Below are positions 1 to 64,000 of a stretch of 64,000 nucleotides of DNA, in pieces. The position numbers and the translations under genes are program-made. The stretch is from Herbiconiux aconitum (GTDB lineage: Bacteria; Actinomycetota; Actinomycetes; Actinomycetales; Microbacteriaceae): NCBI RefSeq assembly GCF_024979235.1, contig NZ_JANLCM010000002.1, forward strand, positions 434,001-498,000, in the 5' to 3' direction. Within the stretch, counting starts at the first letter, position 1; each line of letters begins with the position of its first letter. Below the pieces are notes generated by a model. That model worked only from the letters and a program-made list of their open reading frames with translations, was not told the DNA's origin and made no database searches.

Positions 1-713
1 AGACCGACCGTGCCGGCCGGGAGGTGCCGGAGGCCGGTGAACCAGCAGACGAAAGCGAGTGCGGTGGCGATCACCGTGACGTAGGCGAACGCTGCCAGAG
101 CGGGCGCATCGAGCGCCGGCAAACCCCCCTCCACCACGACGGCGAAGGGCAGCACGAGCAGCCCTCCGGCGATCAGCTGCCACGAGGTGACCGCGAGGAT
201 CGGCTGCCCGGCCGCCCACTTCTTGGTGAGCACGAACCCCACCGACGACATCAGCATGGCGGCGAGCGAGGCGGCGACGCCCAGCGGGTCGATCGCATCC
301 GTTCCCTCGAACAGCATCAGGCAGACGCCCGAGAACCCGACGACGGCCCCGAGACCGGAGATCCAGCGTGGGCGCTCAGCGAGCAACGGCCAGGCGAGCA
401 GCAGAAGCACACCCGCCGAGGTCGCCATGATGGTGGCGGCGACGCTCGAGGGAAGCAACTGCGAGGCCAGGTAGACGAGCACGAAGAAGGCGCCCACGTT
501 GAGGGCCCCGAGAACGAGCGACTTCCACCACCAGGAACCCCGGGGAAGCCGTCGTGCGATCACGAGCAGCAGGATGCCCGCCGGCAGCGCCCGCAGGATC
601 GCGCCCCAGAGCGGTGAGTCCATCGGCAGGAACTGACGCGTCACGAAGTAGTTCGACCCCCAGGCAATGGGGGCGACCGCGGTGACGAGCATCCAGCGCC
701 ATTTAGCTTCCAT
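1..713 (-). CDS. EamA/DMT-family transporter, C-terminus cut by window start
   Basis: About 237 residues are visible and the frame runs off the window edge, so the C-terminus is missing. The start MEAKWRWML is followed by the segment AWGSNYFVTR and then alternating hydrophobic helices, typical of EamA (drug/metabolite transporter) proteins, which have ten helices in two repeats; roughly seven are visible. Members export small metabolites or drugs across the inner membrane. The gene diverges from a MarR regulator, with two large palindromes between them, so MarR control is likely. The ATG at 713 lies inside one palindrome. An in-frame ATG at 692 would leave the operator entirely upstream and is an equally good start. 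The substrate cannot be told from sequence. Confidence 0.85.
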   Translation of the reverse strand, partial: MEAKWRWMLVTAVAPIAWGSNYFVTRQFLPMDSPLWGAILRALPAGILLLVIARRLPRGSWWWKSLVLGALNVGAFFVLVYLASQLLPSSVAATIMATSAGVLLLLAWPLLAERPRWISGLGAVVGFSGVCLMLFEGTDAIDPLGVAASLAAMLMSSVGFVLTKKWAAGQPILAVTSWQLIAGGLLVLPFAVVVEGGLPALDAPALAAFAYVTVIATALAFVCWFTGLRHLPAGTVG

Positions 714-746
714 GGAAGCTACTATAGCTTCCCGGGAAGCTATAGT
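704..746. promoter_or_regulatory. Tandem palindromic operator between EamA transporter and marR
   Basis: Two perfect palindromes lie side by side. Box 1 (704-721) is TAGCTTCC-AT-GGAAGCTA. Box 2 (721-746, 26 bases, perfect) has the core TAGCTTCC-CG-GGAAGCTA at 725-742. Their centres are 21 bases apart, two helical turns, so two dimers would bind the same face of the DNA. Box 1 covers the upstream start codon of the transporter and box 2 ends 6 bases before the marR start. The obvious reading is that the MarR protein represses both genes and itself; binding is inferred, not shown. Confidence 0.8.
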
Positions 747-752
747 GAAGGC

Positions 753-1253
753 ATGGTGGAAGAACTCGACCGGGTGGCGCGTATTCAGGCGGAGTGGCGA
801 CGGGAGCGGCCCGACCTCGACGTCGGACCTCAGGGTGTCATCGGCCGTCTGCACCGGCTGTCGGCGCACCTCACTGCGTCGCTGGTCGCGGTCTACCGCG
901 AGTTCGGTCTCGGTGAAGGGGAGTTCGACGTGCTCGCGACGCTGCGCCGGTCGGGCCCGCCGTTCGAGCGGGCACCGGGCGAACTCGCCGAGCACACGAT
1001 GGTGACGACCGGGGCGATGACCAAGCGCATCGACCGTCTCGCCGAGGCCGGACTCGTCGTGCGGCGTCCGGCCGAGAACGACGGCCGCGGCCGGGTCGTG
1101 GCGCTCACGCCGCAGGGCGTCGAACTCATCGACGCCGCCTTCACGGCCCACATGGCCAACGAGCACCGCTTGCTCGAGCCCCTGTCGGTGGCCGACCGCG
1201 CTGCACTCGAGGGCATCCTCACCCGCTGGCTCAGAGCCTCCGGCCCCGACTGA
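753..1253 (+). CDS. MarR-family transcriptional regulator
   Basis: A 166-residue protein of typical MarR length. The winged helix-turn-helix lies around residues 60-115, with the recognition stretch TGAMTKRIDRLAEAGLV followed by a wing ending GRVVALTPQG, the classic MarR pattern. A dimerisation helix begins near residue 30 (GRLHRLSAHL). It is divergent from an EamA transporter and its start is only 6 bases from a 26-base palindrome, which fits autorepression and repression of the exporter, relieved by a small-molecule ligand. The ligand is unknown. The start is chosen from GTGAAGGC directly upstream and from the operator position. Confidence 0.9.
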   Translation: MVEELDRVARIQAEWRRERPDLDVGPQGVIGRLHRLSAHLTASLVAVYREFGLGEGEFDVLATLRRSGPPFERAPGELAEHTMVTTGAMTKRIDRLAEAGLVVRRPAENDGRGRVVALTPQGVELIDAAFTAHMANEHRLLEPLSVADRAALEGILTRWLRASGPD

Positions 1254-1270
1254 TCGAGGAAGGGCGCGGG

Positions 1271-3253
1271 TCAGAGGGCGAGGCGCACCGCGGCGAGGGC
1301 GGCAGCGGCCGCCCAGGCCTGGGGACTCGCGGCGTGCGGGTAGGCGATCGGCACGGCGACGTCGGCGCGCGCGAAGCCGCCGAAGAGCTCGGGCAGCCGG
1401 TTTCCGAAGTGCGCTGCTGCATCGACGACGGCGGAGGCCACCTGCCGCGCCTCGACGGGGAAGCCGGCCCGGGCCATCCCGAGCGCCGCCAGCATCGTGT
1501 CGTGCGGCCAGACCGAGCCGTTGTGGTACGACAGCGGGTGATGGAGGGCGGCGCCGGTGGAGAGCGTGCGGATGCCCCAGCCCGAGAACATGTCGGCCTC
1601 CAGCAGGCGCGCGGTGACCCGTGCTGCATCCGTGGGGCTCAGGATGCCGCTGAAGAGCAGGTGTCCCGCGTTCGAGGCCACGACATCGGCCTGGTGCCCC
1701 GACCCGTCGACCGCGAGGGCCGGGAAGTCGTGCTCCGGCATCCAGAAGGCCTCGCGGAAGCGGTGGCGGAGTGCTTCGGCGACGGCATCGAGTTCGTCGG
1801 CCCAGTGGGCGTCGCCCCAGTGCGACCGCGCCAGGGCGGCAGCGTCGCGGAGTGCGCGCCAGGCGTAGCCCTGCACTTCGCAGAGGGCGATCGGACCTTC
1901 GAGGATGCGGCCGGTCGCGTCGGCGACGGCGTCGAACGAGTCCTTCCAACCCTGGTGGATCAGGCCGGCCGGGTCGGGCACGTAGCGCAGGAAGCCGTGC
2001 TCGTCGATTCCGCCGTCGCCCCGCATCCAGGCCACCGCGGCGCGCACCGGATGCTCGAGCTCGCGGATCGTGTCCTCCGAACCGAGCTCGGCGACCGCGG
2101 TCACGAACAGCGGTGTCGCATCGACCGAGCCGTAGTAGCGGCCATAAGGCACCTCGCCGAGTGTCGCGAGTTCGGAGACGCGCAGCTCGTGCACGATCTT
2201 GCCGGGCTGGGCGACACGGGCTGGATCGTCGGTAGCGGCCTGCGTGGTGGCGAGGGCACGCAGCACGCCGTCGGCGAGGCCCGGGAGTTCGTCGAGGTCG
2301 CGCCCGGCCAGCATGCTGGTGAGCAGCGAGTCGCGCCCGAAGAGGGTGAGGAACCAGGGCACACCGGCGCCGATGACACCGAACTCCGGCAGGCCGGGTG
2401 CCGGCATCCGCAGGGCCGTGAGGTCGCCGAGTGCGCGGTCATGGAGGGTGGACGGGTGGGCGGCGCCCGGGATGGACGGGTCAGCGGCGCCCGTCGCGAA
2501 GGGGCCGGGTTCGTCGGCCCGCGCGGGTTCGTCTGGGGCCCGCTCGCTGAGCGGCGCGACCGTGACCTCGAGAACGCGGGCCTCCCCGGGAGCCAGGTCG
2601 AGGGCCCACACCAGGGCGCCCGTAGTCGCGGCGGGTGCGCCCGATGCGGGCGATCCCAGCTCCACCCGAGGCGAACCGGCCGCGGCGACGCGCACTCCGG
2701 CCTCGAAGGATGCCGCCCCGAGCGTGCGCCGGTAGCCGAACGTCAGGCCGGTCGGGCCGGCCGAAGCCGAGAAGACACCGCCGGCGCGATCGAAGGTGCG
2801 GCGGTCGGAGCGCAGGGTGAAGGGGTCGGCGAAGTCGCTCGCGACCTCGAGGGTCAGAGTCGTGGACACCGGATGCGCGGTGCTGTTGCGCACCTCGATC
2901 CGCTCCGCGAGTCCGGCCGACGAGACCTCCTGGGTCACGACGACGAGCAGCGCGCTCGTCTCGTTGCGAGCCGTTGCGGGCAGCAGCGCGACCGATCGGC
3001 TGCCGGCCGTTTCCGACGACGCGGTGGAGACGAGCAGACGCGACCCGTCGACGTGCAGCGCCCAGCGCGACAGCAGCCGCACGTCGGCGAGGAACAGTCC
3101 GTGCAGCCGGCCCACAGCGGATGCGTCGACCCGGATACCGCCGTCGGCATCCCCGCGGAGCAGAGCACCGCCGCCCACGAGGAGCACGTCGTCGTGGGCG
3201 GCGTCGACCGCGGAGGCGGCGGAGGCGGAGGAGGTCGACGACACGTCGCTCAT
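1271..3253 (-). CDS. Glycogen-debranching-type glycoside hydrolase (GDE N-terminal plus six-hairpin domain)
   Basis: A 660-residue protein. The N-terminal third is a beta-rich domain of the glycogen-debranching N-terminal kind, with the typical GLFLADVRLLSRW segment near residue 50. From about residue 290 an (alpha/alpha)6 barrel follows, with PWFLTLFGRDSLLTS and later YHNGSVWPHDTM, where the Asp residues resemble catalytic residues of amylo-alpha-1,6-glucosidase-like enzymes. There is no signal peptide, so it acts in the cytoplasm. The ATG overlaps the stop of the preceding glycosidase gene (3250-3253), so the four leftward genes form one operon. Such proteins cleave alpha-linked sugars; the actual substrate is unknown. 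Confidence 0.85.
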   Translation of the reverse strand: MSDVSSTSSASAASAVDAAHDDVLLVGGGALLRGDADGGIRVDASAVGRLHGLFLADVRLLSRWALHVDGSRLLVSTASSETAGSRSVALLPATARNETSALLVVVTQEVSSAGLAERIEVRNSTAHPVSTTLTLEVASDFADPFTLRSDRRTFDRAGGVFSASAGPTGLTFGYRRTLGAASFEAGVRVAAAGSPRVELGSPASGAPAATTGALVWALDLAPGEARVLEVTVAPLSERAPDEPARADEPGPFATGAADPSIPGAAHPSTLHDRALGDLTALRMPAPGLPEFGVIGAGVPWFLTLFGRDSLLTSMLAGRDLDELPGLADGVLRALATTQAATDDPARVAQPGKIVHELRVSELATLGEVPYGRYYGSVDATPLFVTAVAELGSEDTIRELEHPVRAAVAWMRGDGGIDEHGFLRYVPDPAGLIHQGWKDSFDAVADATGRILEGPIALCEVQGYAWRALRDAAALARSHWGDAHWADELDAVAEALRHRFREAFWMPEHDFPALAVDGSGHQADVVASNAGHLLFSGILSPTDAARVTARLLEADMFSGWGIRTLSTGAALHHPLSYHNGSVWPHDTMLAALGMARAGFPVEARQVASAVVDAAAHFGNRLPELFGGFARADVAVPIAYPHAASPQAWAAAAALAAVRLAL

Positions 3254-4614
3254 TCCATCACGCCCCAGCCCTGATGACGGATGGCGTCGAGCGCGAGCGC
3301 GGCCGTCCAGCTGAACCGCCGAGTGCCGTGCGGCTTCCCGGTCCAGGGCTGCACGTATTCGGGAAAGTCGTCGGCAGCGGCGAGCCGTACGATCTGCGCG
3401 CCGAGGCGGTCGGCTTCTTCGATCCGGCCGTGCCGGGCGAGCGCGACGGCCGAGAGCCAGGCCATGTTGAACCAGGCGGGCCCGCGCCAGTACAGTCCGG
3501 AGTCGAAATCGGCAGCGGTGGTGTCGTAGCTCGGCACAAGCAGCGCCGTGGCGCCGAGGAAGCGCTCCCCGAGGAGGGTCGCGAGCAGCTCGTCGGCGTG
3601 CCGGATGCCGGGCACGAGCAACGGCAGCACCCCGTTGACGGTGGCCTTCTCCACCAGCTCGCCGCGCACCACGTCGAAGGCGCCATACGCCTCGGCGGCC
3701 GGGGAGTAGAGCGAGGAGAGAGCCGAGGCGAGTTCCGCCGCCCGCTCGCGATGCTGCGCCGACGGCCGGCCCAGCGCATCCGCGATCTCGGCCAGCGCCA
3801 GTTCGGAGACGGCGTACAGGCTGTTGAAGAGGGGGTCTTCGAGTAGGAACGGAAAGTCGTCGTCGCGGTCGTCGCAGTCGTGGTCGCGGTAGCGCTCTGC
3901 CAGCCAGAAGTACTTGCCGTACTCCCGGTCGCTCGGCCTCTCGGAGGCGTGGGCGTGCATCAGGTCGGGGCGCTCGAAGACGTGCCGCGGGTTGCCGGGC
4001 ACGGTGGCGAGCACCTCGTCCCAGAGCGGCGAGTTGTCGGTGCCCGACTCCCAGGGGTGCACGATCGAGGCGAGCCCGCGACCTCCCCGATCGCGTCGGG
4101 TGCGGAGGTACTCGTGCCAGGCGACGAGTCGCGGATACGCCCGCTCGAGGAACGAACGCCGAGCCGACTCCGCGGGGTCGGCGACGTGCACCTTCCACAC
4201 CGCCCAGGCGTGGTTCGGCGGCTGGATGAGGCCGGCGGTGTCGACATCGGCCGGCGACCCGGGGATGGCGCGCGACCGCCAGAATCCCGAGCCGGGGGAG
4301 TAGTCGGTGTCGCGGTGCGGATCGAAGATGATCTGCGGGAGGCGCCCGTCGTTCCACTGCCCGGCCAGCAGCGAATCGAGCTCCTGCCCCGCCCGGCGCG
4401 GCGACACGTGCCGGAGGCCGATGGCGATGAACGCGGAATCCCAGCTCCACTGGTGCGGGTAGAGGCCGGTGGCCGGGACGGTGTGCGAGCCGTTCCAGTT
4501 CGCTTCGAGCACGGCCACCGCTCGGGCCTCGGCCTCGGCCACGATGGCGGCCGGTATCGAGCCGACCCCGCCGGGGGATGCCGCGAGAGCGCTCTCCGCG
4601 CGCGGTGCGCTCAT
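3250..4614 (-). CDS. MGH1/GH63-like glycoside hydrolase
   Basis: A 454-residue six-hairpin glycosidase. LYPHQWSWDSAFIAIGLRH near residue 50, HPWESGTDNSPLWDEVL in the middle and SGLYWRGPAWFNMAWL near residue 360 are hallmarks of the mannosylglycerate/glucosylglycerate hydrolase and GH63/GH37-like group; the Asp and Glu in these blocks are the likely catalytic acids. It has no signal peptide, so it acts on an imported glycoside. It overlaps both neighbours by four bases (ATGA), showing translational coupling with a TIM-barrel isomerase upstream and a second glycosidase downstream. The substrate is not resolved; compatible-solute glycosides or alpha-glucosides are possible. Confidence 0.85.
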   Translation of the reverse strand: MSAPRAESALAASPGGVGSIPAAIVAEAEARAVAVLEANWNGSHTVPATGLYPHQWSWDSAFIAIGLRHVSPRRAGQELDSLLAGQWNDGRLPQIIFDPHRDTDYSPGSGFWRSRAIPGSPADVDTAGLIQPPNHAWAVWKVHVADPAESARRSFLERAYPRLVAWHEYLRTRRDRGGRGLASIVHPWESGTDNSPLWDEVLATVPGNPRHVFERPDLMHAHASERPSDREYGKYFWLAERYRDHDCDDRDDDFPFLLEDPLFNSLYAVSELALAEIADALGRPSAQHRERAAELASALSSLYSPAAEAYGAFDVVRGELVEKATVNGVLPLLVPGIRHADELLATLLGERFLGATALLVPSYDTTAADFDSGLYWRGPAWFNMAWLSAVALARHGRIEEADRLGAQIVRLAAADDFPEYVQPWTGKPHGTRRFSWTAALALDAIRHQGWGVME

Positions 4615-5411
4615 CGCAGGTACCGGCGCAGAAGCGCGGGCACGGGCGGCAGCACCGTGGCGGCGGGGCCCGACAGCCGCGACTCGATCGCGACCGTGCC
4701 GGTGTACTCGATCGACTGCAGTGTCGCCCCGAACAGGGCCCAGTCGACGTGACCGGCACCGGGCTCCAGGCGGTTCGAGTCGCTCGCCTGCACGTGCCCG
4801 ATGTGCTGGCGCACGCCCTGGAAGGCGGCCGCCAGGTCGGCTTCCTCGATGTTCATGTGGTAGGTGTCGGCCACGATCTTGAGGCCGGGGCTGCCGATCT
4901 CCTCGATCAGTGCGGCGGCATCCGAGAGCCGGTTGACGAGGTAGTCCTCGTAGCGGTTGAGCGGCTCGAGGTAGAGCTCGACGCCTTCCGACGCGGCGTG
5001 CGTCGCCAGTTCGCCGAGCGCGTCGACCAGGATGCTGTGGTCGTCTTGCGGCGAGCGCGGCGGCTCGAACGGGGGCAGGCGGCGCGAGAACATGCCGTAC
5101 GACCCCGGGGTCATCACCCCGAGCCCGCCGATCTCGGCCATCACCGAGAGCTGCGAGCGCAGCTGCTGCACCGCATCCTTGCGCAACGACTCGTCGAAGG
5201 CGCCGATGAAGTGGGACATCTCCACGCAGGTGGTGGGCATGAACACTCCGTTGTCGCGCGCGCGGCGGAGCTCCGGGAGCCGGCCGGCGAAGTGGAAGTC
5301 ACCCTTGCTGCGCAACTCGATGCCGTCGAAACCCCACGCCTTCGCGGTCTCGAACTTCTCCTCGAGCGAATCACCCGGAAGGTGCTGCTCCTGAACGGTG
5401 ATCGGGTTCAC
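4611..5411 (-). CDS. Sugar phosphate isomerase/epimerase (TIM barrel)
   Basis: A 266-residue AP-endonuclease-2-type TIM barrel, the fold of xylose-isomerase-like and inosose-isomerase-like enzymes. Metal-ligand motifs are visible as LEPLNRYEDYLVN (Glu), VADTYHMNIEE (Asp, His) and HVQASDSNR (His). These proteins usually isomerise or epimerise a keto sugar or cyclitol. It is the second gene of the leftward operon, coupled by four-base overlaps to an MDR dehydrogenase upstream and a glycosidase downstream. That context suggests it processes an oxidised sugar intermediate. Confidence 0.85.
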   Translation of the reverse strand: MNPITVQEQHLPGDSLEEKFETAKAWGFDGIELRSKGDFHFAGRLPELRRARDNGVFMPTTCVEMSHFIGAFDESLRKDAVQQLRSQLSVMAEIGGLGVMTPGSYGMFSRRLPPFEPPRSPQDDHSILVDALGELATHAASEGVELYLEPLNRYEDYLVNRLSDAAALIEEIGSPGLKIVADTYHMNIEEADLAAAFQGVRQHIGHVQASDSNRLEPGAGHVDWALFGATLQSIEYTGTVAIESRLSGPAATVLPPVPALLRRYLR

Positions 5412-6463
5412 GCGAACTCCAAGACGATCTGCAGGGCTGCCGAAGGGTCGGTGTCGAGCAGCTCGTAGGCTGCGGCGGCGTCGGCGATCGGATAGCGGTG
5501 GGTCACCAAAGAGGCGGCGTCGAGGCGGCCGTCGGCCAGGGCCTCGATGACGGTGCGCTGGAGGCGCGGCACGTCCCAGCGGGCCCGCAGGCGGTTCGGC
5601 ACGGAGCCGATCTGCGAGGCGAGGACCTGCACGCGGTTGTGGTGGAACTCCTCGCCGAGGCGGAGCGCCGTGGCCTCGCCCTGGTAGAACCCGGAGGCGA
5701 CGACGGTTCCATCGGCGCCCACCACGCGGATCGCGGCCTGGAGGGCGTGATAGTTGCCGCTCAGCTCGATCGCGACATCCGCCCCGGCGCCGCCGGTGAG
5801 GTCGCGCACCGCGTAGGCGAGCTCGTCACCGGGGGCGAAGGCGTGCGACGCGCCCCAGGCGAGGGCGTGCTCGCGGCGAGATTCGATGCCGTCGACCGCG
5901 ATGACGGTCGCGCCGCTCAGTGCGGCGAGGCGGGTGGCGAGCAGGCCGATGACGCCCTGTCCGAAGATGACGACCGTGCTGCCCACGCCGAGGTCGGCGG
6001 AGAGCACGCCGTTCAGCGCGATGGCGCCGACGCGCACGAAGGCGGCGGCGAGCGGGTCGAGCCCGGCGGGCAGCACGTGGCCGCGGAGCGCGTCGATCGA
6101 GAGGATGCCCTCGGCTCGGTGGCCCCAGATGCCCCACACCACGTCGCCCACGGCGGGTGCGTCGGCGGGAACGGGCACGCCGTCGGCCGGGCGGATCTCC
6201 ACGACCTCGCCCACCTCGGAGTAGCCCCAGCCATCGAGCGGATAGCCCTGCTGCGGCACGTCCGTTCCCCGGAACAACCGGATCTCCGGGTCCCACGCCG
6301 AGGTGAGGTAGGGGTTGGTGCCGCGGTAGGCGGTCATCTCGGTTCCGGCCGAGATGCCGGAGTAGAGAGTGCGCACACGGATCTGGCCCGGCTGGAGATC
6401 GACCGCGGGGGAGTCGACGATCTCGACCAGACGCGGCGCCGCGAAGCGGAGAAGGCTGTTCAC
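5408..6463 (-). CDS. MDR-superfamily dehydrogenase without the usual zinc ligands
   Basis: A 351-residue medium-chain dehydrogenase/reductase. The N-terminal catalytic domain has YSGISAGTEM where zinc alcohol dehydrogenases have a Cys ligand, and there is no four-Cys structural zinc loop, so this is a zinc-independent type similar to BchC-like bi-domain oxidoreductases. The Rossmann domain holds VVIFGQGVIGLLATRLA near residue 165. It is the first gene of the leftward sugar operon, starting 125 bases from the divergent ABC importer operon. It probably oxidises a sugar hydroxyl using NAD(P)+. The exact reaction is unknown. Confidence 0.85.
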   Translation of the reverse strand: MNSLLRFAAPRLVEIVDSPAVDLQPGQIRVRTLYSGISAGTEMTAYRGTNPYLTSAWDPEIRLFRGTDVPQQGYPLDGWGYSEVGEVVEIRPADGVPVPADAPAVGDVVWGIWGHRAEGILSIDALRGHVLPAGLDPLAAAFVRVGAIALNGVLSADLGVGSTVVIFGQGVIGLLATRLAALSGATVIAVDGIESRREHALAWGASHAFAPGDELAYAVRDLTGGAGADVAIELSGNYHALQAAIRVVGADGTVVASGFYQGEATALRLGEEFHHNRVQVLASQIGSVPNRLRARWDVPRLQRTVIEALADGRLDAASLVTHRYPIADAAAAYELLDTDPSAALQIVLEFA

Positions 6464-6510
6464 TGTAAACCGTCCTTGAGTAGTTGTGCGATCACATTAG
6501 CATTGCGACT

Positions 6511-6520
6511 GAACATGTTC
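6511..6520. promoter_or_regulatory. Palindrome in the divergent sugar-operon promoter region
   Basis: GAACATGTTC is a perfect 10-base palindrome in the 125-base gap between the leftward catabolic operon and the rightward ABC importer operon. It sits 69 bases before the lipoprotein start, next to AT-rich sequence (TGTATAGACATTATG) that may carry the importer promoter. A regulator such as the ROK protein encoded downstream could bind here, but the site does not resemble a ROK consensus I can name. Confidence 0.35.
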
Positions 6521-6588
6521 TGTATAGACATTATGCAGAAGGTGGGTTAGTCTCCCATCGACCCCCCACCCGAATTGAGAGGACTGCG

Positions 6589-7992
6589 ATGAAGACGTCG
6601 CGAATCACTACCCTGGCTGCCGGAGCCGCCCTGCTCGTCATGGCTTCCGCCTCGCTCACCGCGTGTTCATCCGGTGGCGACAGCAGCTCGGACAGCAAGA
6701 CCATCACGGTCTGGTCGGAGGAGAACCAGCCCGACCGGGTGAACATGACCAAGGACATCATCGCCGGGTTCACCGAGAAGACCGGCATCAAGGTCGACCT
6801 CGTGCCGGTCGACGACACCCAGGTCGCTCAGCTGACCGCCTCGGCCGCCCTCTCCGGCAAGCTGCCCGACGTGATGGGCGGCGTTCCGCTCTCGATCGTG
6901 CGTCAATTCCAGGGCCAGGGCCTGCTGAACACGGATGCCGCGGCGACCGTGATCAAGGAGCTCGGTCCCGACACCTTCGTGCCCTCGACCCTCGCGCTCG
7001 ACAAAGACGGCGACAGCCAGCTGGCCGTGCCCGACTCGGCCTTCGCGCAGGTGCTCGTCTACCGCAAAGACCTCTTCGCCAAGGCGGGCCTGAACCCGCC
7101 CACCACCTACGACGACCTGAAGAAGGCCGCCAAGGTACTGACCGCCGACGGCAACTACGGCATCACGCTGGCCACCGACCCCTCTGATGTCTTCACGTCG
7201 CAGACCTTCGAGTCGCTCGCCCTCGGCAACGACTGCCAGCTCGTCGACAAGGACGGCACGGTCGGCCTCGACTCCGACAACTGCCAGAAGACGTGGGATC
7301 TCTACGCCGACCTCGCGCAGAACGACTCGCCCGAGGGCACCCAGACCGTCGACACCACCCGGGCCAGCTACTTCGCCGGCCAGGCCGCGATGGTCGACTG
7401 GTCGACCTACATCCTCGACGAGCTCGCGGGCCTCCGGAACGACGCGTTGCCGACCTGCCCCGAGTGCCAGAACGACCCCACCTTCCTCGCGAAGAACAGT
7501 GGCATCGTCACGTCCATCACCGGCCCCGACGGCGGCGAAGGCTCCACCTACGGCGAGGCCGTGTCGTGGGTCATCACGAAGAACGCCAACGTCGACGCCT
7601 CCACCCAGTTCGTCGAGTACATGATGAACGAGGGCTACCTCGACTGGCTCGGCATGGCGCCGGAGGGCAAGTTCCCGCTGCGTACCGGCGACGCCACCGA
7701 CCCGGCGAAGTTCACCACCGGCTGGACCCAGCTGCAGGCCGGCGTCGACACGAAGAAGACCCTCTCCGAGGTCTACGACGCCGACACCATCGCCGCGCTC
7801 CAGGGCATCCCGGCCGAGATCAACCGCTGGGCCATCCCGCAGGGCCAGGGCGCCCTGCTCGGCCCGGTGAACACCGAACTGCCGATCGCGAAGGCGGTGG
7901 CCGACCTGGGCTCCGACAGCGCGACCGCCAAGGAGGCGGCGCAGAGCGCCACCGACGCCGTGCAGCAGCTCGAGGCGAAGTTGACCAAGTAA
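6589..7992 (+). CDS. Sugar ABC transporter substrate-binding lipoprotein
   Basis: A 467-residue family 1 extracellular solute-binding protein. It has a lipoprotein signal peptide with lipobox LTAC and Cys26 as the lipidation site, followed by a Ser/Gly/Asp linker. The mature part starts KTITVWSEENQPDR, the usual first strand of the fold. It captures a sugar or glycoside outside the membrane and delivers it to the two permeases encoded next. The start is the ATG preceded by GAGAGGA; the frame is open further upstream, but only this ATG gives a signal peptide. It diverges from a glycosidase operon that presumably degrades the imported ligand. Confidence 0.93.
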   Translation: MKTSRITTLAAGAALLVMASASLTACSSGGDSSSDSKTITVWSEENQPDRVNMTKDIIAGFTEKTGIKVDLVPVDDTQVAQLTASAALSGKLPDVMGGVPLSIVRQFQGQGLLNTDAAATVIKELGPDTFVPSTLALDKDGDSQLAVPDSAFAQVLVYRKDLFAKAGLNPPTTYDDLKKAAKVLTADGNYGITLATDPSDVFTSQTFESLALGNDCQLVDKDGTVGLDSDNCQKTWDLYADLAQNDSPEGTQTVDTTRASYFAGQAAMVDWSTYILDELAGLRNDALPTCPECQNDPTFLAKNSGIVTSITGPDGGEGSTYGEAVSWVITKNANVDASTQFVEYMMNEGYLDWLGMAPEGKFPLRTGDATDPAKFTTGWTQLQAGVDTKKTLSEVYDADTIAALQGIPAEINRWAIPQGQGALLGPVNTELPIAKAVADLGSDSATAKEAAQSATDAVQQLEAKLTK

Positions 7993-7994
7993 CG

Positions 7995-8942
7995 ATGACT
8001 CAGCTTGCAAACCGCGCAACGGCGGCCCCCTCGGGGGGCCGCCGGCGCCGGTCGATCTCAAACCGCCGCGACAACCGGGCCGGCCTCACGATGGTGCTGC
8101 CCACCACCATCATCATCTTCGCGATCATCATCGTGCCGGTGATCTGGAACCTCATCCTCGCGTTCCAGGACACCTCGTTCACGTCGATCGCCGAGAACGG
8201 CCTCGCGAACCCGTTCACGTTGCAGAACTTCGCCGACGTGCTCACCGACCCCGGATTCTGGCAATCGCTCGGCACCACCGTGGTCTACTCCGTCTTCTCG
8301 ACGGCTGGATCGATCGCGGTCGGCCTGATCGCCGCCCTCGCCTTCCGCAAGCCCTTCCGCGGCCGTGGAGTCGCCCGCTCGCTGATGCTGCTGCCCTACG
8401 TGGCGCCCGTGGTCGCCGTCACCTTCGTGTGGCAGATCATGCTCAACCCGCAGTTCGGCATCATCAACTCGCTCGGCACCCAGTTCCTCGGCTGGGAGCA
8501 CGGCATCGACTTCCTCGGCAAGGCGCCCTTCGCGCTGATGACCGTCATCGGGTTCGAGATCTGGCGCTACTTCCCGTTCGCCTTCCTCTTCCTCACCGCG
8601 CGACTGGTCAGCCTGCCCGGCGATGTGGAGGAGGCCGCGCTGGTCGACGGCGTGACGCCCTGGCAGAACTTCCGCCACGTGGTGTTCCCGCAACTGCTTC
8701 CCGTGATCTCGCTGCTCTCGGTGCTGCGGCTCATCATGACCTTCAACAAGTTCGACGATGTGTTCCTGCTCACCGGCGGTGGCGCCGGCACCGAGGTCTC
8801 GGCCGTGCGCGTCTACGACCAGCTCGTCGGCAGCTTCGACATCGGCGGCGCGGCGGCCAACGCCTTCGTGCTCTCGGCCATCCTCGCCGTCTCCCTGTTC
8901 ATCTACGTCAAGTTCTTCGCCCGGAGAGGAGAGGAAGACTGA
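7995..8942 (+). CDS. Sugar ABC transporter permease (MalF-type)
   Basis: A 315-residue inner-membrane permease. A basic N-terminus (GGRRRRSISNRRDNRAG) leads to about six transmembrane helices. The cytoplasmic EAA loop, EEAALVDGVTPWQNFRHVV, near residue 225 is the docking site for the ATPase. It starts two bases after the stop of the binding protein gene and its stop overlaps the second permease (TGATG). With its partner it forms the membrane channel of a carbohydrate importer (CUT1 type). No ATPase gene is in the operon, so a shared MsiK-like ATPase elsewhere is probably used. Confidence 0.93.
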   Translation: MTQLANRATAAPSGGRRRRSISNRRDNRAGLTMVLPTTIIIFAIIIVPVIWNLILAFQDTSFTSIAENGLANPFTLQNFADVLTDPGFWQSLGTTVVYSVFSTAGSIAVGLIAALAFRKPFRGRGVARSLMLLPYVAPVVAVTFVWQIMLNPQFGIINSLGTQFLGWEHGIDFLGKAPFALMTVIGFEIWRYFPFAFLFLTARLVSLPGDVEEAALVDGVTPWQNFRHVVFPQLLPVISLLSVLRLIMTFNKFDDVFLLTGGGAGTEVSAVRVYDQLVGSFDIGGAAANAFVLSAILAVSLFIYVKFFARRGEED

Positions 8943-9808
8943 TGAGTCGCATCGTCGTGCAGAACCGCACCTTCGGAGTCCTCCGCTGGGTCGTGATCGT
9001 CATCCTCCTGATCGCGACCGTGTTCCCGTTCTATTACATGATCGAGCTGAGCTTCGTTCCGATCGAGGAGCTGCTGCTCCACCCGGACCGGCTCTGGATC
9101 CCGATCCAGGACTTCACGCTCGACACCTACGCGAACGTGCTGAAATCGGTCGACGACGGCGGACAGGGCTTCGGCCACTTCATGCTGAACTCGGCGATCG
9201 TGGCCGTCGCGACCGCCGCCATCACGCTGCTCGTGGCGATCCCCGGATCGTACGCGGTGGCAAGGCTGAAGTTCTTCGGCCAGCGTCAGGTCAGCACCCT
9301 CTTCCTCGCGGTCTACCTGTTCCCGGTGATCATCATCGCGATCCCGCTGTTCGTCGGATTCTCGGCGATCGGCATCCGTGAGTCGCTGGTGGGGCTCGTG
9401 ATCGTCTACATCGCGCAGACCATCCCGGTCTCGGTGCACATGCTGCGCGGCTATCTGAAGTCGATCCCGGTGAGTGTCGAAGAGGCCGCGATGATGGACG
9501 GCGCGAGCCGCTTCCGCATCCTGACCCGCATCACGATCCCGCTCGCCATGCCCTCGATCATGTCGACGGCGCTCTACGTGTTCATGATCGCGTGGAACGA
9601 GTTCCTCTTCGCGCTCCTGTTCCTCACGGCCAACCGCGACCTGTGGACCGTGTCTCTCGGCCTCTCGCAGCTCTCCAACGGCATCGAGGTGTCGAAGACG
9701 GTGTTGATGGCCGGATCGGTGCTGCTGACGATCCCGATCATCGTGCTCTACGGCCTCGCCGAGCGCACGCTGACCGAAGGACTCACCAGCGGAGCGGACA
9801 AAGGCTGA
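8942..9808 (+). CDS. Sugar ABC transporter permease (MalG-type)
   Basis: A 288-residue inner-membrane permease with about six helices. The EAA loop, EEAAMMDGASRFRILTRI, is near residue 185. It is the second half of the CUT1 importer channel. The start ATG overlaps the upstream stop by one base, and its own TGA overlaps the ATG of the ROK regulator, so transporter and regulator are translated as one unit. Confidence 0.93.
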   Translation: MSRIVVQNRTFGVLRWVVIVILLIATVFPFYYMIELSFVPIEELLLHPDRLWIPIQDFTLDTYANVLKSVDDGGQGFGHFMLNSAIVAVATAAITLLVAIPGSYAVARLKFFGQRQVSTLFLAVYLFPVIIIAIPLFVGFSAIGIRESLVGLVIVYIAQTIPVSVHMLRGYLKSIPVSVEEAAMMDGASRFRILTRITIPLAMPSIMSTALYVFMIAWNEFLFALLFLTANRDLWTVSLGLSQLSNGIEVSKTVLMAGSVLLTIPIIVLYGLAERTLTEGLTSGADKG

Positions 9809-11019
9809 TGTCGGAGGCGGCGCCGCGTACGATGATCGGGCAGCGACCTGATGCGGGGACGGAGAAGCGGCTGATGAGTTCTGGTCCGGGGGACATCCTG
9901 CAATTGGTGCGCCGTGACGAGGCGAACACCCGTCGCGACATCCAGGACCTCACCGGGCTCTCCCGCGTCACCGTCGCTCAGCGTGTCGACTCGCTGATCG
10001 ACGCGCACCTCATCAAGGAGTCGGGCGGTGGAGCCGCGACCGGCGGGCGGCGGCCCAACCGTCTGGTGTTCGATGTGCAGCACTCCATGCTCGCCGTGGC
10101 CACCATCGACACCGCTCACTCGCGCACCGCCATCACCGACCTGAGCGGGCGCATCCTCGACCACGAGACGGTCGACGTGGCGATCGTCGAGGGTCCGGAG
10201 GCCGTGCTCACCGCACTGGCCGCCTCGATCCTCGGCCTGATGGAACGTAACGGCATCGGCCTGGAGCGGATGGCGGGCACCGGTGTCTCGGTGCCCGGCC
10301 CGGTCGATCCGAAGTCGCGTCGCCCCTCGCAGCCGCCGATCATGCCGGGCTGGGACGCGTATCCGATCGCCGACCATCTGGCGGAGGCGATTCCGGTGCC
10401 CACCTTCGTCGAGAACGACGCGGATGCGATGGCGTTCGGCGAGCAGTCGACCGGGTTCTCCGACAGCAACGCCCTCTGCCTCGTGAAGGTCTCGACCGGT
10501 ATCGGATCGGGCCTCGTGCTCGGCGGCACGGTCTACCACGGCATCGACGGGGGCGCCGGAGACATCGGCCACATCCGGCTCGCCGGAGTCGACGCGCTCT
10601 GCCAGTGCGGATCACGCGGATGCCTCGCGGCGGTGGCGAGCGGACGCGCGGTCGCGATGGAACTCAGCGAACGCGGCGTTCCCGCCCGCTCGGGCCGGGA
10701 CGTCGGCGCTCTGCTGGCCGCAGGCAACGTCGACGCGCTCGAGCTGACGCACACCGCCGGACAGCGGATCGGCGAGGTCATGGCCACGGTCGTGTCGATG
10801 GTCAACCCGGGCGTGCTCGTGGTGAGCGGCGACCTCGCATCGAGTGCACTGCTCGGCGGGCTGCGGGAGACGCTCTACCCGCGTTCCCTCGCCCGCGCCA
10901 CCCGCAACCTCGACGTGCGGCTGTCGTCACTCGGTGAAGACGCCGGGCTGATCGGCCTGGCCCGCATCGTCGCCGACAGCCTGTACTCGGCCGACGCCGT
11001 CAACGCGCGCCTCGCCTGA
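9808..11019 (+). CDS. ROK-family transcriptional regulator
   Basis: A 403-residue ROK repressor. An N-terminal winged helix-turn-helix (TRRDIQDLTGLSRVTVAQRV, about residues 45-75) precedes a sugar-kinase-like ROK domain with the glycine-rich segment STGIGSGLVLGG, the conserved GDIGHI, and the zinc motif CQCGSRGCL. The presence of the DNA-binding domain marks it as a regulator rather than a kinase. Such proteins sense the sugar that their operon imports. It overlaps the permease stop (TGATG) and the next dehydrogenase gene, so it is embedded in the operon it probably controls. Confidence 0.92.
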   Translation: MSEAAPRTMIGQRPDAGTEKRLMSSGPGDILQLVRRDEANTRRDIQDLTGLSRVTVAQRVDSLIDAHLIKESGGGAATGGRRPNRLVFDVQHSMLAVATIDTAHSRTAITDLSGRILDHETVDVAIVEGPEAVLTALAASILGLMERNGIGLERMAGTGVSVPGPVDPKSRRPSQPPIMPGWDAYPIADHLAEAIPVPTFVENDADAMAFGEQSTGFSDSNALCLVKVSTGIGSGLVLGGTVYHGIDGGAGDIGHIRLAGVDALCQCGSRGCLAAVASGRAVAMELSERGVPARSGRDVGALLAAGNVDALELTHTAGQRIGEVMATVVSMVNPGVLVVSGDLASSALLGGLRETLYPRSLARATRNLDVRLSSLGEDAGLIGLARIVADSLYSADAVNARLA

Positions 11020-12008
11020 TGGGCGATGACGTTCCTGGCGTCGAGCGGGTGGCCCCCGCGCCGTCGCCCGTGCGGATCGGGCTCGTCGGGGCGGGTCAGT
11101 GGGCGCGCACGATGCACGCGCCGCTGCACTCGGCCGGCGCCGAGACGCAGCTGACCGGAATCTGGTCGCCCTCGGGCCGTGGGGTCGCCGAACTCGCCGC
11201 CGAGCACGGGGTGACCGCCTTCGACAGTTTCGACGAGCTGCTCGCTTCGAACGAGGCCGTCGACTTCGCGGTTCCGCCGCAGGTGCAGGCCGGCCTCGCG
11301 ATGCAGACCGCTCGGGCCGGCAAGGCCCTCATGCTCGAGAAGCCGCTCGGCGCCTCCCTCGACGAGGCTCGGCAGCTGCGCGACGTGGTGCGTGAGGCCA
11401 ACGTGCCGAACATCGTGGTGATGACCAAACGCTTCCATCCGCGCACCCGGGCCTTCTTGCGGCAGGCGGCGTCGCTCACGGCAGCTTCACCCGCCATCGC
11501 CGTGACCGCCCGGTACGTGCACGGCGGCTTCCTCGGCTCGGGCTTCCTCGAGGCCGGTGCCAAGGCCGGCTGGCGCGACGAACTGGGCGTGCTCTTCGAC
11601 CTCGGGCCGCACCTGCTCGACCTCGTCGACGAGGCGGCGGGCGCGGTCGTGGCCGTGCGGGCATCCGGAGACCCGCGCGAGGCGGTGCTCGTGGTGACCG
11701 AGCACGCCGACGGGGGAGCGGGATCGGCGCTGCTCTCGGGGCGCGTCGAGACGTCGCAGGTGCTCACCGACCTCGAGGTCTACTCGAACGCCGGCACCGC
11801 GACGTATTCCACGGCCGGCATGGATCACGACGAGGTCTGGCCGATCCTCCGGGCGGAGTTCGCCGCTGCGGTGCGCACCGGCGCCCCGGTCACGGTCGAC
11901 GTGCGTCGCGCCTTCCGGGTGCAGGAGCTGGTCGATGCGGCCGCGCGATCACTGGCAGCCGGAGGCGAGCGGATGTCGGTTCCGCGCTCGGCGGAGTCGG
12001 CAGAATAG
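11019..12008 (+). CDS. Gfo/Idh/MocA-family oxidoreductase
   Basis: A 329-residue NAD(P)-dependent sugar dehydrogenase-like protein. The N-terminal Rossmann motif is RIGLVGAGQWARTMH near residue 18, and the family signature LEKPLGASLDEA with its Lys-Pro pair is near residue 110. A C-terminal beta domain follows. It overlaps the regulator stop by one base. Together with the MDR dehydrogenase and the TIM-barrel isomerase of the opposite operon it fits a route that oxidises, rearranges and cleaves an imported sugar. The substrate is unknown. Confidence 0.9.
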   Translation: MGDDVPGVERVAPAPSPVRIGLVGAGQWARTMHAPLHSAGAETQLTGIWSPSGRGVAELAAEHGVTAFDSFDELLASNEAVDFAVPPQVQAGLAMQTARAGKALMLEKPLGASLDEARQLRDVVREANVPNIVVMTKRFHPRTRAFLRQAASLTAASPAIAVTARYVHGGFLGSGFLEAGAKAGWRDELGVLFDLGPHLLDLVDEAAGAVVAVRASGDPREAVLVVTEHADGGAGSALLSGRVETSQVLTDLEVYSNAGTATYSTAGMDHDEVWPILRAEFAAAVRTGAPVTVDVRRAFRVQELVDAAARSLAAGGERMSVPRSAESAE

Positions 12009-12012
12009 GAGC

Positions 12013-12771
12013 ATGCGCGACATCGACGACTGGCCCACCCCGAGCACCGGCATCTGGGCGACCCTCGGGCTCCCCGCCGCAACGGCGCCGCTGGCCGCAG
12101 AGGGGATCGACTGGATCTGCCTCGACGCCCAGCACGGCCGCTTCGACGATGCCACGACGCTCGACACCATCGAGCGCCTCCGCCGCGCACCGGTCAGTGT
12201 TCTGGTGCGCGTGCTGGCCGCGCGGCCCGAGCTCATCGGCCGGGCTCTCGACGGGGGAGCCGACGGTGTCATCGTTCCCCTGATCGAAAGCCCGGCGGAT
12301 GCGAGTGCGAGTGTCGAGGCCACCTTCTACCCACCGATCGGGCGTCGCAGCTGGGGACCGATCCACGACCTGCCGCTCACCCCCGACGAGGCGAACGGGC
12401 GTGCGTTCTGCGCCGTGATGGTGGAGACCGCGGGTGCGCTCGAGCAGGTGGACGCCATCGCCGCCACGCCGCACCTCGGCATGATCTTCGTGGGCCCGTT
12501 CGACCTCTCGCTCGCGCTCGGCCTCGACGTGGACGCGATGGTCGACGACCACTCGGAGGCCGGTCCGCTGCAACGTGTCGTGCGGGCGTGTCGTGCGGCC
12601 GGCATCCGTTCGGGCGTCTTCGCCGGAACGCCGGAGCGGGCATCCCGACTCCGGCGTCACGGCTTCGACGCGATCTCCATCTCGACCGACCTCGCCGCGC
12701 TGGGCGACGGCGTCCGAGCCGCTGTTACGACTTCGGCGACGACGGCGACTCCACCACGATCTTCCCGCTGA
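12013..12771 (+). CDS. HpcH/HpaI-type aldolase
   Basis: A 252-residue class II (metal-dependent) aldolase of the HpcH/HpaI citrate-lyase-like group. WICLDAQHGRFDD near residue 35 holds the catalytic His region, RVLAARPELIGRALDGGADGVIVPLIES carries the substrate loop in two adjoining parts, and VMVETAGALEQVD gives the Glu metal ligand. Family members split 2-keto-3-deoxy acids into pyruvate and an aldehyde, a plausible last step of this sugar pathway. The SD sequence AGGAG lies just upstream. The 3' end overlaps the convergent BMP lipoprotein gene by 47 bases. A Thr/Ser-rich tail ends the protein. Confidence 0.88.
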   Translation: MRDIDDWPTPSTGIWATLGLPAATAPLAAEGIDWICLDAQHGRFDDATTLDTIERLRRAPVSVLVRVLAARPELIGRALDGGADGVIVPLIESPADASASVEATFYPPIGRRSWGPIHDLPLTPDEANGRAFCAVMVETAGALEQVDAIAATPHLGMIFVGPFDLSLALGLDVDAMVDDHSEAGPLQRVVRACRAAGIRSGVFAGTPERASRLRRHGFDAISISTDLAALGDGVRAAVTTSATTATPPRSSR

Positions 12772-13837
12772 TGATGTCGGCCTTCAGCTGATCGACCTCG
12801 GCGACGATCGCAGGATCGACGCGGTCTTCCCAGTCGTGCAGCGGCGCGATGCCGACGCCGTCGTTCTCGAGGGTGCCGACATACGGGGTGTTGTCGAACT
12901 CGCCGTTGCCGGCGGCCGTGGTGACCTCGTCGGCGGCATTGGTGAGGTTCTTCAGCACCGAGGTGAGGTAGTAGGACTGGTTCTCCGGTGACGCGTCGTA
13001 GGCGTCGTTGTTGACGCCCAGCACTCCGCCGTCGATCTTGCGGTCCTTCATGGCCTCGACGGTGGCGAGGAAGAGCGATCCGGCCACCGGCATGATGATG
13101 TCGGCCCCCTGGTCGAGCAGGCCCTCGCTGAGCGTCTTGGCCTGCACCTGGTCGTCGAAGTTGCCGACGAAGAGGCCGTCCTGCGTCTCCTTGTTCCAGC
13201 CGACGACCTTGACGGCCGCGCCGTGGGCTTCGTTGTACTTCGCCACGCCGTCGACGAAGCCGTCCATGAAGACGGTGACCGAGGGGAACGGCATTCCGCC
13301 GAAGGTGCCGACCACGCCGGTCTTCGACGCGGCAGCCGAGAGGTAGCCGGCGAGGTAGGCGGCCTGAGCGGTGTCGAAGAGCACCGGCTTGACGTTGTCC
13401 ACCTCCACCGGCGTGCCGTCGTCGTCGGAGACGGTGGAGTCGATCAGCGCGTAGTCGACGTCGGGATTCTCGGCGGCCGAGTCGCGGGTGGCGGCGGCCA
13501 GCGCGAAGCCGACCGTCACGATGAGGCTGCAGTCTTCGTCGACCATCGCCGAGATGTTTCCCGCGTACTGGTCTTCGGAGGTCGACTCGGCGGTGCGGGT
13601 CTCGACGCCGAGGGCGTCGGCGGCCTTCGCGACGCCGTCGTAGGTCAGTTCGTTGAACTGGCCGTCTTTGAAGCCGGTGAGGTCGGAGACGGCGCAGGGC
13701 AGGAAGCTGCCCGCGCTGTCGGTGCCGCCGCCGGTGGACTCGGCGTCGGGCACGGTGCCGCACGCGGTGAGCAGCAGGGTGCTGACCGAGAGGGTCAGCG
13801 CCAGGCCGATCGTGGTCTTTCTCGCCTTCGGGTTCAT
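12725..13837 (-). CDS. BMP-family (PnrA-like) nucleoside-binding lipoprotein
   Basis: A 370-residue basic-membrane-protein type binding protein. The signal peptide ends in lipobox LTAC with Cys26 as lipidation site. The mature domain has DGQFNELTYDGVAKAA and VVGTFGGMPFPSVTVFMDGF, typical of PnrA/BMP proteins that bind purine nucleosides outside the cell. It lies upstream of no permease or ATPase here, so the rest of the ABC importer must be elsewhere or has been lost. The neighbours encode nucleoside-degrading enzymes, which supports a nucleoside ligand. Its 3' end overlaps the convergent aldolase gene by 47 bases. Confidence 0.92.
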   Translation of the reverse strand: MNPKARKTTIGLALTLSVSTLLLTACGTVPDAESTGGGTDSAGSFLPCAVSDLTGFKDGQFNELTYDGVAKAADALGVETRTAESTSEDQYAGNISAMVDEDCSLIVTVGFALAAATRDSAAENPDVDYALIDSTVSDDDGTPVEVDNVKPVLFDTAQAAYLAGYLSAAASKTGVVGTFGGMPFPSVTVFMDGFVDGVAKYNEAHGAAVKVVGWNKETQDGLFVGNFDDQVQAKTLSEGLLDQGADIIMPVAGSLFLATVEAMKDRKIDGGVLGVNNDAYDASPENQSYYLTSVLKNLTNAADEVTTAAGNGEFDNTPYVGTLENDGVGIAPLHDWEDRVDPAIVAEVDQLKADIISGKIVVESPSSPKS

Positions 13838-13934
13838 CGTGTTTCTCCAGGTTTCGCTTGTGTGGGCGGGTGGTGCAGGAGTGGAACGGATGGAGCTGTG
13901 GTGCGGGTGGAGCGGTGACGCGGCTCGGCGGGTG

Positions 13935-14921
13935 CTAGCCGGCCGGCGCCTCCGCGGCGAGCCGTTCGCGCATCAGGATGCGCGTCGACCCGTCGAGGAA
14001 GGCGGCCTCGATGCTCACGGCGTCGAGGTGGCCGAGCGCGGCCTCGTCGAAGCCGAGCACGGAGGAAAGGAGGGAGCGTTCGGCCGAGAGCAGCGACCCC
14101 GTCTGCATCGGGTTGTCGTCGCCGAGCACCACTCCGACGCCGGCCGAGGCGAAGTGGGCGCCCGGATGCTCGTGCACGGCCGGGATCGCGCCGGTGTACC
14201 AGTTCGAGGTGGGGCAGATCTCCACCACGACGCCCTGGTCGGCGATCCAGGCCAGGGTCTCCGGATCGGAAGCGAGGTGCGCGCCGTGGCCGATGCGGGT
14301 CGCGCCGAGCAGCTCGACCGCCTCCCGGGCCGCGTGCCCTGGGGCCGACTCCGCCGCGTGACAGGTGAGGCCGAGGCCCGCGGCGCGCGCGATGCGGAAG
14401 GGTTCGACGTGCGGCAGGAGCTCGGGGTACAGCAGCTCGTCTCCGGCCAGGTCGAAACCCACCACCCCGGCTCCGGCGAAGCGCGCCGCGGCGCGGGCGA
14501 CGCCGGAATTCTGTTCGGTGCTGTGATGCCGGAGTGCCGCGATCACGATGCCGGCGGGCATGCCGGTGCTCGCGGTTCCTTCGGCGATGCCTTCGCAGGC
14601 GGCCGCGATCACCTCGTCGAGCGGCAGGGATTCGGAGGCGTGCGTGGTGGGCCCGAAGCGCAGTTCGAGGTAGTCGCCGCCGTCGGCCGACGCATCCTCC
14701 ACCGCCTCCCGGGCGATCCGGGCGATGTTCTCCCGCCGGCCGAAGAACGGATAGCTGGCCGCCACCTTGCGGAGGTAGACAGTGAGGTCGGCCGGGCCGG
14801 TGAGCTGAAGCGCGTGGTCCCAACCCTCGGCAGGAACCGGGAGCCCGAGTGGGGCGGCGAGTTCGGCCGCCGTTGCCGGCCGCAGTCGACCCTCGAGGTG
14901 GCTGTGCAGATTGATCAGCAT
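13935..14921 (-). CDS. Adenosine deaminase-family hydrolase
   Basis: A 328-residue zinc amidohydrolase. Zinc and catalytic motifs appear in order: LHSHLEG (His6, His8), CHAAES (His-Glu pair, HAGE in classical enzymes), RIGHGAH, CPTSNWYT, and GDDNPMQTG in place of the usual TDDP. It converts adenosine or deoxyadenosine to inosine, or a related purine to its deaminated form. The start is the ATG preceded by AAGGAG; a longer open frame upstream overlaps the hydrolase gene and is not needed. It lies 34 bases after the nucleoside hydrolase gene, in the same operon. Confidence 0.88.
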   Translation of the reverse strand: MLINLHSHLEGRLRPATAAELAAPLGLPVPAEGWDHALQLTGPADLTVYLRKVAASYPFFGRRENIARIAREAVEDASADGGDYLELRFGPTTHASESLPLDEVIAAACEGIAEGTASTGMPAGIVIAALRHHSTEQNSGVARAAARFAGAGVVGFDLAGDELLYPELLPHVEPFRIARAAGLGLTCHAAESAPGHAAREAVELLGATRIGHGAHLASDPETLAWIADQGVVVEICPTSNWYTGAIPAVHEHPGAHFASAGVGVVLGDDNPMQTGSLLSAERSLLSSVLGFDEAALGHLDAVSIEAAFLDGSTRILMRERLAAEAPAG

Positions 14922-14955
14922 CGGATTCTCCTTCTCGCCACGGTCGTCTCGATCG

Positions 14956-15915
14956 TCAGAGCGCCAGCAGCCGCTCGAGCAGGTGCGGAGCGAAGTCGTC
15001 GGTGAGCGACAGTACGACGCGCACGTGCGCATCCGGCTGGTCGGGAAAGCCGAGGAAGCGGCCGCGCAGGTCGCAGATGGTCTGGCCGCGACCCGGCCCG
15101 TCGGTCGCGTCGACCACCACGTGCACCCGCGGTGCGACGGCCGGCACGACGGCACCGACCGTGATCGCTGCGGCGAGCGGATCGTGCAGGGCCGAACGCC
15201 GCTCCCCGTAGAAGGTCGCGTTGAAGTCGAAGTAGAAGTCGAGCATGCCGCCGAGCGCGGTGGCGACCGGGCGGCCCGAGTCGACGAGGCGCATCCGGTC
15301 GGCTTCGAGGAGCGGGTTGCTCAGCGTCACATCAAGCGGCACCAGGGTCACCGGCCAGGCTGCACCCAGCACGAGGGCGGCCGCCTCGGGGTCGTTGCCG
15401 ATGTTGGCCTCGGCCACGGGGGAGATGTTGCCTGGAACGAGCGCGGCGCCGCCCATGATCGTGACGTCGCGCACGAGTTCGGGCAGTCGTGGTTCCCGCC
15501 GCAGTGCTTCGGCGAGGTTCGTCAACGGACCGATCGCGAGGATGCGCAACTCGCCGGCCCACTCGTGCGCCAGCGCGATCAACAGATCGGCGGCGTCGCC
15601 CTCGACGGGCTCGGTGTCGGCGGCCGGGAGCGGGTGGTTGCCCAGGCCGTCGTCGCCGTGCACATGGGCGGCGCCTTCGCTGAATCGGCCGGCCAGAGGA
15701 TGCTCCGCCCCCACCGCGACCGGGCAGCTCGCGCCGGCGAGCGCCAGCAGGTCGAGCGTGTTGCGGGCGGCGAGAGCGGAGGAGACGTTGCCGCTCACCG
15801 TTCCGATTCCGACGAGGTCGATCTCGGGCGACGCGATGAGGTAGCAGAGCGCCAGGGCGTCGTCGATGCCGGTGTCGCAGTCGACGTAGAGCGGCATCCG
15901 GCTCTCTGCGGTCAT
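14956..15915 (-). CDS. Nucleoside hydrolase (IunH/RihB-like)
   Basis: A 319-residue nucleoside hydrolase. The calcium-binding signature DCDTGIDDALAL lies at residues 12-23, VTIMGGA is in the middle, and SALHDPLAAA near residue 240 gives the Asp ligand and active-site His region. The enzyme splits nucleosides into free base and ribose in the cytoplasm. The SD sequence AGGAGAA precedes the ATG. Upstream is a GTAT...ATAC site matching the operator in front of the regulator of this cluster, so GntR control is likely. The adenosine deaminase gene follows in the same direction. Confidence 0.92.
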   Translation of the reverse strand: MTAESRMPLYVDCDTGIDDALALCYLIASPEIDLVGIGTVSGNVSSALAARNTLDLLALAGASCPVAVGAEHPLAGRFSEGAAHVHGDDGLGNHPLPAADTEPVEGDAADLLIALAHEWAGELRILAIGPLTNLAEALRREPRLPELVRDVTIMGGAALVPGNISPVAEANIGNDPEAAALVLGAAWPVTLVPLDVTLSNPLLEADRMRLVDSGRPVATALGGMLDFYFDFNATFYGERRSALHDPLAAAITVGAVVPAVAPRVHVVVDATDGPGRGQTICDLRGRFLGFPDQPDAHVRVVLSLTDDFAPHLLERLLAL

Positions 15916-15936
15916 CGTTCTTCTCCTAGCTCGCGA

Positions 15937-15957
15937 GTATGATGATGGATGTTATAC
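15937..15957. promoter_or_regulatory. Candidate GntR operator upstream of nucleoside hydrolase
   Basis: On the minus strand the 21-base site begins GTATAACATC and ends ATCATAC. The phosphorylase/gntR site on the same strand is GTATGACATCATAC. The outer parts are the same, with a few extra bases in the middle here. It lies 22 bases before the nucleoside hydrolase start. The 123-base gap also holds a TTGACA on the minus strand at 15965-15970. Regulator binding is inference. Confidence 0.45.
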
Positions 15958-16038
15958 GTCCAATGTGTCAATCATGTTTCCCCGATCGTGATGCGGCTGC
16001 AACCGGGCATCCGGCGGCGCGGCGGGCGCGCATCCGGG

Positions 16039-16806
16039 TCACAGTTCCAGGCGCACGGCCGTCTCCAGGGCTGCTTCGATGCTGCGGGTCCAGCCCTCGG
16101 CGAGCGCCTCCTTCACCCCGTCGTAGAGGCTCGTGCCGTCGAAGAGGTTGCTCGAGGCCGCGCAGATCATGCCGGCCCGCACGCCGCGGAGACGGGCCAC
16201 GACGTAGAGCGCCGAGCTCTCCATCTCGACATTGAGGATGCCCAGCGAGTTCAGCTGCGAGATCCACTCCGGTCCCTCGGCGTAGAACGCGTCGTCGCTG
16301 ACGTTCAGCCCCGAATACACCGTGGTCGTGGTGCCTTCGGTGAGCTCGCGGGCCACGTCGCCGAGGGCGGTCGCGATGCGCAGGTCGGGCACGGCGGGGT
16401 ATCCCGGATGCGCGTAGGCGGCCGTCGTGCCGTCGTTGCGCAGGGTTCCCTCGCTCACCAGCAGGTCGCCTGGTTTGATGCCCGGCTGGAGCCCCGCGGA
16501 GGAGCCGACCCGGATGAGCGAGGTGACGCCGACCCGGATGAGTTCTTCGGCCGCGATCGCCGTCGACGGGCAGCCCATGCCGGTGGAGGTCGCCGTGATG
16601 TGCCGACCCTTGTACCAGCCCGTCATCGTGAGGTGCTCGCGCTGATGGGCGACGGTCTTCACGTCGGTGAGGAACTCGGCGATCAGCGGCACCCGGAACG
16701 GATCACCGGGGAGCAGGGCGACGGTGGAGACCTCACCCGGCGCGACGCCGATGTGGTACTGCCGCTCTCCGACTCCGGCCACGCTCTTGTCGACGTTGCT
16801 CGTCAT
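16039..16806 (-). CDS. Nucleoside phosphorylase (NP-I family, uridine/purine type)
   Basis: A 255-residue NP-I phosphorylase. LLPGDPFRVPLIAEF (phosphate-binding GDPxR), STGMGCPSTAI, RVGSSAGLQPG and NVEMESSALY (ribose-binding Glu) follow the family order. It splits a nucleoside with phosphate to base and ribose-1-phosphate; uridine and purine types cannot be separated by eye, though the N-terminal GERQYHIGV resembles uridine phosphorylase. The start is set by the strong SD GAGGAGAG. It diverges from the GntR regulator over a shared operator. Confidence 0.9.
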   Translation of the reverse strand: MTSNVDKSVAGVGERQYHIGVAPGEVSTVALLPGDPFRVPLIAEFLTDVKTVAHQREHLTMTGWYKGRHITATSTGMGCPSTAIAAEELIRVGVTSLIRVGSSAGLQPGIKPGDLLVSEGTLRNDGTTAAYAHPGYPAVPDLRIATALGDVARELTEGTTTTVYSGLNVSDDAFYAEGPEWISQLNSLGILNVEMESSALYVVARLRGVRAGMICAASSNLFDGTSLYDGVKEALAEGWTRSIEAALETAVRLEL

Positions 16807-16869
16807 GCTCTCTCCTCGTGTCGATGGCGCGTTGCGCGCGTTTTTGTCGATGTTTGCTCGATGTGCTGA

Positions 16870-16883
16870 GTATGATGTCATAC
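16870..16883. promoter_or_regulatory. Operator between nucleoside phosphorylase and gntR-type gene
   Basis: GTATGA-TG-TCATAC is an inverted repeat with six-base arms. It overlaps possible -10 hexamers in both directions (TATGAT rightward, CATACT leftward), so a bound repressor would block both genes. A related sequence occurs before the nucleoside hydrolase gene. Confidence 0.6.
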
Positions 16884-16936
16884 AACCAGCGGACATCGCA
16901 GCGATGACACCGCCGCGACGACACCGAGGAGTTCAC

Positions 16937-17722
16937 ATGACGACGGCGGTTTCGGCTCTGCGACTCGACCCTCTCGTCGTGCCCACCGGTCAGCCCCTCC
17001 GGGTGGCCGTCTACACCTCGCTCGCCGACGCCATCCGGGGCGGCCGGGTGGAGCTCGGCTCCCTGCTGCCGAACGAGGCCGAACTCGGCATCGCGCTCCG
17101 CGTCAGCCGCACCGTGGTGCGCGAAGCGCTCATGCTGCTCGAAGAAGACGGCCTCATCCGCACGCGTCGCGGCATCGGGCGATTCGTCGCCGAAGCGTTG
17201 CCGCAGGTGGGGCTCGAACTCCTGCGACCACTCGAGAAGGTGATCGCCGAAGGCTCAGGCGAGGTGACGGTGGAACGGATGCTCGAGGAGCTCCAGCCCA
17301 CTTCCGACTTCATCACGCGTGGACTCCAGGTCGATCCGAGGCACGAGGTCTGGGTGCAGGAGAACGTGCTGAAGCGCGACGGCGAGGCGGTGGCGCAGCT
17401 GCTCGAGATCATCCCGTCGGCGGAGGTGCTCGCCGAACGGAGCCCCGTTCTCGCGGCGCGGCTCGACGAGACCCGCGCGCCGGGGCGGAGCCTGCTCGCG
17501 GCGGTGATGGACATCGTGGGGCCCGCGCTCGGGCCGGCGATCTACGACGTGACGGTGGGCCGCGCGGGCGCCGAGCGCGGCAAGGGGATCGGGCTGAAGG
17601 CATCCACCCCCGTGCTGGTGCTGACGCACAACGTTCTGCTCGACGGCAAGCCGATCTATCTGGCCAAGAACCTCGTGACGCACGGCTTCGGCACCCTCAC
17701 CATCGCGCAGTCGGCTCAATAG
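16937..17722 (+). CDS. GntR-family (HutC/UTRA) transcriptional regulator
   Basis: A 261-residue regulator. The N-terminal winged helix-turn-helix (LLPNEAELGIALRVSRTVVREAL region, about residues 40-75, then RRGIGRFVAE) is the GntR type, and the remainder matches a UTRA effector domain, which binds a small metabolite. It is divergent from a nucleoside phosphorylase, so the effector is probably a nucleoside or a product of its breakdown. The start ATG has GAGGAG five bases upstream; the longer open frame before it runs through the divergent promoter. Autoregulation is likely from the operator overlapping its promoter. Confidence 0.9.
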   Translation: MTTAVSALRLDPLVVPTGQPLRVAVYTSLADAIRGGRVELGSLLPNEAELGIALRVSRTVVREALMLLEEDGLIRTRRGIGRFVAEALPQVGLELLRPLEKVIAEGSGEVTVERMLEELQPTSDFITRGLQVDPRHEVWVQENVLKRDGEAVAQLLEIIPSAEVLAERSPVLAARLDETRAPGRSLLAAVMDIVGPALGPAIYDVTVGRAGAERGKGIGLKASTPVLVLTHNVLLDGKPIYLAKNLVTHGFGTLTIAQSAQ

Positions 17723-17760
17723 CCGACCGATTCGACGACACTCCCGACCGGTGTCGGTGG

Positions 17761-17783
17761 TCATGTGTACGCTGTTCACATGA
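17761..17783. promoter_or_regulatory. Inverted repeat over the promoter and start of the MFS gene
   Basis: TCATGTG (17761-17767) and CACATGA (17777-17783) form perfect arms around a -10-like TACGCT (17768-17773). The ATG at 17780 lies in the right arm, seven bases after the -10 box, so the transcript would be leaderless. A regulator bound here would cover both promoter and start codon. Candidate only. Confidence 0.45.
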
Positions 17784-19168
17784 CCGAGCAGATCGCGGCC
17801 CCCGCCCACTGGAAACGCAACACCGCGCTGTTCCTCAGCGGGCAGACGATCTCGCTCTTCGGGTCGATGATCGTGCAATACGCGGTGATGTGGTACGTCA
17901 CGTTCGAAACCCGATCGGGTTTCGCGGTGGCGCTGTACGCCATCGCCGCGTTCCTGCCGCAGGGCATCGTGTCGATCTTCGGCGGTGTGTTCGCCGACCG
18001 CATGAACCGGCGCGTGCTGGTGATGCTGGCCGACGGCACCATCGCGGCTGTCACCCTGGTGCTCGCCCTGCTGATGCTGAACGGGGTCACCGATCTGTGG
18101 ATCATCCTGCTCGCCGTCGGCGTGCGCTCGATCGGCGCCGGAGTGCAGACGCCGGCCGTGCAGGCGATGATTCCGCAGATCGCGCCGCCCGATCAGCTGA
18201 TGCGGGTGAACGGCATCTTCCAGACCATCCAGTCCGCGATGGCGCTGCTCGCTCCCGCCGCTGCCGGTGCGGTGTTCGGGTTGTTCGGCATCGTGCCGGT
18301 CTTCTTCATCGACGTGATCACGGCGGCGATCGGCATCGTGTTCCTGGCCTTCGTGATCGTGCCGACGCTGTCTTCGATCGCCGAGAAGACCACGAGCTAC
18401 CGCCAAGACCTGGTCGAAGGCTTCCACTACATCTGGCGGCACCAGGTGGTGCGCTGGCTGCTTCTCGTCTTCGCCATCATCTTCCTGCTCACCGTCGCAC
18501 CGTCGTTCATCACGCCGCTCCTGGTCGCCCGCACCTTCGGAACGGATGTCTGGATGGTGACGGTGCTCGAGATCGCGTTCAGCGTCGGCATGCTGCTGGG
18601 CGGCGTGCTGGTGTCGACAGTGCTGGCGAAGTTCAGTCGGATCGGCTTGATCCTGTTCGCCACCTTCGGCTTCGCGGCGTTCACGATCGGGCTGGGGCTG
18701 AGCCCCAATCTCTGGGTGTTCTACGGGTTCATGTTCGGATTCGGCCTGCTCGTGCCGCTGTTCTCCGCACCGTTCATGACGCTGGTGCAAGAGACCGTCG
18801 ACCCCGAGAAGCACGGGCGCGTGTTCAGCTACGTGGGCATCGTGATGGCGTTGGCCACCCCGATCGGCATGCTGGTCTTCGGTCCGCTGGCCGACGTGAT
18901 CAGCGTGCAGACGTTGCTCGTGATCGCCGGGGTGGCGACCATTCTGGTCATCGTGGTGGCCATCCTGCTGCCGTCGGGGCGTGCCGCGATGGCGGCCGCT
19001 CGCGCCGCGCGGCCGGCGGAGGGAGAAGACGACGGCAGCGAGTCCGATCCGGGCGACTCGCACCCGGTGGAGGCAACCGAGGATGCCGGGCTTGCGGCCG
19101 ACGATGCGGCGTCACCGATCGCGGTCGACGAGGCGCGCGAGACGCGCGAGGCGCGCGACCAGCGCTGA
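17780..19168 (+). CDS. MFS efflux transporter (EntS/macrolide-efflux type)
   Basis: A 462-residue major facilitator protein with about twelve helices. FADRMNRRVLVMLADG between helices 2 and 3 is the MFS loop motif, and the opening LFLSGQTISLFGSMIVQYAVMWYV is typical of the MefA/EntS exporter group. The last 60 or so residues are an acidic, hydrophilic cytoplasmic tail. It probably exports a drug or siderophore-like compound; the substrate is unknown. The ATG is chosen for its leaderless distance from TACGCT; a GTG five codons upstream (17765) is the alternative. A large hairpin follows the stop. Confidence 0.88.
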   Translation: MTEQIAAPAHWKRNTALFLSGQTISLFGSMIVQYAVMWYVTFETRSGFAVALYAIAAFLPQGIVSIFGGVFADRMNRRVLVMLADGTIAAVTLVLALLMLNGVTDLWIILLAVGVRSIGAGVQTPAVQAMIPQIAPPDQLMRVNGIFQTIQSAMALLAPAAAGAVFGLFGIVPVFFIDVITAAIGIVFLAFVIVPTLSSIAEKTTSYRQDLVEGFHYIWRHQVVRWLLLVFAIIFLLTVAPSFITPLLVARTFGTDVWMVTVLEIAFSVGMLLGGVLVSTVLAKFSRIGLILFATFGFAAFTIGLGLSPNLWVFYGFMFGFGLLVPLFSAPFMTLVQETVDPEKHGRVFSYVGIVMALATPIGMLVFGPLADVISVQTLLVIAGVATILVIVVAILLPSGRAAMAAARAARPAEGEDDGSESDPGDSHPVEATEDAGLAADDAASPIAVDEARETREARDQR

Positions 19169-19173
19169 CCGTT

Positions 19174-19237
19174 TTTCGGGAGGAGCTGGGTCGAGCGATG
19201 CCCCACGGGCCGTCGCTCCCCGCAGCTCCTCCCGAAA
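19174..19237. terminator. Long hairpin between convergent MFS and aminopeptidase genes
   Basis: TTTCGGGAGGAGCTG (19174-19188) and CAGCTCCTCCCGAAA (19223-19237) are perfect 15-base inverted repeats. A shorter inner pair, GAGCGA and TCGCTC, lies in the 34-base loop. It fills most of the 90-base gap between two convergent genes. Runs of T precede the left arm and A follows the right arm, so it could act as a bidirectional terminator. Confidence 0.7.
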
Positions 19238-19258
19238 CGCGGTGCCGGAAGCAGGCCC

Positions 19259-20557
19259 CTACTCGTCGTCGGGCGCGAAGAACGCGGCGATCGCTGCCGA
19301 AAGAGCGACCAGGTCGTCGACGTGGGCGAGTTCGCGGGCGGAGTGCATCGAGAGCAGCGGCGCGCCGACGTCGACGGTGCGGATGCCGAGGCGGGTCGCG
19401 GTGAGGGGTCCGATCGTCGACCCGCACGGCACTGTGTTGTTCGACACGAACTCCTGATAGGGCACGCCCGCTTGCGCGCAGGCCCGGCTCCAGAGGGCCG
19501 CGCCCGGCGCATCCGTCGCGTAGCGCTGGTTCGCGTTGATCTTCAGGAGCGGACCCCGTCCGGCCACCGGCAGGTTCGCGGGATCGTGCCGCTCGGGATA
19601 GTTCGGGTGCACGGAGTGGCCGGCGTCGGACGAGAGGCACCACGACGCGGCCAGGGCCCGCGCTCGCTCATCGACCGAGGCGCCCAGTGCCGCGCCGATG
19701 CGGGTGAGCACGTCGTCGAGGAACGGTCCGCTCGCCCCCGACCGCGACTCCGACCCCAGCTCCTCGTGGTCGAAGGCGGCGAACACCGGGATGCCGTCGG
19801 GCGACGCCGCATCCGCCACCTCGAGCAGTGCGGTGAGGCCGGCGTGCACGGAGGTGAGGTTGTCGAGGCGGCCGGCTGCGAACAGCGCGTCGTCGAGGCC
19901 GAAGCGGGCGGGCGGGTTGGTGTCGGCGGTGAGGATGTCGTAGCCCGCGATCTCTTCGCCCGCATCGGGGCCCGACCCGAGCCCGGCGAACTCGGCGAGC
20001 AGGCCGACGAGGTCGGCCTGCGAGACGTCGCCCACGCCGAAGACGGGTGCGGTGTGGCGCTGACGATCCAGGGTGAGGCCGTTGTTCGCCTCGCGGTCGA
20101 GGTGGATGGCGAGCTGCGGGATGCGCAGGAACGGTCCGGTGCGCACCAACCGTTGCTCCCCGTCACGGGTCACGATGCGCCCGGCGAGTTCGAGTTCACG
20201 ATCGAGCCAGGAGTTCAGCAGTGGGCCGCCGTAGACCTCGACCCCGGCCTGCAGCCAGCCGTTCGAGCCGATGGTCGGGCGTGGCTTGAGTTTGAACCCG
20301 GGGGAGTCGGTGTGCGCTCCGAGAATGCGGAACGGCGTGAGCGGCCCGGTGCCCTCGGGAAGCACCCAGGCGATGATCGCCCCGTCACGGATGACGTGGT
20401 AGCGGCCGGGTTCGGCGGTCCACGCCTCGGTCTCCTCGAGCGCCCGGAACCCCGCCGCTTCGAGCCGGCGCCCGGCCTCGGCGGCCGCGTGGTAGGAGGA
20501 GGGTGACGACCGGATGAATTCGGCGAAGTCGTCGATGTAGGTGGAGGTGTCGGGCAT
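19259..20557 (-). CDS. M18-family aminopeptidase
   Basis: A 432-residue zinc aminopeptidase of the M18 (aspartyl aminopeptidase) family. Metal and catalytic motifs occur in order: LGAHTDSPGFKLKP, AGRLDNLTSVHAGL, FDHEELGS, SSDAGHSVHPNYP, NNTVPCGSTIGP and SMHSAREL. All expected His, Asp and Glu ligands are present. It removes N-terminal, often acidic, residues from peptides in the cytoplasm as a large multimer. The gene stands alone, with a terminator hairpin at its 3' side and a large repeat-filled gap upstream. Confidence 0.93.
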   Translation of the reverse strand: MPDTSTYIDDFAEFIRSSPSSYHAAAEAGRRLEAAGFRALEETEAWTAEPGRYHVIRDGAIIAWVLPEGTGPLTPFRILGAHTDSPGFKLKPRPTIGSNGWLQAGVEVYGGPLLNSWLDRELELAGRIVTRDGEQRLVRTGPFLRIPQLAIHLDREANNGLTLDRQRHTAPVFGVGDVSQADLVGLLAEFAGLGSGPDAGEEIAGYDILTADTNPPARFGLDDALFAAGRLDNLTSVHAGLTALLEVADAASPDGIPVFAAFDHEELGSESRSGASGPFLDDVLTRIGAALGASVDERARALAASWCLSSDAGHSVHPNYPERHDPANLPVAGRGPLLKINANQRYATDAPGAALWSRACAQAGVPYQEFVSNNTVPCGSTIGPLTATRLGIRTVDVGAPLLSMHSARELAHVDDLVALSAAIAAFFAPDDE

Positions 20558-20566
20558 GAGGCTATT

Positions 20567-20969
20567 CTGCCGGAGGGCCCGTGCTTCGCGCGGGCTCTCC
20601 GGGTCGCGCCGGTCCTTGCCCGGCGCGAGGCGACATGTTCGGCTGAGGTCGCTGACGCGGCCTCGGCCTCACCCTGGGTCGTTGAGCGCGGCCCGCGGCC
20701 TGCGGTCTCGTTCCCCACGACTTGGGAAACGAGAACGAAACGACGGAGGCGGCGCGGCTTTACGGGTGGAGGCTCCGTCGTTTCCGGGGTGGGGCCCGAA
20801 ACTCCGTCGTTCCGCACACGAGCGCACGGCACGGCACGCAACAGGCCCTACTCAACGACCCAGGGTGACGGCGAGGCCGCGAAGCGACCTCACCGGAACA
20901 CGTGGCGCGGCGCCGGGCAGGGACCGGCGCCGCCCGAGGACGCCGCGCGAAGCACGGCGCCCGAGGCAG
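20567..20969. repeat. Nested inverted repeat filling a 424-base gene-free gap
   Basis: The gap 20558-20981 has no gene. Left arm 20567-20686 and right arm 20851-20969 are imperfect inverted copies of about 120 bases. Exact shared blocks include an 18-base block that ends the left arm with GGGTCGTTGAG, the 15-base CCGTGCTTCGCGCGG, and TGAGGTCGCT. Each arm also folds on itself. The central part holds another hairpin (TCTCGTTCCC with GGAAACGAGA) and the pair GAAACGACGGAG (20737-20748) / CTCCGTCGTTTC (20773-20784), with a third near-copy at 20802-20812. It looks like paired REP-type elements or a small non-autonomous element. Confidence 0.8.
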
Positions 20970-20981
20970 CTAGCACAGCAG

Positions 20982-22061
20982 CTACCACCCCGCGAGCAGC
21001 GACTCTTCCCTCTCCACCGCCAGCCCCGGCGTCGGCCGGTCGGGGCGGAGCGGCGCGACACCGCCGATCGAGCGGAGCCAGGTCCAGGTGTCGAGCACCG
21101 TGTCGGCGAGGGGGCGGAAGCGCAGTCCGGCCGCGAGCGCTGCGGAGACGTCGCCGCGGTGCATCGCGTCGTGGTCGGGGCCGGTCGGCAGCCAGATCGG
21201 CAGCTCGGTCCAGGGCTCGATCCCGGCGGCGAGGATGCGGTCCTCCGGCACCCAGCGCAGCCGGGCATCCGAACCGGTCGCGGTGATGCAGGCGGTCAGC
21301 AGTTCGCCGAGGGTGTGCTGTCCGGCCGGCGTCACGACGTTGAAGGGCCCGGATGCGCCCTCGAGGCCGGCATCGAGCGCGAACTCCGCGAGGTCACGGG
21401 CGTCGACGTATTGGATGCCGGCGTCCGGATGCCCGGGCGCGAGCACGTCGCCGCCGCGCGCGATCCGCGTCAGCCACCAGGGAAGCCGCCCGATGTTCTC
21501 GTAGGGGCCGAGCACGAGACCGGGGCGCAGCAGGAGTGCCCGCTTGCCGAACACCTCCTGCAGCGCGAGTTCGGCCCCCGCCTTGCCGCGCGCGTAGTCG
21601 ACCTCGAGCGCGGGCGGCACCCCGAAACCCGTGCCCGGGGTGCCGAGGTGGCGGCCGGCCGCCACGGCCTCGGCGTCGCCGTCGGACGGGTTCGCCGGCA
21701 CGAGCGGCGCCGACTCGTCGGCACCTGCCGGCAGCGGATCGGCGTGCACCGAGCGGCTCGAGACGAGCGTGTAGCGATCGGCGAGCGGCGCCAGCGCCCG
21801 CGCGCTGTCGCGCACGGCGAAGGGCTCCCACGACCAGGTGTCGACCACGAGGTCCCACCGGCCGGCCCGGGATGCCTCGTCGAGCAGGCCCGCCAGGGCG
21901 CGACCACCTGGTTCCCGTCGATCGCCGATGACGGAGGTCACACCAGGCGCCGTCGGATGCGTGCCGCGGGTGAGCGTGGTCACGGCGGCACCGCGGGCGA
22001 GCGCGGCCTGCACGACGGCGGTGCCGACGAATTCGGTGCCGCCCAGCACGAGGATTCTCAT
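20982..22061 (-). CDS. NAD-dependent epimerase/dehydratase-family protein
   Basis: A 359-residue extended SDR-type protein. The N-terminal Rossmann motif is MRILVLGGTEFVGTAVV, and GIQYVDARDLAEFAL in the C-terminal half is typical of isoflavone-reductase and epimerase-like members. LEVDYARGKAGAEL holds the Tyr-x-x-x-Lys pair in modified spacing. Its substrate is unknown; relatives act on nucleotide sugars or small metabolites. The start is the ATG giving the Rossmann motif at residue 2; the frame stays open for 400 bases upstream across the divergent promoter, which is not coding. It diverges from a small lipoprotein gene. Confidence 0.85.
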   Translation of the reverse strand: MRILVLGGTEFVGTAVVQAALARGAAVTTLTRGTHPTAPGVTSVIGDRREPGGRALAGLLDEASRAGRWDLVVDTWSWEPFAVRDSARALAPLADRYTLVSSRSVHADPLPAGADESAPLVPANPSDGDAEAVAAGRHLGTPGTGFGVPPALEVDYARGKAGAELALQEVFGKRALLLRPGLVLGPYENIGRLPWWLTRIARGGDVLAPGHPDAGIQYVDARDLAEFALDAGLEGASGPFNVVTPAGQHTLGELLTACITATGSDARLRWVPEDRILAAGIEPWTELPIWLPTGPDHDAMHRGDVSAALAAGLRFRPLADTVLDTWTWLRSIGGVAPLRPDRPTPGLAVEREESLLAGW

Positions 22062-22098
22062 GACCCGAGTCAACCGCACCGAGCCCGCCATGGCGACG

Positions 22099-22119
22099 CC
22101 GTCTGCTCGGAGCAGACGG
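22099..22119. promoter_or_regulatory. 21-base palindrome between epimerase and lipoprotein genes
   Basis: CCGTCTGCTC-G-GAGCAGACGG is a perfect inverted repeat with ten-base arms around one base. It lies in the divergent promoter region, 15 bases upstream of a -10-like TAGTCT (22134-22139) for the lipoprotein gene. It has the size and symmetry of a dimeric repressor site. No regulator gene lies beside it. Confidence 0.5.
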
Positions 22120-22188
22120 TCACTTTCGTGCCCTAGTCTCGTTCGGAGAAGTCCGGGTGCCGTTTCGGCCAGCCTCCAGGAGACCCTC

Positions 22189-22641
22189 ATGCGTTCGCGA
22201 ACCCTCGCCCTCGCGATCCCCGCGCTCACCGTCGTCGCGGGTGCGCTCGTCGTCGCCGGGTGCACCGCGCATCCGACCGACGCGTATTCGAAGATCGCGC
22301 ACCTCGACCAAGGCACCGTTCTCGCCAAGGGCGAGACGCCGCCCGTCGTTCCGGGAACCGATTCGGAGATCGTGCGCTCCTCGCTGCGGTTGCTCGCCGT
22401 GCACGACGAGACGGAGTTCTGGGTGGGTGTGACGCGCGACGACGACGTCTGCTTCATCGCGGAGGGCACCCTCTCCGGCGAGCAGACCGAGGCGAGCTGC
22501 GTCGACGCCGAGAGCTTCGGCCGCTACGGCGCGACCCTGCGGCTGGAGTCGCCGGAGCAGCGCGTGTGGCTGCACACCGAGTACATGACGGTGGGCACGA
22601 ACTGGACCGAGATCTCGGCCAACATCGCCGTGCGCAGCTGA
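22189..22641 (+). CDS. Small predicted lipoprotein of unknown function
   Basis: A 150-residue protein with a lipoprotein signal peptide; lipobox VAGC, Cys25 lipidated. The mature part is small, hydrophilic and beta-rich in appearance, with two Cys (DDVCFIAEG and EASCVDAES) that could form a disulfide outside the cell. I do not recognise the family. CCAGGAGA gives the ribosome-binding site. The gene is flanked by copies of a 12-base motif in opposite orientation (22145-22156 and 22670-22681). It is monocistronic and ends in a large hairpin. Confidence 0.8.
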   Translation: MRSRTLALAIPALTVVAGALVVAGCTAHPTDAYSKIAHLDQGTVLAKGETPPVVPGTDSEIVRSSLRLLAVHDETEFWVGVTRDDDVCFIAEGTLSGEQTEASCVDAESFGRYGATLRLESPEQRVWLHTEYMTVGTNWTEISANIAVRS

Positions 22642-22670
22642 CCTAGCTCTACCGCACCGACCGGGATCTC

Positions 22671-22742
22671 CGGACTTCTCCACGCGACGCGCCGACCTCG
22701 CCCGCAGGGCTCGGTGCTTCGCGTCTGGTTGGGAGAAGTCCG
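22671..22742. terminator. Hairpin between convergent lipoprotein and TetR genes
   Basis: CGGACTTCTCC (22671-22681) and GGAGAAGTCCG (22732-22742) are perfect 11-base inverted repeats, with an inner pair ACGCGA/TCGCGT close to them. It occupies the gap between two convergent genes and may terminate both. The same 12-base core also occurs in the 5' leader of the lipoprotein gene at 22145-22156. Confidence 0.65.
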
Positions 22743-22749
22743 CGCCGGG

Positions 22750-23751
22750 TCAGGCGTCGCGGCGCTTCGCCGCCCGCTTCTCTTCGGCGGCGGCCTCCTT
22801 GGCGGCCACCTTGTCAGCTCGCGCCCGCGCCGCGACGAGCGCCTCGCGCTCACGCTTCAGCGCCTCACGCAGCTTCTGCTCCGCCTCGCGTCGGGCCTGG
22901 GCGGCCGCGCGCACCTTCTCGTCCTTCGGGTAGAAGTCACGGCGGTCGGCCGTCGCCCGGTCGAGGGGGGCCGGGTCATCCGGCGTGCCCTCCGACCGCC
23001 GCTGCAGGTGCTGCGCGATTCCGTCGAGGATGCGCTGCAGCCCGTACTCGAAATCGTCGAAGCCGTCGTCGTCGCGCTCCAGGTCGTCGAGGTAGGCACC
23101 CGAGGCGAAGACGGGACCGAGGTAGGGAAAGCGCTCCTCGGTGACGAGGGTGGCGAGCGCGGCGCCGTAGTTCGTGCCCGGCACCGCGGCCTGCGGCCCG
23201 GCCTGGGCAGTGGCCTGCCGGATGTCGCGCTCGAGGGTGCCGAAGGTGCGGCTGTAGCCGGTGGCGAGGAGGATCGTGGCCATCTTCTCGGTGTCGGAGA
23301 GGCCGGTGTCGCGGAGGCAGCGCAGCCCCCAGTCGACGATCCGCAGGTTGTTCGGGGTGATCGGCACGCCGCCGATCGGGATGTCGGCGTACCACGGATG
23401 CGCTCGGAAGACCGCCAGCGTCAGCGTCACCCACTCGTGCAGTTCGGCCCGCCAGTCGGAAACCCTGGGCTCCGGCGGCGTCGGGATGTCGAGCGCGGCA
23501 TCCTGCATCAGCAGCAGCAGGTCGTCTTTGCTCGTGATGTAGCGGTAGAGCGACATCGTGGTGAAGCCGAGGGAGGTGGCGACCCGGTTCATCGAGACGG
23601 CGCCGATGCCCTCGGCGTCGGCCAGTTCGATGGCGGCCTCGACGATGCGCTCGATGCTCAGCTCGCGGCGCGGACCTTTGTGTGGCTGCTCGGCGACGCC
23701 CCAGGAGAGGGCGACCGCGTGCGGGAGGGCGACGTCGTCGAGATCGGTCAT
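22750..23751 (-). CDS. TetR-family regulator with charged coiled-coil tail
   Basis: A 333-residue TetR regulator, longer than the usual 190-230. The helix-turn-helix is near residues 45-85 (GIGAVSMNRVATSLGFTTMSLYRYITSKDDL). The effector domain follows, and then about 80 C-terminal residues that are very rich in Lys, Arg, Ala and Glu (AEEKRAAKRRDA at the end) and likely form a coiled coil. The start is the ATG with GAGGGA upstream; an in-frame ATG 14 codons earlier is less likely. It lies 63 bases downstream of the DrrAB-like exporter genes and probably represses them. Confidence 0.88.
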   Translation of the reverse strand: MTDLDDVALPHAVALSWGVAEQPHKGPRRELSIERIVEAAIELADAEGIGAVSMNRVATSLGFTTMSLYRYITSKDDLLLLMQDAALDIPTPPEPRVSDWRAELHEWVTLTLAVFRAHPWYADIPIGGVPITPNNLRIVDWGLRCLRDTGLSDTEKMATILLATGYSRTFGTLERDIRQATAQAGPQAAVPGTNYGAALATLVTEERFPYLGPVFASGAYLDDLERDDDGFDDFEYGLQRILDGIAQHLQRRSEGTPDDPAPLDRATADRRDFYPKDEKVRAAAQARREAEQKLREALKREREALVAARARADKVAAKEAAAEEKRAAKRRDA

Positions 23752-23814
23752 CGTGGTTCCCTCCCGCCGCGGCAGATGCGCCTGAGCTGTCATTCTAGGG
23801 GCGACTTCCCGGCC

Positions 23815-24675
23815 TCACTGGGAGGTGCGGCGACGGTACGCGAGCGTCGCGGTGAGGTAGCTCGCCACGAGCACGCCGACCAGCCAGGCGAGGGCTTCCC
23901 ACAGTGACGCGCCGGGCTGCTGGCCGCTCAGCAGGGCGCGGAGGGTCTCGATGATCGGCGTGAAGGGCTGGTTCTCGGCGAAGCCGCGGAGCCATTCCGG
24001 CATGGTGTCGACCGGTACGAATCCGCTCGAGACGTAGGGCAGGAAGAGAAACACGAAGTTGATGCTCGCGGCGGCGTCGACGCTGAGGAACAGGCCTGCC
24101 GCAGAGGCGAGCCAGGTGAACGCGACGATGACGAGCGTGGCGAAGCCGAGCGCCCCCAGCCAGCCCAGCGCATCCGCCGTGGGCCGGAATCCGAGCAGCA
24201 GCGCGACTCCGACGACGGGGATGCAGGCCGCGAGGTTGCGCAGCACACTCGCCATCACGTGGCCGAAGAGCACTGCCGGTCCGAAGATCGGCAGGGTCTT
24301 GAAGCGGTCGAAGGTGCCGCTCGTGAGATCCTGCGCGACACCGATCGCGGTCGATGCCGAGCCGAAGCCGAGGCAGAGGATGAGCACGCCCGGCACGACG
24401 TAGTCGATGTACCTGCCGCCGTCGTCGATCGCTCCGCCGAACACCACGACGAACACGAGCATGATGGCCACCGGGATGGCGAAGGCGGTGACGAGGCTGT
24501 CGACACTGCGCACCGTGCGGCGGAGCTCCCGAGCCACCATCGCGCCGATGTCACTGAAGCCGCGCCCGAGGGCTGTGCCGTGCGCGGGGGCTCCGCGGAA
24601 TCCGCCAGGACCCGAGGATGTCGCCGGGGCAAGAGCGCCGTCGGAGCGGGTCAGGGTAGGGGAGTAACTGGTCAT
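23815..24675 (-). CDS. ABC-2 type permease (DrrB-like)
   Basis: A 286-residue permease. A Pro/Gly-rich cytoplasmic N-terminus of about 45 residues precedes six helices of the ABC-2 exporter fold; DLTSGTFDRFKTLPI and LPYVSSGFVPVDTMPEWLRGFAENQPFTPII are typical DrrB-type segments. It forms the membrane part of a drug or lipid exporter. Its ATG overlaps the stop of the ATPase gene by four bases, so the pair is coupled. A longer open frame upstream is in the wrong frame for the ATPase and is ignored. Confidence 0.92.
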   Translation of the reverse strand: MTSYSPTLTRSDGALAPATSSGPGGFRGAPAHGTALGRGFSDIGAMVARELRRTVRSVDSLVTAFAIPVAIMLVFVVVFGGAIDDGGRYIDYVVPGVLILCLGFGSASTAIGVAQDLTSGTFDRFKTLPIFGPAVLFGHVMASVLRNLAACIPVVGVALLLGFRPTADALGWLGALGFATLVIVAFTWLASAAGLFLSVDAAASINFVFLFLPYVSSGFVPVDTMPEWLRGFAENQPFTPIIETLRALLSGQQPGASLWEALAWLVGVLVASYLTATLAYRRRTSQ

Positions 24676-25667
24676 GCTGCCACCTCGTTCGTCTGGTCGG
24701 TGCGGGTGTCGGTCTGGTCGCGGGTCTGGTCGTCGGCGCGCACGTGTCCGGTCAGGGCGAGGAAGACGTCGTCGAGCGATGGCTTCACGATGGTGATGTC
24801 GGCGACGTCGAGGCCGTGCGCCGATGCCCCGTCGAGCGCCTCTCGGATCGTGCGCACCGGGGTGTCGCTCGCGATCGCGATGCCGAATCCGTCGGTGTCG
24901 GCGGCGGCCTCGCCGAGCCCGGCGGCGATCGCGGTGCGGGCGTCGTCGGCGTTCCCGAACAGCACCTCCACCCGGCCCCCGCTCACCCGTGACTTCAACT
25001 CGTCGGCGGTGCCGGAGGCGATGACCCGGCCGTCGTCGAGCACGGCGACGTGGTCGGCCAGCTGGTCGGCTTCCTCGAGGTATTGCGTGGTGAGCAGGAT
25101 CGTGGTGCCTGCGGCGGCCAGCGCACGCACGACCTCCCACATCTGCGCCCGACTTCGTGGGTCGAGCCCGGTGGTGGGTTCGTCGAGAAAGACGACGGGC
25201 GGCTCGGCGATCAGGCTGATGGCGAGGTCGAGGCGTCGCCGCATCCCCCCGGAGTAGGTGCCGGCGCGTCGGCCCGCGGCCTCCGTGAGGTCGAATTGCT
25301 GGAGCAGCTCGTCGGTGCGTCGGCGGGCGGCGCGACTGCCGAGGTGGGCCAGGCGCGACATCATCAGAAGGTTCTCGCGGCCGGTCTGGAACGCGTCGAC
25401 CGAGGCGTACTGCCCGGTCAGGCTGATGACGCGGCGCACGCGCTCAGGATGCTTCGCGACGTCGATCCCGCCGATGATCGCTCGTCCGCGATCGGCTGCG
25501 ACGAGGGTGGTGAGGATGTTGACGGTGGTGGTCTTGCCCGCGCCGTTGGGTCCGAGCAGGGCGAAGATCTCGCCCGCCGCGACGGCGAAGTCGACGCCTC
25601 GTAGCACGGCGTGCGCGCCGTACGACTTGGCAAGGCCGGTCACCTCGATGACAGGGTCGGTGCTCAT
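24672..25667 (-). CDS. ABC transporter ATP-binding protein (DrrA-like)
   Basis: A 331-residue exporter ATPase. Walker A is LLGPNGAGKTTTVN near residue 38, the signature is YSGGMRRRLDL, Walker B is VVFLDEPTTGLD, and the switch His is replaced by Gln in LLTTQYLEEADQ, as is usual in DrrA proteins. The C-terminal 100 residues are the extension typical of daunorubicin-resistance-type ATPases. It pairs with the ABC-2 permease downstream. Upstream (25685-25726) overlapping inverted repeats suggest control by the TetR protein encoded at the end of the cluster. Confidence 0.93.
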   Translation of the reverse strand: MSTDPVIEVTGLAKSYGAHAVLRGVDFAVAAGEIFALLGPNGAGKTTTVNILTTLVAADRGRAIIGGIDVAKHPERVRRVISLTGQYASVDAFQTGRENLLMMSRLAHLGSRAARRRTDELLQQFDLTEAAGRRAGTYSGGMRRRLDLAISLIAEPPVVFLDEPTTGLDPRSRAQMWEVVRALAAAGTTILLTTQYLEEADQLADHVAVLDDGRVIASGTADELKSRVSGGRVEVLFGNADDARTAIAAGLGEAAADTDGFGIAIASDTPVRTIREALDGASAHGLDVADITIVKPSLDDVFLALTGHVRADDQTRDQTDTRTDQTNEVAA

Positions 25668-25684
25668 GGTTTCTCCATTCGTTC

Positions 25685-25726
25685 TGTGTATGCCTTACAC
25701 ACGTGTACAAGATACACAGTGTGTAT
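25685..25726. promoter_or_regulatory. Overlapping inverted repeats upstream of the DrrAB-like operon
   Basis: Three repeats stack in 42 bases: TGTGTA-N5-TACACA (25685-25701), TACAC-AC-GTGTA (25696-25707) and ATACACA-G-TGTGTAT (25712-25726). All share the half-site TACAC/GTGTA. They lie 18 bases before the ATPase start and also next to the start region of the divergent PhzF gene, so a TetR dimer pair could control both directions. Confidence 0.65.
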
Positions 25727-25821
25727 AGGGTACGCAATACCCTTCGAACGCAGCCTGAGAAGGCCACCGGATGCGATGCGGCGGCTTGAGGTGCACGCCG
25801 AGCGGCGCGCAGACTCGAACC

Positions 25822-26538
25822 ATGGAATCGCAGCTCTCCGTCGACGTCGTGTCCGTTTTCACCGACGCGGAGGGAGGTCATGGCAATCCGCTCGGACTGC
25901 TGCGGTCGTCGGCCGAGACGCGTGGCCGCGAGCAGGAGATCGCCACGGCTCTCGGGTTCAGCGAGACGGTGTTCGTCGAGGAGATCGAGGAGGGGCCGGC
26001 GCCGCACGGGCGCAGCGCGCGCATCCGCATCTTCACCCCGGCGGCAGAATTGCCGTTCGCAGGGCATCCGTGTGTGGGCACGGCCTGGTGGCTGGCCCGG
26101 GCGGGCCTCCCGGTCTGCGCGCTCCGGGTGACGGCGGGCGATGTGGCGGTGCGGTACGACGGCGAGCTCACCTGGATCACCGGCCGCGCATCCTGGGCGC
26201 CGGAATTCACCTGGCATCCGCTGGCGACGCCGGCCGAGGTCGATGCCCTCGACCCGGCCGACTTCGGTGAGGGCAAGCACTACTTCTGGGCGTGGGTCGA
26301 CGAGGGGTCGGGCCACCTGAGGTCGCGGATGTTCGCGCCCGCAATGGGCATCGCCGAAGACGAGGCCACCGGTGCTGCGGCCGTACGCATCACGGCGCAG
26401 CTGGGCCGTGACCTCGCGATCGATCAGGGTGCCGGTTCACGCATCCTCACCCGTCGTCTCGGTGGCGACGACATCGCCGTCGGTGGACGCACGGTCGAGG
26501 CGCCCTCCGTCACCGTCGACCTCACCCCGACGCACTGA
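25822..26538 (+). CDS. PhzF-family isomerase/epimerase-like protein
   Basis: A 238-residue protein, slightly short for the family (about 260-300). The opening VDVVSVFTDAEGGHGNPLG, then FSETVFVEE with the catalytic Glu, RIFTPAAELPFAGHPCVGTA, and DEATGAAAV are the conserved PhzF blocks. Family members catalyse isomerisation of small acids, but most remain uncharacterised. It is divergent from a drug-exporter operon and shares its promoter region. The ATG at 25822 has no clear SD; an in-frame ATG at 25771 would add 17 residues. The shortness is in the C-terminal half. Confidence 0.85.
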   Translation: MESQLSVDVVSVFTDAEGGHGNPLGLLRSSAETRGREQEIATALGFSETVFVEEIEEGPAPHGRSARIRIFTPAAELPFAGHPCVGTAWWLARAGLPVCALRVTAGDVAVRYDGELTWITGRASWAPEFTWHPLATPAEVDALDPADFGEGKHYFWAWVDEGSGHLRSRMFAPAMGIAEDEATGAAAVRITAQLGRDLAIDQGAGSRILTRRLGGDDIAVGGRTVEAPSVTVDLTPTH

Positions 26539-26646
26539 GCCGCGGATGTGATGACACCCGGACGACATTTGTTCTGGAGTAGCAAGAAATAGACGATTCT
26601 GCAAGTGGCTCGACCCGTCTATAGCAGCGAACTCAGCTCAATGGGC

Positions 26647-26684
26647 GGGCGTCAAAGGCCGCGGAGTGGTTTGTTTTGACGCCC
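26647..26684. promoter_or_regulatory. Inverted repeat upstream of the Ebo-type cluster
   Basis: GGGCGTCAAA (26647-26656) and TTTGACGCCC (26675-26684) are perfect ten-base arms around 18 bases. A second inverted repeat, AGCCGA-N5-TCGGCT, lies at 26711-26727. The 229-base gap before the first cluster gene is richer in A and T than its surroundings. These are the only regulatory-looking elements for the whole seven-gene operon: an operator, or RNA hairpins in the leader. Confidence 0.45.
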
Positions 26685-26767
26685 CGCAAAATATCGTCTA
26701 CGGTCGGGAGAGCCGACGAGATCGGCTTGTGTGCGATGACGGACACCGAGGATGGAGCAGTTCGACG

Positions 26768-27946
26768 ATGAATGGTGTTTCTGGCAAGGGAACGGGCCTG
26801 TGGCTCGTCGGTGCACGTGGAAGCGTGGCCACAACTACGGCGGTGGGAATTGCCGCCCTGAGCCGCAACCTGGCGGGGCCCGTCGGCCTCACCACCGCGA
26901 GCGAGGACTTCGCCGGTGTGCCCCTCGCGGCATTCGGTGACATCGTCATCGGCGGACACGATGTCGGCACCACTCCGCTTGCCGAGAAGGCGCTCGCGCT
27001 GAGCGCTGCCGGCATGATTGACGGCGCGCTCGTCGCTGCTGTCTCCGACGACCTCACGGCCTTCGACCCCAACATCCTCCCGGTGCCCTCCGCTCCCACC
27101 CAGCAGGGCGAGATCGAGGCGCGCGCCCTGGACATCCTCGACTTCAAGGCCAAATTCGACCTCGCACACGTTGTCGTGATCGACGTGTCATCCACCGAAC
27201 CGCTGCCCGCCTACCGCAGCGAGTTCGAGGATCGTGCCCTGCTCGAGGCATCCCTCGCGACCCCCGGGGTGACTGTGCTCCCGCCGAGCTCGATCGGCGC
27301 CCTCGCGGCTGTGCAGGCCGGGGCCGCCTACGCGTGCTTCACACCCTCGACGTCGCTCAATCTGCCCGTGCTGTGGCAGTGGGCGACGGATGCCGGAATC
27401 CCCTTCGCCGGACAGGACGGCAAGACGGGCGAGACCCTGCTGCGCACGGTGCTCGCCCCGATGTTCACCTCACGCGGTATGAAGGTTCGCTCGTGGGCGG
27501 GGACCAACCTCCTCGGTGGCGGCGACGGTTCAACCCTGGCGGACCCTGAGGCGGTGCGTTCCAAGCTCGCGTCGAAGAATCGCGGCCTCCACGCCCTTCT
27601 CGGCAACGACGTCGTCGCCCCGCTGCACATCGACCACGTTCCCGACCTCGGTGACATCAAGACCGCGTGGGACCACGTGAGCGCTGAGGGTTTCCTCGGT
27701 AGCCGCGTCCTCCTTCAGACCACGTGGAGTGCCTACGACTCGATGCTCGCGGCGCCCCTCGTGATCGACCTCGCGCGCCTGCTCTCTCTCGCGCAGGCGA
27801 CCGGCGAGTCAGGCCCGATGGGCGCGGTCGGCTGCTTCTTCAAGGACCCCTGGGGCAGTGACGTCCACGCGTTCGCCGAGCAGTCGAAGGTGCTTGTGGA
27901 GTGGGCACAGCGCGTAGCGACGCGCCTGCCGGTCGGTACCCCGTAA
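26768..27946 (+). CDS. myo-Inositol-1-phosphate-synthase-like cyclase of the Ebo-type cluster
   Basis: A 392-residue protein. The Rossmann start LWLVGARGSVATTTAVG, PSTSLNLPVLWQWATDAGIPFAGQDGKTGETLL (two adjoining blocks) and SWAGTNLLGGGDG are the signatures of inositol-3-phosphate synthases, NAD-dependent enzymes that cyclise glucose-6-phosphate to inositol phosphate. It is the first gene of the cluster and its TAA overlaps the ATG of the UbiA-like gene. In known ebo clusters the cyclase position is held by a 3-dehydroquinate-synthase-like EboD; here none is present, so this enzyme probably supplies the cyclitol. Whether the product is ordinary inositol phosphate is unknown. Confidence 0.9.
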   Translation: MNGVSGKGTGLWLVGARGSVATTTAVGIAALSRNLAGPVGLTTASEDFAGVPLAAFGDIVIGGHDVGTTPLAEKALALSAAGMIDGALVAAVSDDLTAFDPNILPVPSAPTQQGEIEARALDILDFKAKFDLAHVVVIDVSSTEPLPAYRSEFEDRALLEASLATPGVTVLPPSSIGALAAVQAGAAYACFTPSTSLNLPVLWQWATDAGIPFAGQDGKTGETLLRTVLAPMFTSRGMKVRSWAGTNLLGGGDGSTLADPEAVRSKLASKNRGLHALLGNDVVAPLHIDHVPDLGDIKTAWDHVSAEGFLGSRVLLQTTWSAYDSMLAAPLVIDLARLLSLAQATGESGPMGAVGCFFKDPWGSDVHAFAEQSKVLVEWAQRVATRLPVGTP

Positions 27947-28854
27947 TGCCCCTGAGTGACTACCGGGAACTCGTGCGCGCCCCGGCGGCTTTCTCGGTGC
28001 TCGGTGACGCGATCGTGGGCGCCAGCTGGGCCGGTCGCCCCCTGCATGGTCGCGCGCTCGGCATCCCCGTGGCCTCGGTGCTCCTGTACTGGGCAGGCAT
28101 GGCGCTCAACGACCTGGCCGATGCCGACCTCGACGCGGTCGAACGGCCCGAACGCCCTATTCCCTCTGGTCGCATCACGCGCCGTGCGGCGGGGATCACC
28201 GCTGCCGTGCTCGCCGCGGGCGGGATCGCCGCGGCTGGCATCTTCGGTGGCCGCCGCTCCGTGGCCATCGCCGTGCCGCTGACGGCAGCTATCGCCACAT
28301 ACAACCTCGCCGCCAAGAATGGCCCATTCGGGCCCGTGGTGATGGCGGCCTGCCGCGGACTCGATGTGCTGATGGGCGCAGGTTCCGACCGGATGCTCGC
28401 CGCAGCGCCCGCCGCAGCGATAGTGGCAGGGCATACCGCCAATGTCACCGTGCTCTCCCGCGGTGAGGTGCACGGATCGACAAGTCGCGCCGTCGCGGGA
28501 TCGGTTGCCGCCACGGCTGCCGTCGCTCTGGCCACGGTCGCCGTGCCGGCTCCGGCCGCCGCTGCACCCGACGCGTCACTCGGCCGCACCGCCGGCGCCG
28601 TCGCAACCGCACGCTTCGGCGTCACCGTCGGGCTGCCGCAGTCGGCGGCTGCTGCTGAGCCGACCGCGGGCACCATTCGCACGGCGACGCGAGCCGGCAT
28701 CATGGGCATGATTCCCCTGCAGGCAAGTCTCGCAGCGCGTGCCGGTAACCTCGTCGCCGCGATCGCGATCGCGGGCCTGGATCTCGTACTCGAATCCCGC
28801 GCCGCCCGCGCTCGTTCTGCCCGGCAAGGTCAGGAGGGGGGCTCGATCACGTGA
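27946..28854 (+). CDS. eboC: UbiA-like prenyltransferase EboC
   Basis: A 302-residue integral membrane protein with about eight helices. The first prenyl-diphosphate motif is NDLADADLD (Asn55, Asp56, Asp59, Asp63), followed by ERPERPIPSGRI, as in UbiA enzymes. The usual second Asp-rich motif is not obvious; a segment TVLSRGEVHG stands in its place, which fits the EboC subgroup as I remember it. It would attach a prenyl chain to a cyclic acceptor in the membrane. It overlaps the cyclase gene by one base and the next isomerase gene by four, so the three are coupled. The middle and C-terminal helices are unusually Ala-rich. Confidence 0.87.
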   Translation: MPLSDYRELVRAPAAFSVLGDAIVGASWAGRPLHGRALGIPVASVLLYWAGMALNDLADADLDAVERPERPIPSGRITRRAAGITAAVLAAGGIAAAGIFGGRRSVAIAVPLTAAIATYNLAAKNGPFGPVVMAACRGLDVLMGAGSDRMLAAAPAAAIVAGHTANVTVLSRGEVHGSTSRAVAGSVAATAAVALATVAVPAPAAAAPDASLGRTAGAVATARFGVTVGLPQSAAAAEPTAGTIRTATRAGIMGMIPLQASLAARAGNLVAAIAIAGLDLVLESRAARARSARQGQEGGSIT

Positions 28855-29723
28855 TCGCCCCGCTCCCCATCCTCGGCTATGGCACCAACGGCTTCACCGA
28901 CCACACCCTCTCCGACACCCTCGACGTGCTGTCGGGCTACGGGTACGGCGCCGTAGCGCTCACACTCGGGCACCCGCACTTCGATCCCTTCGGCGACGAC
29001 TGGGAAGCCCGAGCTCGGGAGCTGCGCGACGATCTCGCCGAGCGTGGCATGCGTGTGGTCGTGGAGACCGGCGCGCGATACCTGCTCGACAAGCACGTGA
29101 AGCACCGCCCGACCCTCGTCGATGTCGACGCCGGCCGGCGCATGACCTTCCTCGCCCGCGCGATCGAGATCGCGGAGGTACTCGGTGCCGACTGCGTCTC
29201 GATGTGGTCCGGGGTCACGCCTGACGGGATGTCCGACACCGAGGCGTGGCGACTCCTGGTGGAGCGCACGGCCGACGTCGTGGCCCTCGCGTCCGTGCGT
29301 GGCGTGCGACTGGGCTTCGAGCCGGAGCCTGGCATGCGCGTCGAGACGGTCAGCGACGCGCTCGCCCTACGGTCGGAGCTCGGCGACCCCGACGCGTTCG
29401 GCATCACCGTCGACCTCGGGCACTGCGTCGCGGTGGAACCCGGCGGTGTCGCCGAAGCACTGCGCCAGGCGGGAGACCTGCTCGTCAACGTGCAGGTCGA
29501 CGACATGATGCCCGGTGTCCACGAGCACCTCGAGCTCGGCACCGGTCAGCTCGATGTCGATCTCGCGTTTCGAACGCTGAGCGAGATCGGGTACACCGGA
29601 GTTGCTGCGATCGAGCTCCCGCGGGATTCGCACGCCGCACCCCGACTGGCCAAGGAGAGCATCGCGAGGATGCAGCAGGCTCTCGACGCCATCACCCACG
29701 ATGTTGTGAGGAGTGCACGATGA
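28851..29723 (+). CDS. Extra TIM-barrel sugar phosphate isomerase/epimerase in the Ebo-type cluster
   Basis: A 290-residue xylose-isomerase-like TIM barrel. LGFEPEPGM (Glu), TVDLGHCVAVEPGG (Asp, His), NVQVDDMMPGVHEHLELGTGQ and IELPRDSHAAP carry the expected metal ligands. It starts with GTG overlapping the UbiA-like stop (GTGA) and its own stop overlaps eboA. It is distinct from the second TIM barrel of the cluster, EboE. A role in epimerising or oxidising the cyclitol or its sugar precursor is an inference from inosose-isomerase relatives. I do not recall this gene as a member of the six-gene ebo set. Confidence 0.85.
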   Translation: MIAPLPILGYGTNGFTDHTLSDTLDVLSGYGYGAVALTLGHPHFDPFGDDWEARARELRDDLAERGMRVVVETGARYLLDKHVKHRPTLVDVDAGRRMTFLARAIEIAEVLGADCVSMWSGVTPDGMSDTEAWRLLVERTADVVALASVRGVRLGFEPEPGMRVETVSDALALRSELGDPDAFGITVDLGHCVAVEPGGVAEALRQAGDLLVNVQVDDMMPGVHEHLELGTGQLDVDLAFRTLSEIGYTGVAAIELPRDSHAAPRLAKESIARMQQALDAITHDVVRSAR

Positions 29724-30337
29724 CAGCAGAGGAGTGGATGGCCCGAGCGCGCGAGGCCGTGCGCGAGAAGCCGACGGCAGCCCTCCGCTGGCTTGCTCAG
29801 GCCGGCATCGGAGTCGGTCGCGACCTCGTGGACGAGGCATCCGACCCCCACGGCCAGATCCTCGGCACGACGGCGGATGCCGCGCGCGCAGAGCTCATCG
29901 CCGTGCTGGCCGAGGCGCAGACCCCGCAGGAATTCGCGGTCTCCGTCGAGACGCTCTACGCCCAGGGAGACAACGATGTGAAGCGCGGTGTACTGCGCGG
30001 CCTGAACCTGCTCACCGAGCGGGGTGCACTCCCCGACGAGACCGTGACCGCGGGAGTCGCGTTGGTTCACGACGCCTTGCGCGCGAACGATCCGCGGCTC
30101 GTGGCATCCGGAATGGGCGCCTTCGCCGGCGCGCACCTCGACCAGGACACCTGGCGCCAGGGCGTCATCAAGCTCGTCTTCATGGACGTGCCGTTCTCGG
30201 CAGTAGCCCGGCTCGACGAGCGCCGCGACGCGGAACTCGGACGCATGGCCCGCGACCTCGTGCGCGAGCGCAGCTCCGCCGGTCGCGTCATCACCACAGA
30301 CCTCGGCACTCTCGCCGAGCCGATCGCGAAGGGATAG
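29720..30337 (+). CDS. eboA: EboA-domain protein
   Basis: A 205-residue soluble, helix-rich protein. WMARAREAVREKPTAALRWLAQAGIGVGR at the N-terminus (two blocks) and GDNDVKRGVLRGLNLL in the middle fit the EboA family, whose function is not known. No signal peptide or membrane helix is seen. The ATG overlaps the stop of the upstream isomerase gene by four bases, and eboB follows after four bases. Its steady presence in ebo clusters is what identifies it; no catalytic residues can be named. Confidence 0.85.
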   Translation: MTAEEWMARAREAVREKPTAALRWLAQAGIGVGRDLVDEASDPHGQILGTTADAARAELIAVLAEAQTPQEFAVSVETLYAQGDNDVKRGVLRGLNLLTERGALPDETVTAGVALVHDALRANDPRLVASGMGAFAGAHLDQDTWRQGVIKLVFMDVPFSAVARLDERRDAELGRMARDLVRERSSAGRVITTDLGTLAEPIAKG

Positions 30338-30341
30338 CGCG

Positions 30342-31235
30342 ATGCGCATCTTCGACCCCCACGTCCACATGTCCGCCCGGACGACGGATGACTACGAGGC
30401 CATGTACGCGGCTGGCGTTCGCGCCGTCGTCGAGCCGGCGTTCTGGCTCGGACAGCCGCGTACGGGCGTGACGTCGTTCGTCGACTACTTCGACCTCATC
30501 ACCGGGTGGGAGCGTTTCCGCGCGTCGCAGTTCGGCATCCGTCACCACGCGACGATCGGGCTGAACCCCAAGGAGGCCAACGATCCGCGCTGCCGTGAGG
30601 TGATGGCCGAGCTGCCCCGGTTCCTCGTGCGCGAATCGGTTGTCGCGATCGGCGAGACCGGCTACGACTCGATGACCGCCGCGGAGCAGGACGTGTTCGA
30701 GGAGCACATGTCGCTCGCGCTCGAGTACGAACTGCCCGTGCTCGTGCACACGCCACACCGCGACAAGCTCTCCGGCACGCAGCGCACTCTCGACGTCGTC
30801 GCGGCCTCCGGAGTTGCTCCCGAGCTCGTCGTGGTCGACCACCTCAACGAGCTGACCGTCGACATCGTTGCCGACAGCGGATGCTGGATGGGCTTTTCGA
30901 TCTACCCGGACACCAAGATGGACGAACAGCGCATGGTCGCGATCCTCCAGCGCATCGGCACTGACCGCATCCTCATCAACTCGGCGGCGGACTGGGGCCG
31001 TTCCGACGTGCTCAAGACGCTCAAGACCGGCGAACTCATGCTCGAGTCCGGGTTCACCGAGGCCGACGTCGACCGCGTGCTGTGGCAGAACCCGATCGAC
31101 TTCTACAGCCAGAGCGGACGCGTGGATGTCACGCCCCTCCCCGGGTTCGAGGCCTTCATCGCCCCACCGCTGTTCGAGGGCAACTCGGTGCAGCGCGGCG
31201 CTCCCGCGACGACGCCGGATGCGGTCCGGGCATGA
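30342..31235 (+). CDS. eboB: TatD-like metal-dependent hydrolase EboB
   Basis: A 297-residue TIM-barrel hydrolase of the TatD group. Metal ligands read as His7 and His9 (FDPHVHM), Glu105 (IGETGYD), His136/His139 (LVHTPHRD), His167 (VVDHLNE) and Asp217 (SAADWGR). TatD proteins are nucleases or hydrolases; the ebo version probably has another substrate. It lies four bases after eboA and 16 bases before eboE. The change from the usual TDxP block to SAADWG near the last ligand sets it apart from housekeeping TatD. Confidence 0.88.
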   Translation: MRIFDPHVHMSARTTDDYEAMYAAGVRAVVEPAFWLGQPRTGVTSFVDYFDLITGWERFRASQFGIRHHATIGLNPKEANDPRCREVMAELPRFLVRESVVAIGETGYDSMTAAEQDVFEEHMSLALEYELPVLVHTPHRDKLSGTQRTLDVVAASGVAPELVVVDHLNELTVDIVADSGCWMGFSIYPDTKMDEQRMVAILQRIGTDRILINSAADWGRSDVLKTLKTGELMLESGFTEADVDRVLWQNPIDFYSQSGRVDVTPLPGFEAFIAPPLFEGNSVQRGAPATTPDAVRA

Positions 31236-31251
31236 ATCGGGTACAGCCGTG

Positions 31252-32370
31252 ATGCACCTGTCGTACTGCACCAACGTGCATCCCGCCGAGGACCTCGACG
31301 GCGTGATCGCCCAGCTCAGGGAGTTCGCAGGCCCGGCGAGGCGACAGGCGGGGTTCGACACCCTCGGCGTCGGCCTGTGGCTGCCGGCGCAACTCGCGCA
31401 CGAGTTGGCCACCGATGAGTCCGCACGCGATCGACTGCGCGCCGTGCTCGACGAGCAGGGTCTCGAGGTGCGCACGCTCAACGCCTTCCCCTACGCGGCC
31501 TTCCACGCCGAGGTCGTCAAGCTCGACGTCTACCTGCCGGACTGGACCGACCCGCGGCGGCTCGAGTACACGATCGATGCCGCGCGTGCGCTTGCTGCCA
31601 TGCTGCCCGCGCGGGCAGACGGCAGTATCTCGACCCTGCCCCTCGGCTGGCGTACCGGTTGGGGGCCCGAGCAGGATGCCGCAGCCACCGAGGCGTTCGC
31701 GGTGCTCGTTGCCGCCCTCCGACAGATCCACGACACGACCGGTCACACGATCCGCATCGCTATCGAGCCGGAGCCCGGGTGCATCCTCGACAACGTCGCG
31801 GACATCGTCGACTGGCTCTCCGCGCGCACGGATGTCATCGACCCCGAGTTCGTGGGAGTGTGCCTCGACACCTGCCACCTGGCTGTTTCCTTTGCCGATC
31901 CCGTCGCCGCTGTTGCTGCCATTCACGACGCCGGGCTCACGGTCGTGAAGATCCAAGCCTCGGCCGCTCTCGAGGTTCTGACGCCGGCCGACCCCGCGTC
32001 GCGCGAGGCGATCGCCGCCTTCGCCGAGCCGCGCTACGTGCACCAGGTTCGCGAGAACCAGGGCGACCGGATACTGCGCGTCGATGACCTCGACGAGGCT
32101 CTCGCGACGCTCCCGGCCGATGGCCCGTGGCGCGTGCACTTCCACGTGCCTCTGCAGATGGTTCCGGATGCCCCGCTCTCGGCAACCACGGATGTGCTGC
32201 TCTCAGCAGTCGACGCCGTCGTCAGCTCCCGCCCGGAACACGATGTGCACGTCGACGTCGAAACCTACACCTGGTCGGTGCTGCCCGAGCCGCCGGCGGA
32301 CCTCGCAGCGGGCATCGCGAGCGAGCTCCTCTGGGCACAGCGCGAACTGATGGGAACCCGAACAGAATGA
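31252..32370 (+). CDS. eboE: Metabolite traffic protein EboE
   Basis: A 372-residue TIM barrel of the EboE family. The start MHLSYCTNVHPAEDLDGVI is characteristic, and IAIEPEPGCILDN, GVCLDTCHLAVSFADP and VKIQASAAL supply the likely metal ligands (Glu, Asp, His, Gln). YVHQVRENQGDRILRVDDL and a late VHFHVPLQM are also typical. In Nostoc punctiforme the ebo genes are needed for scytonemin precursor to reach the periplasm, hence the name; the reaction is unknown. ATG is taken as start; a GTG one codon earlier is possible. Its stop overlaps the next gene by four bases. Confidence 0.9.
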   Translation: MHLSYCTNVHPAEDLDGVIAQLREFAGPARRQAGFDTLGVGLWLPAQLAHELATDESARDRLRAVLDEQGLEVRTLNAFPYAAFHAEVVKLDVYLPDWTDPRRLEYTIDAARALAAMLPARADGSISTLPLGWRTGWGPEQDAAATEAFAVLVAALRQIHDTTGHTIRIAIEPEPGCILDNVADIVDWLSARTDVIDPEFVGVCLDTCHLAVSFADPVAAVAAIHDAGLTVVKIQASAALEVLTPADPASREAIAAFAEPRYVHQVRENQGDRILRVDDLDEALATLPADGPWRVHFHVPLQMVPDAPLSATTDVLLSAVDAVVSSRPEHDVHVDVETYTWSVLPEPPADLAAGIASELLWAQRELMGTRTE

Positions 32371-33767
32371 CCACTCGCCCGATCCTTCTTCTCGACATCG
32401 TCGGACTCACCGCCCCGATCCTGAAGAACATGCCGCGCCTCGCGGCCCTCGCGAGCAAGGGTGCACAGGCGAGCCTCGGCACGGTGCTGCCCGCGGTGAC
32501 GTGTTCTGTGCAGTCGAGCATCCTGACCGGCACGATGCCCTCCGAGCACGGCATCGTCGGCAACGGCTGGTACTTCAAGGGGCTCGGCGACATCTACCTG
32601 TGGCGCCAGCACAACAAGCTCGTGCACGGCGAGAAGATCTGGGAGACCGCTCGGCGCACGCAGCCGGGTTACCTCGCGGCCAATGTCGGCTGGTGGTACG
32701 CGATGGGTGCGACGACGGATGTCACGATCACCCCTCGCCCCATCTACCACGCGGACGGCCGCAAGTCCGCTGACGACTACGTAAGACCGCCCGCCCTGCA
32801 CGACGACCTCGAGAAGCGGCTCGGCGTGTTCCCGTTGTTCCAGTACTGGGGGCCGACTGCCACGATCACGTCGTCACAGTGGATGATCGACGCGACCCGG
32901 TACATCCTCGAGGGTGGCGGCACCGGCGGGGCGGTGCCCGAGCTCACGATGACCTACCTCCCTCACCTCGACTACGACCTGCAGCGCTTCGATCCTGAAG
33001 GCCCGGAAGCCGCGAAGGCGGCAGCAGAGTTGGACGCCGCGCTCACGCCGCTCCTCGACCAGGCCGAGGCCCAGGGCGTGACCGTCGTCGCCCTCGCGGA
33101 GTACGGTCTTTCGGCGGCCACCAAGCCCGTCGACATCAACCGCGCTCTGCGCCGCGCGGGCCTCCTGGAGGTCTACGTGCAGCAGGGCCTCGAGCAGCTG
33201 GACCCGTGGACGTCCCGCGCCTTCGCCGTTGCCGACCACCAGATCGCTCACGTCTACGTGGACGACCCCGAGGACATCCCCGCCGTCCGCGCAATCCTCG
33301 AGGCGCTCGACGGAGTGGACGAGGTGCTCGACCGCGAGGGACAGGCTCGCTACGGTCTCGACCACGAGCGTGCCGGCGACCTGGTCGCCGTCGCCGAGCC
33401 CGGTGCCTGGTTCACCTACTACTTCTGGCTGGACGACGCGAAGGCGCCGGAGTATGCGCGGGGTGTCGATATCCACCGCAAGCCCGGCTACGACCCGTCC
33501 GAGCTCTTCTTCAACCCGTCTGACCCGCTCGTGAAGGTGAAGGCTGCGGCCAACCTCGCGAAGAAGGCCGTCGGCCTGCGCTACGCGATGAACGCGATCT
33601 CCCTCGACCCGTCGATCGTCAAGGGCACCCACGGGCGCCTCCCGAGCGGCCCGGCGGACACCCCGATCATCCTGTCGTCAGACCCGACGTTTCTAGTGGG
33701 CGAGGGCGACACGGTCCCGGCAACGTCGGTGAAGGGTCTGATCCTGAAGGCGCAGGGCCTGAGGTAA
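32367..33767 (+). CDS. eboF: EboF-like type I phosphodiesterase/nucleotide pyrophosphatase
   Basis: A 466-residue alkaline-phosphatase-fold protein. Asp10 (LLLDIVGLT) and nucleophile Thr45 (LPAVTCSVQSSILTG) are in place, followed by EHGIVGNGWYF and the Asp-x-x-x-His-like YLPHLDYDLQRF. The second metal cluster normally reads DHG; here ALAEYGLS occupies that place, and a later GTHGRLP gives a His. Relatives hydrolyse phosphodiesters or pyrophosphates; as the last cluster gene it may remove a phosphate or diphosphate from the cyclitol lipid. No signal peptide, so it acts in the cytoplasm. Convergent with a DHA2 exporter 14 bases away. Confidence 0.85.
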   Translation: MTTRPILLLDIVGLTAPILKNMPRLAALASKGAQASLGTVLPAVTCSVQSSILTGTMPSEHGIVGNGWYFKGLGDIYLWRQHNKLVHGEKIWETARRTQPGYLAANVGWWYAMGATTDVTITPRPIYHADGRKSADDYVRPPALHDDLEKRLGVFPLFQYWGPTATITSSQWMIDATRYILEGGGTGGAVPELTMTYLPHLDYDLQRFDPEGPEAAKAAAELDAALTPLLDQAEAQGVTVVALAEYGLSAATKPVDINRALRRAGLLEVYVQQGLEQLDPWTSRAFAVADHQIAHVYVDDPEDIPAVRAILEALDGVDEVLDREGQARYGLDHERAGDLVAVAEPGAWFTYYFWLDDAKAPEYARGVDIHRKPGYDPSELFFNPSDPLVKVKAAANLAKKAVGLRYAMNAISLDPSIVKGTHGRLPSGPADTPIILSSDPTFLVGEGDTVPATSVKGLILKAQGLR

Positions 33768-33781
33768 GCCGTTTCGGGTGG

Positions 33782-35308
33782 CTAGTGGGCGATCACCGGC
33801 TCGGGGGCGGCATCCGTCGCGGCCGCGGCGGGGGAGTGCGAGAGCGAGAGCCCCTGCCCCTTGCGGCGGAACAAGAGGGCAGCCAGCACCGCGCCGAACG
33901 CGAAGAAGCCGGCGCCCCACCAATACGCGGTGGAGTAGCTGGCGATGGCGGCGTCGGCCGCCACCTGGGCGGTGGCCGGCCCGTTCGAGGCGATGAAGTC
34001 GGCTGCGGCGGTGGCCGCGAGCGTGTTGAGCAGGGCCGTGCCGATCGACCCGCCCACCTGCTGGCTGGTGTTGACCATCGCCGAGGCGACGCCGGCGAAT
34101 TGCCGGTCGACGCCGAGCGTCGCGGTCTGCATCGCAGCCGGCATGATCGACCCCATGCCGAACCCGAGGATCATCAGGGGCGGCAGGATGTCGGCCGCGT
34201 AGACGCTGTCGAGGTTGAGGTGGGTGAGGTAGATCATGCCCGACATCGCCACCAGCATGCCGAAGGGCACCATGATCTTCGGCCCGAAGCGGGGCACGAA
34301 GATGTTGGTCGAGAGCTGCGCCGCGAGCACGAGCATGCCGATCATCGGCAGGAACGACAGACCCGTCTGGATGGGGGAGTACCCGAGTGACGCCTGCAGG
34401 TAGTAGGTCACGAACAGGAAGATGCCGAACATTCCCGCGCCCGCGATCAACACGGAGCTGTAGGCCGCGCCGCGGTTGCGGTCGAGCACGATGGAGAGCG
34501 GGAGCAACGGATGCGCCGCGCGGCGCTGCCAGAGCACGAAGGCGATCAGCAACACGCCGCTCGCGGCAAGGAACCCCCAGGTCAGCGGCGAATCCCAACC
34601 GTCGGTCTCGGCGTTCGAGAAACCGTAGACCAGCGAGAACAGGGCGCCGGAGACGAACAGGGTGCCCGGGATGTCGAGCTTCGGCCGCGGCCCGGTGCGC
34701 GTGAGGCTCGTGACGAGGATGGCCGCACCGATGACCGCGACCACGGCGATGACGACGTTGATGTACAGGTTCCAGCGCCAGTCGAACGCCTCGGTGAGGA
34801 AACCGCCGAGCAGGAGGCCCACCGCTCCACCCGCGCCTGCGATGGCGCCGAAGACGCCGAAGGCGCGGGCGCGCTCCTTCGGGATGGTGAAGGTGGTGGT
34901 CAGCACGGCCAAGGCGGTCGGCGCGAGCAGGGCGCCGAAAGCCCCCTGCAGGGCGCGCGCGGCGACCAGCGTGCCGAAGCTGTCGGCGGCGCCACCGAGG
35001 GCGGAGGCGACGGCGAACCCGATCAGTCCGATGATGAAGGTGCGCTTGCGGCCGATCAGGTCGGAGAGGCGCCCGCCGAGCAGCAGCAGGCTGGCGAAGG
35101 CGAGGGAGTAGGCGGTGATGATCCACTGACGGTCGCCGTCGGAGAACCCGAGGTCGGCTTGAGCGGCGGGGAGGGCGATGTTCACGACGGTGGCGTCGAG
35201 CACCACCATGAGCTGCGCGAGGGCGACGGTGACCAGGGTCCACCAGCGGCGGCTGGAGACCGTGGGAGCGCCGACGGGAGCGGCGTTGTCGGAAGGATTC
35301 TGAGGCAT
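33782..35308 (-). CDS. DHA2-family MFS drug exporter
   Basis: A 508-residue protein with about fourteen helices, the DHA2 (EmrB/QacA-like) pattern. MVVLDATVVNIALPAAQADL in helix 1, LGGRLSDLIGRKRTF in the loop between helices 2 and 3, and GAGGAVGLLLGGFLTE in helix 5 are family motifs. It exports hydrophobic compounds using the proton gradient. A -10-like TATAGT on the minus strand (35316-35321) lies seven bases before the ATG, so the mRNA is probably leaderless. It diverges from a TetR gene, the usual repressor arrangement. Confidence 0.92.
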   Translation of the reverse strand: MPQNPSDNAAPVGAPTVSSRRWWTLVTVALAQLMVVLDATVVNIALPAAQADLGFSDGDRQWIITAYSLAFASLLLLGGRLSDLIGRKRTFIIGLIGFAVASALGGAADSFGTLVAARALQGAFGALLAPTALAVLTTTFTIPKERARAFGVFGAIAGAGGAVGLLLGGFLTEAFDWRWNLYINVVIAVVAVIGAAILVTSLTRTGPRPKLDIPGTLFVSGALFSLVYGFSNAETDGWDSPLTWGFLAASGVLLIAFVLWQRRAAHPLLPLSIVLDRNRGAAYSSVLIAGAGMFGIFLFVTYYLQASLGYSPIQTGLSFLPMIGMLVLAAQLSTNIFVPRFGPKIMVPFGMLVAMSGMIYLTHLNLDSVYAADILPPLMILGFGMGSIMPAAMQTATLGVDRQFAGVASAMVNTSQQVGGSIGTALLNTLAATAAADFIASNGPATAQVAADAAIASYSTAYWWGAGFFAFGAVLAALLFRRKGQGLSLSHSPAAAATDAAPEPVIAH

Positions 35309-35392
35309 GAGGAAGACTATATACGGTACTGGGCAGTTTCGGATCTATTCGGTCTAGAATTAACCCGAACGTCAGGAAAGGAGATCGCCGCA

Positions 35393-36073
35393 ATGACGCA
35401 GAACGATTTCGACGACGCATCCGAGGCCACCGCATCCGCTGCCCCCTCGCCGGAGGTGCCCGAGCAGGTCAAGCTCGGCCGCAAGCGCGACCACACGCGC
35501 GATCCCGAGATCCTGGAGGCCGCACTCGACGTGCTGGCCGAAGAGGGGTACGACGGGATGACCATCGACATGGTGGCCGCCCGTGCCAAGGCCGGAAAGG
35601 CGACGCTCTACCGTCGCTGGGCCTCGAAGGGCGAGCTCGTGGTCGACGCCGTGGCCTGCATGAAGAAGAACGACCTGCAGCCCGATCGGCTGCCCGACAC
35701 GGGCACTCTCCGCGGCGACCTCGTCGGCATGATCAAGCAGCGGTCGATCGCCGATGCTGAGCGCAAACTCCAGATCATGGGCGGTCTGATGTCGGTGCTC
35801 TCGCGCTCACCCGAGATGTCGGAGGTGATCCACGCCGCCATCATCGAACCCCGCGTCGAGGCGAACCGGGTCCTCCTGCGCCGGGCGCTCGACCGTGGTG
35901 AGATCGCACCGGACTGCGACATCGACACACTGGCTCTGGTGTCGCCCTCGATGGCGTCGTATCGCACACTGGTGCTGAAGAAGCCGGTCGACCGCGAATT
36001 CCTGATCTCGGTGATCGACGGTGTCATCCTGCCGGCGGCGGGCATCCGATCGCCGTCGTCTGCTACCGCCTGA
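35393..36073 (+). CDS. TetR-family transcriptional regulator
   Basis: A 226-residue TetR protein with a 30-residue acidic N-terminal extension. The helix-turn-helix lies around residues 50-85 (DGMTIDMVAARAKAGKATLYRRWASKGEL), followed by the C-terminal domain of the TetR_C_16-like helix type. It is divergent from the DHA2 exporter and probably represses it. AAAGGAGA is a strong ribosome-binding site; a -10-like TAGAAT is at 35355-35360, overlapping the second copy of a tandem TTCGGATCTA / TTCGGTCTA direct repeat (35338-35356). The 3' end overlaps the convergent SDR gene by 11 bases. Confidence 0.9.
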   Translation: MTQNDFDDASEATASAAPSPEVPEQVKLGRKRDHTRDPEILEAALDVLAEEGYDGMTIDMVAARAKAGKATLYRRWASKGELVVDAVACMKKNDLQPDRLPDTGTLRGDLVGMIKQRSIADAERKLQIMGGLMSVLSRSPEMSEVIHAAIIEPRVEANRVLLRRALDRGEIAPDCDIDTLALVSPSMASYRTLVLKKPVDREFLISVIDGVILPAAGIRSPSSATA

Positions 36074-36884
36074 CCATCGCCGAACTGCGGTCCCAGAGCG
36101 CCGCGGCCAAGGCCGGATCGTCGACGCCCTTCTTCAGGCGCGCCGGTTTGCGTTTCGCGAAGTAGCCGCCGCTCGGCCAGTCGAGATCGGGGGTGGTGGT
36201 GGCGAGCCACACCAGTGTGTCGGCGCCCTTGGCGGGCGAGAGGATGACGCGGTTGAGCACCGAGCCGTACATCACTCGCAATCCGCTCTGCGATCCGGCT
36301 GAGAAGCTGGTGGCCACCACCCCGGGGTGGAATGCGGCCGAAGAGATGCCCCGATCGTGGAAGCGCTTGTGCAGTTCCCGGGTGAACAGGATGTTCTCGA
36401 GCTTGGCGTTGCCGTACGCGAGTTCGGGTCGGTAACGGCGCCGGGATTCGAGGTCGTCGATGTCGAAGTCGCTGTAGAGGCGGTGCGCGACGCTGGAGGT
36501 GGCGATGACCGTGGCCCGGCTCTCGGCCAGCCGGTCGGCCAGCAGCATGGTGAGCAGGAACGGCGCCAGGTGGTTCACCTGGAAGGTCTTCTCGTGGCCG
36601 TCGACGGTTCCTTCCCGCGGCCCCATCAGGCCACCGGCGTTGTTGGCGAGCACGTCGATGCGCGGGTAGCGGGCGAGCAACTGCCCGGCCAGCTCGCGCA
36701 CGTCGTCGAGGCGGGCGAAGTCGGCGGTGAACGAGGCCGCGCCGAGCTCGGCGGCCACCGCGGCCGTCTTGTCGGCCGAGCGTCCGATAACGACGACCTC
36801 CTCGCCCTGGCGGGAGAGTTCGCGCGCCGCGGCGGCTCCGATCCCGTCGCTCGCCCCGGTGATCACGACCGTCCTGCCCGCCAT
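36063..36884 (-). CDS. SDR-family oxidoreductase
   Basis: A 273-residue short-chain dehydrogenase. TVVITGASDGIGAAAAREL (cofactor), LANNAGGLMG, the Ser of ATSSVAHRL and YGNAKLENILF (catalytic Tyr-x-x-x-Lys) are all present. It resembles retinol-dehydrogenase/oxidoreductase-like SDRs; the substrate is unknown. A -10-like TAGTCT lies six bases before the ATG on the minus strand, so translation is likely leaderless. It stands alone and its end overlaps the convergent TetR gene. Confidence 0.92.
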   Translation of the reverse strand: MAGRTVVITGASDGIGAAAARELSRQGEEVVVIGRSADKTAAVAAELGAASFTADFARLDDVRELAGQLLARYPRIDVLANNAGGLMGPREGTVDGHEKTFQVNHLAPFLLTMLLADRLAESRATVIATSSVAHRLYSDFDIDDLESRRRYRPELAYGNAKLENILFTRELHKRFHDRGISSAAFHPGVVATSFSAGSQSGLRVMYGSVLNRVILSPAKGADTLVWLATTTPDLDWPSGGYFAKRKPARLKKGVDDPALAAALWDRSSAMVRR

Positions 36885-36973
36885 GGTCTGAGACTAGCCC
36901 GACTCCCCCGTGTCGGTGGCCGCGACTAGCCTGATGGTGACCTCGAACGGAGGTCGGGCAAGAAGGAGAGCGG

Positions 36974-39900
36974 ATGATCGTCGCCGGCGGAGCAGAGCAC
37001 CCCCAGACGGTGCTCTACAGCGCCACCGACCTCACCGCTGCCGCGAAATGCGAGTTCGCGTTGGTGCGCCGGCTCGACGCGAAGCTCGGTCGCATCCCAC
37101 CGGTCGCCGATGGTGCCGACGCGATGCTCGAACGCGCGGCCCGGTTGGGTGACGCGCACGAGGAGCGCGCACTCGAGGCATTCCGGCGGCGGTTCGGGAC
37201 TTTCGACGGCGTCTCGCCCGCTGGCGTCGCCGAGATCGAGCGGCCCGAACGCACCACCCCCGAGGCGCTGCTCGCGCGGCAGGATGACACGGTCGCGGCC
37301 CTGCGCCGCGGTGCCGACGTGGTGTTCCAGGGCACCTTCTTCGACGGCCGATTCCTCGGCTTCGCCGACTTCCTCGTGCGGGTTCCGGATGCGGCCGGTG
37401 CGGCGGGCGCATCCACCCCGGTGTACGAGGTCTACGACACGAAACTGGCCCGGCATGCGAAGGTCACCGCGCTGCTGCAGGTGGCCGCCTACGCCGACCA
37501 GCTGGAGCGACTCGCTGTGCCCGTCGGTGCGCAGGTGCATCTGCTGCTCGGAGACGGATCGACCTCGACGCACGAGCTGCGCGACATCCTGCCGGTCTAC
37601 CGCGACCGACGCGCGCGCTTGGAGGCGCTGCTCGACGAGCGGTTGACGGCGCCGCCGGTCGAGTGGGGCGACCCCCGTTACACCATCTGCGGCCGCTGCG
37701 AGGTGTGCGCTCCCGAGGTGGAGGCGCATCGCGATCTGCTGCTGGTGGCGGGCATCCGCATCACCCAGCGAACGCGGTTGCGGGATGCCGGCATCACCAC
37801 GATCGATCAACTCGCCGAATCGGAGGGGCAGGTGGCCGACCTGCCCGAGTCGACCCTCGAAGCACTGCGCGACCAGGCGCGCATGCAGGTCGCCGGGCGC
37901 GCGGGCTTGGCGTACCGGGTCTACGATCCGAACGGGTTGGCCGGACTGCCCGTGCCCGATCCCGGCGACATCTTCTTCGACTTCGAGGGCGACCCGCTCT
38001 ACTCCGAGAACGCCGGCCCCGACTGGGGGCTCGACTACCTGTTCGGGGTGGTCGAGCACGCGCCCGCGACCCGTGGTGGCGCCGGCATCGGCGAGACCGT
38101 CTTCCGTCCGTTCTGGGCGCACGATCACGCCGAAGAGAAGGAGGCCCTGCGGGCCTTCCTCGACTATGCGACCGAGCGCCTCCGCGAGCATCCGGGCATG
38201 CACATCTACCACTACGCCAATTACGAGCGGGCCCACCTGCAGTCGCTCACCGCCCGGCACGGCGTCGGCGAGGAGCAGCTCGACGAACTGCTCCGCCGCA
38301 ACGTGCTGGTCGATCTCTATCCCGTGGTGAAGAAGAGCATCCGGGTGAGCTCGCCGTCGTACAGCCTGAAGAAGCTCGAGCCGCTCTACATGGCCGAGCT
38401 CTACCGCAACAGCGAGGTCACCAACGCGGCCGATTCGATCATCGCCTACGTCGACTACGTCGAGCTGCGCGAACGGGGACGAACGGATGCGTCGGCCGCA
38501 CTCGCCGCCGAAGCCCAGTTGCACGAGATCGCCGACTACAACGAGTACGACTGCGTCTCGACCCTGCGACTGCGTGACTGGCTGCTCGCGCGAGGTGCCG
38601 AGAACGGGGTGACCCCGGCAGCCGACGAAGCGCTCTTCGCGGCGAGCGACCTCACGCTCGATGGCGTGGCCGGCGCGTTCGCCGCAACGCCGCCACCCGC
38701 GAACGCGGTGGAGGCGGCCGCCCCCTTCGAACCGAGTGCCCTGCACAAGGCGCTCAGCGCGCGGCTCGACCATGCCGACCCCGCCCACCGCACGGCCGAC
38801 GAGACGGCGATCGCCCTCGCCGCCGCGGCCATCGACTATCACCGCCGCGAAGACAAGTCGTTCTGGTGGGAGCATTTCAACCGGCTCGACCAGCCGGTCG
38901 AGGAATGGGCCGACACGCGCGACGTGCTGGTGGTCACGGCTGGCGTCGTGGAGACGGATTGGTACCGCAGGCCCGGTCAGCGCACCGATCGGCGCGAGGT
39001 GCGCCTGCGAGGGCAGCTCGCGCCCGGAAGCCGGCTCGAACCGGGGGAGACCGGGCGGTTCTTCGTCTACGACCCGCCGCATCCGTGGCCGTCGCCGCGT
39101 TCTCGGGTGAGCGACCGCGTGGCGCACTCGCGCACGTCGCTCCTCGACGTGATCGTTCTGCCGAACGGCGTGACCCAGTATCTCTTCGAGGAGCGTCAGA
39201 CCATGAACGGCGTCGGCTACTCGGCGCTGCCGGTGGCCATCACGCCCTCAGCACCTCCGAAGACGACCTCGTTGCAGATCGCGATCGCGGAGTGGGGGCA
39301 GCAGCTCGCCGATGCGCTGCCGGGCTTCCCGGCCGATGCGGCGCTCGACCTGCTGCGCCGCCGACCGCCGCGGCGGAGCGACGGGCGAGCGCTCGAGCCC
39401 GTGCGCGAAGGCGCGCGCGGGGCGATCGACGGCATCCGCGACTCCTTGCTGGCGCTCGACGACTCCTACCTCGCCGTTCAAGGCCCGCCCGGCACAGGCA
39501 AGACCTATACCGGTGCGCGTGTCGTCGCCGACCTGGTGAATCGGCACGGTTGGACGGTGGGGGTCGTGGCCCAGTCGCACGCCGTGGTCGAGAACATGCT
39601 CGACGCGATCGTGGCGGCGGGCGTGGCACCGGATGCGGTGGGCAAGGCGAGCGAGTCGCCCGACGTGTCGTTCACCCGGCTGCAGCGAGACGGGCTCGGT
39701 TCCTTTCTCGGGCGGGCGCGGGCCGCCGGTTCCGGTTCGGTCATCGGCGGAACGGCGTGGGACTTCACGAACACGGGCCGCGTCGACCGCCGCCAGCTCG
39801 ACCTGCTCGTCGTCGACGAGGCCGGACAGTACTCGCTCGCCAACACCATCGCCGTGAGCGTCGCCGCCCGCAACCTGCTGCTGCTCGGCGACCCGCAGCA

Positions 39901-40636
39901 GCTTCCGCAGGTGACACAGGGCACGCATCCCGAACCCGTCGACACCTCGGCGCTCGGCTGGCTGACCGAAGGGCACGACGTGCTCCCGGCGGAGCTCGGC
40001 TACTTCCTCGATGTGAGCTGGCGGATGCACCCGGCCGTCTGCGAACCGGTCAGCCTGCTCTCCTACGAGGGGGAGCTGCACGCCAAGCTCCCGGCGACCA
40101 CCGATCGCTCGCTCGCGGGGGTCGCGCCCGGTCTGCACCTGCATCCGGTGATGCATCACGGCAACTCGACGGAGTCGGTCGAAGAGGCCGAGAGGGTGAC
40201 GGAGATCGTGCGGGGGCTGATCGGAAGGGAATGGAGCGACCCGGCCGACACCGGAGCGCGTGCCCTCACCGAGACCGACGTCATCGTCGTCGCCGCGTAC
40301 AACGCTCAGGTCGAACGATTGCGGGCCGTGCTGACGGCCGCAGGGCTGCCCGACGTGCCAGTGGGCACGGTCGACAAGTTCCAGGGGCGCGAAGCGGCCG
40401 TGGCCATCGTGTCGCTCGCCGCATCATCCGCCACGGATGTTCCGCGCGGCATCGGCTTTCTGCTCATGAAGAACCGCCTCAACGTCGCGGTGTCCCGCGC
40501 GAAATGGGCGGCCTACCTGGTGTTCTCACCCGAACTGGGTGACCACTTGCCGGTGAATGCGGCCGATCTGGCCACCCTTTCGGCGTTCTTGCGCCTTACG
40601 CGAGAGGCTCCCAGCGCCCCTGAACCTGCCGGGTGA
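36974..40636 (+). CDS. TM0106-type RecB-like nuclease fused to a superfamily 1 helicase
   Basis: A 1220-residue multidomain protein. Residues 1-250: RecB-like nuclease with Asp155 and Lys157 (VYDTKLARHAKVTALLQVAA) and four Cys (Cys26, then CGRCEVC at 239-245), the layout of iron-sulfur nucleases such as Cas4 and AddB. Around 330-520: RNase-H-like exonuclease domain starting DIFFDFEGDPLY. From about 820: helicase with Walker A GPPGTGKTYTG near 837, LLVVDEAGQ, GDPQQLPQ, GTVDKFQGREA and LNVAVSRAK. It probably processes DNA in repair or defence. It stands as a single gene with SD AAGGAG. The 3' end overlaps a small convergent gene by 41 bases. Confidence 0.9.
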   Translation: MIVAGGAEHPQTVLYSATDLTAAAKCEFALVRRLDAKLGRIPPVADGADAMLERAARLGDAHEERALEAFRRRFGTFDGVSPAGVAEIERPERTTPEALLARQDDTVAALRRGADVVFQGTFFDGRFLGFADFLVRVPDAAGAAGASTPVYEVYDTKLARHAKVTALLQVAAYADQLERLAVPVGAQVHLLLGDGSTSTHELRDILPVYRDRRARLEALLDERLTAPPVEWGDPRYTICGRCEVCAPEVEAHRDLLLVAGIRITQRTRLRDAGITTIDQLAESEGQVADLPESTLEALRDQARMQVAGRAGLAYRVYDPNGLAGLPVPDPGDIFFDFEGDPLYSENAGPDWGLDYLFGVVEHAPATRGGAGIGETVFRPFWAHDHAEEKEALRAFLDYATERLREHPGMHIYHYANYERAHLQSLTARHGVGEEQLDELLRRNVLVDLYPVVKKSIRVSSPSYSLKKLEPLYMAELYRNSEVTNAADSIIAYVDYVELRERGRTDASAALAAEAQLHEIADYNEYDCVSTLRLRDWLLARGAENGVTPAADEALFAASDLTLDGVAGAFAATPPPANAVEAAAPFEPSALHKALSARLDHADPAHRTADETAIALAAAAIDYHRREDKSFWWEHFNRLDQPVEEWADTRDVLVVTAGVVETDWYRRPGQRTDRREVRLRGQLAPGSRLEPGETGRFFVYDPPHPWPSPRSRVSDRVAHSRTSLLDVIVLPNGVTQYLFEERQTMNGVGYSALPVAITPSAPPKTTSLQIAIAEWGQQLADALPGFPADAALDLLRRRPPRRSDGRALEPVREGARGAIDGIRDSLLALDDSYLAVQGPPGTGKTYTGARVVADLVNRHGWTVGVVAQSHAVVENMLDAIVAAGVAPDAVGKASESPDVSFTRLQRDGLGSFLGRARAAGSGSVIGGTAWDFTNTGRVDRRQLDLLVVDEAGQYSLANTIAVSVAARNLLLLGDPQQLPQVTQGTHPEPVDTSALGWLTEGHDVLPAELGYFLDVSWRMHPAVCEPVSLLSYEGELHAKLPATTDRSLAGVAPGLHLHPVMHHGNSTESVEEAERVTEIVRGLIGREWSDPADTGARALTETDVIVVAAYNAQVERLRAVLTAAGLPDVPVGTVDKFQGREAAVAIVSLAASSATDVPRGIGFLLMKNRLNVAVSRAKWAAYLVFSPELGDHLPVNAADLATLSAFLRLTREAPSAPEPAG

Positions 40637-40886
40637 CCTGCCAGGCGATCGGCTCCGCCGAGACCCGTGCTCCGTCGATGCCCTGCTCGGCGATCAGGTA
40701 GGCGGCTTCGTCGGTGTCGGCGGTGAAGCGCACGGTGACGCGCGGCGATCCGCCCACGACAGCGATGTCCGACGCCTCGACGGTGGTGAAGTCGGCGATG
40801 GCCTGGGTGAGGGTCGGAAGTACCTCTTCGGGGCGCACGCCCAGTTCGAGGGTTCCGACGATCATGATGACACGGTAGGAGGGCAT
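40596..40886 (-). CDS. Small conserved-looking protein of unknown function
   Basis: A 96-residue soluble protein, MPSYRVIMIVGTLELGVRPEEV, with alternating strands and helices and no Cys. I do not recognise the family. The start at 40886 has a -10-like TACGCT on the minus strand six bases upstream, which favours it over an in-frame ATG at 40910. It overlaps the end of the nuclease/helicase gene by 41 bases and diverges from the SRPBCC gene. Confidence 0.65.
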   Translation of the reverse strand: MPSYRVIMIVGTLELGVRPEEVLPTLTQAIADFTTVEASDIAVVGGSPRVTVRFTADTDEAAYLIAEQGIDGARVSAEPIAWQVTRQVQGRWEPLA

Positions 40887-40921
40887 GGTCCCAGCGTAGG
40901 GGGAAGGCATACGGTGGGCAG

Positions 40922-41413
40922 ATGGAGCTCGTCGAATTCCGTGTCGAGGGGGAGGCTCCCGTTTCGGCGCGACTGGCCTTCAGCCGGGTGGTGCCGCGCG
41001 ACGACCGCACGCTGTTCCGTGGCTACCTCCGGGTACTCCCCGCCGTGGTCGACGTCTCCGACCAGACCGGGCCGTGGAACCATCCCGGCGAGCAGCGCAC
41101 GGTGCACCTCTCCGACGGCGGCGAGTTCCGCGAGGAACTCGTGCGCTTCGCGCCCCCCGACGACCCGGATGCGACGGGACTGTTCGAATACCGTGTCACC
41201 GGATTCACGAAGGCGCTCAGCCGGCTGGTGTCCGACGCCTATTCGAGCTGGCATTTCGAACCCAGCCCGGGTGGATCGGTCATTCGGTGGAGCTACGGCT
41301 TCCGGCCCCTGCCGCGCCGGCGCTTCGTGGTCGAGCGGGTGATCGGTCCGATCTGGCGCCGCTACATGCACCGCTCGATGAAGGAATGCGTGCGCGTCGC
41401 GGCTGGTGCGTGA
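40922..41413 (+). CDS. SRPBCC-fold (polyketide cyclase/START-like) protein
   Basis: A 163-residue protein. The sequence of strands around LREE-like GGEFREELVRFAPP and FEYRVTGFTKALSRLV, followed by SVIRWSYGFRPLP, suggests the SRPBCC helix-grip fold that binds hydrophobic ligands. No enzymatic role can be read. -10-like TACGGT at 40910-40915 lies six bases before the ATG, again leaderless. It starts a short rightward run with the aldo/keto reductase (12-base gap) and the ATP-grasp protein (7-base gap), so the three may form an operon. Confidence 0.7.
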   Translation: MELVEFRVEGEAPVSARLAFSRVVPRDDRTLFRGYLRVLPAVVDVSDQTGPWNHPGEQRTVHLSDGGEFREELVRFAPPDDPDATGLFEYRVTGFTKALSRLVSDAYSSWHFEPSPGGSVIRWSYGFRPLPRRRFVVERVIGPIWRRYMHRSMKECVRVAAGA

Positions 41414-41425
41414 AATCATCGGACG

Positions 41426-42451
41426 ATGAGCTATCTCGCATCCGACGACCGTTACTCGACGTTCCCGTACCGCCGCACCGGCCGGAGCGGATTGCTGCTC
41501 CCCGCGGTGTCGCTCGGCCTCTGGCAGAACTTCGGCGACGCGACTCCGCTCGACACGCAGCGAGCCATCCTGCGCCGTGCCTTCGATCGCGGGGTGACCC
41601 ACTTCGATCTGGCGAACAACTACGGCCCGCCCTACGGCAGCGCCGAGACGAATTTCGGCCGCATCTTCTCCCAGGACTTCCGGCCCTATCGCGACGAACT
41701 CGTGATCTCGAGCAAGGCCGGCTACGACATGTGGCCCGGTCCCTACGGCGATCACGGCTCCCGCAAGTACCTACTGGCCTCTCTCGACCAGTCGCTGGCG
41801 CGGATGGGTCTGGACTACGTCGACATCTTCTACTCGCACCGGGCCGATCCCGACACGCCTCTCGAAGAGACGATGGGCGCGCTGCACACAGCGGTGCAAT
41901 CGGGTCGGGCGCTCTACGCCGGCATCTCGTCGTATTCGCCGGAGCGCACCGTCGAGGCGGCGCGCATCCTGGGCGATCTCGGCACTCCGCTGCTCATCCA
42001 CCAGCCTTCGTACTCGATGTTCAACCGCTGGATCGAAGAAGGATTGCTCGACACGCTGGAAGACCTGGGGGTGGGGTGCATCGCCTTCTCGCCGTTGGCG
42101 CAAGGACTCCTCACCAAGAAGTACCTGGGCGGAATCCCCGCCGAGTCTCGGGCGGCGCGCGAGGGGTCGATGTCACAGCGGATGCTCTCCGACGAGACGC
42201 TGGCCCGCGTGCGTTCCCTCGACGAGATCGCCTCGAGCCGCGGTCAGTCGCTCGCGCAGCTGGCGCTGTCGTGGGCGCTGCGCGACGAGCGGGTGACCTC
42301 GGTGCTGATCGGCGCCTCCTCGGTCGAGCAGCTCGACGACAACCTCGACGCCACGAACGACCTGGCATTCGACGCGGCCGAACTGGCGCGCATCGACGAG
42401 TTCGCAGTGGATGCGGGTATCAATCTCTGGCAGTCCTCCAGCGCGGTCTGA
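41426..42451 (+). CDS. Aldo/keto reductase (glyceraldehyde-3-phosphate reductase-like)
   Basis: A 341-residue NADPH-dependent reductase. The catalytic tetrad is visible as Asp and Tyr in FDLANNYGPPYGSAE, Lys in ISSKAGYDMWPGPYG and His in YSHRADPDTPLEE. KAGYDMWPGPYGDHGSRKYL and the length match the YghZ-type group that reduces L-glyceraldehyde-3-phosphate and methylglyoxal-like aldehydes. The final third has the cofactor loop IGASSVEQLDDNL. It lies 12 bases after the SRPBCC gene. Confidence 0.92.
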   Translation: MSYLASDDRYSTFPYRRTGRSGLLLPAVSLGLWQNFGDATPLDTQRAILRRAFDRGVTHFDLANNYGPPYGSAETNFGRIFSQDFRPYRDELVISSKAGYDMWPGPYGDHGSRKYLLASLDQSLARMGLDYVDIFYSHRADPDTPLEETMGALHTAVQSGRALYAGISSYSPERTVEAARILGDLGTPLLIHQPSYSMFNRWIEEGLLDTLEDLGVGCIAFSPLAQGLLTKKYLGGIPAESRAAREGSMSQRMLSDETLARVRSLDEIASSRGQSLAQLALSWALRDERVTSVLIGASSVEQLDDNLDATNDLAFDAAELARIDEFAVDAGINLWQSSSAV

Positions 42452-42458
42452 GCGCCGG

Positions 42459-44933
42459 ATGACCGCGGTGCTCCTCACCGGGTCGCGGGCGCCCGCCACC
42501 CTCGACCTCGCGCGCCGTTTTGCGGAGGAGGGTGCCTTCGTCGTCGTCGCCGACAGCGAGCCGACGCTCACCTCGGCATCGCGGGCCGTGGGAGCCGCCT
42601 ACCGAGTGCCCTCGGCGCGGTTTCGGCCGTGGGAGTTCGCGGAGGCCGTCGCGGGAATCGCCCGACGCCACGCGGTCGACCTCGTGGTGCCGACCTGCGA
42701 GGAGACGTTCTGGCTCGCCGCTGCCGTCGACGGCGCGTCGGCGGGCCTGCTCTCCGAATTGCATCTTTCCGAATTGCGCCCCCGGCTGTTCGCCCCGTCG
42801 ATTGACACGTTGCGGCGCCTGCACGACAAGGCGGCCTTCGCCCGGGTGCTCGACGAGATCGGGGCGAGCCGTCCGGCGACCGAAGTGATCGACTCGCGCA
42901 TCGCGTGGCGACGGCGGGCGGCGGCCCGGGCCGCGCATCCCGAAGCCGCCTTGGTGGTCAAGCCGGCCTTCTCGCGTTTCGGAAGTCGCACCCGCTTCGT
43001 CGGCCCGGGCGAGCCGTTGCCCGCAATCGATCGGATCACCCGCGATGAGGCCTGGCTCATTCAGGAGCGGCTCGCCGGCGCCGAGTTCTGCAGTTACGCC
43101 GTCGCCGTGGAGGGGCGGGTGACGGCATTCGTCGCCTACCGGCCGGTGTGGCGTGCCGGTGCGGGAGCCGGTGTGGCCTTCGAACGCCTGGACGCCTCGG
43201 TGGGGCCGGGAGCGGAGGCGCGCGCGATCGCCGAGCTACTCGCTGCCCACCTCTCGCTCACCGGCCAGTTCGGGCTCGACCTGATGGCGACGCCGGCCGG
43301 GGTGCGAGTGCTGGAATGCAATCCCCGGGCGACCAGCGGCGTGCATCTCTTCGCGCACGGCGACGGACTGGCCGGTGCGTTCTCGGGAGTCGCCGCCCAC
43401 CCGCCGAGTCTCGCGTCGGCGCGGCTCGCGATCCCGCACGCGATGTACGCCGTGGCGGGCATGAAGCGACCCGCCGACGTCGCGAGCTGGGTGGCGCAAT
43501 TACGGTCACCGGATGCGCTCCGGCCGCCGGGCGATCGCGTTCCGATGGCGACGCTCCTGCGCTCGGTGGCCGTGCAGTGGAGAACGTCGCGACGGGCACG
43601 GGTGGGGCTGACCGAGGCCTCGACGTACGACCTCGAGTGGAACGGAGAACTCGTTCCGGGCCGTTCCGGCGCGGTGCCGTCGAGGTTCGCCGCCGCCGAG
43701 CCGTCGGCTCCGCCGTCGAGGTTCGTGACCGACGACTCGGCCGCTGCGACGTCGCGGAGCTGTCAACCGTCAGCGGATGGCGTTCACAGCGGAGCGATGG
43801 CAGCCTTCGTCGATGGCGTGCGTGCAGCGGGTGGCACCGCCGCCTTGGTCGCGAACGTCGACGTCGAGATGGGGAGCACCGAGGTCGGGGGAGAGGTTCT
43901 CCCGGTGACGAGTCCTGCTCGGCGGCGCCCGGGCGCGTCACCCGCGAGTGGACCACCGAGCTACGTCGTGTCGCCGTTCACCCACTACGTGCACTACGCC
44001 CGCGAAGAACTGGGCGAACTGCCGTCGCCTGCGCTGCGAGTCGTCGCTCGCCTGACGCTCGGTGCCCTGAGCGCTGTGCTGCGCGCCGGCCGGGTCGACG
44101 AGGTCGTGATGGTGGGCAACGCCTTGCTCTCCACAAACCTCCTGCCCGATCCCGAGGAGCGCGCCGTCGTCGAGGTGACCGCACGGCTCGTCGCGGAGCA
44201 TCCGGGTCGTGCGATCGCCTGGCGCAGTGTGCACGGTCGGGGGAGTCAGTTGCCCGAGACGCTTCGGCGCGCGGGCTACCGGCTCATCCCCTCGCGGAGT
44301 GTGCTCTTCGCGGCCACCCGCGACACGGAATGGTCGACCCTCCGCGACGTCAAGCGCGACCGCGCCCTCCTCGAGGGCTCCGGGTTCACGGTTCGCCGCC
44401 TCACGGCACGCGATGCCCGCCCGCCGACGCCGGCTACCGCTGCCACCCCGCCGCCACCCGACCCCGTCCACACCCGTATCGCCGAGCTCTACCGGCAGCT
44501 CTACATCGCGAAGTACTCCACCTCGAATCCGCAGTACACGGCTGAGTTCGTCGCCCTCGCTCAGCACACCGGGCTGCTCGAATTCACGCTGCTCGAACGC
44601 GACGGCCGAATCGTGGGCGTGTTCGGCTCCCGAGTGGCCCACGGTTTGCTCACCGCGCCGCTCGTGGGCTACGACACATCCGTCCCGCAAGAGATCGGCC
44701 TCTACCGGATGCTGAGCTACCTGATCGCCCGCAACGCCCACGACGAAGGCGTCGACCTGCACAACTCCAGCGGCGTCGCCGACTTCAAGCGCAACCGGGG
44801 AGGGGAGCCCGAACTCGAGTACACCGCGGTCTCCACCCAGCACCTGCCCGCGCGGCAGCGTGCCGCCTGGGCCGTGCTCGACGCCGTCGTGAACCGACTC
44901 GCCGTGCCGATGGTCACTCGTCACCACCTCTGA
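42459..44933 (+). CDS. ATP-grasp ligase fused to a GNAT-like acyltransferase domain
   Basis: An 824-residue two-part protein. Residues 1-340: a carbamoyl-phosphate-synthase-like ATP-grasp module, with a Rossmann-like preATP domain (VLLTGSRAPATLDLARRF), LVVKPAFSRFGSRTRF, and the Mg-binding end FGLDLMATPAGVRVLECNPRA as two blocks. Residues 340-500: a Ser/Ala/Pro-rich linker region. Residues 500-824: a domain with VSPFTHYVHYAREEL and late LYRMLSYLIARNAHDEGVDLHNSSGVADFKRNRGG (two blocks), which resembles GNAT/FemAB-like acyltransferases. ATP-grasp enzymes join acids to amines, so the pair may build and cap an amide. The product is unknown. Confidence 0.75.
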   Translation: MTAVLLTGSRAPATLDLARRFAEEGAFVVVADSEPTLTSASRAVGAAYRVPSARFRPWEFAEAVAGIARRHAVDLVVPTCEETFWLAAAVDGASAGLLSELHLSELRPRLFAPSIDTLRRLHDKAAFARVLDEIGASRPATEVIDSRIAWRRRAAARAAHPEAALVVKPAFSRFGSRTRFVGPGEPLPAIDRITRDEAWLIQERLAGAEFCSYAVAVEGRVTAFVAYRPVWRAGAGAGVAFERLDASVGPGAEARAIAELLAAHLSLTGQFGLDLMATPAGVRVLECNPRATSGVHLFAHGDGLAGAFSGVAAHPPSLASARLAIPHAMYAVAGMKRPADVASWVAQLRSPDALRPPGDRVPMATLLRSVAVQWRTSRRARVGLTEASTYDLEWNGELVPGRSGAVPSRFAAAEPSAPPSRFVTDDSAAATSRSCQPSADGVHSGAMAAFVDGVRAAGGTAALVANVDVEMGSTEVGGEVLPVTSPARRRPGASPASGPPSYVVSPFTHYVHYAREELGELPSPALRVVARLTLGALSAVLRAGRVDEVVMVGNALLSTNLLPDPEERAVVEVTARLVAEHPGRAIAWRSVHGRGSQLPETLRRAGYRLIPSRSVLFAATRDTEWSTLRDVKRDRALLEGSGFTVRRLTARDARPPTPATAATPPPPDPVHTRIAELYRQLYIAKYSTSNPQYTAEFVALAQHTGLLEFTLLERDGRIVGVFGSRVAHGLLTAPLVGYDTSVPQEIGLYRMLSYLIARNAHDEGVDLHNSSGVADFKRNRGGEPELEYTAVSTQHLPARQRAAWAVLDAVVNRLAVPMVTRHHL

Positions 44934-44976
44934 GCGGTACAGCGCAAACACCACCACTGTGAAAGCGAGCGGTGCA

Positions 44977-44999
44977 CATGCTCTGGTTGCGCGAGCATG
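44977..44999. promoter_or_regulatory. Inverted repeat upstream of the XRE regulator
   Basis: CATGCTC (44977-44983) and GAGCATG (44993-44999) are perfect arms around nine bases, 19 bases before the GTG start of a small XRE-type regulator. This is a natural place for autoregulation. Weak evidence by itself. Confidence 0.35.
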
Positions 45000-45018
45000 G
45001 GGCCGGTAGGCATGAGGT

Positions 45019-45330
45019 GTGAGTTCCGTCCATTCCGATGCCGCGCGTGTGCTCGGTGCCCGCATCCGAGACGAGCGTCACCGCTTCGCGATCAACCAGA
45101 TGGAGCTCGCCGAGCTCGCCGGTCTGCATTTCACGAACCTCGGCAAGATCGAACGCGGTCAGGCGAACCCGTCGCTCCACACCATCCTCAGGATCGCGGG
45201 CGCGTTGAACGTCAACCCCGCGGTGCTGCTCGACGGACTGTCGGCCGACATGCTGCCCGACCGGCCGCACAAGGTCACGGTGGCCGATCTGATCCGAGCC
45301 CGCGAGGCCGGCGAGAAGCCGACGCCGTAG
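45019..45330 (+). CDS. Small XRE-family DNA-binding protein
   Basis: A 103-residue protein made almost only of a Cro/CI-type helix-turn-helix: ARIRDERHRFAINQMELAELAGLHFTNLGKIERGQANPSLHTILRIAGAL spans residues 14-63 in successive blocks. A short tail (KVTVADLIRAREAGEKPTP) follows. It begins with GTG. Its target is not known; an inverted repeat just upstream may be its own operator. It lies 85 bases after the ATP-grasp gene. Confidence 0.85.
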   Translation: MSSVHSDAARVLGARIRDERHRFAINQMELAELAGLHFTNLGKIERGQANPSLHTILRIAGALNVNPAVLLDGLSADMLPDRPHKVTVADLIRAREAGEKPTP

Positions 45331-45345
45331 CCCGGCCGACCGGCA

Positions 45346-45651
45346 TCAGAAGCTCACCCGCCAGAGATACTCATCTCCGTTCGGGCGGAACCAACGGATG
45401 ATCAGCACCGCCGACTGGGGCAACGACTCGCCCCGGATGCGCAGCAGCACCTCCTGCCCCGGGGCGAGGAGAAGTGGTGCGGTCGCGCGCATCAGCCCCG
45501 AGCCCAGCAGGCTGAACGACAGGCCCCGAATGGGCTCGTCGCTGATGTTGCTGAGTCGATAGCTCCGGGGTGCATCGCGTCGATCGAGGCGGAGCGGTAC
45601 GGGGTAGGCGACGGAATCGGTTTCGTGATGAGTGATGTAACTGCTTGCCAT
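45346..45651 (-). CDS. Small hypothetical protein after the polysaccharide ABC exporter genes
   Basis: About 101 residues if the ATG at 45651 is used. The frame is open to a TTG at 45711, only 15 bases after the ATPase stop, which would give 121 residues; no SD supports either. The protein has YRLSNISDEPIRGLSFSLLG and EVLLRIRGESLPQSAVLIIRWFRPNG, a beta-rich pattern like a small immunoglobulin-type domain. I do not recognise a family. It follows the TagGH-type genes in the same direction. Confidence 0.6.
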   Translation of the reverse strand: MASSYITHHETDSVAYPVPLRLDRRDAPRSYRLSNISDEPIRGLSFSLLGSGLMRATAPLLLAPGQEVLLRIRGESLPQSAVLIIRWFRPNGDEYLWRVSF

Positions 45652-45726
45652 GCCCAGAGCCAAACCCCCACCACCGACAATGGAGCCCTTCAGAGGCCCC
45701 TCGGCGACCAACTGTGGATAACTTCG

Positions 45727-46470
45727 TCAGGAAGGGTCGGCTGTGTCGGAGGAGTAGCGGGCCAGGGCCTCGTCGATCGGGCCGTCGAAAACCAGCCGCC
45801 CTTTGTCGAGATAGAGCCCCCGGGTGCAGAAGCGGCGCAGGTCGCGCTCGTTGTGCGACACGAAGAAGAGGGTACGCCCGCCCTCCAGCAGTTCCTCGAT
45901 GCGTCGGTAGCACTTCTCGCGAAAACCCTTGTCACCCACGGCGAGCACCTCGTCGACCAGGATGATCGGCTCCTCCAACTGGGCGATGACCGAGAACGCG
46001 ATCCGCACGCGCATCCCGCTCGACAGGTGCTTGTAGGGGGTGTCGAGGAAGTCGCCGATCTCGGCGAAGGCGATGATGTCGTCGAATCGGGCATCCACTT
46101 CGCGGCGGGTCATGCCGTGCAGCCCCGCCGTGAGGTAGACGTTGTCGCGCACCGAGAGGTCTTCGACGAATCCGCCCGTGATCTCGATCAGCGGAGCGAC
46201 GCCCTCGTTCACCCGCACGTGCCCCTCGTCGGGCAGCACCACCTCGGCGACGAGCTTCAGCAGCGTGGACTTGCCCTGCCCGTTGCGTCCGATGACGCCG
46301 ATCGCCTCGCCCTGCCGCACCGTGAAGCTCACGTCGCGCAACGCCCAGAATTCGCCCGGCCGGGAGCGGCGGGTGCTGCCGGCGAAGAGGTCTTTGAAGC
46401 TCCGGCGGGCGCGCTTGTTGCGCTTGAACCGGATGCCGACGCGGTCGACCGAGATGACGTCGCCCTGCAC
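45727..46470 (-). CDS. Polysaccharide/teichoic-acid ABC exporter ATPase (TagH/Wzt-like)
   Basis: A 247-residue ATPase. Walker A is IGRNGQGKSTLLKLV near residue 60, the signature is HLSSGMRVRIAFS, Walker B is IILVDEVLAVGD, and the switch is VSHNERDLRRFC. The group exports teichoic acids or O-antigen-like polymers; EVLAVGD is diagnostic of it. The start is GTG with AAGGAGAT upstream, two bases after the permease stop. There is no C-terminal glycan-binding extension, so it is the short form. Confidence 0.9.
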   Translation of the reverse strand: MQGDVISVDRVGIRFKRNKRARRSFKDLFAGSTRRSRPGEFWALRDVSFTVRQGEAIGVIGRNGQGKSTLLKLVAEVVLPDEGHVRVNEGVAPLIEITGGFVEDLSVRDNVYLTAGLHGMTRREVDARFDDIIAFAEIGDFLDTPYKHLSSGMRVRIAFSVIAQLEEPIILVDEVLAVGDKGFREKCYRRIEELLEGGRTLFFVSHNERDLRRFCTRGLYLDKGRLVFDGPIDEALARYSSDTADPS

Positions 46471-46472
46471 GC

Positions 46473-47276
46473 TCAGATCTCCTTCAACACGCTGCGCTCG
46501 GACTTCTGGAACACCAGGATGCCGATGGCCAGCAGCACGAGGGCCATGCCGGCCCCGACGCCGACCTGATACCAGTCCAGCTGATCGGAGAAGAACCCGG
46601 CCCGATAGAGAGAGAACACCCCGCTCAGCGGGTTGAAGGCGGCCCAGGGCTGCAGCCCCTCCGGCAGGTCGTGGGTGCCGTAGATGATCGGCGACGCGTA
46701 GAAGAGAAAGCGGAGGGCCAGCTTCACGGCCCGCTCGAGGTCGCGGAAGAACACCACGAGAGGGGCGACGATGAGCGCGACACCGACGGTGAGCACCGCC
46801 TGCAGCACGATGCCGAGCGGGAAGAGAAGGATGTCCCAGTTCACGGTGGCGCCGGCGAACACGGCGAACAGCACGAGCACCGGGATGCTGGCCAAGAACT
46901 CGATGCCCTTCGACAGCACCAGCCGGTTCACCCAGATGGTGCGGGGGATCTTGGTCGAACGGATCAGCTTGGCTTCCCTCAGGAAGGCGCGCGTCGAATC
47001 CGACACGGTGCCGTTGAACCACATCCACGGCAGCAGCGCCGACAGCAGGAACACGATGTAGGGCTCGGTGCCGACCGGGCGGTGGAACACCTGCGTGAAG
47101 ACGAACCAGTAGATGCCGGCCATCACGAGCGGGTCGAGGATCGACCAGACGTAGCCGAGCGCCGATGTCGAGTACCGCACGCGCAGGTCGCGACGGGTCA
47201 GCAGCCACAACGAATGACGGTACCGCGACCACCCGCCGCTCTTGCGAGACAGCGGCGCCAGTGTCGCTGCGCTCAC
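46473..47276 (-). CDS. Polysaccharide ABC exporter permease (TagG/Wzm-like)
   Basis: A 267-residue ABC-2 permease with six helices. RRDLRVRYSTSALGYVWSILDPLVMAGIYWFVF (two blocks) near residue 30 and PIIYGTHDLPEGLQPWAAFNPLSGVF near residue 200 are typical of TagG/Wzm proteins. It forms the channel for a cell-surface polymer together with the ATPase encoded two bases downstream. GTG start. Upstream lies a nucleotidyltransferase gene, with a possible hairpin at 47282-47308 in between. Confidence 0.92.
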   Translation of the reverse strand: MSAATLAPLSRKSGGWSRYRHSLWLLTRRDLRVRYSTSALGYVWSILDPLVMAGIYWFVFTQVFHRPVGTEPYIVFLLSALLPWMWFNGTVSDSTRAFLREAKLIRSTKIPRTIWVNRLVLSKGIEFLASIPVLVLFAVFAGATVNWDILLFPLGIVLQAVLTVGVALIVAPLVVFFRDLERAVKLALRFLFYASPIIYGTHDLPEGLQPWAAFNPLSGVFSLYRAGFFSDQLDWYQVGVGAGMALVLLAIGILVFQKSERSVLKEI

Positions 47277-47281
47277 GTGCC

Positions 47282-47308
47282 GGGGCCCTTCCGTTGTCGG
47301 TAGGCCCC
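47282..47308. terminator. Possible weak hairpin between nucleotidyltransferase and permease genes
   Basis: GGGGCC (47282-47287) and GGCCCC (47303-47308) flank a 15-base loop in the 41-base gap between two same-direction genes. It could reduce read-through or only be a chance GC-rich repeat. Confidence 0.3.
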
Positions 47309-47317
47309 TACTCTATT

Positions 47318-48010
47318 TCAGACGAACAGGTTTGCTCGTTCCAGGTCTTCCTGGAAGTCGACCTCGACGGCGTACAGGTCGGAGATGTCGACCGGCTCGA
47401 TCAAGACTCGGTCTTTCTCGATGGCGAGCTCGAGGCCGCGCTCGAAGTAGTCCTGGTCGTTCACCTTCTGCAGGTGACGGATGAACGAGGCCTTGTCGCG
47501 TGCCGAGATGTAGTTGATGCCCACGGCTTCGCCGAGTCCGCCGACCACCGTCTTCGAGAGCTCGTCGATGTAGCCCTCGGCCGTCGTCGTGTACTTGACC
47601 TCTTCATCCGACACCTTCGCGGTGTTGACCATCACGAAGGACTGGTCGCGCGCGATCATCGGCACGGCCCGGTCGAGAACGCTCGGGTCGAAGACGACGT
47701 CGCCGTTCATCCAGAGCACGCCGCCCGACGTCGAGGCCTGGAGCGCACGCAGCAGGCTCTTCGAGGTGTTCGTCTGGTCGTACTCCTCGTTGTAGACGAA
47801 GGATGCTTCGGGGAACGCCTCGATGATGTGCTCGAGCTTGTAGCCCACCACGATGGTGACCTTCGCGTTGGAGTCGAAGGCGTGCCGGATGTTGTCGAAC
47901 TGCTGGCCCATGATGGTGCGGCCGTCGCTGAGTTCGGTGAGCGGCTTCGGAAGGGAGCGGCCGAGCCTGCTCCCCATTCCTGCGGCAAGTATGACGACCT
48001 GAGTGGTCAC
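47318..48010 (-). CDS. NTP transferase (sugar- or choline-phosphate nucleotidyltransferase type)
   Basis: A 230-residue nucleotidyltransferase. VVILAAGMGSRLGRSLPKPL holds the nucleotide-binding Gly-rich loop with Arg and Pro-Lys, and LWMNGDVVFDP gives the metal-binding Asp. It activates a phosphorylated sugar or alcohol with a nucleotide, which suits synthesis of a surface polymer exported by the TagGH-like pair downstream. GTG start with AGGAGA upstream; an in-frame ATG 20 codons earlier lacks support. A promoter candidate (TTGCCC, 16 bases, TACACT) lies upstream on the minus strand near 48160-48190. Confidence 0.88.
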   Translation of the reverse strand: MTTQVVILAAGMGSRLGRSLPKPLTELSDGRTIMGQQFDNIRHAFDSNAKVTIVVGYKLEHIIEAFPEASFVYNEEYDQTNTSKSLLRALQASTSGGVLWMNGDVVFDPSVLDRAVPMIARDQSFVMVNTAKVSDEEVKYTTTAEGYIDELSKTVVGGLGEAVGINYISARDKASFIRHLQKVNDQDYFERGLELAIEKDRVLIEPVDISDLYAVEVDFQEDLERANLFV

Positions 48011-48330
48011 GTTTGTCTCCTCTGGTTGGCGGTCATTGCTGACCATGAAGTGCTGGGAGAGGACGGACATGAAGCAATATCGCTACCGAGCAACACCGCA
48101 GAGTTCAGGCCCGATTAACCTCTCGGAATCGATCCAGACACCTCGTCATGCCTCAGAACAGTGTACTGTGCCCCCATTTCGGGGCAAGGGCAGGTCTGTG
48201 TATCGTTTCTGTTTCGTGATGCGGCCCCCGGGCCCAAGAGATGTCAGACTGAGGGCTTCGCGACTGAGTCCTTCACGCAAGGACGACGAAGCCCGATGCA
48301 GGGCAGTAGAGGGATTGATAGGTTAGTGCG
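48011..48330. other. 320-base divergent intergenic region
   Basis: No gene is supported here, although one frame is open. The region holds a hairpin TGCCCC-N6-GGGGCA (48169-48186), a possible leftward promoter next to it for the nucleotidyltransferase, and a two-tier stem-loop at 48253-48294 in front of the rightward ABC gene. A -10-like TAGGTT just before 48331 would allow a leaderless mRNA. Confidence 0.6.
48253..48294. promoter_or_regulatory. Two-tier stem-loop upstream of the ABC exporter genes
   Basis: Outer stem GGGCTTCG (48253-48260) with CGAAGCCC (48287-48294); inner stem GTCCTT (48268-48273) with AAGGAC (48279-48284) around CACGC. Both stems are perfect. It ends 36 bases before the GTG start of the ATPase gene. 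It could be a leader RNA element, a terminator for transcripts coming from the left, or a DNA site. Confidence 0.5.
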
Positions 48331-49662
48331 GTGAGCTCAGAGTCAGACACTCCAGATGCCGGGGGAGCACGGTCTGGCGGCCCACGCGCCCCTCGTCGCG
48401 CACCCGCGAAGGCGGCCGGCACGGCGTCGGCGAGCACGGGTCGTGCTCCGGTGAAGCGCACCGCCGCGAAGAAACCCTCCACCCCGGTGAAGCCGACGAC
48501 CCCGGCGAAGCCCACCACGGCGCGCCGCCCCTCCACGGCTGCCAAGCCCGTTCCGGCCGATGGCCCTGAGGTCGCCGCCGCGGCGACCTCCGCTCCCGCA
48601 CCGGCCCGCAAGAAGCCCGCCGCGCCGCGGAAACCGGTGCAGCGCAAGACCGCGGCCACGACGGCAGCCGCAGCGCCCGAATCCGACGTCGTCGAAGCGC
48701 CGCCGACGACCGCCCCCGGCGACGAGAGCGTCGTCATCCCTGCCATCCCGGCACCGGTGTCCGCGTCCGCCCCCGACATCGCCTCCGCCCCCGACACCGT
48801 TCCGGCTCCCGCCGCCCGCACGCCGCGCGTTCCGCGCACGCCCCGCAAGCCGCGCACCGCCGTGTCGACCCCGCCACTCGTCGTGCGCGACATCGACCCG
48901 AACAACATCGTGCTCTCGATCTCGGGCCTCATGAAGAAGTTCGGCAGCACCACCGCCGTGGCCGGCATCGACATCGACGTGCCGCAGGGCTCCTTCTACG
49001 GCATCGTCGGCCCCAACGGTGCAGGCAAGACGACCACGCTCTCGATGGTCACCGGGCTCCTGCGGCCCGACGGCGGAACCATCACGGTGCTCGAGCAAGA
49101 CGTCTGGCGCGACCCGGCGTCGGCCAAACGTCTGATCGGCGTGCTGCCCGACCGGCTGCGGCTCTTCGACCGCCTCACCGGCCGTCAGCTCCTCTACTAT
49201 TCGGGCACGCTCCGCGGGCTCGACTCGGCGACGGTCGCCCAGCGCAGCGACGATCTCGCCGTCGCTTTCGGCCTGGAGGACGCCCTCGGCCGCCTGGTCT
49301 CCGACTACTCCGCGGGCATGACCAAGAAGATCGCGCTCGCCTGCTCGATGATCCACTCGCCGCGCATCCTGGTGCTCGACGAACCGTTCGAATCGGTCGA
49401 CCCGGTGTCGGCCGCGAACGTTGTCGAGATCCTCCAGAAGTACGTCTCGGGCGGTGGCACCGTGGTGCTCTCCAGCCACAGCATGGACATGATCCAACGC
49501 GTCTGCGACCGTGTCGCCATCATCGTCGAAGGCCAGGTGCTCGCGAAGGGCACGGTCGACGAGGTGCGCGACGGCGGCACCCTCGAACAACGATTCGTCG
49601 AACTCGCGGGCGGCCGCAAGAGCGCAGAAGGCATGGAATGGTTGCTGAGTTCCTCCGACTGA
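48331..49662 (+). CDS. ABC exporter ATPase with a long Lys/Pro/Ala-rich N-terminal region
   Basis: A 443-residue protein. The first 190 residues are low-complexity: repeated KPTTPAKPTTARRP-like basic stretches, like histone H1 tails, followed by an acidic Val/Ala/Pro section. The ATPase domain (about 195-430) has Walker A IVGPNGAGKTTTLSM near residue 227, signature DYSAGMTKKIAL (Ala for Gly), Walker B ILVLDEPFESVD and switch LSSHSMD. It pairs with the permease that starts 25 bases before its end. The basic tail may bind DNA, RNA or acidic lipids; that is a guess. GTG start, possibly leaderless. Confidence 0.87.
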   Translation: MSSESDTPDAGGARSGGPRAPRRAPAKAAGTASASTGRAPVKRTAAKKPSTPVKPTTPAKPTTARRPSTAAKPVPADGPEVAAAATSAPAPARKKPAAPRKPVQRKTAATTAAAAPESDVVEAPPTTAPGDESVVIPAIPAPVSASAPDIASAPDTVPAPAARTPRVPRTPRKPRTAVSTPPLVVRDIDPNNIVLSISGLMKKFGSTTAVAGIDIDVPQGSFYGIVGPNGAGKTTTLSMVTGLLRPDGGTITVLEQDVWRDPASAKRLIGVLPDRLRLFDRLTGRQLLYYSGTLRGLDSATVAQRSDDLAVAFGLEDALGRLVSDYSAGMTKKIALACSMIHSPRILVLDEPFESVDPVSAANVVEILQKYVSGGGTVVLSSHSMDMIQRVCDRVAIIVEGQVLAKGTVDEVRDGGTLEQRFVELAGGRKSAEGMEWLLSSSD

Positions 49663-51209
49663 GGCTGCGCCTCCTCGCCAACAACGTCAAGCGGCCGACG
49701 CCACAGCTGGTCGGGGTGATCATCGGAACGGCGTACGCCGTGATCATGGGCATCGCCCTCATCGCCGTGCTCTTCTCGCTGCGCACGGGCGAGCCCGAAC
49801 TCACCCGCAACATCGTCGTGATCGGCGGTTCGGTGGTGGTGGCCGGGTTCTTCCTGCTGCCCTTGTTCTTCAGCACCCGCGACCCGATGGATCCGCGGTC
49901 GTTCTCGCTCTACGGGGTGAGTGACGGTTCGGTCGCGTTCGGGCTCTTCGTCGCCGCCTTCCTCAGCGTGCCGTCGGTGATCGTCACCCTGGTGAGCCTC
50001 GCCACCATCGCCACCTGGTCGCAATCGCCGGGCTCGGTCGTTCTCGCCGTGGTCTCGGCCGTCGTCGGCGCGCTCACCTGTGTGCTCGGCGCGCGGCTCG
50101 CCACCTCGATCTCGGCCTTCGTGTTCGTCACCCGCCGGGCGCGGGAGATCGGCGTGACCGTCGGCGTGCTCGCGATCATCCTCATCGTGCCGGGCATCCT
50201 GCTGCTGATGCTCACCGGCTGGGGCAACGACGGCGGCGGCTTCTTCTCCGCGCTCGAGAACGTTCTGGGCTGGACGCCACTCGGCGCCGTGTGGGCCATC
50301 CCGGCCGACGCGGCGAACGGCCAGTGGGTCTTCTCGGTGCTGAAGCTGCTGATCGCCCTGGCGACCCTTGCGCTCCTCTGGCTCGGCTGGAAGGGCCTCG
50401 TGGCCCTGATGATCGTGACCCCGGGCCACCAGAACGAGACCCGCGAGCACGCCGGTCTCGGCTGGTTCGGCCGCACCCCCACGACGCGTACGGGCGCCAT
50501 CGCCGCCCGCTCGCTCACCTACTGGGGCCGTGACGCGCGCTATTACGCGCAGCTCGTGATCGTGCCCGTGGTGCCGATCATCGCCGTCGTCGTGTTCGTC
50601 TTCGTCGGCATCCCGATCGAATACACGGCTCTGCTACCCATCCCGTTGATGTGCGTCTTCCTCGGTTGGGTGGTGCACAACGACGTCGCGTTCGACCACA
50701 CGGCCATCTGGCTGCACGTCGTCGCCGGGCGCGTCGGCGTCGCCGACCGCATCGGGCGGATGATCCCGGTCGTGCTCATCGCCATCCCCCTGATCGGCAT
50801 CGGTTCGTTCCTCAGCGTCGTCTTCGCCGGCAACCCGGATGCGCTTCCCGCGGTGCTCGGCACCAGCACCTGTCTGGTGCTCACCGGCCTCGGTCTCGGC
50901 AGCATCTTCTCGGCGCGCTTCCCCTATCCGGCCAGCCGCCCCGGCGACAGCGCCTTCACGCAGCCGCAGTCGACCGGAGCCACCTCGGTGCTGGCCCAGG
51001 GATTCTCTCTCGGGGGCACCCTGATCCTGTCGACGCCCGCCGTCGTCTACGGCGTGCTGGGCGTGTTCGTCGACCCCGAGTACTTCTGGGTGTCGCTCTG
51101 GACGGGTCTCGGCATCGGCGTCGTTGTGGTCGTGATCGGCGTCGCGTGGGGCGCACGCATCTTCACCCGCCGTGGGCCCGAGATCCTGGCTGCCGCACAG
51201 CGCAACTGA
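49638..51209 (+). CDS. ABC exporter permease, large form
   Basis: A 523-residue integral membrane protein with about twelve helices, no signal peptide and no recognised extracellular domain. The opening LRLRLRLLANNVKRPTPQLVG is a cytoplasmic amphipathic start, then hydrophobic segments alternate with short loops. It resembles the large ABC permeases of actinobacteria with two joined six-helix units. It overlaps the ATPase gene by 25 bases, which shows tight coupling. The exported substrate is unknown. Confidence 0.85.
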   Translation: MVAEFLRLRLRLLANNVKRPTPQLVGVIIGTAYAVIMGIALIAVLFSLRTGEPELTRNIVVIGGSVVVAGFFLLPLFFSTRDPMDPRSFSLYGVSDGSVAFGLFVAAFLSVPSVIVTLVSLATIATWSQSPGSVVLAVVSAVVGALTCVLGARLATSISAFVFVTRRAREIGVTVGVLAIILIVPGILLLMLTGWGNDGGGFFSALENVLGWTPLGAVWAIPADAANGQWVFSVLKLLIALATLALLWLGWKGLVALMIVTPGHQNETREHAGLGWFGRTPTTRTGAIAARSLTYWGRDARYYAQLVIVPVVPIIAVVVFVFVGIPIEYTALLPIPLMCVFLGWVVHNDVAFDHTAIWLHVVAGRVGVADRIGRMIPVVLIAIPLIGIGSFLSVVFAGNPDALPAVLGTSTCLVLTGLGLGSIFSARFPYPASRPGDSAFTQPQSTGATSVLAQGFSLGGTLILSTPAVVYGVLGVFVDPEYFWVSLWTGLGIGVVVVVIGVAWGARIFTRRGPEILAAAQRN

Positions 51210-51222
51210 TGCTGGAGCGATC

Positions 51223-51228
51223 TACAAT
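51223..51228 (+). promoter_or_regulatory. -10 box of the leaderless DUF3039 gene
   Basis: TACAAT, a near-perfect -10 hexamer, ends seven bases before the ATG at 51236. The mRNA would start at or next to the start codon. It decides that start over an in-frame ATG at 51209. Confidence 0.6.
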
Positions 51229-51235
51229 CGTCTTC

Positions 51236-51529
51236 ATGGTCAATCCCGTTTTCGACAGCATCTCCGAGCCCGGGGACATCCCATCCGGGGGTGGCACGGC
51301 AACGCTCGATCGTGAGCTCCAGGAGCTGATCGAGGCAGAACAACTCGATCCTGGAGACCACGAGCGCTTCTCGCACTACGTGAAGAAGGAGAAGATCCTC
51401 GAGTCCGCGCTCACCGGCAAGCCGGTGAAGGCGTTGTGCGGTAAGAAATGGACCCCGGGTCGCGATCCGGAGAAGTTCCCGATCTGCCCCACCTGCAAAG
51501 AGATCTACGAGAAGCTCATCGACGAGTAG
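51236..51529 (+). CDS. DUF3039-family zinc-ribbon-like protein
   Basis: A 97-residue protein. KALCGKKWTPGRDPEKFPICPTCKEIYEKL near the end (successive blocks) carries Cys residues in CGKK and CPTC, a probable zinc site. This is the DUF3039 family, common in actinobacteria and of unknown function. The acidic first half contains LDRELQELIEAEQLDPGDHERFSHYV. Its end overlaps the convergent pncB gene by 14 bases. Confidence 0.9.
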   Translation: MVNPVFDSISEPGDIPSGGGTATLDRELQELIEAEQLDPGDHERFSHYVKKEKILESALTGKPVKALCGKKWTPGRDPEKFPICPTCKEIYEKLIDE

Positions 51530-52838
51530 TCGGCGCGTCGACGTACACGGTCGGCAACGCCGGGTCGCCGGCCGCGAGGCGGAACGCCTCGGCCGGCAGT
51601 TCGCGGAGCGCCGTGGCCCGGCGCTCCCGTGCCGCTTCGACGCCCTGCCCGCCCGTGTAGGCCGGGTCGGCGACGCCGTCGGTCATGAGCGCTGAGTGCA
51701 GCGTGCGTCCTCGCACGATCGCGGGCGCCGTGGCTCCGACGTAGATGGTCTCCGAGGAGGCGGTTCCGGATGCGTCGAGCAGCCGAACCGGATGCTTGCG
51801 GCCCCCGTGGGTCGCCTTCTCCGGCGACTTCTTGGCCACCGAGATCCACTCGCCCTGCGAATCCTGTCGGGCCACGAGCTTGTAGACCATGCCGGCAGCG
51901 GGGGAGCCGGAGCCGGTGACCACGGAGGTGCCGACACCGAAGGAGTCGACCGGCGTCGCGGCGAGGGCGGCGATCGTGTACTCGTCGAGGTCGTTGGTGA
52001 CGGTGATCTTGGTGTCGCGGTTGCCGAGTTCGTCGAGTTGAGCGCGCACGGTGGAGACCAGGGTGAGAAGGTCGCCCGAGTCGAGCCGCACGGCCCCGAG
52101 TTCGGGCCCGGCCACGCGCACGGCCGTGCGCACCCCTTCGGCCACGTCGTAGGTGTCGACGAGAAGCGTCGTTCCCGCGCCGAGAGCGGCGACCTGCGCG
52201 CGGAAGGCCTCCTCTTCGGTGTCGTGCAGCATCGTGAAGGCGTGTGCCGCGGTTCCCATCGTCGGCACGCCCCAGGTGCGTCCGGCCTCGAGATTCGAGG
52301 TCGCCGCGAAGCCCGCGATGTAGGCGGCGCGGGCGGCGGCGACGGCCGAGCGCTCGCCCGTGCGCCGCGACCCCATCTCGGCGAGCGGACGGCCGCGGGC
52401 GGCGGACACCATGCGCGACGCGGCACCGGCCACCGAGGAGTCGTAGTTCAGCACGCTGAGGATGAGGGTCTCGAGCAGCACGCCCTCGGCGAAGCTGGCC
52501 TCGACGACGAGGATCGGCGAGTTGGGGAAGTAGATCTCACCCTCGCGGTAGCCGGTGATCGTTCCGGAGAACCGGTAGTTCGCGAGCCACTCGAGAGTGG
52601 GGGTGCTGACGACCCGCTGCTCCCTCAGGAACTCGAGTTCGGCATCCTGGAACCGGAAATCACCGATGAGTTCGAGCAGGCGTCCCGTGCCGGCGACCAC
52701 GCCGTAGCGGCGGCCGGCCGGGAGCGAGCGGCCGAAGGCCTCGAAGACGCTGCGCCGGTCGTGGGTTCCGGCGCGGATGGCCGCGTCGACCATCGTGAGT
52801 TCGTAGCGGTCGGTGAGCAGGGCGGTCGACGAGGTCAC
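51516..52838 (-). CDS. pncB: Nicotinate phosphoribosyltransferase
   Basis: A 440-residue enzyme that joins nicotinate to PRPP to form nicotinate mononucleotide in NAD salvage. TDRYELTMVDAAI at the N-terminus, EGEIYFPNSPILVVEA, GTAAHAF with its catalytic His region, LVDTYDVAEGVRTA, VRLDSGDL and VGTSVVTG are conserved blocks. The start GTG (VTSSTALLTDRYEL) has a -10-like TAAGCT just upstream on the minus strand; a longer frame from 52862 would run into the murI promoter. It diverges from murI. Confidence 0.93.
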   Translation of the reverse strand: MTSSTALLTDRYELTMVDAAIRAGTHDRRSVFEAFGRSLPAGRRYGVVAGTGRLLELIGDFRFQDAELEFLREQRVVSTPTLEWLANYRFSGTITGYREGEIYFPNSPILVVEASFAEGVLLETLILSVLNYDSSVAGAASRMVSAARGRPLAEMGSRRTGERSAVAAARAAYIAGFAATSNLEAGRTWGVPTMGTAAHAFTMLHDTEEEAFRAQVAALGAGTTLLVDTYDVAEGVRTAVRVAGPELGAVRLDSGDLLTLVSTVRAQLDELGNRDTKITVTNDLDEYTIAALAATPVDSFGVGTSVVTGSGSPAAGMVYKLVARQDSQGEWISVAKKSPEKATHGGRKHPVRLLDASGTASSETIYVGATAPAIVRGRTLHSALMTDGVADPAYTGGQGVEAARERRATALRELPAEAFRLAAGDPALPTVYVDAPTTRR

Positions 52839-52868
52839 CCTTCCGAGCTTAGGCCGTGGCACTCGGGC

Positions 52869-52874
52869 TAGGCT
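52869..52874 (+). promoter_or_regulatory. -10 box of leaderless murI
   Basis: TAGGCT lies eight bases before the GTG at 52883. This supports GTG 52883 rather than the in-frame ATG at 52856, which would precede the promoter. Confidence 0.55.
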
Positions 52875-52882
52875 GTCCTATC

Positions 52883-53719
52883 GTGAGTGATGCCCCCATT
52901 GGAATCTTCGACTCCGGCGTGGGAGGTCTGACGGTCGCCCGGTCGGTGCGCGACCAGCTGCCGCACGAATCCATTCTCTACGTCGGCGACACCGCCCACT
53001 CGCCCTACGGGCCGCGCCCGCTGGCCGAGGTGCGCCGCTTCGCGCTCGAGGTGCTCGACGACCTGGTGGCGCAAGACGTGAAGATGCTCGTCATCGCCTG
53101 TAACACGGCGTCGGCGGCGATGTTGCGGGATGCCCGTGAGCGCTACAGCGTGCCCGTGATCGAGGTCATCCAGCCGGCCGTGCGCACCGCGGTGTCGGTG
53201 ACGCGCAACAACAAGGTCGGCGTGATCGGCACCACCGCCACCATCACCTCGCGCGCTTATGACGACGCCTTCGCGGCCGCACCGCACCTCGAGCTTTTCA
53301 GCCAGGCCTGCCCCGAATTTGTGGAGCACGTCGAAGCCGGCGACACCACGAGCCGCGAGCTCGTGGCCCTCGCCGAGAAGTACTTGACACCGCTGGTGGA
53401 GCAGGGGATCGACACCCTCGTTCTCGGCTGCACGCACTACCCCTTCCTGAAGGGTGCGATCTCCTACGTGGTGGGCGAGGACGTGCGGTTGGTGTCGAGC
53501 GACACCGAGACCGCGAACGACGTCTACCGCACCCTGGTGCGGGCCGGCATCGAGCGCACCTCGCCCGGCCGGGCGGTCTACCGTTACGAGGCGACCGGGG
53601 GCAGCGCCGAGGAGTTCATCCGCTTGTCCGAGCTGTTCCTCGGGCCCGAAGTCTCGTCGGTCGAGCTGGTGGCGACCGGCACCATTCCCATCACCGATTC
53701 CACAAGGAGCCATTCGTGA
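52883..53719 (+). CDS. murI: Glutamate racemase
   Basis: A 278-residue enzyme making D-glutamate for peptidoglycan. [29 protein letters not shown] with the first catalytic Cys, GVIGTTATI and [13 protein letters not shown] with the second catalytic Cys are all intact. Its stop overlaps the GTG of rph by four bases, the start of the murI-rph-rdgB unit often seen in actinobacteria. The start is chosen by the leaderless promoter. Confidence 0.97.
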
Positions 53720-54474
53720 CCGACATCATCCGCAAAGACGGCCGAACCCCCGACCAGCTCCGCCCCGTCACCATCGAGCGTGGATGGAGCGACCAGGCCG
53801 AGGGGTCGGCGCTGATCTCCTTCGGCAAGACGAAGGTGCTCTGCACCGCCTCGTTCACCAACGGCGTTCCGCGCTGGAAGTCAGGATCGGGCAAGGGCTG
53901 GGTGACCGCCGAGTACGCGATGCTTCCGCGCTCCACGAACGACCGGATGGACCGCGAGTCGGTGAAGGGCCGCATCGGTGGCCGCACGCACGAGATCTCC
54001 CGCTTGATCGGCCGCTCGCTCCGGGCCGTGGTCGACATGAAGGCGCTGGGCGAGAACACCATCGTGATCGACTGCGACGTGCTGCAGGCCGACGGCGGCA
54101 CCCGCACGGCCGCCATCACGGGCGCGTACGTCGCCCTCGCCGACGCGATCGAGTGGGCGCGTGAGAAGAAGTTCATCGGCCAGCGGTCACAGCCGCTGCT
54201 CGACACGGTCTCGGCGGTCTCGGTGGGCATCATCGACGGCGATCCGATGCTCGACCTGGCCTACGTCGAAGACGTGCGGGCCGAGACCGACATGAACGTC
54301 GTCGTCACCGGACGCGGGCTCTTCGTCGAGGTGCAGGGCACCGCAGAGGGCGCGCCATTCGACCGCACCGAGCTGAACGCGCTGCTCGACCTGGCGCTCG
54401 TCGGCACGACGGAGCTGGCCGTGCTGCAGAACGCGGTGCTGGCCGCCGGCGCCGTCGCAGGCCAGGGCGAGTAG
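53716..54474 (+). CDS. rph: Ribonuclease PH
   Basis: A 252-residue phosphorolytic 3'-5' exoribonuclease that trims tRNA 3' ends. [19 protein letters not shown] at the start, [37 protein letters not shown], and [19 protein letters not shown] are the conserved blocks. The start is GTG with AAGGAGC upstream and overlaps murI by four bases. rdgB follows after 14 bases. Confidence 0.97.
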
Positions 54475-54488
54475 CGGAGGGCATCCGG

Positions 54489-55085
54489 ATGCGCGTCGTG
54501 CTCGCCACCCACAACGCCCACAAGGTGCAGGAGTTCCAGGGCATCCTCGGGTCGGCACTGCCGGAGCTCGAGATCGTGGCCTACGACGGCCCGGAGCCCG
54601 TCGAAGACGGCACGACCTTCGCCGAGAACGCCCTGATCAAGGCGCGGGCAGCGGCCGCCCACACCGGACTTCCGGCCATGGCCGACGACTCGGGCATCTG
54701 CGTCGACGTGCTGGGCGGCGCCCCCGGCATCTTCTCGGCCCTCTGGGCGGGCCACGGGCGCGGGTCTTCGGCCAACCTCGACCTGCTGCTCGACCAGCTC
54801 GCCGACATCGCCCCCAGACATCGTGCGGCTCACTTCGACTGCCACATCGCGATCGTGGTGCCGGCGACTGGATTCGAACAGGTCGTCTCCGGCCGCTGGC
54901 CCGGGCGGCTCGCCACGACAGCGCACGGCGGGGGCGGCTTCGGTTACGATCCGATCTTCGTTCCTGAGGGCCTCGACGTCACGGCCGCGGAGTTGCGCGC
55001 CGAGGAGAAGAACGCGATCAGTCATCGGGCACGGGCGTTCGAAGCCGCCATCCCGGTACTGAGAACGAGCCTCATTCCCGAGTAG
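54489..55085 (+). CDS. rdgB: Non-canonical purine NTP pyrophosphatase (RdgB/HAM1)
   Basis: A 198-residue enzyme that removes ITP, XTP and similar nucleotides from the pool. VLATHNAHKVQEFQGIL, TFAENALIKARAAA, AMADDSGICVDVL, and GGGGFGYDPIFVPEG are the family motifs, with SHRARAF near the end. It closes the murI-rph-rdgB unit. The final residues IPE at the stop are close to the usual length. Confidence 0.96.
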   Translation: MRVVLATHNAHKVQEFQGILGSALPELEIVAYDGPEPVEDGTTFAENALIKARAAAAHTGLPAMADDSGICVDVLGGAPGIFSALWAGHGRGSSANLDLLLDQLADIAPRHRAAHFDCHIAIVVPATGFEQVVSGRWPGRLATTAHGGGGFGYDPIFVPEGLDVTAAELRAEEKNAISHRARAFEAAIPVLRTSLIPE

Positions 55086-55132
55086 CCGCGGCAGTGGCAT
55101 CCGGCTCTCCCGGGCGGCTACCGTTGATGGTG

Positions 55133-56191
55133 ATGACGAACGATTCCGGCGCGCACGAGCACGCGCACGAGCACGGAGGCGCCTCCGGCTGCGGGCCGGG
55201 CTCGGCGCACGCCGAGGCGGCAGCGCGCGACGAGGCGGCCCGCGCGGCCGCCGACGGATCGGGGCGCACCTCGGGTGCAGGAGGCCACGGCCACAGCCAC
55301 GGCTCCGGTGCGAACCGCTCTCGTCTCACCATCGCCATCGCCATCGTCGCCACCGTCTTCGTGGTGGAGGTGTTCGGCGCCGTCTTCACCGGCTCGCTGT
55401 CACTCTTCGCCGACGCCGGCCACATGCTCTCCGACCTGATCGGCCTGATCATCGCGCTGATCGCCACCATCGTGGCCGCCCGGCCCGCCAACGACCGGCA
55501 CAGTTACGGCTACCAGCGGGCCGAGGTCTTCGGTGCTCTCGCCAACAGCCTCATCCTCATCGTCGTGGCCGTGTTCGTCACCTTCGAGGCCGTCACCCGC
55601 CTGATCTCCTCCGAACCGGGGGAGGTGCGGGGCGGCCTCATGCTGATCATCGCGTGCATCGGCCTGGTGGCGAACTTCGCCTCGCTGATGATCCTGCGCG
55701 GGGGCGCCAAGTCGTCGATCAACATGCGCGGCGCCTATCTGGAGGTGCTGGGCGACCTGCTCGGGTCGATCGCCGTCATCCTGGCCGCCGTCGTCATCCT
55801 CACCACCGGATTCGAGAAGGCCGATGCGATCGCGTCGCTCCTGATCGCCGCCATGATCGTGCCGCGTGCCATCTCGCTCCTCCGCGACGTGGTCTCGGTG
55901 CTGAGCCAGTCGACGCCCTCGGCGATGGACGTGCAGGAGATCCGCACGCACATCCTCGAGGAGCCGGGCGTGGTCGACGTGCACGACGTGCACGTCTGGG
56001 CCATCACCTCAGGTCAATACGTGTTCTCGGCGCACGTGGTGGTGGCGCGGGAGGTCTTCGAGCGGGGCGAGACCGGACCGCTGCTCGACTCGCTCGGCTC
56101 GTGTCTCACCGCGCACTTCGACGTCGAGCACTCGACCTTCCAGCTCGAGCCGGCCGAGCACGCGCGGCACGAAGACCAACAGCACCTCTAG
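55133..56191 (+). CDS. CDF-family cation efflux protein (CzcD/ZitB-like)
   Basis: A 352-residue metal/proton antiporter with six helices. The long N-terminus is His-rich (HEHAHEHGG, HGHSHGSG). The metal site has FADAGHMLSDLIGL (His, Asp) in helix 2 and AYLEVLGDLLGS in helix 5, where Glu stands in the usual His position. The C-terminal cytoplasmic domain has VHDVHVWAITSGQYVFSAHVVV. It probably exports zinc or a similar ion. Start chosen from -10-like TACCGT (55119-55124); ATG 55127 or GTG 55094 are alternatives. Confidence 0.9.
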   Translation: MTNDSGAHEHAHEHGGASGCGPGSAHAEAAARDEAARAAADGSGRTSGAGGHGHSHGSGANRSRLTIAIAIVATVFVVEVFGAVFTGSLSLFADAGHMLSDLIGLIIALIATIVAARPANDRHSYGYQRAEVFGALANSLILIVVAVFVTFEAVTRLISSEPGEVRGGLMLIIACIGLVANFASLMILRGGAKSSINMRGAYLEVLGDLLGSIAVILAAVVILTTGFEKADAIASLLIAAMIVPRAISLLRDVVSVLSQSTPSAMDVQEIRTHILEEPGVVDVHDVHVWAITSGQYVFSAHVVVAREVFERGETGPLLDSLGSCLTAHFDVEHSTFQLEPAEHARHEDQQHL

Positions 56192-56200
56192 GCGAAGGCC

Positions 56201-56959
56201 TCAGGGGCGGTTGTCGACATCGTTGCCGAACACCTCGGGCTCGAGGGTGAGCTTCTCGGCGGCGGCCTTGATCTCCATCTCCTCGGCCAATCCGGCGGCG
56301 GCGTTCTTCTTGGCCTTGCTCCGCTCGCGGAGGTAATGGATCGTCGTGGGCACCACGGTGAGCACCACGACCCCGATCAGCACGATGTCGAGGTACTTCT
56401 CCGTGAACTCGCGCACCGGCTCGATCTGGCCGAGCGCGAAGCCGAGCAGCACGATGCCCGAACCCCAGATGAGGGCGCCGATGGCGTTGTAGAGCGAATA
56501 GCGGCGGTAGTTCATGTGGCCGACACCGGCGGCGATCGGGGCGAAGGTGCGCACGATCGGCACGAAGCGGGCCATGATGACGGCCAGGGCGCCGAATCGT
56601 TCGAAGAAGGCGTTCGTACGCTCGACGTTGCGCACACTGAACAGGCCCGACTCCTTGCGTTCGAACACCCGGGGGCCGAGCTTGTGCCCGATCAGATAGC
56701 CGACCTCACCACCGAGGAACGCGGCCAGCGAGATGGCCAGACACACCCACCAGATATCGATGCCGAACTTGCCGCCCACGGCGAGCACTCCCGTGAAGAA
56801 GAGCAGCGTGTCGCCCGGAAGCAGGAATCCCACGAGGAGACCGGTCTCTGCGAACACGATGGCGCACACCACGAGCAGGGCCACGGGGCCGAAGACTCCG
56901 CCCAGGAGGGTGTTCGGGTCGAGCCAGGGGATGAGGGCGTTGGGTACGGCGGCGATCAC
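56201..56959 (-). CDS. DedA-family membrane protein
   Basis: A 252-residue protein with the VTT/DedA fold. FLLPGDTLLFFTGVLA near residue 48, the central FFERFGALAVIMARFVPIVRTFAPIAAG with its Arg residues, and about five helices match the family, now known mainly as undecaprenyl-phosphate or phospholipid flippases. The C-terminal 45 residues are charged and cytoplasmic. GTG start. Convergent with the cation efflux gene at nine bases. Confidence 0.93.
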   Translation of the reverse strand: MIAAVPNALIPWLDPNTLLGGVFGPVALLVVCAIVFAETGLLVGFLLPGDTLLFFTGVLAVGGKFGIDIWWVCLAISLAAFLGGEVGYLIGHKLGPRVFERKESGLFSVRNVERTNAFFERFGALAVIMARFVPIVRTFAPIAAGVGHMNYRRYSLYNAIGALIWGSGIVLLGFALGQIEPVREFTEKYLDIVLIGVVVLTVVPTTIHYLRERSKAKKNAAAGLAEEMEIKAAAEKLTLEPEVFGNDVDNRP

Positions 56960-57032
56960 AGGGGGTTCTCCAGTCGTCGGGGTGGTCCGTCCACCCGGCG
57001 GGCCCAGACATCAGGCACGGGCACATCGAGAG

Positions 57033-57114
57033 TACGGGAGAAGGGACTTGAACCCTCACGCTCGAAAGCACAGGAACCTAAATCCTGCGTGTCTGCCAAT
57101 TCCACCACTCCCGC
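57033..57114 (-). tRNA. tRNA-Leu, anticodon UAG
   Basis: An 82-base tRNA on the minus strand. Acceptor stem GCGGGAG pairs with CTCCCGT (last pair G-T), followed by discriminator A; CCA is not encoded. The anticodon stem is CAGGA/TCCTG with loop TTTAGGT, giving anticodon TAG. A long variable arm (GTGCTTTCGAGCGT region) marks class II. The T arm has GTTCAAGTCC. It reads CUA and probably other CUN leucine codons. Confidence 0.95.
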
Positions 57115-57167
57115 AAAGCTAATTCCAGTGTAGGGGGTGCGTATTGAGCATCCTTGGAGTATGCCGT

Positions 57168-58433
57168 TCAGCGCGCCGCGCGCGGGATGTGCGGGAGATA
57201 CCGTGGCACGTTCCGAATCAGGATGCCTGCGCCCACCAGACCGATCACCCCGACGAGCCCGGTCGCCAGCGAGAGCGAAGCCACCGCCACGATGGCCGAC
57301 ACCGCGAGGGGCGCGGCGGCGGCCCCAGCGTCGGCCGTGAAGCGGAAGGCGCCGAGGAACGGAGCCGGGTTCTCCCGCGGCGCGAGGTCGGCGCTCAACG
57401 TCATGATGATGCCGCTGCCGACGCCGTTGGCGACGCCCATCACGATGGCCACCACGACGAACCACTGCACCGCACCGGGCAGGTCGTGGGTGAACGACAG
57501 CGTGATCAGGGCGAGCCCCATCCCCACCATCGAGGGCACGACGCTCCACAGTCGCCCGAAACGGTCCATGATCTGCCCACTGGTGTAGAAGAGCGCGAAA
57601 TCGGCAGCGGCGCCGATGCCCACGATGAGCGCGGTCGACGATTCCGAGAGGCCGATGCTCACTGCCCAGAGGGGCAGGATGGCCATCCGGCTGGCGCGAA
57701 GGGCGCCCACGACGCCGGCGCCGCTGCCCATGCGCAGCAACACCCCGCGGTTCTGCCAGATCGTGCTGAACAGGCCCACCGATTCGGCACGCACCTCGAG
57801 CTCCCCGGCATCCGGCTTCGCCCTGCCCCGCGTCTTCGTCGAGCCCGCCGCCGTCGCGGTCGGGTCGGGCATCACGATCAGCACCACGGCCACGATCACG
57901 GCGCAGCTGATGTGCAAGACGAACGCGGCCTGCACCGAGCCGGTGAGTGCGATCACGGCGGCCCCGAGGAACGGGCCGATGAACCAGCCCGCCCGGAACG
58001 AGCCGCCGAGGGTCGAGAGGGCGCGAGCCCGGATGCGCACGGGCACGAAGGTGGTCATGAACGCCTGGCGGGCGAGCGCGAACACGGCGGCCGAGAGGCC
58101 GAGGAAGAAGATGGCGACACCGAACAGCGCGGCGGTGGCGGCGAACATCGCGACCGTGACGGAGGCGATCGAGAGCACCGCGGCCGAGATCATCGAGACC
58201 CGCTCGCCGATCTTCGACACGAGCCAGCCGCTCGGGATGTCGCCGACCAGCTGCCCGACCACGATCATCGCAGCGATCAGGCCGGCACCCGCCAGCCCGG
58301 CTCCGAGCGACGAGGCGACGGCCGGGATGATCGGGATGATGGCGCCCTCGCCGATGCCGAACAGGAGGGAGGGAAGAAGGGCAGGGAGCGCGATCGACCG
58401 GAACCGGAAGTCGTCGGCCGCCTGCACACTCAT
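57168..58433 (-). CDS. MFS transporter
   Basis: A 421-residue major facilitator with about twelve helices. GIGEGAIIPIIPAVASSLGAG in helix 1 and GDIPSGWLVSKIGERVSM in the loop between helices 2 and 3 are family motifs, and the central cytoplasmic loop has a basic stretch STKTRGRAKPDAGE. It probably exports a drug or metabolite. ATG at 58433 lies seven bases after a minus-strand -10 TAAAGT (58441-58446), so it is taken over the upstream start of the open frame. It diverges from prfB. Confidence 0.9.
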   Translation of the reverse strand: MSVQAADDFRFRSIALPALLPSLLFGIGEGAIIPIIPAVASSLGAGLAGAGLIAAMIVVGQLVGDIPSGWLVSKIGERVSMISAAVLSIASVTVAMFAATAALFGVAIFFLGLSAAVFALARQAFMTTFVPVRIRARALSTLGGSFRAGWFIGPFLGAAVIALTGSVQAAFVLHISCAVIVAVVLIVMPDPTATAAGSTKTRGRAKPDAGELEVRAESVGLFSTIWQNRGVLLRMGSGAGVVGALRASRMAILPLWAVSIGLSESSTALIVGIGAAADFALFYTSGQIMDRFGRLWSVVPSMVGMGLALITLSFTHDLPGAVQWFVVVAIVMGVANGVGSGIIMTLSADLAPRENPAPFLGAFRFTADAGAAAAPLAVSAIVAVASLSLATGLVGVIGLVGAGILIRNVPRYLPHIPRAAR

Positions 58434-58493
58434 TGCAACTACTTTACGCCTGCTAAGCAATACTCCCTCCCTGGGCTGGCAGCGCCCACTCGA

Positions 58494-58499
58494 TAGACT
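58494..58499 (+). promoter_or_regulatory. -10 box of prfB
   Basis: TAGACT ends nine bases before the prfB ATG at 58509. The gap is too short for a normal leader, so the mRNA is probably leaderless or nearly so. Confidence 0.55.
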
Positions 58500-58508
58500 G
58501 TCGGGACG

Positions 58509-59615
58509 ATGTTAGACATTGACCTTTCAGAACAGATCGCCCAGCTCCGGAGCACCTTCAGCGACATCCGATCGGTCGTCGACGTCGACGCTCTACAGGC
58601 CGAGATCGCGCGCCTGAGCGAGGAGGCCGGCGTTCCCGATCTGTGGGACGATACCGACAAGGCGCAGAAGGTGACCAGCGCCCTCAGTCACCGCCAGGGC
58701 GAACTCGCGCGCATCGAGTCGATCGAGAGCCGCCTCGACGACCTCGAGGTGCTGATCGAACTGGCGAACTCGGAGAACGACGAGGAGTCGGCCGAGGAGG
58801 CCAAGGCCGAACTCGTCTCCCTGCAGAAGGTGCTCGGCGACCTCGAGGTGCAGACCCTGCTGAACGGCGAGTGGGATGCGCGGCCCGCCGTCGTGACCAT
58901 CCGCTCCGGCGCAGGGGGAGTGGATGCCGCCGACTTCGCCGAGATGCTGATGCGCATGTATCTGCGCTGGGCCGAGAAGCACAACTACTCCACCACGGTG
59001 ATGGACACGAGTTACGCCGAAGAGGCGGGCATCAAGTCGGCGACCTTCGAGATCGACGCGCCCTATGCCTTCGGAACCCTGTCGGTCGAGGCCGGAACGC
59101 ACCGTCTGGTGCGGATGAGCCCCTTCGGTGCGGCGGGCAAGCGCCAGACCAGCTTCGCCGCCGTGGAGGTCATCCCGCTGATGGAGGAGGCCGGTGCGAT
59201 CGAGATCCCGGAGAACGACATCCGCGTCGACGTCTTCCGGTCGAGCGGCCCAGGTGGCCAGTCGGTCAACACCACCGACTCCGCCGTACGCATCACGCAC
59301 CTTCCCACCGGAACGGTGGTCTCGATGCAGAACGAGAAGAGCCAGATCCAGAACCGTGCCGCCGCCATGCGCGTGCTCGCCTCCCGGCTGCTCGTGCTGC
59401 AGCGCGAAGCCGAGGCGGCCCAGAAGAAAGAACTGGCCGGAACCATCACCGCGAGCTGGGGCGACCAGATGCGCAGCTACGTGCTCGCGCCCTACCAGAT
59501 GGTGAAAGACCTGCGCACGGAGTACGAGGTCAACAACCCCTCGGCCGTGTTCGACGGCGACCTCGACGGGTTCATCGCTGCGGGCATCCGGTGGCGTAAG
59601 CGCAAGACCGAGTAG
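58509..59615 (+). CDS. prfB: Peptide chain release factor 2
   Basis: A 368-residue release factor. [19 protein letters not shown] carries the SPF tripeptide that reads UGA and UAA, so this is RF2, and [19 protein letters not shown] holds the GGQ that triggers peptide release. The frame is unbroken from the ATG; the programmed frameshift found in many bacterial prfB genes is absent. It precedes ftsE, ftsX and smpB, a gene order common in actinobacteria. Confidence 0.97.
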
Positions 59616-59713
59616 GTGCCGCGCGAACCCGTCGGCGGCCGTTTCTATGAATCGGCGTGTCCAGCGAGTCGTGCGCTGCAAAAGGGCGAAGCCCTGCTTA
59701 GTCTCAACACGTC

Positions 59714-60910
59714 ATGATTCGGTTTGATCACGTAACCAAGACCTACAAGGGCACCAAGCGGCCGGCCCTCAACTCGGTCGACCTCGAAATCCTGCGCGGG
59801 GAGTTCGTCTTCCTGGTGGGGGCGTCGGGGTCGGGTAAGTCGAGCTTCCTCCGCCTGATCCTCAAGGAGGACAGGCCGACCAGTGGAAACATCCACGTGC
59901 TCGGTCAAGACCTCAATGCCATCTCGAACCGCAAGGTTCCCTACTTCCGCCGCAACCTCGGGGTCGTCTTCCAGGACTTCCGGCTGCTGCCGTCGAAGAA
60001 CGTCTTCGACAACGTGGCGTTCACGCTGCAGGTCATCGGCAAGTCGCGCGGCTTCATTCAGGAAGCGGTTCCGGATGTGCTGCAGATGGTCGGTCTGGCC
60101 GAGAAGGCGAACCGCCTGCCGCACGAGTTGTCGGGCGGTGAGCAGCAGCGTGTCGCCATCGCTCGCGCCGTGGTGAACAAGCCTGCCATCCTGCTGGCCG
60201 ACGAGCCCACCGGTAACCTCGACCCCTCCACGAGTGCGGGCATCATGACGGTTCTCGAACGCATCAACGCCGGGGGCACCACCGTGGTCATGGCCACCCA
60301 CGACAACGCGATCGTCGACCACATGAAGCGGCGGGTGATCGAGCTCGTGACCGGCCAGATCGTGCGCGACGAAGACCAGGGCGGCTACGGCATGACCGCC
60401 GAGATCGCGCTGCAGGACTCGGGGCTCACCGCCGAGATCGCGCTCTCCGAAGGGCTCGTGCGCCCGGTCGGTCCGGCGCAGCCGCACGTGGCTCCGCCGC
60501 GCTATGCGCCGCCGGTGCCCACCTCGACCCAGGCCACGCCCGTGGTCGCGCCACCGCCGCTGCAGCCCGTTTCGCCGCCGATGCCGGCCTCGCAGCCCGT
60601 GCCGGTCCAACAGCCGGTGCCCGTGCAGCAGCCTGCCGCCGAGCCGGTCACCGTGCCTCCGACCCCGCAGTACGCGCAGTTCGACCGGCCGCAGCAGCCG
60701 GCGCCTGCTCCGGCCGCACCCACGCAGACCGGCCCCGTCGCACCGGCAGGTGCGCATCCGGGAACCCCGCCGATGCCGGTGAATCCACCGCAGCCGGATG
60801 CGAGTGACCCGGCCACCGAATCACTCACCCTCGCCGAGAAGCTCGGCCTGCGGGCGCCCGGCGCCCCGGCCGATCAGGCGAACGACCAGAACGTAGGACC
60901 GACGACGTGA
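59714..60910 (+). CDS. ftsE: Cell division ATP-binding protein FtsE with a Pro-rich tail
   Basis: A 398-residue protein; FtsE is usually about 230. The ATPase domain has Walker A GASGSGKS (36-43), [17 protein letters not shown], signature LSGGEQQ (139-145), Walker [12 protein letters not shown] and switch His in MATHDN. From about residue 225 a tail rich in Pro, Ala, Val and Gln follows, with short repeats TAEIAL and VPVQQP, ending [13 protein letters not shown]. It partners FtsX to regulate cell-wall hydrolases at the division site. The stop overlaps the ftsX GTG by four bases. Confidence 0.95.
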
Positions 60911-61821
60911 GATTCGCACTCATCCTGGGTGAGGTCGGCACCGGCCTCCGGCGCAACGTCTCGATGGTCATCTCGGTCGTTCTCGTCACCTTCATCTCGC
61001 TGACCTTCGTGGGCACGGCCGGTCTGATGCAACTGCAGATCAACCAGATGAAGAACTTCTGGTACGACAAGGCGCAGGTCGCCGTGTACATGTGCACCGC
61101 GACATCCGGCGGCGACAATTGTGCGGGTGGCGAGGCCAACGCCGACCAGATCGCGGCGGTGAAGGCTCAGCTCGACTCGCCGACGCTGGCGCCCTTCATC
61201 CAGCAGTACTACTTCGAAGACCACGAGCAGGCCTACGAGAACTTCAAGCAGCAGTTCGCCGACAACCCGGTCACCGCCTACGTCACACCCGACCTGCTGA
61301 GTCAGACCTACTGGGTGAACCTCAAAGATCCGCAGCAGTCGGACGTGCTGGTCGAGAGTCTCTCCGGCCTGCCCGGCGTCGACGGAGTGACCGACCAGCG
61401 GAGCTACCTCGAGCAGATCTTCAACATCCTGAACATCGCCAGCATCACCGCTCTCGGAATCGCGATCATCATGCTCGTCGCGGCGGTGCTGCTGATCGCC
61501 ACCACCATCCGGCTCTCCGCCTTCTCGAGGCGGCGGGAGATCGGCATCATGCGGCTCGTCGGAGCATCGAACCGCTTCATCCAGACACCCTTCATCGTCG
61601 AGGGGGTCATCGCGTCGCTCATCGGCTCGGTGCTCGCCGGCCTCGCGTTGGTGCTGGTCGTGAAGTTCTTCGTGCAAGACCAGTTGGCGACCGCATTGCC
61701 GTTCACCTCCTTCATCGGCTTGGGGGAAGCGTTCTTCGTGGCGCCGATTCTGATCGTCGGTGGCGCGCTGCTCGCTGCCTTGGCGGCCAAGGTCGCGATC
61801 ACCCGGTATCTGAAGGTCTAG
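60907..61821 (+). CDS. ftsX: Cell division protein FtsX
   Basis: A 304-residue permease-like protein. One N-terminal helix, a large outer domain (about residues 50-160, with a Cys pair [11 protein letters not shown]), then three helices; [34 protein letters not shown] (two blocks) is the FtsX core. It signals to peptidoglycan hydrolases at the septum with FtsE. GTG start coupled to ftsE. A -10-like TAGAAT at 61819-61824, overlapping its stop, probably drives smpB. Confidence 0.95.
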
Positions 61822-61871
61822 AATGGTGGGCTGCCCCATTTCGGGCATCCACCCCTGATCGAGGAGACGCC

Positions 61872-62348
61872 GTGCCACGCGAACGCGGAGAGAAGGTCGT
61901 CGCGACCAACCGCAAGGCGCGACACGACTACACCATCGAAGACACCTATGAGGCGGGCCTGGTTCTCACCGGCACCGAGGTGAAGTCGCTGCGGGAAGGC
62001 CGGGCCTCGTTGGTCGACGGCTATGCCTTCGTCGAGGGCGGAGAAGCCTGGCTCGACGCCGTGCACATCCCGGAGTACAACCAGGGCACCTGGAACAACC
62101 ATCCGCCGCGCCGCAAGCGCAAGCTTCTGCTGCACAAGGAGCAGATCCTCAAGATCCACAACAAGACCAAAGAGGGCGGCTACACCCTCGTTCCGTTGAA
62201 GCTGTACTTCAGCGACGGTCGCGCGAAGGTCGAGATCGCGGTGGCGAAGGGAAAGCGCGAGTACGACAAGCGCCAGGCCCTCCGCGAGCGGCAAGACAAG
62301 CGCGAGGCCGATCGCGCCATCTCGAGCCACCGCAACCTCGGCGACTGA
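61872..62348 (+). CDS. smpB: SsrA-binding protein SmpB
   Basis: A 158-residue protein that brings tmRNA to stalled ribosomes. [35 protein letters not shown] (successive blocks), [20 protein letters not shown] and the basic tail [20 protein letters not shown] match the family. GTG start with GAGGAG upstream. The ssrA gene is not seen next to it in this window. A perfect 18-base inverted repeat follows the stop. Confidence 0.97.
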
Positions 62349-62381
62349 CTCGCCCTCACCCCTCTCCGCGTCATCCCGCCC

Positions 62382-62466
62382 CGTCGAAACGACGGAGTTT
62401 CGCCGCGAAACGCACACACTACGGTGTGACACCCCGAACCCCGGGAGGAACTCCGTCGTTTCGACG
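62382..62466. terminator. Hairpin repeat between convergent smpB and SDR genes
   Basis: CGTCGAAACGACGGAGTT (62382-62399) and AACTCCGTCGTTTCGACG (62449-62466) are perfect 18-base inverted repeats. Inside lies a second hairpin, CACAC-TACG-GTGTG (62415-62428). The core GAAACGACGGAG also forms an inverted pair in the 20558-20981 gap, so this is a dispersed intergenic repeat that may act as a bidirectional terminator. Confidence 0.75.
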
Positions 62467-62498
62467 CGGTAAGACGCGGTAAGGGGGAGGGGTGTGGG

Positions 62499-63464
62499 TC
62501 AGTCGGGGAGGTCGTAGGTGGCGCCCGTGAGGTGCTCAGCGGCGGCCCAGAGAGGGCGCGCGATCGCGGGGTCGCGGGCGTAGGGCTTCGCGCCGACGAC
62601 GGCCGGACGGCCCTTCAGCTGTCGCCAGCCGGCGGGGCCCCAGTACTGCCCACCAGCGGCGGCGGCGTCGGTGGCGGCGGCCACGATCGGCCAGGCGCCC
62701 GCATCCTTGCCTTGGGCGATCACACGATAGCCCGGGCGGAGGAGTGCCGGGGCGCTCTTCGGGGTGGGCAGGATGTCGCGTCGCGGTGCGAGCTCGTCGA
62801 CCGAGTACCCCGGATGCGCCACCAGGCTCGCCACCGGAGCTTCCGCCAGGCGGAGCCGCCGGTCGAGCTCGAACCCGAAGGTCATTACGGCGAGCTTCGA
62901 CCGCCCGTAGGTGCGGAACTCACGGAATCGCCCCGCCTCCGACTGCAGGTCGTCGAGATCGAGGCGGAAGAACTCGTGACTGATGCTGCCGAGGTGCACG
63001 ATGCGACCGGGCGTCGGCTGGGCCAGGAGAGCCGGGAGCATCCGCCCGATGAGGGCGAAGTGGCCGAGGAAGTTCGTGCCGATCATGGCTTCGAAGCCGT
63101 CAGCCGTGGTCTGTCGGCCGTGGGAGGCCAGCACACCCGCGTTGGCGATCAGAGCATCGACGCGGGGGAGCGCCGAGAGCTCGGCAGCGGCATCCGCGAT
63201 CGAGGAGAGATCGGCGAGGTCCAGGCGCACGAAGCGCGCGTCGGCCGCCGGCACCTGGGCGGAGAGGGAGCGGAGGGCTGCCGCGCCGCGTTCGGCGTTG
63301 CGGGCCGCGATCACCACCGTGCCGCCGGCTGCGGCGAGCTGCTCGCTCGCCCAATAGCCGAGGCCCCCGGTTCCGCCGGTGATCACGAAGGTGCGGCCCG
63401 TGAGGTCGGGCACGACGGGGGCGCCGCCTTGCGAGGCCACGGAGCGGGAATCTGCGCCGCTCAC
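62499..63464 (-). CDS. SDR-family oxidoreductase
   Basis: A 321-residue short-chain dehydrogenase. TFVITGGTGGLGYWASEQLA (cofactor site), ALIANAGVLASHG (NAG), the Ser of HLGSISHEF and TYGRSKLAVMTFG (Tyr-x-x-x-Lys) are present. It resembles protochlorophyllide/retinol-type SDRs; substrate unknown. The start is GTG at 63464, overlapping the stop of the SIMPL-domain gene (GTGA); the first 19 residues are a loose extension before the SDR fold. Confidence 0.88.
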   Translation of the reverse strand: MSGADSRSVASQGGAPVVPDLTGRTFVITGGTGGLGYWASEQLAAAGGTVVIAARNAERGAAALRSLSAQVPAADARFVRLDLADLSSIADAAAELSALPRVDALIANAGVLASHGRQTTADGFEAMIGTNFLGHFALIGRMLPALLAQPTPGRIVHLGSISHEFFRLDLDDLQSEAGRFREFRTYGRSKLAVMTFGFELDRRLRLAEAPVASLVAHPGYSVDELAPRRDILPTPKSAPALLRPGYRVIAQGKDAGAWPIVAAATDAAAAGGQYWGPAGWRQLKGRPAVVGAKPYARDPAIARPLWAAAEHLTGATYDLPD

Positions 63465-64000
63465 GCGAGCGCGGTCTGCGACGAGAAGCGGGCGTGCACG
63501 GTGGCCTCGATCACGATCGCGCTGGGCCGCAGTTCCATGCCTCCGCCGCCTGGCGCCCCTTTGGCCATGGCCATGGCGGCGAACTGCGTCGCCGGTGCCG
63601 GGTTGTCGAGCAGGCCGGGATCGGAGATCGAGATCGGCACGACATCGCCGAGCCCCAGCGCCGCGGCGTATTCGCGGGCCTTGGTGACGGCATCCACGAC
63701 CGCGCCCCGACGGGCCTCGGCCTGCAGTTCCTCCTCGGTCTCGCGGGAGAGCAGCCAATCGATGCCGTCGATCGCGATGCCGTCGCGGATGGAGACGACG
63801 TCGATCCACTCGGACAGGGCTTCGAAGTCGTCGAACTCGGCGTCGACGAAGACGGCGCTGTGGAACTCCACCGGCAGCCGGGTGGCGTCCTGACTCCAGG
63901 GGCGCTGCCCCCAGACGCGGATGTCTTCGGAGTGCCAGCCGATCACCGGCCCGTCGTGCTCGTCGAGGATCGACTCGAGAGACCCCGTGAGCGACTCGTG
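63461..64000 (-). CDS. SIMPL-domain (DUF541) protein, N-terminus beyond the window
   Basis: About 180 residues are visible; the frame continues past the window end, so the start is missing. ESLTGSLESILDEHDGPV opens the visible part, followed by GWHSEDIRVWGQRPWSQDA, AVVDAVTKAREYAAALGLGD and a C-terminal EATVHARFSS. The repeated alternation of strands and helices and the AREYAAALGL block fit SIMPL/DUF541 proteins, of unknown cellular role. Coupled to the SDR gene by a GTGA overlap. Confidence 0.75.
   Translation of the reverse strand, partial: HESLTGSLESILDEHDGPVIGWHSEDIRVWGQRPWSQDATRLPVEFHSAVFVDAEFDDFEALSEWIDVVSIRDGIAIDGIDWLLSRETEEELQAEARRGAVVDAVTKAREYAAALGLGDVVPISISDPGLLDNPAPATQFAAMAMAKGAPGGGGMELRPSAIVIEATVHARFSSQTALA

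Follow-up and report, generated by a model that had tools for sequence, protein, structure and literature searches.

The ebo genes are tied to the export of scytonemin precursors and to nematode repellence. The ebo operon, eboABCDEF, has been described by Yurchenko et al. 2016 (PMC5133447) and Klicki et al. 2018 (PMC6282210). The 64-kb stretch of DNA analysed here (the window) raises the question of whether an ebo-type cluster with an inositol-phosphate synthase homologue in place of EboD represents an alternative form of this pathway, and what it would produce. The homologue in the cyclase slot is referred to as MIPS (myo-inositol-phosphate synthase).

Organisation of the ebo-type operon

A tight seven-gene ebo-type cluster had been noted in the preliminary description, and all of its genes were recovered on a single strand between positions 26768 and 33767 (Table 1), with start codons that are inferred. 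The MIPS and EboC genes overlap by one base (27946), four-base overlaps are found at the EboC/TIM (28851-28854), TIM/EboA (29720-29723) and EboE/EboF (32367-32370) junctions, and EboA and EboB are separated by four bases and EboB and EboE by 16. This arrangement is not a product of chance, as the same seven genes recur in identical order in 16 of 18 further loci drawn from the phylum and in 66 of the 76 clusters drawn from the class.

Table 1. Genes of the ebo-type operon in the window
Product	Coordinates	Strand	Supporting features
MIPS homologue, ebo-linked subfamily, cyclase slot	26768..27946	+	PF07994, PF01658
EboC-like UbiA prenyltransferase, SCO3242 family	27946..28854	+	NF045897, shared N55, D56, D59, D63
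Xylose-isomerase-like TIM-barrel protein, typical of MIPS-type clusters	28851..29723	+	PF01261
EboA-domain protein	29720..30337	+	NF035938
EboB, TatD-like metallo-hydrolase	30342..31235	+	PF01026
EboE, TIM-barrel protein	31252..32370	+	NF035939
EboF-like type I phosphodiesterase / nucleotide pyrophosphatase	32367..33767	+	PF01663, 200.8 bits

The EboE protein scores 416.8 bits against NF035939 (cut-off 250), and homologues of both EboB and EboF are encoded in the operon, with mean identities between the MIPS and EboD types of 49.7% and 48.4%, respectively (samples of about 30 each). EboA, predicted to be all-helical (structure prediction, mean pLDDT 97.1), exceeds the cut-off of the EboA domain model NF035938 (124.3 against 50), and falls short of the narrower NF035937 EboA family (44.7 against 320). 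In some genomes EboA and the isomerase form one fusion protein. The originally listed gene content thus holds, with the amendment that the extra TIM-barrel isomerase belongs to the MIPS variant as a further core member. Most MIPS-type clusters contain it, L191, L193, L212 and L217 being exceptions, and the EboD-type loci yielded one weak match of 40 bits among the best 80 of 581.

Distribution and exchange of the cyclase

When the cyclase beside the ebo genes was tabulated across genomes, MIPS was found in 88 of the 95 actinobacterial clusters (a weak match of 62 bits in L207), EboD in one (L059) and neither in six, three of which are cut by contig ends. The two actinobacterial draws overlap, the second contributing only 81 new over-cut-off places, and the 95 exclude L073, with its broken frames, seven loci whose EboE score is too low (L269-L275) and five EboE genes that pass the cut-off but have no other ebo gene beside them (L224, L253, L256, L267 and L268). 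In the other phyla, represented by the best 80 of 581 loci, some of them short, in a non-random draw against an alignment with the EboD-type EboE of L059 as its first row, 77 loci carry EboD and none carries MIPS. Since no EboD model exists, the DHQ-synthase-like protein of L059 served as the reference for calling EboD; the match in L110 and L139 reaches only 55 and 74 bits, respectively. Pooling all 175 loci, of which the other-phyla part is the best 80 of 581, gives 88 with MIPS, 78 with EboD, nine with neither and none with both. MIPS and EboD are mutually exclusive in the clusters read, the MIPS homologue does occupy the EboD slot as first proposed, and this variant of the actinobacterial ebo operon is general. 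No EboD was found by tblastn in the 64-kb window; nor does the genome appear to hold an eboD elsewhere, a possibility raised at the outset, since its sole DHQ synthase found is AroB, encoded within aroE-aroC-aroK-aroB-aroQ.

The expectation that MIPS-type clusters group together agrees with the EboE tree, which included 42 of the 80 other-phyla loci (best 80 of 581) and places MIPS-type and EboD-type clusters on opposite sides of one branch. L059, the single EboD-type actinobacterial cluster, groups with the clusters of other phyla; which cyclase is present is thus a matter of ebo lineage rather than of phylum. The 'YcaO-type' designation in this tree and in the MIPS tree (20 actinobacterial ebo rows) is a label only, a YcaO gene being seen only in L076 and L291.

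The variant had been described as actinobacterial, which is correct as to its presence there and incorrect as a restriction. Among six of 44 plasmid records examined (two Streptomyces, two haloarchaea, Roseomonas and Gemmatirosa), two haloarchaeal plasmids (Halobaculum salinum and Natronococcus sp. CG52) carry related MIPS clusters, as does one plasmid from the Gemmatimonadota. In the latter (Gemmatirosa, L292), MIPS and the TIM-barrel protein share a cluster with an EboB that falls among the EboD-type EboBs, its placement with the MIPS type being rejected in a tree test. MIPS therefore stands at least once in a cluster with an EboD-type EboB, indicating that the cyclase has been exchanged.

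Properties of the ebo-linked MIPS

Both Pfam domains of the window MIPS exceed their cut-offs (PF07994, 135 bits; PF01658, 103.8 bits), and its score against the mycothiol-type Ino1 model TIGR03450 is far below threshold (37.5 against 638 bits). The genome encodes a second, separate inositol synthase of the mycothiol type (TIGR03450, 632.7 bits, just below 638), so the ebo-linked gene is not the only housekeeping copy, as the preliminary description had allowed it might be. In a search of 396 Actinomycetota genomes, with up to four candidates scored per genome, homologues of at least 236 bits occurred in 17 genomes, all 17 EboE-positive; none of this strength was found without EboE, and the next genome scored 210.7 bits. 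This MIPS subfamily is bound to the ebo genes, apart from the housekeeping enzyme. The inositol synthase reaction is housekeeping in Actinobacteria, and some ebo clusters lack MIPS: L056 and L203 (both second copies), L237, and L073, which has neither MIPS nor TIM but retains EboC, A, B, E and F. MIPS might accordingly be a chance neighbour, or provide additional inositol to phosphatidylinositol or mycothiol synthesis and play no role in the ebo product, but its presence in 88 of 95 actinobacterial clusters, never beside EboD, the co-occurrence of homologues of at least 236 bits with EboE in the 396 genomes and the separate mycothiol-type copy make this highly improbable.

The window residues K266, K270, K298 and K359 correspond to K274, K278, K306 and K367 of A. 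fulgidus Ino1, and 84 of 85 ebo MIPS proteins retain the complete set of four catalytic lysines. At the A. fulgidus 259 position, Gly is found in 84 of the 85, and Asn in Mtb Ino1, Ari2, the genome's own housekeeping-type enzyme and L042, so that the MIPS substrate could differ. The ebo enzyme may thus no longer be an inositol synthase and, like Ari2, may cyclise a sugar phosphate to another cyclitol which is then passed to EboC. A solved precedent exists within the MIPS family (6k96, 'five-membered-cyclitol-phosphate synthase'), and the genome holds a second inositol synthase. Against this, the ebo-MIPS profile scores 332.9 bits with A. fulgidus Ino1 and no more than 73.7 bits with Ari2, and the residue at A. 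fulgidus 227 is Lys in all 85 ebo rows and Ala in Ari2; together with the retained lysines, these features leave a non-inositol cyclase unlikely.

The EboC-like prenyltransferase and its acceptor

The UbiA-family protein (PF01040) of the window belongs to the NCBIfam 'SCO3242 family prenyltransferase' (NF045897, 309.9 bits, cut-off 260) and falls below the cut-off of the EboC model NF035940 (144.1 against 250), as does the EboD-type EboC of L059 (97.6). The first Asp-rich motif, NDxxDxxxD, is present in all 85 MIPS-type and all 72 EboD-type rows. Across 50 EboC rows drawn from both types, E174 never varies, and no second Asp-rich motif was found in the invariant or nearly invariant columns. 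This feature is shared by the EboD-type EboCs, three of which prenylated in vitro (PMC9235831). Among solved structures, the EboC profile matches DGGGP synthase 6m31 best (74.2 bits, spanning only profile positions 2-149 of 289), an enzyme that attaches its prenyl group to a hydroxyl on a glycerol-phosphate lipid (PMC9385802).

Ubi-297, an EboC from a flavobacterium, farnesylated quinoline acids in vitro but did not accept phenols or catechols, and an EboD-type EboC farnesylated 1,3-dihydroxynaphthalene moderately (PMC9235831). These results suit an aromatic acceptor and count against an inositol head group. They fit a route in which the cyclitol is dehydrated and aromatised via an inosose by the TIM-barrel isomerase/dehydratase and the polyhydroxy-aromatic is C-prenylated by EboC, giving a quinone-like meroterpenoid, for which BE-40644 is a precedent (cited in PMC5133447). 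The TIM protein matches the IolE, IolO and hydroxypyruvate isomerase models, but weakly and far below the NCBIfam cut-off. Genes for PQQ-type dehydrogenases (GSDH) occur near 57 of 93 clusters; the query contains PKD and CBM6 domains, and while 44 of the 57 matches reach at least 567 bits, the other 13 (<280) may reflect these domains. The seven-gene core itself, on the other hand, lacks an oxidoreductase, and the EboC profile is nearest to an ether-forming enzyme, and an aromatised product is accordingly doubtful.

Four residues are fixed differently in the actinobacterial and EboD-type EboCs. The haloarchaeal MIPS-linked EboCs carry the EboD-type residue at all four sites and that of Gemmatirosa at one, so that outside Actinobacteria these residues do not follow the cyclase, which counts against the inositol-lipid reading. 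In BLAST comparisons, the haloarchaeal and Gemmatirosa EboCs score 133, 125 and 117 bits against EboD-type and 105, 104 and 102 bits against MIPS-type proteins. The EboC tree places them with the MIPS type with a support of only 88/85, and for Gemmatirosa placement with the EboD type was not rejected (p-AU 0.204).

A putative inositol-headed ebo product

The operon is interpreted as an alternative ebo pathway whose product has an inositol head group, a reading to which we assign a probability of about 55%. This reading is based on the mutual exclusion of MIPS and EboD in 175 loci, on the conserved catalytic lysines and the ether-forming DGGGP synthase as nearest solved relative of EboC, on nine clusters that adjoin a polyprenyl synthase gene and on L214, where a single ORF joins MIPS and UbiA domains. 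The polyprenyl synthase genes lie within 250 bases of nine of 94 MIPS-clade clusters, with five family codes and three arrangements; one query was used for the other-phyla loci and three for the class loci, and six of the nine were also examined for PF00348. The 64-kb window itself yielded no polyprenyl synthase gene and no GSDH gene.

Judging from its conserved catalytic residues, the dedicated MIPS would convert glucose 6-phosphate to inositol 3-phosphate, and the membrane-bound EboC-like UbiA would join a prenyl diphosphate to the cyclitol or to a compound derived from it. Remodelling of the cyclitol may fall to EboE, EboB and the additional TIM-barrel isomerase, and removal of a phosphate or pyrophosphate to EboF; EboA, for which helical repeats are predicted, could keep the enzymes together. 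We infer that prenylation of the cyclitol by EboC would yield an inositol lipid, our best guess for the product being a prenylated inositol(-phosphate). By analogy with scytonemin export in Nostoc, it might be a small membrane lipid serving an extracytoplasmic process.

Both cyclases had been described at the outset as NAD-dependent sugar-phosphate cyclases. The MIPS and EboD cyclases are different enzyme families, and MIPS retains the substrate phosphate. As the EboD superfamily releases phosphate (PMC5133447), the chemistry is not like-for-like. A more speculative and rather improbable extension is a two-domain ebo system in which an exchangeable cyclase sets the head group of a prenyl-cyclitol lipid (EboD in Bacteroidota, cyanobacteria and others; inositol in Actinobacteria, haloarchaea and Gemmatimonadota). 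The lipid would serve secreted beta-propeller oxidases, as a carrier in the membrane or by accepting their electrons; these oxidases would be the PQQ-type sugar dehydrogenases or ScyD/ScyE alongside the inositol version and the Scy proteins in scytonemin-making cyanobacteria. That nature has replaced EboD by an enzyme whose workings are well understood offers a way to approach the ebo product. If MIPS works normally, the head group in Actinobacteria would be inositol, a compound open to labelling, and cluster-bearing Streptomyces lend themselves to experiments.

Comparison with known systems

The window shares with the ebo operon an EboA domain, EboB, an EboC-like UbiA, EboE and EboF in one operon and the proposed prenylated-cyclitol logic. 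It differs in having MIPS and an extra TIM-barrel isomerase instead of EboD, and a prenyltransferase of the NCBIfam SCO3242 family rather than the EboC family. The family name points to Streptomyces coelicolor, where SCO3242, a 'putative transferase', is numbered beside SCO3243, a 'myo-inositol phosphate synthase', in a list for the CDA cluster (PMC3610822); both are known here as list entries alone, with no ebo link in that part of the source. The exchange of EboD for MIPS suggests that 'SCO3242 family' prenyltransferases and adjoining inositol synthases form one pathway, in which case annotations such as 'inositol synthase' or 'CDA cluster part' may mislead. Ari2 (6k96), which serves aristeromycin biosynthesis, is likewise of the MIPS family, but makes another product and groups with the mycothiol-type enzymes. 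DGGGP synthase 6m31 shares the first Asp-rich motif, and the conserved Y119 and K124 of EboC are spaced like its Y125 and K130, whereas its second Asp-rich motif has no counterpart in the conserved EboC columns. The haloarchaeal plasmid clusters, of which no mention was met in the literature searched, combine MIPS of the same subfamily with EboB, an EboC-like UbiA and EboF, as in the window, but differ in that no EboA was found in them and that they encode two TIM-barrel proteins, neither of which is clearly EboE.

The ebo operon of Herbiconiux aconitum

Neighbouring genes of the seven-gene operon in the window either overlap, by 1-4 bases, or are separated by 4 or 16 bases, and a homologue of myo-inositol-phosphate synthase (MIPS) occupies the position expected for EboD, the 3-dehydroquinate (DHQ) synthase-like cyclase of the usual ebo clusters (table). 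The encoded EboE and EboA domain pass their NCBIfam cut-offs, while the prenyltransferase is above cut-off for the SCO3242 family (309.9 bits) and below it for the EboC model (144.1 bits). An expression table (PMC3610822) lists SCO3242 and SCO3243 among the genes of the CDA cluster. A second PF01658 protein in the assembly belongs with the mycothiol-type enzymes, scoring 632.7 bits against TIGR03450 (cut-off 638) and 579.7 bits against M. tuberculosis Ino1 (1gr0), and the cluster MIPS is thus an extra copy. No EboD was found in the genome, since the one DHQ synthase detected there is located within an aroE-aroC-aroK-aroB-aroQ operon (neighbours named by eye from translations).

Coordinates of features in the window and in comparison loci
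Locus	Coordinates	Strand	Feature
Window	25771-26538	+	PhzF-like gene immediately upstream of operon
Window	26768-33767	+	MIPS homologue, EboC-like UbiA prenyltransferase, xylose-isomerase-like TIM-barrel protein (TIM), EboA-domain protein, EboB, EboE, EboF
L056	12912-15808		Second ebo copy without MIPS; upstream FAD oxidoreductase and inositol-monophosphatase-family genes
L203	13701-16099		As L056
L214	12802-15573		Single 923-codon ORF with MIPS and UbiA domains
L289	7557-8756		ScyD/ScyE family gene immediately preceding MIPS on a Streptomyces plasmid
L293	7680-8882		As L289
L290	2900-3385		Short ORF upstream of Natronococcus cluster
L290	13568-16231		PQQ-type sugar dehydrogenase gene, haloarchaeon
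L061	14599-17115		PQQ-type sugar dehydrogenase gene with PKD and CBM6 domains
L076	1601-10581		Other MIPS subfamily cluster, actinobacterial genome
L291	7986-16573		Other MIPS subfamily cluster, Roseomonas plasmid

Distribution of the two cyclases

EboE is encoded above cut-off in 18 of 396 Actinomycetota genomes, at 19 places. With the window MIPS as query and at most four candidates scored per genome, scores of at least 236 bits were obtained in 17 of the 396, all EboE-positive, the next score being 210.7. The 18 places outside the window include 16 with MIPS, one with EboD (L059, gene order D-B-E-C-F) and one with neither (L056). In a second draw, from the class, 90 of 394 genomes encode EboE above cut-off; 76 of the 81 new places read are in ebo clusters, with MIPS in 71, EboD in none and neither in five. 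Three of the latter (L211, L242, L243) run to the edge of their contig; the genome of L203, a second copy, also contains MIPS cluster L214; and L237 has a Gfo/Idh gene at that place. The actinobacterial total, window included, is 95 clusters (88 MIPS, one EboD, six neither), excluding L073, in which C, A, B, E and F are present without MIPS or TIM, the frames are broken and EboE is below cut-off. Its genome (G279) also carries, on a separate contig, a MIPS-TIM pair whose MIPS belongs to a different subfamily (L082).

The genes upstream of the second copies L056 and L203 were assigned by Pfam in the former and by near-identical protein starts in the latter. EboE-like proteins above the NCBIfam cut-off are encoded in L224, L253, L256, L267 and L268, where other ebo genes were not found; the neighbours in L253 resemble, by eye, ABC transporter and 2-oxoacid dehydrogenase genes. 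A shorter EboE-like protein (242 of 379 positions aligned) is encoded in the f94-family loci L269-L275, likewise with no other ebo genes found beside it. L076 and L291 contain a separate cluster in which a MIPS of another subfamily is accompanied by genes for a methyltransferase, a Gfo/Idh oxidoreductase, a YcaO protein, a TIM-barrel isomerase and a glycosyltransferase; L077-L081 have MIPS and TIM in common with this cluster.

Named genomes of cyanobacteria, Bacteroidota, Chloroflexota, Acidobacteriota and other phyla were scanned with an EboE alignment. Among the best 80 of 581 loci, EboD was detected in 77, TIM in one (40 bits) and MIPS in none. A whole-genome search for MIPS in 30 of these genomes gave no match in 21 and one match, of at most 171.5 bits, in nine.

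Phylogeny and plasmid-borne clusters

The EboE tree comprises 61 rows, 19 of them actinobacterial and 42 taken from the 80 of other phyla. A branch with support 100 sets the 17 MIPS-type rows, together with L056, apart from the rest, and the actinobacterial EboD-type L059 groups with Thermomicrobiota, Acidobacteriota and Rhodothermota rows. In the first MIPS tree, ebo-linked MIPS are separated from mycothiol-type enzymes and Ari2, a five-membered-cyclitol-phosphate synthase, with support 100, and form their own group with support of only 53. In the second tree, a 100/100 split separates all 16 other rows from the ebo-linked MIPS (20 actinobacterial, two haloarchaeal and that of Gemmatirosa) plus A. 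fulgidus Ino1, whose long branch is unsurely placed, and the actinobacterial and haloarchaeal rows group together (95/90).

By tblastn, the MIPS matched 44 plasmid records, including 25 from Streptomyces and five haloarchaeal. Among the six opened, plasmids of Streptomyces sp. NBC_00663 and S. camelliae contain the window's seven genes, per annotation, and those of Halobaculum salinum and Natronococcus sp. CG52 cluster EboB, a UbiA prenyltransferase, two TIM-barrel proteins, MIPS and EboF. Upstream of the Natronococcus cluster, a short ORF sharing 48% identity with a segment of an EboE may be the remnant of such a gene.

The unannotated plasmid 2 of Gemmatirosa kalamazoonensis encodes EboE (other strand), EboB, EboF, EboC, MIPS and TIM. 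Its EboB is nested within the EboD-type EboBs, placement with the MIPS type being rejected (p-AU 1.6e-85), while EboE and EboF lie on the branch between the two types. Its EboC groups with MIPS-type EboCs (89/90); the opposite placement was not rejected (p-AU 0.204) and is favoured by BLAST scores. Because this MIPS cluster carries an EboD-type EboB, at least one exchange of the cyclase relative to EboB has taken place, and EboC may or may not have moved with it.

The predicted product

In 84 of 85 ebo-linked MIPS rows, lysines 274, 278, 306 and 367 (A. fulgidus numbering) are retained, and aspartates 225, 261 and 332 are likewise conserved in 84. The solved variants 3qvw and 3qvx have alanine at 278 and 367. 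At position 259, 84 of 85 rows have glycine, against asparagine in four reference enzymes and aspartate in A. fulgidus. The top solved match of the EboC profile is the M. jannaschii DGGGP synthase (74.2 bits, covering positions 2-149 of the 289 in the profile), an archaeal ether-lipid enzyme that prenylates a phosphorylated lipid at a glycerol hydroxyl (PMC9385802). The first Asp motif of EboC is invariant in 85 MIPS-type and 72 EboD-type rows; the second is absent among the conserved columns of the alignment. Among 94 MIPS-clade clusters, nine have a polyprenyl synthase gene no more than 250 bases away, either upstream of MIPS (L055, L192, L213) or after EboF (L067, L250, L189, L190, L266, and L072 on the other strand), and a tenth is 6 kb distant (L201); none was found in the window or, with one query, in the 80 non-actinobacterial loci. 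The MIPS-UbiA ORF of L214, whose linker is repeat-rich and about 200 residues long, is known from one genome and may reflect an assembly effect or lost stop. TIM is in frame with EboA, with no intervening stop, in five loci, an arrangement already noted in Actinobacteria (PMC5133447, section 3.4.4).

Combined, these residues, the DGGGP synthase match, the polyprenyl synthase neighbours and the fusions make a prenylated inositol(-phosphate) lipid, close to that proposed in the preliminary description, the best guess for the product. MIPS retains the phosphate. EboD-type cyclases lose it (PMC5133447). Against a prenylated inositol, a flavobacterial EboC (Ubi-297) prenylates quinoline acids in vitro (PMC9235831).

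Neighbouring dehydrogenase and ScyD/ScyE genes and comparison with known ebo clusters

Of 93 MIPS-clade clusters, 57 have a match to a PQQ-type sugar dehydrogenase (GSDH) no further than 4 kb away (nine of 14 family codes; 44 of the 57 at 567 bits or more), compared with three of the 80 non-actinobacterial loci; no match was found in the window. The ScyD/ScyE genes of the Streptomyces plasmids recall the scytonemin operon, and the query also matches two f94 loci and three cyanobacterial loci. Loci with a match include L198 and L221. The GSDH and ScyD/ScyE genes near MIPS-type clusters hint, as a lead rather than a result, at a secreted oxidase that the ebo product would serve.

The literature searched yielded no account of the MIPS form: the word inositol is absent from Yurchenko et al. 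(PMC5133447), and inositol is unmentioned in the Ubi-297 paper (PMC9235831) and in the passages covered of Klicki et al. (PMC6282210). For the known clusters, the latter proposed a role in scytonemin precursor export, while Yurchenko et al. reported an EboA/EboG variant, described EboD as a new sugar-phosphate cyclase and proposed an isoprenoid-cyclitol product.
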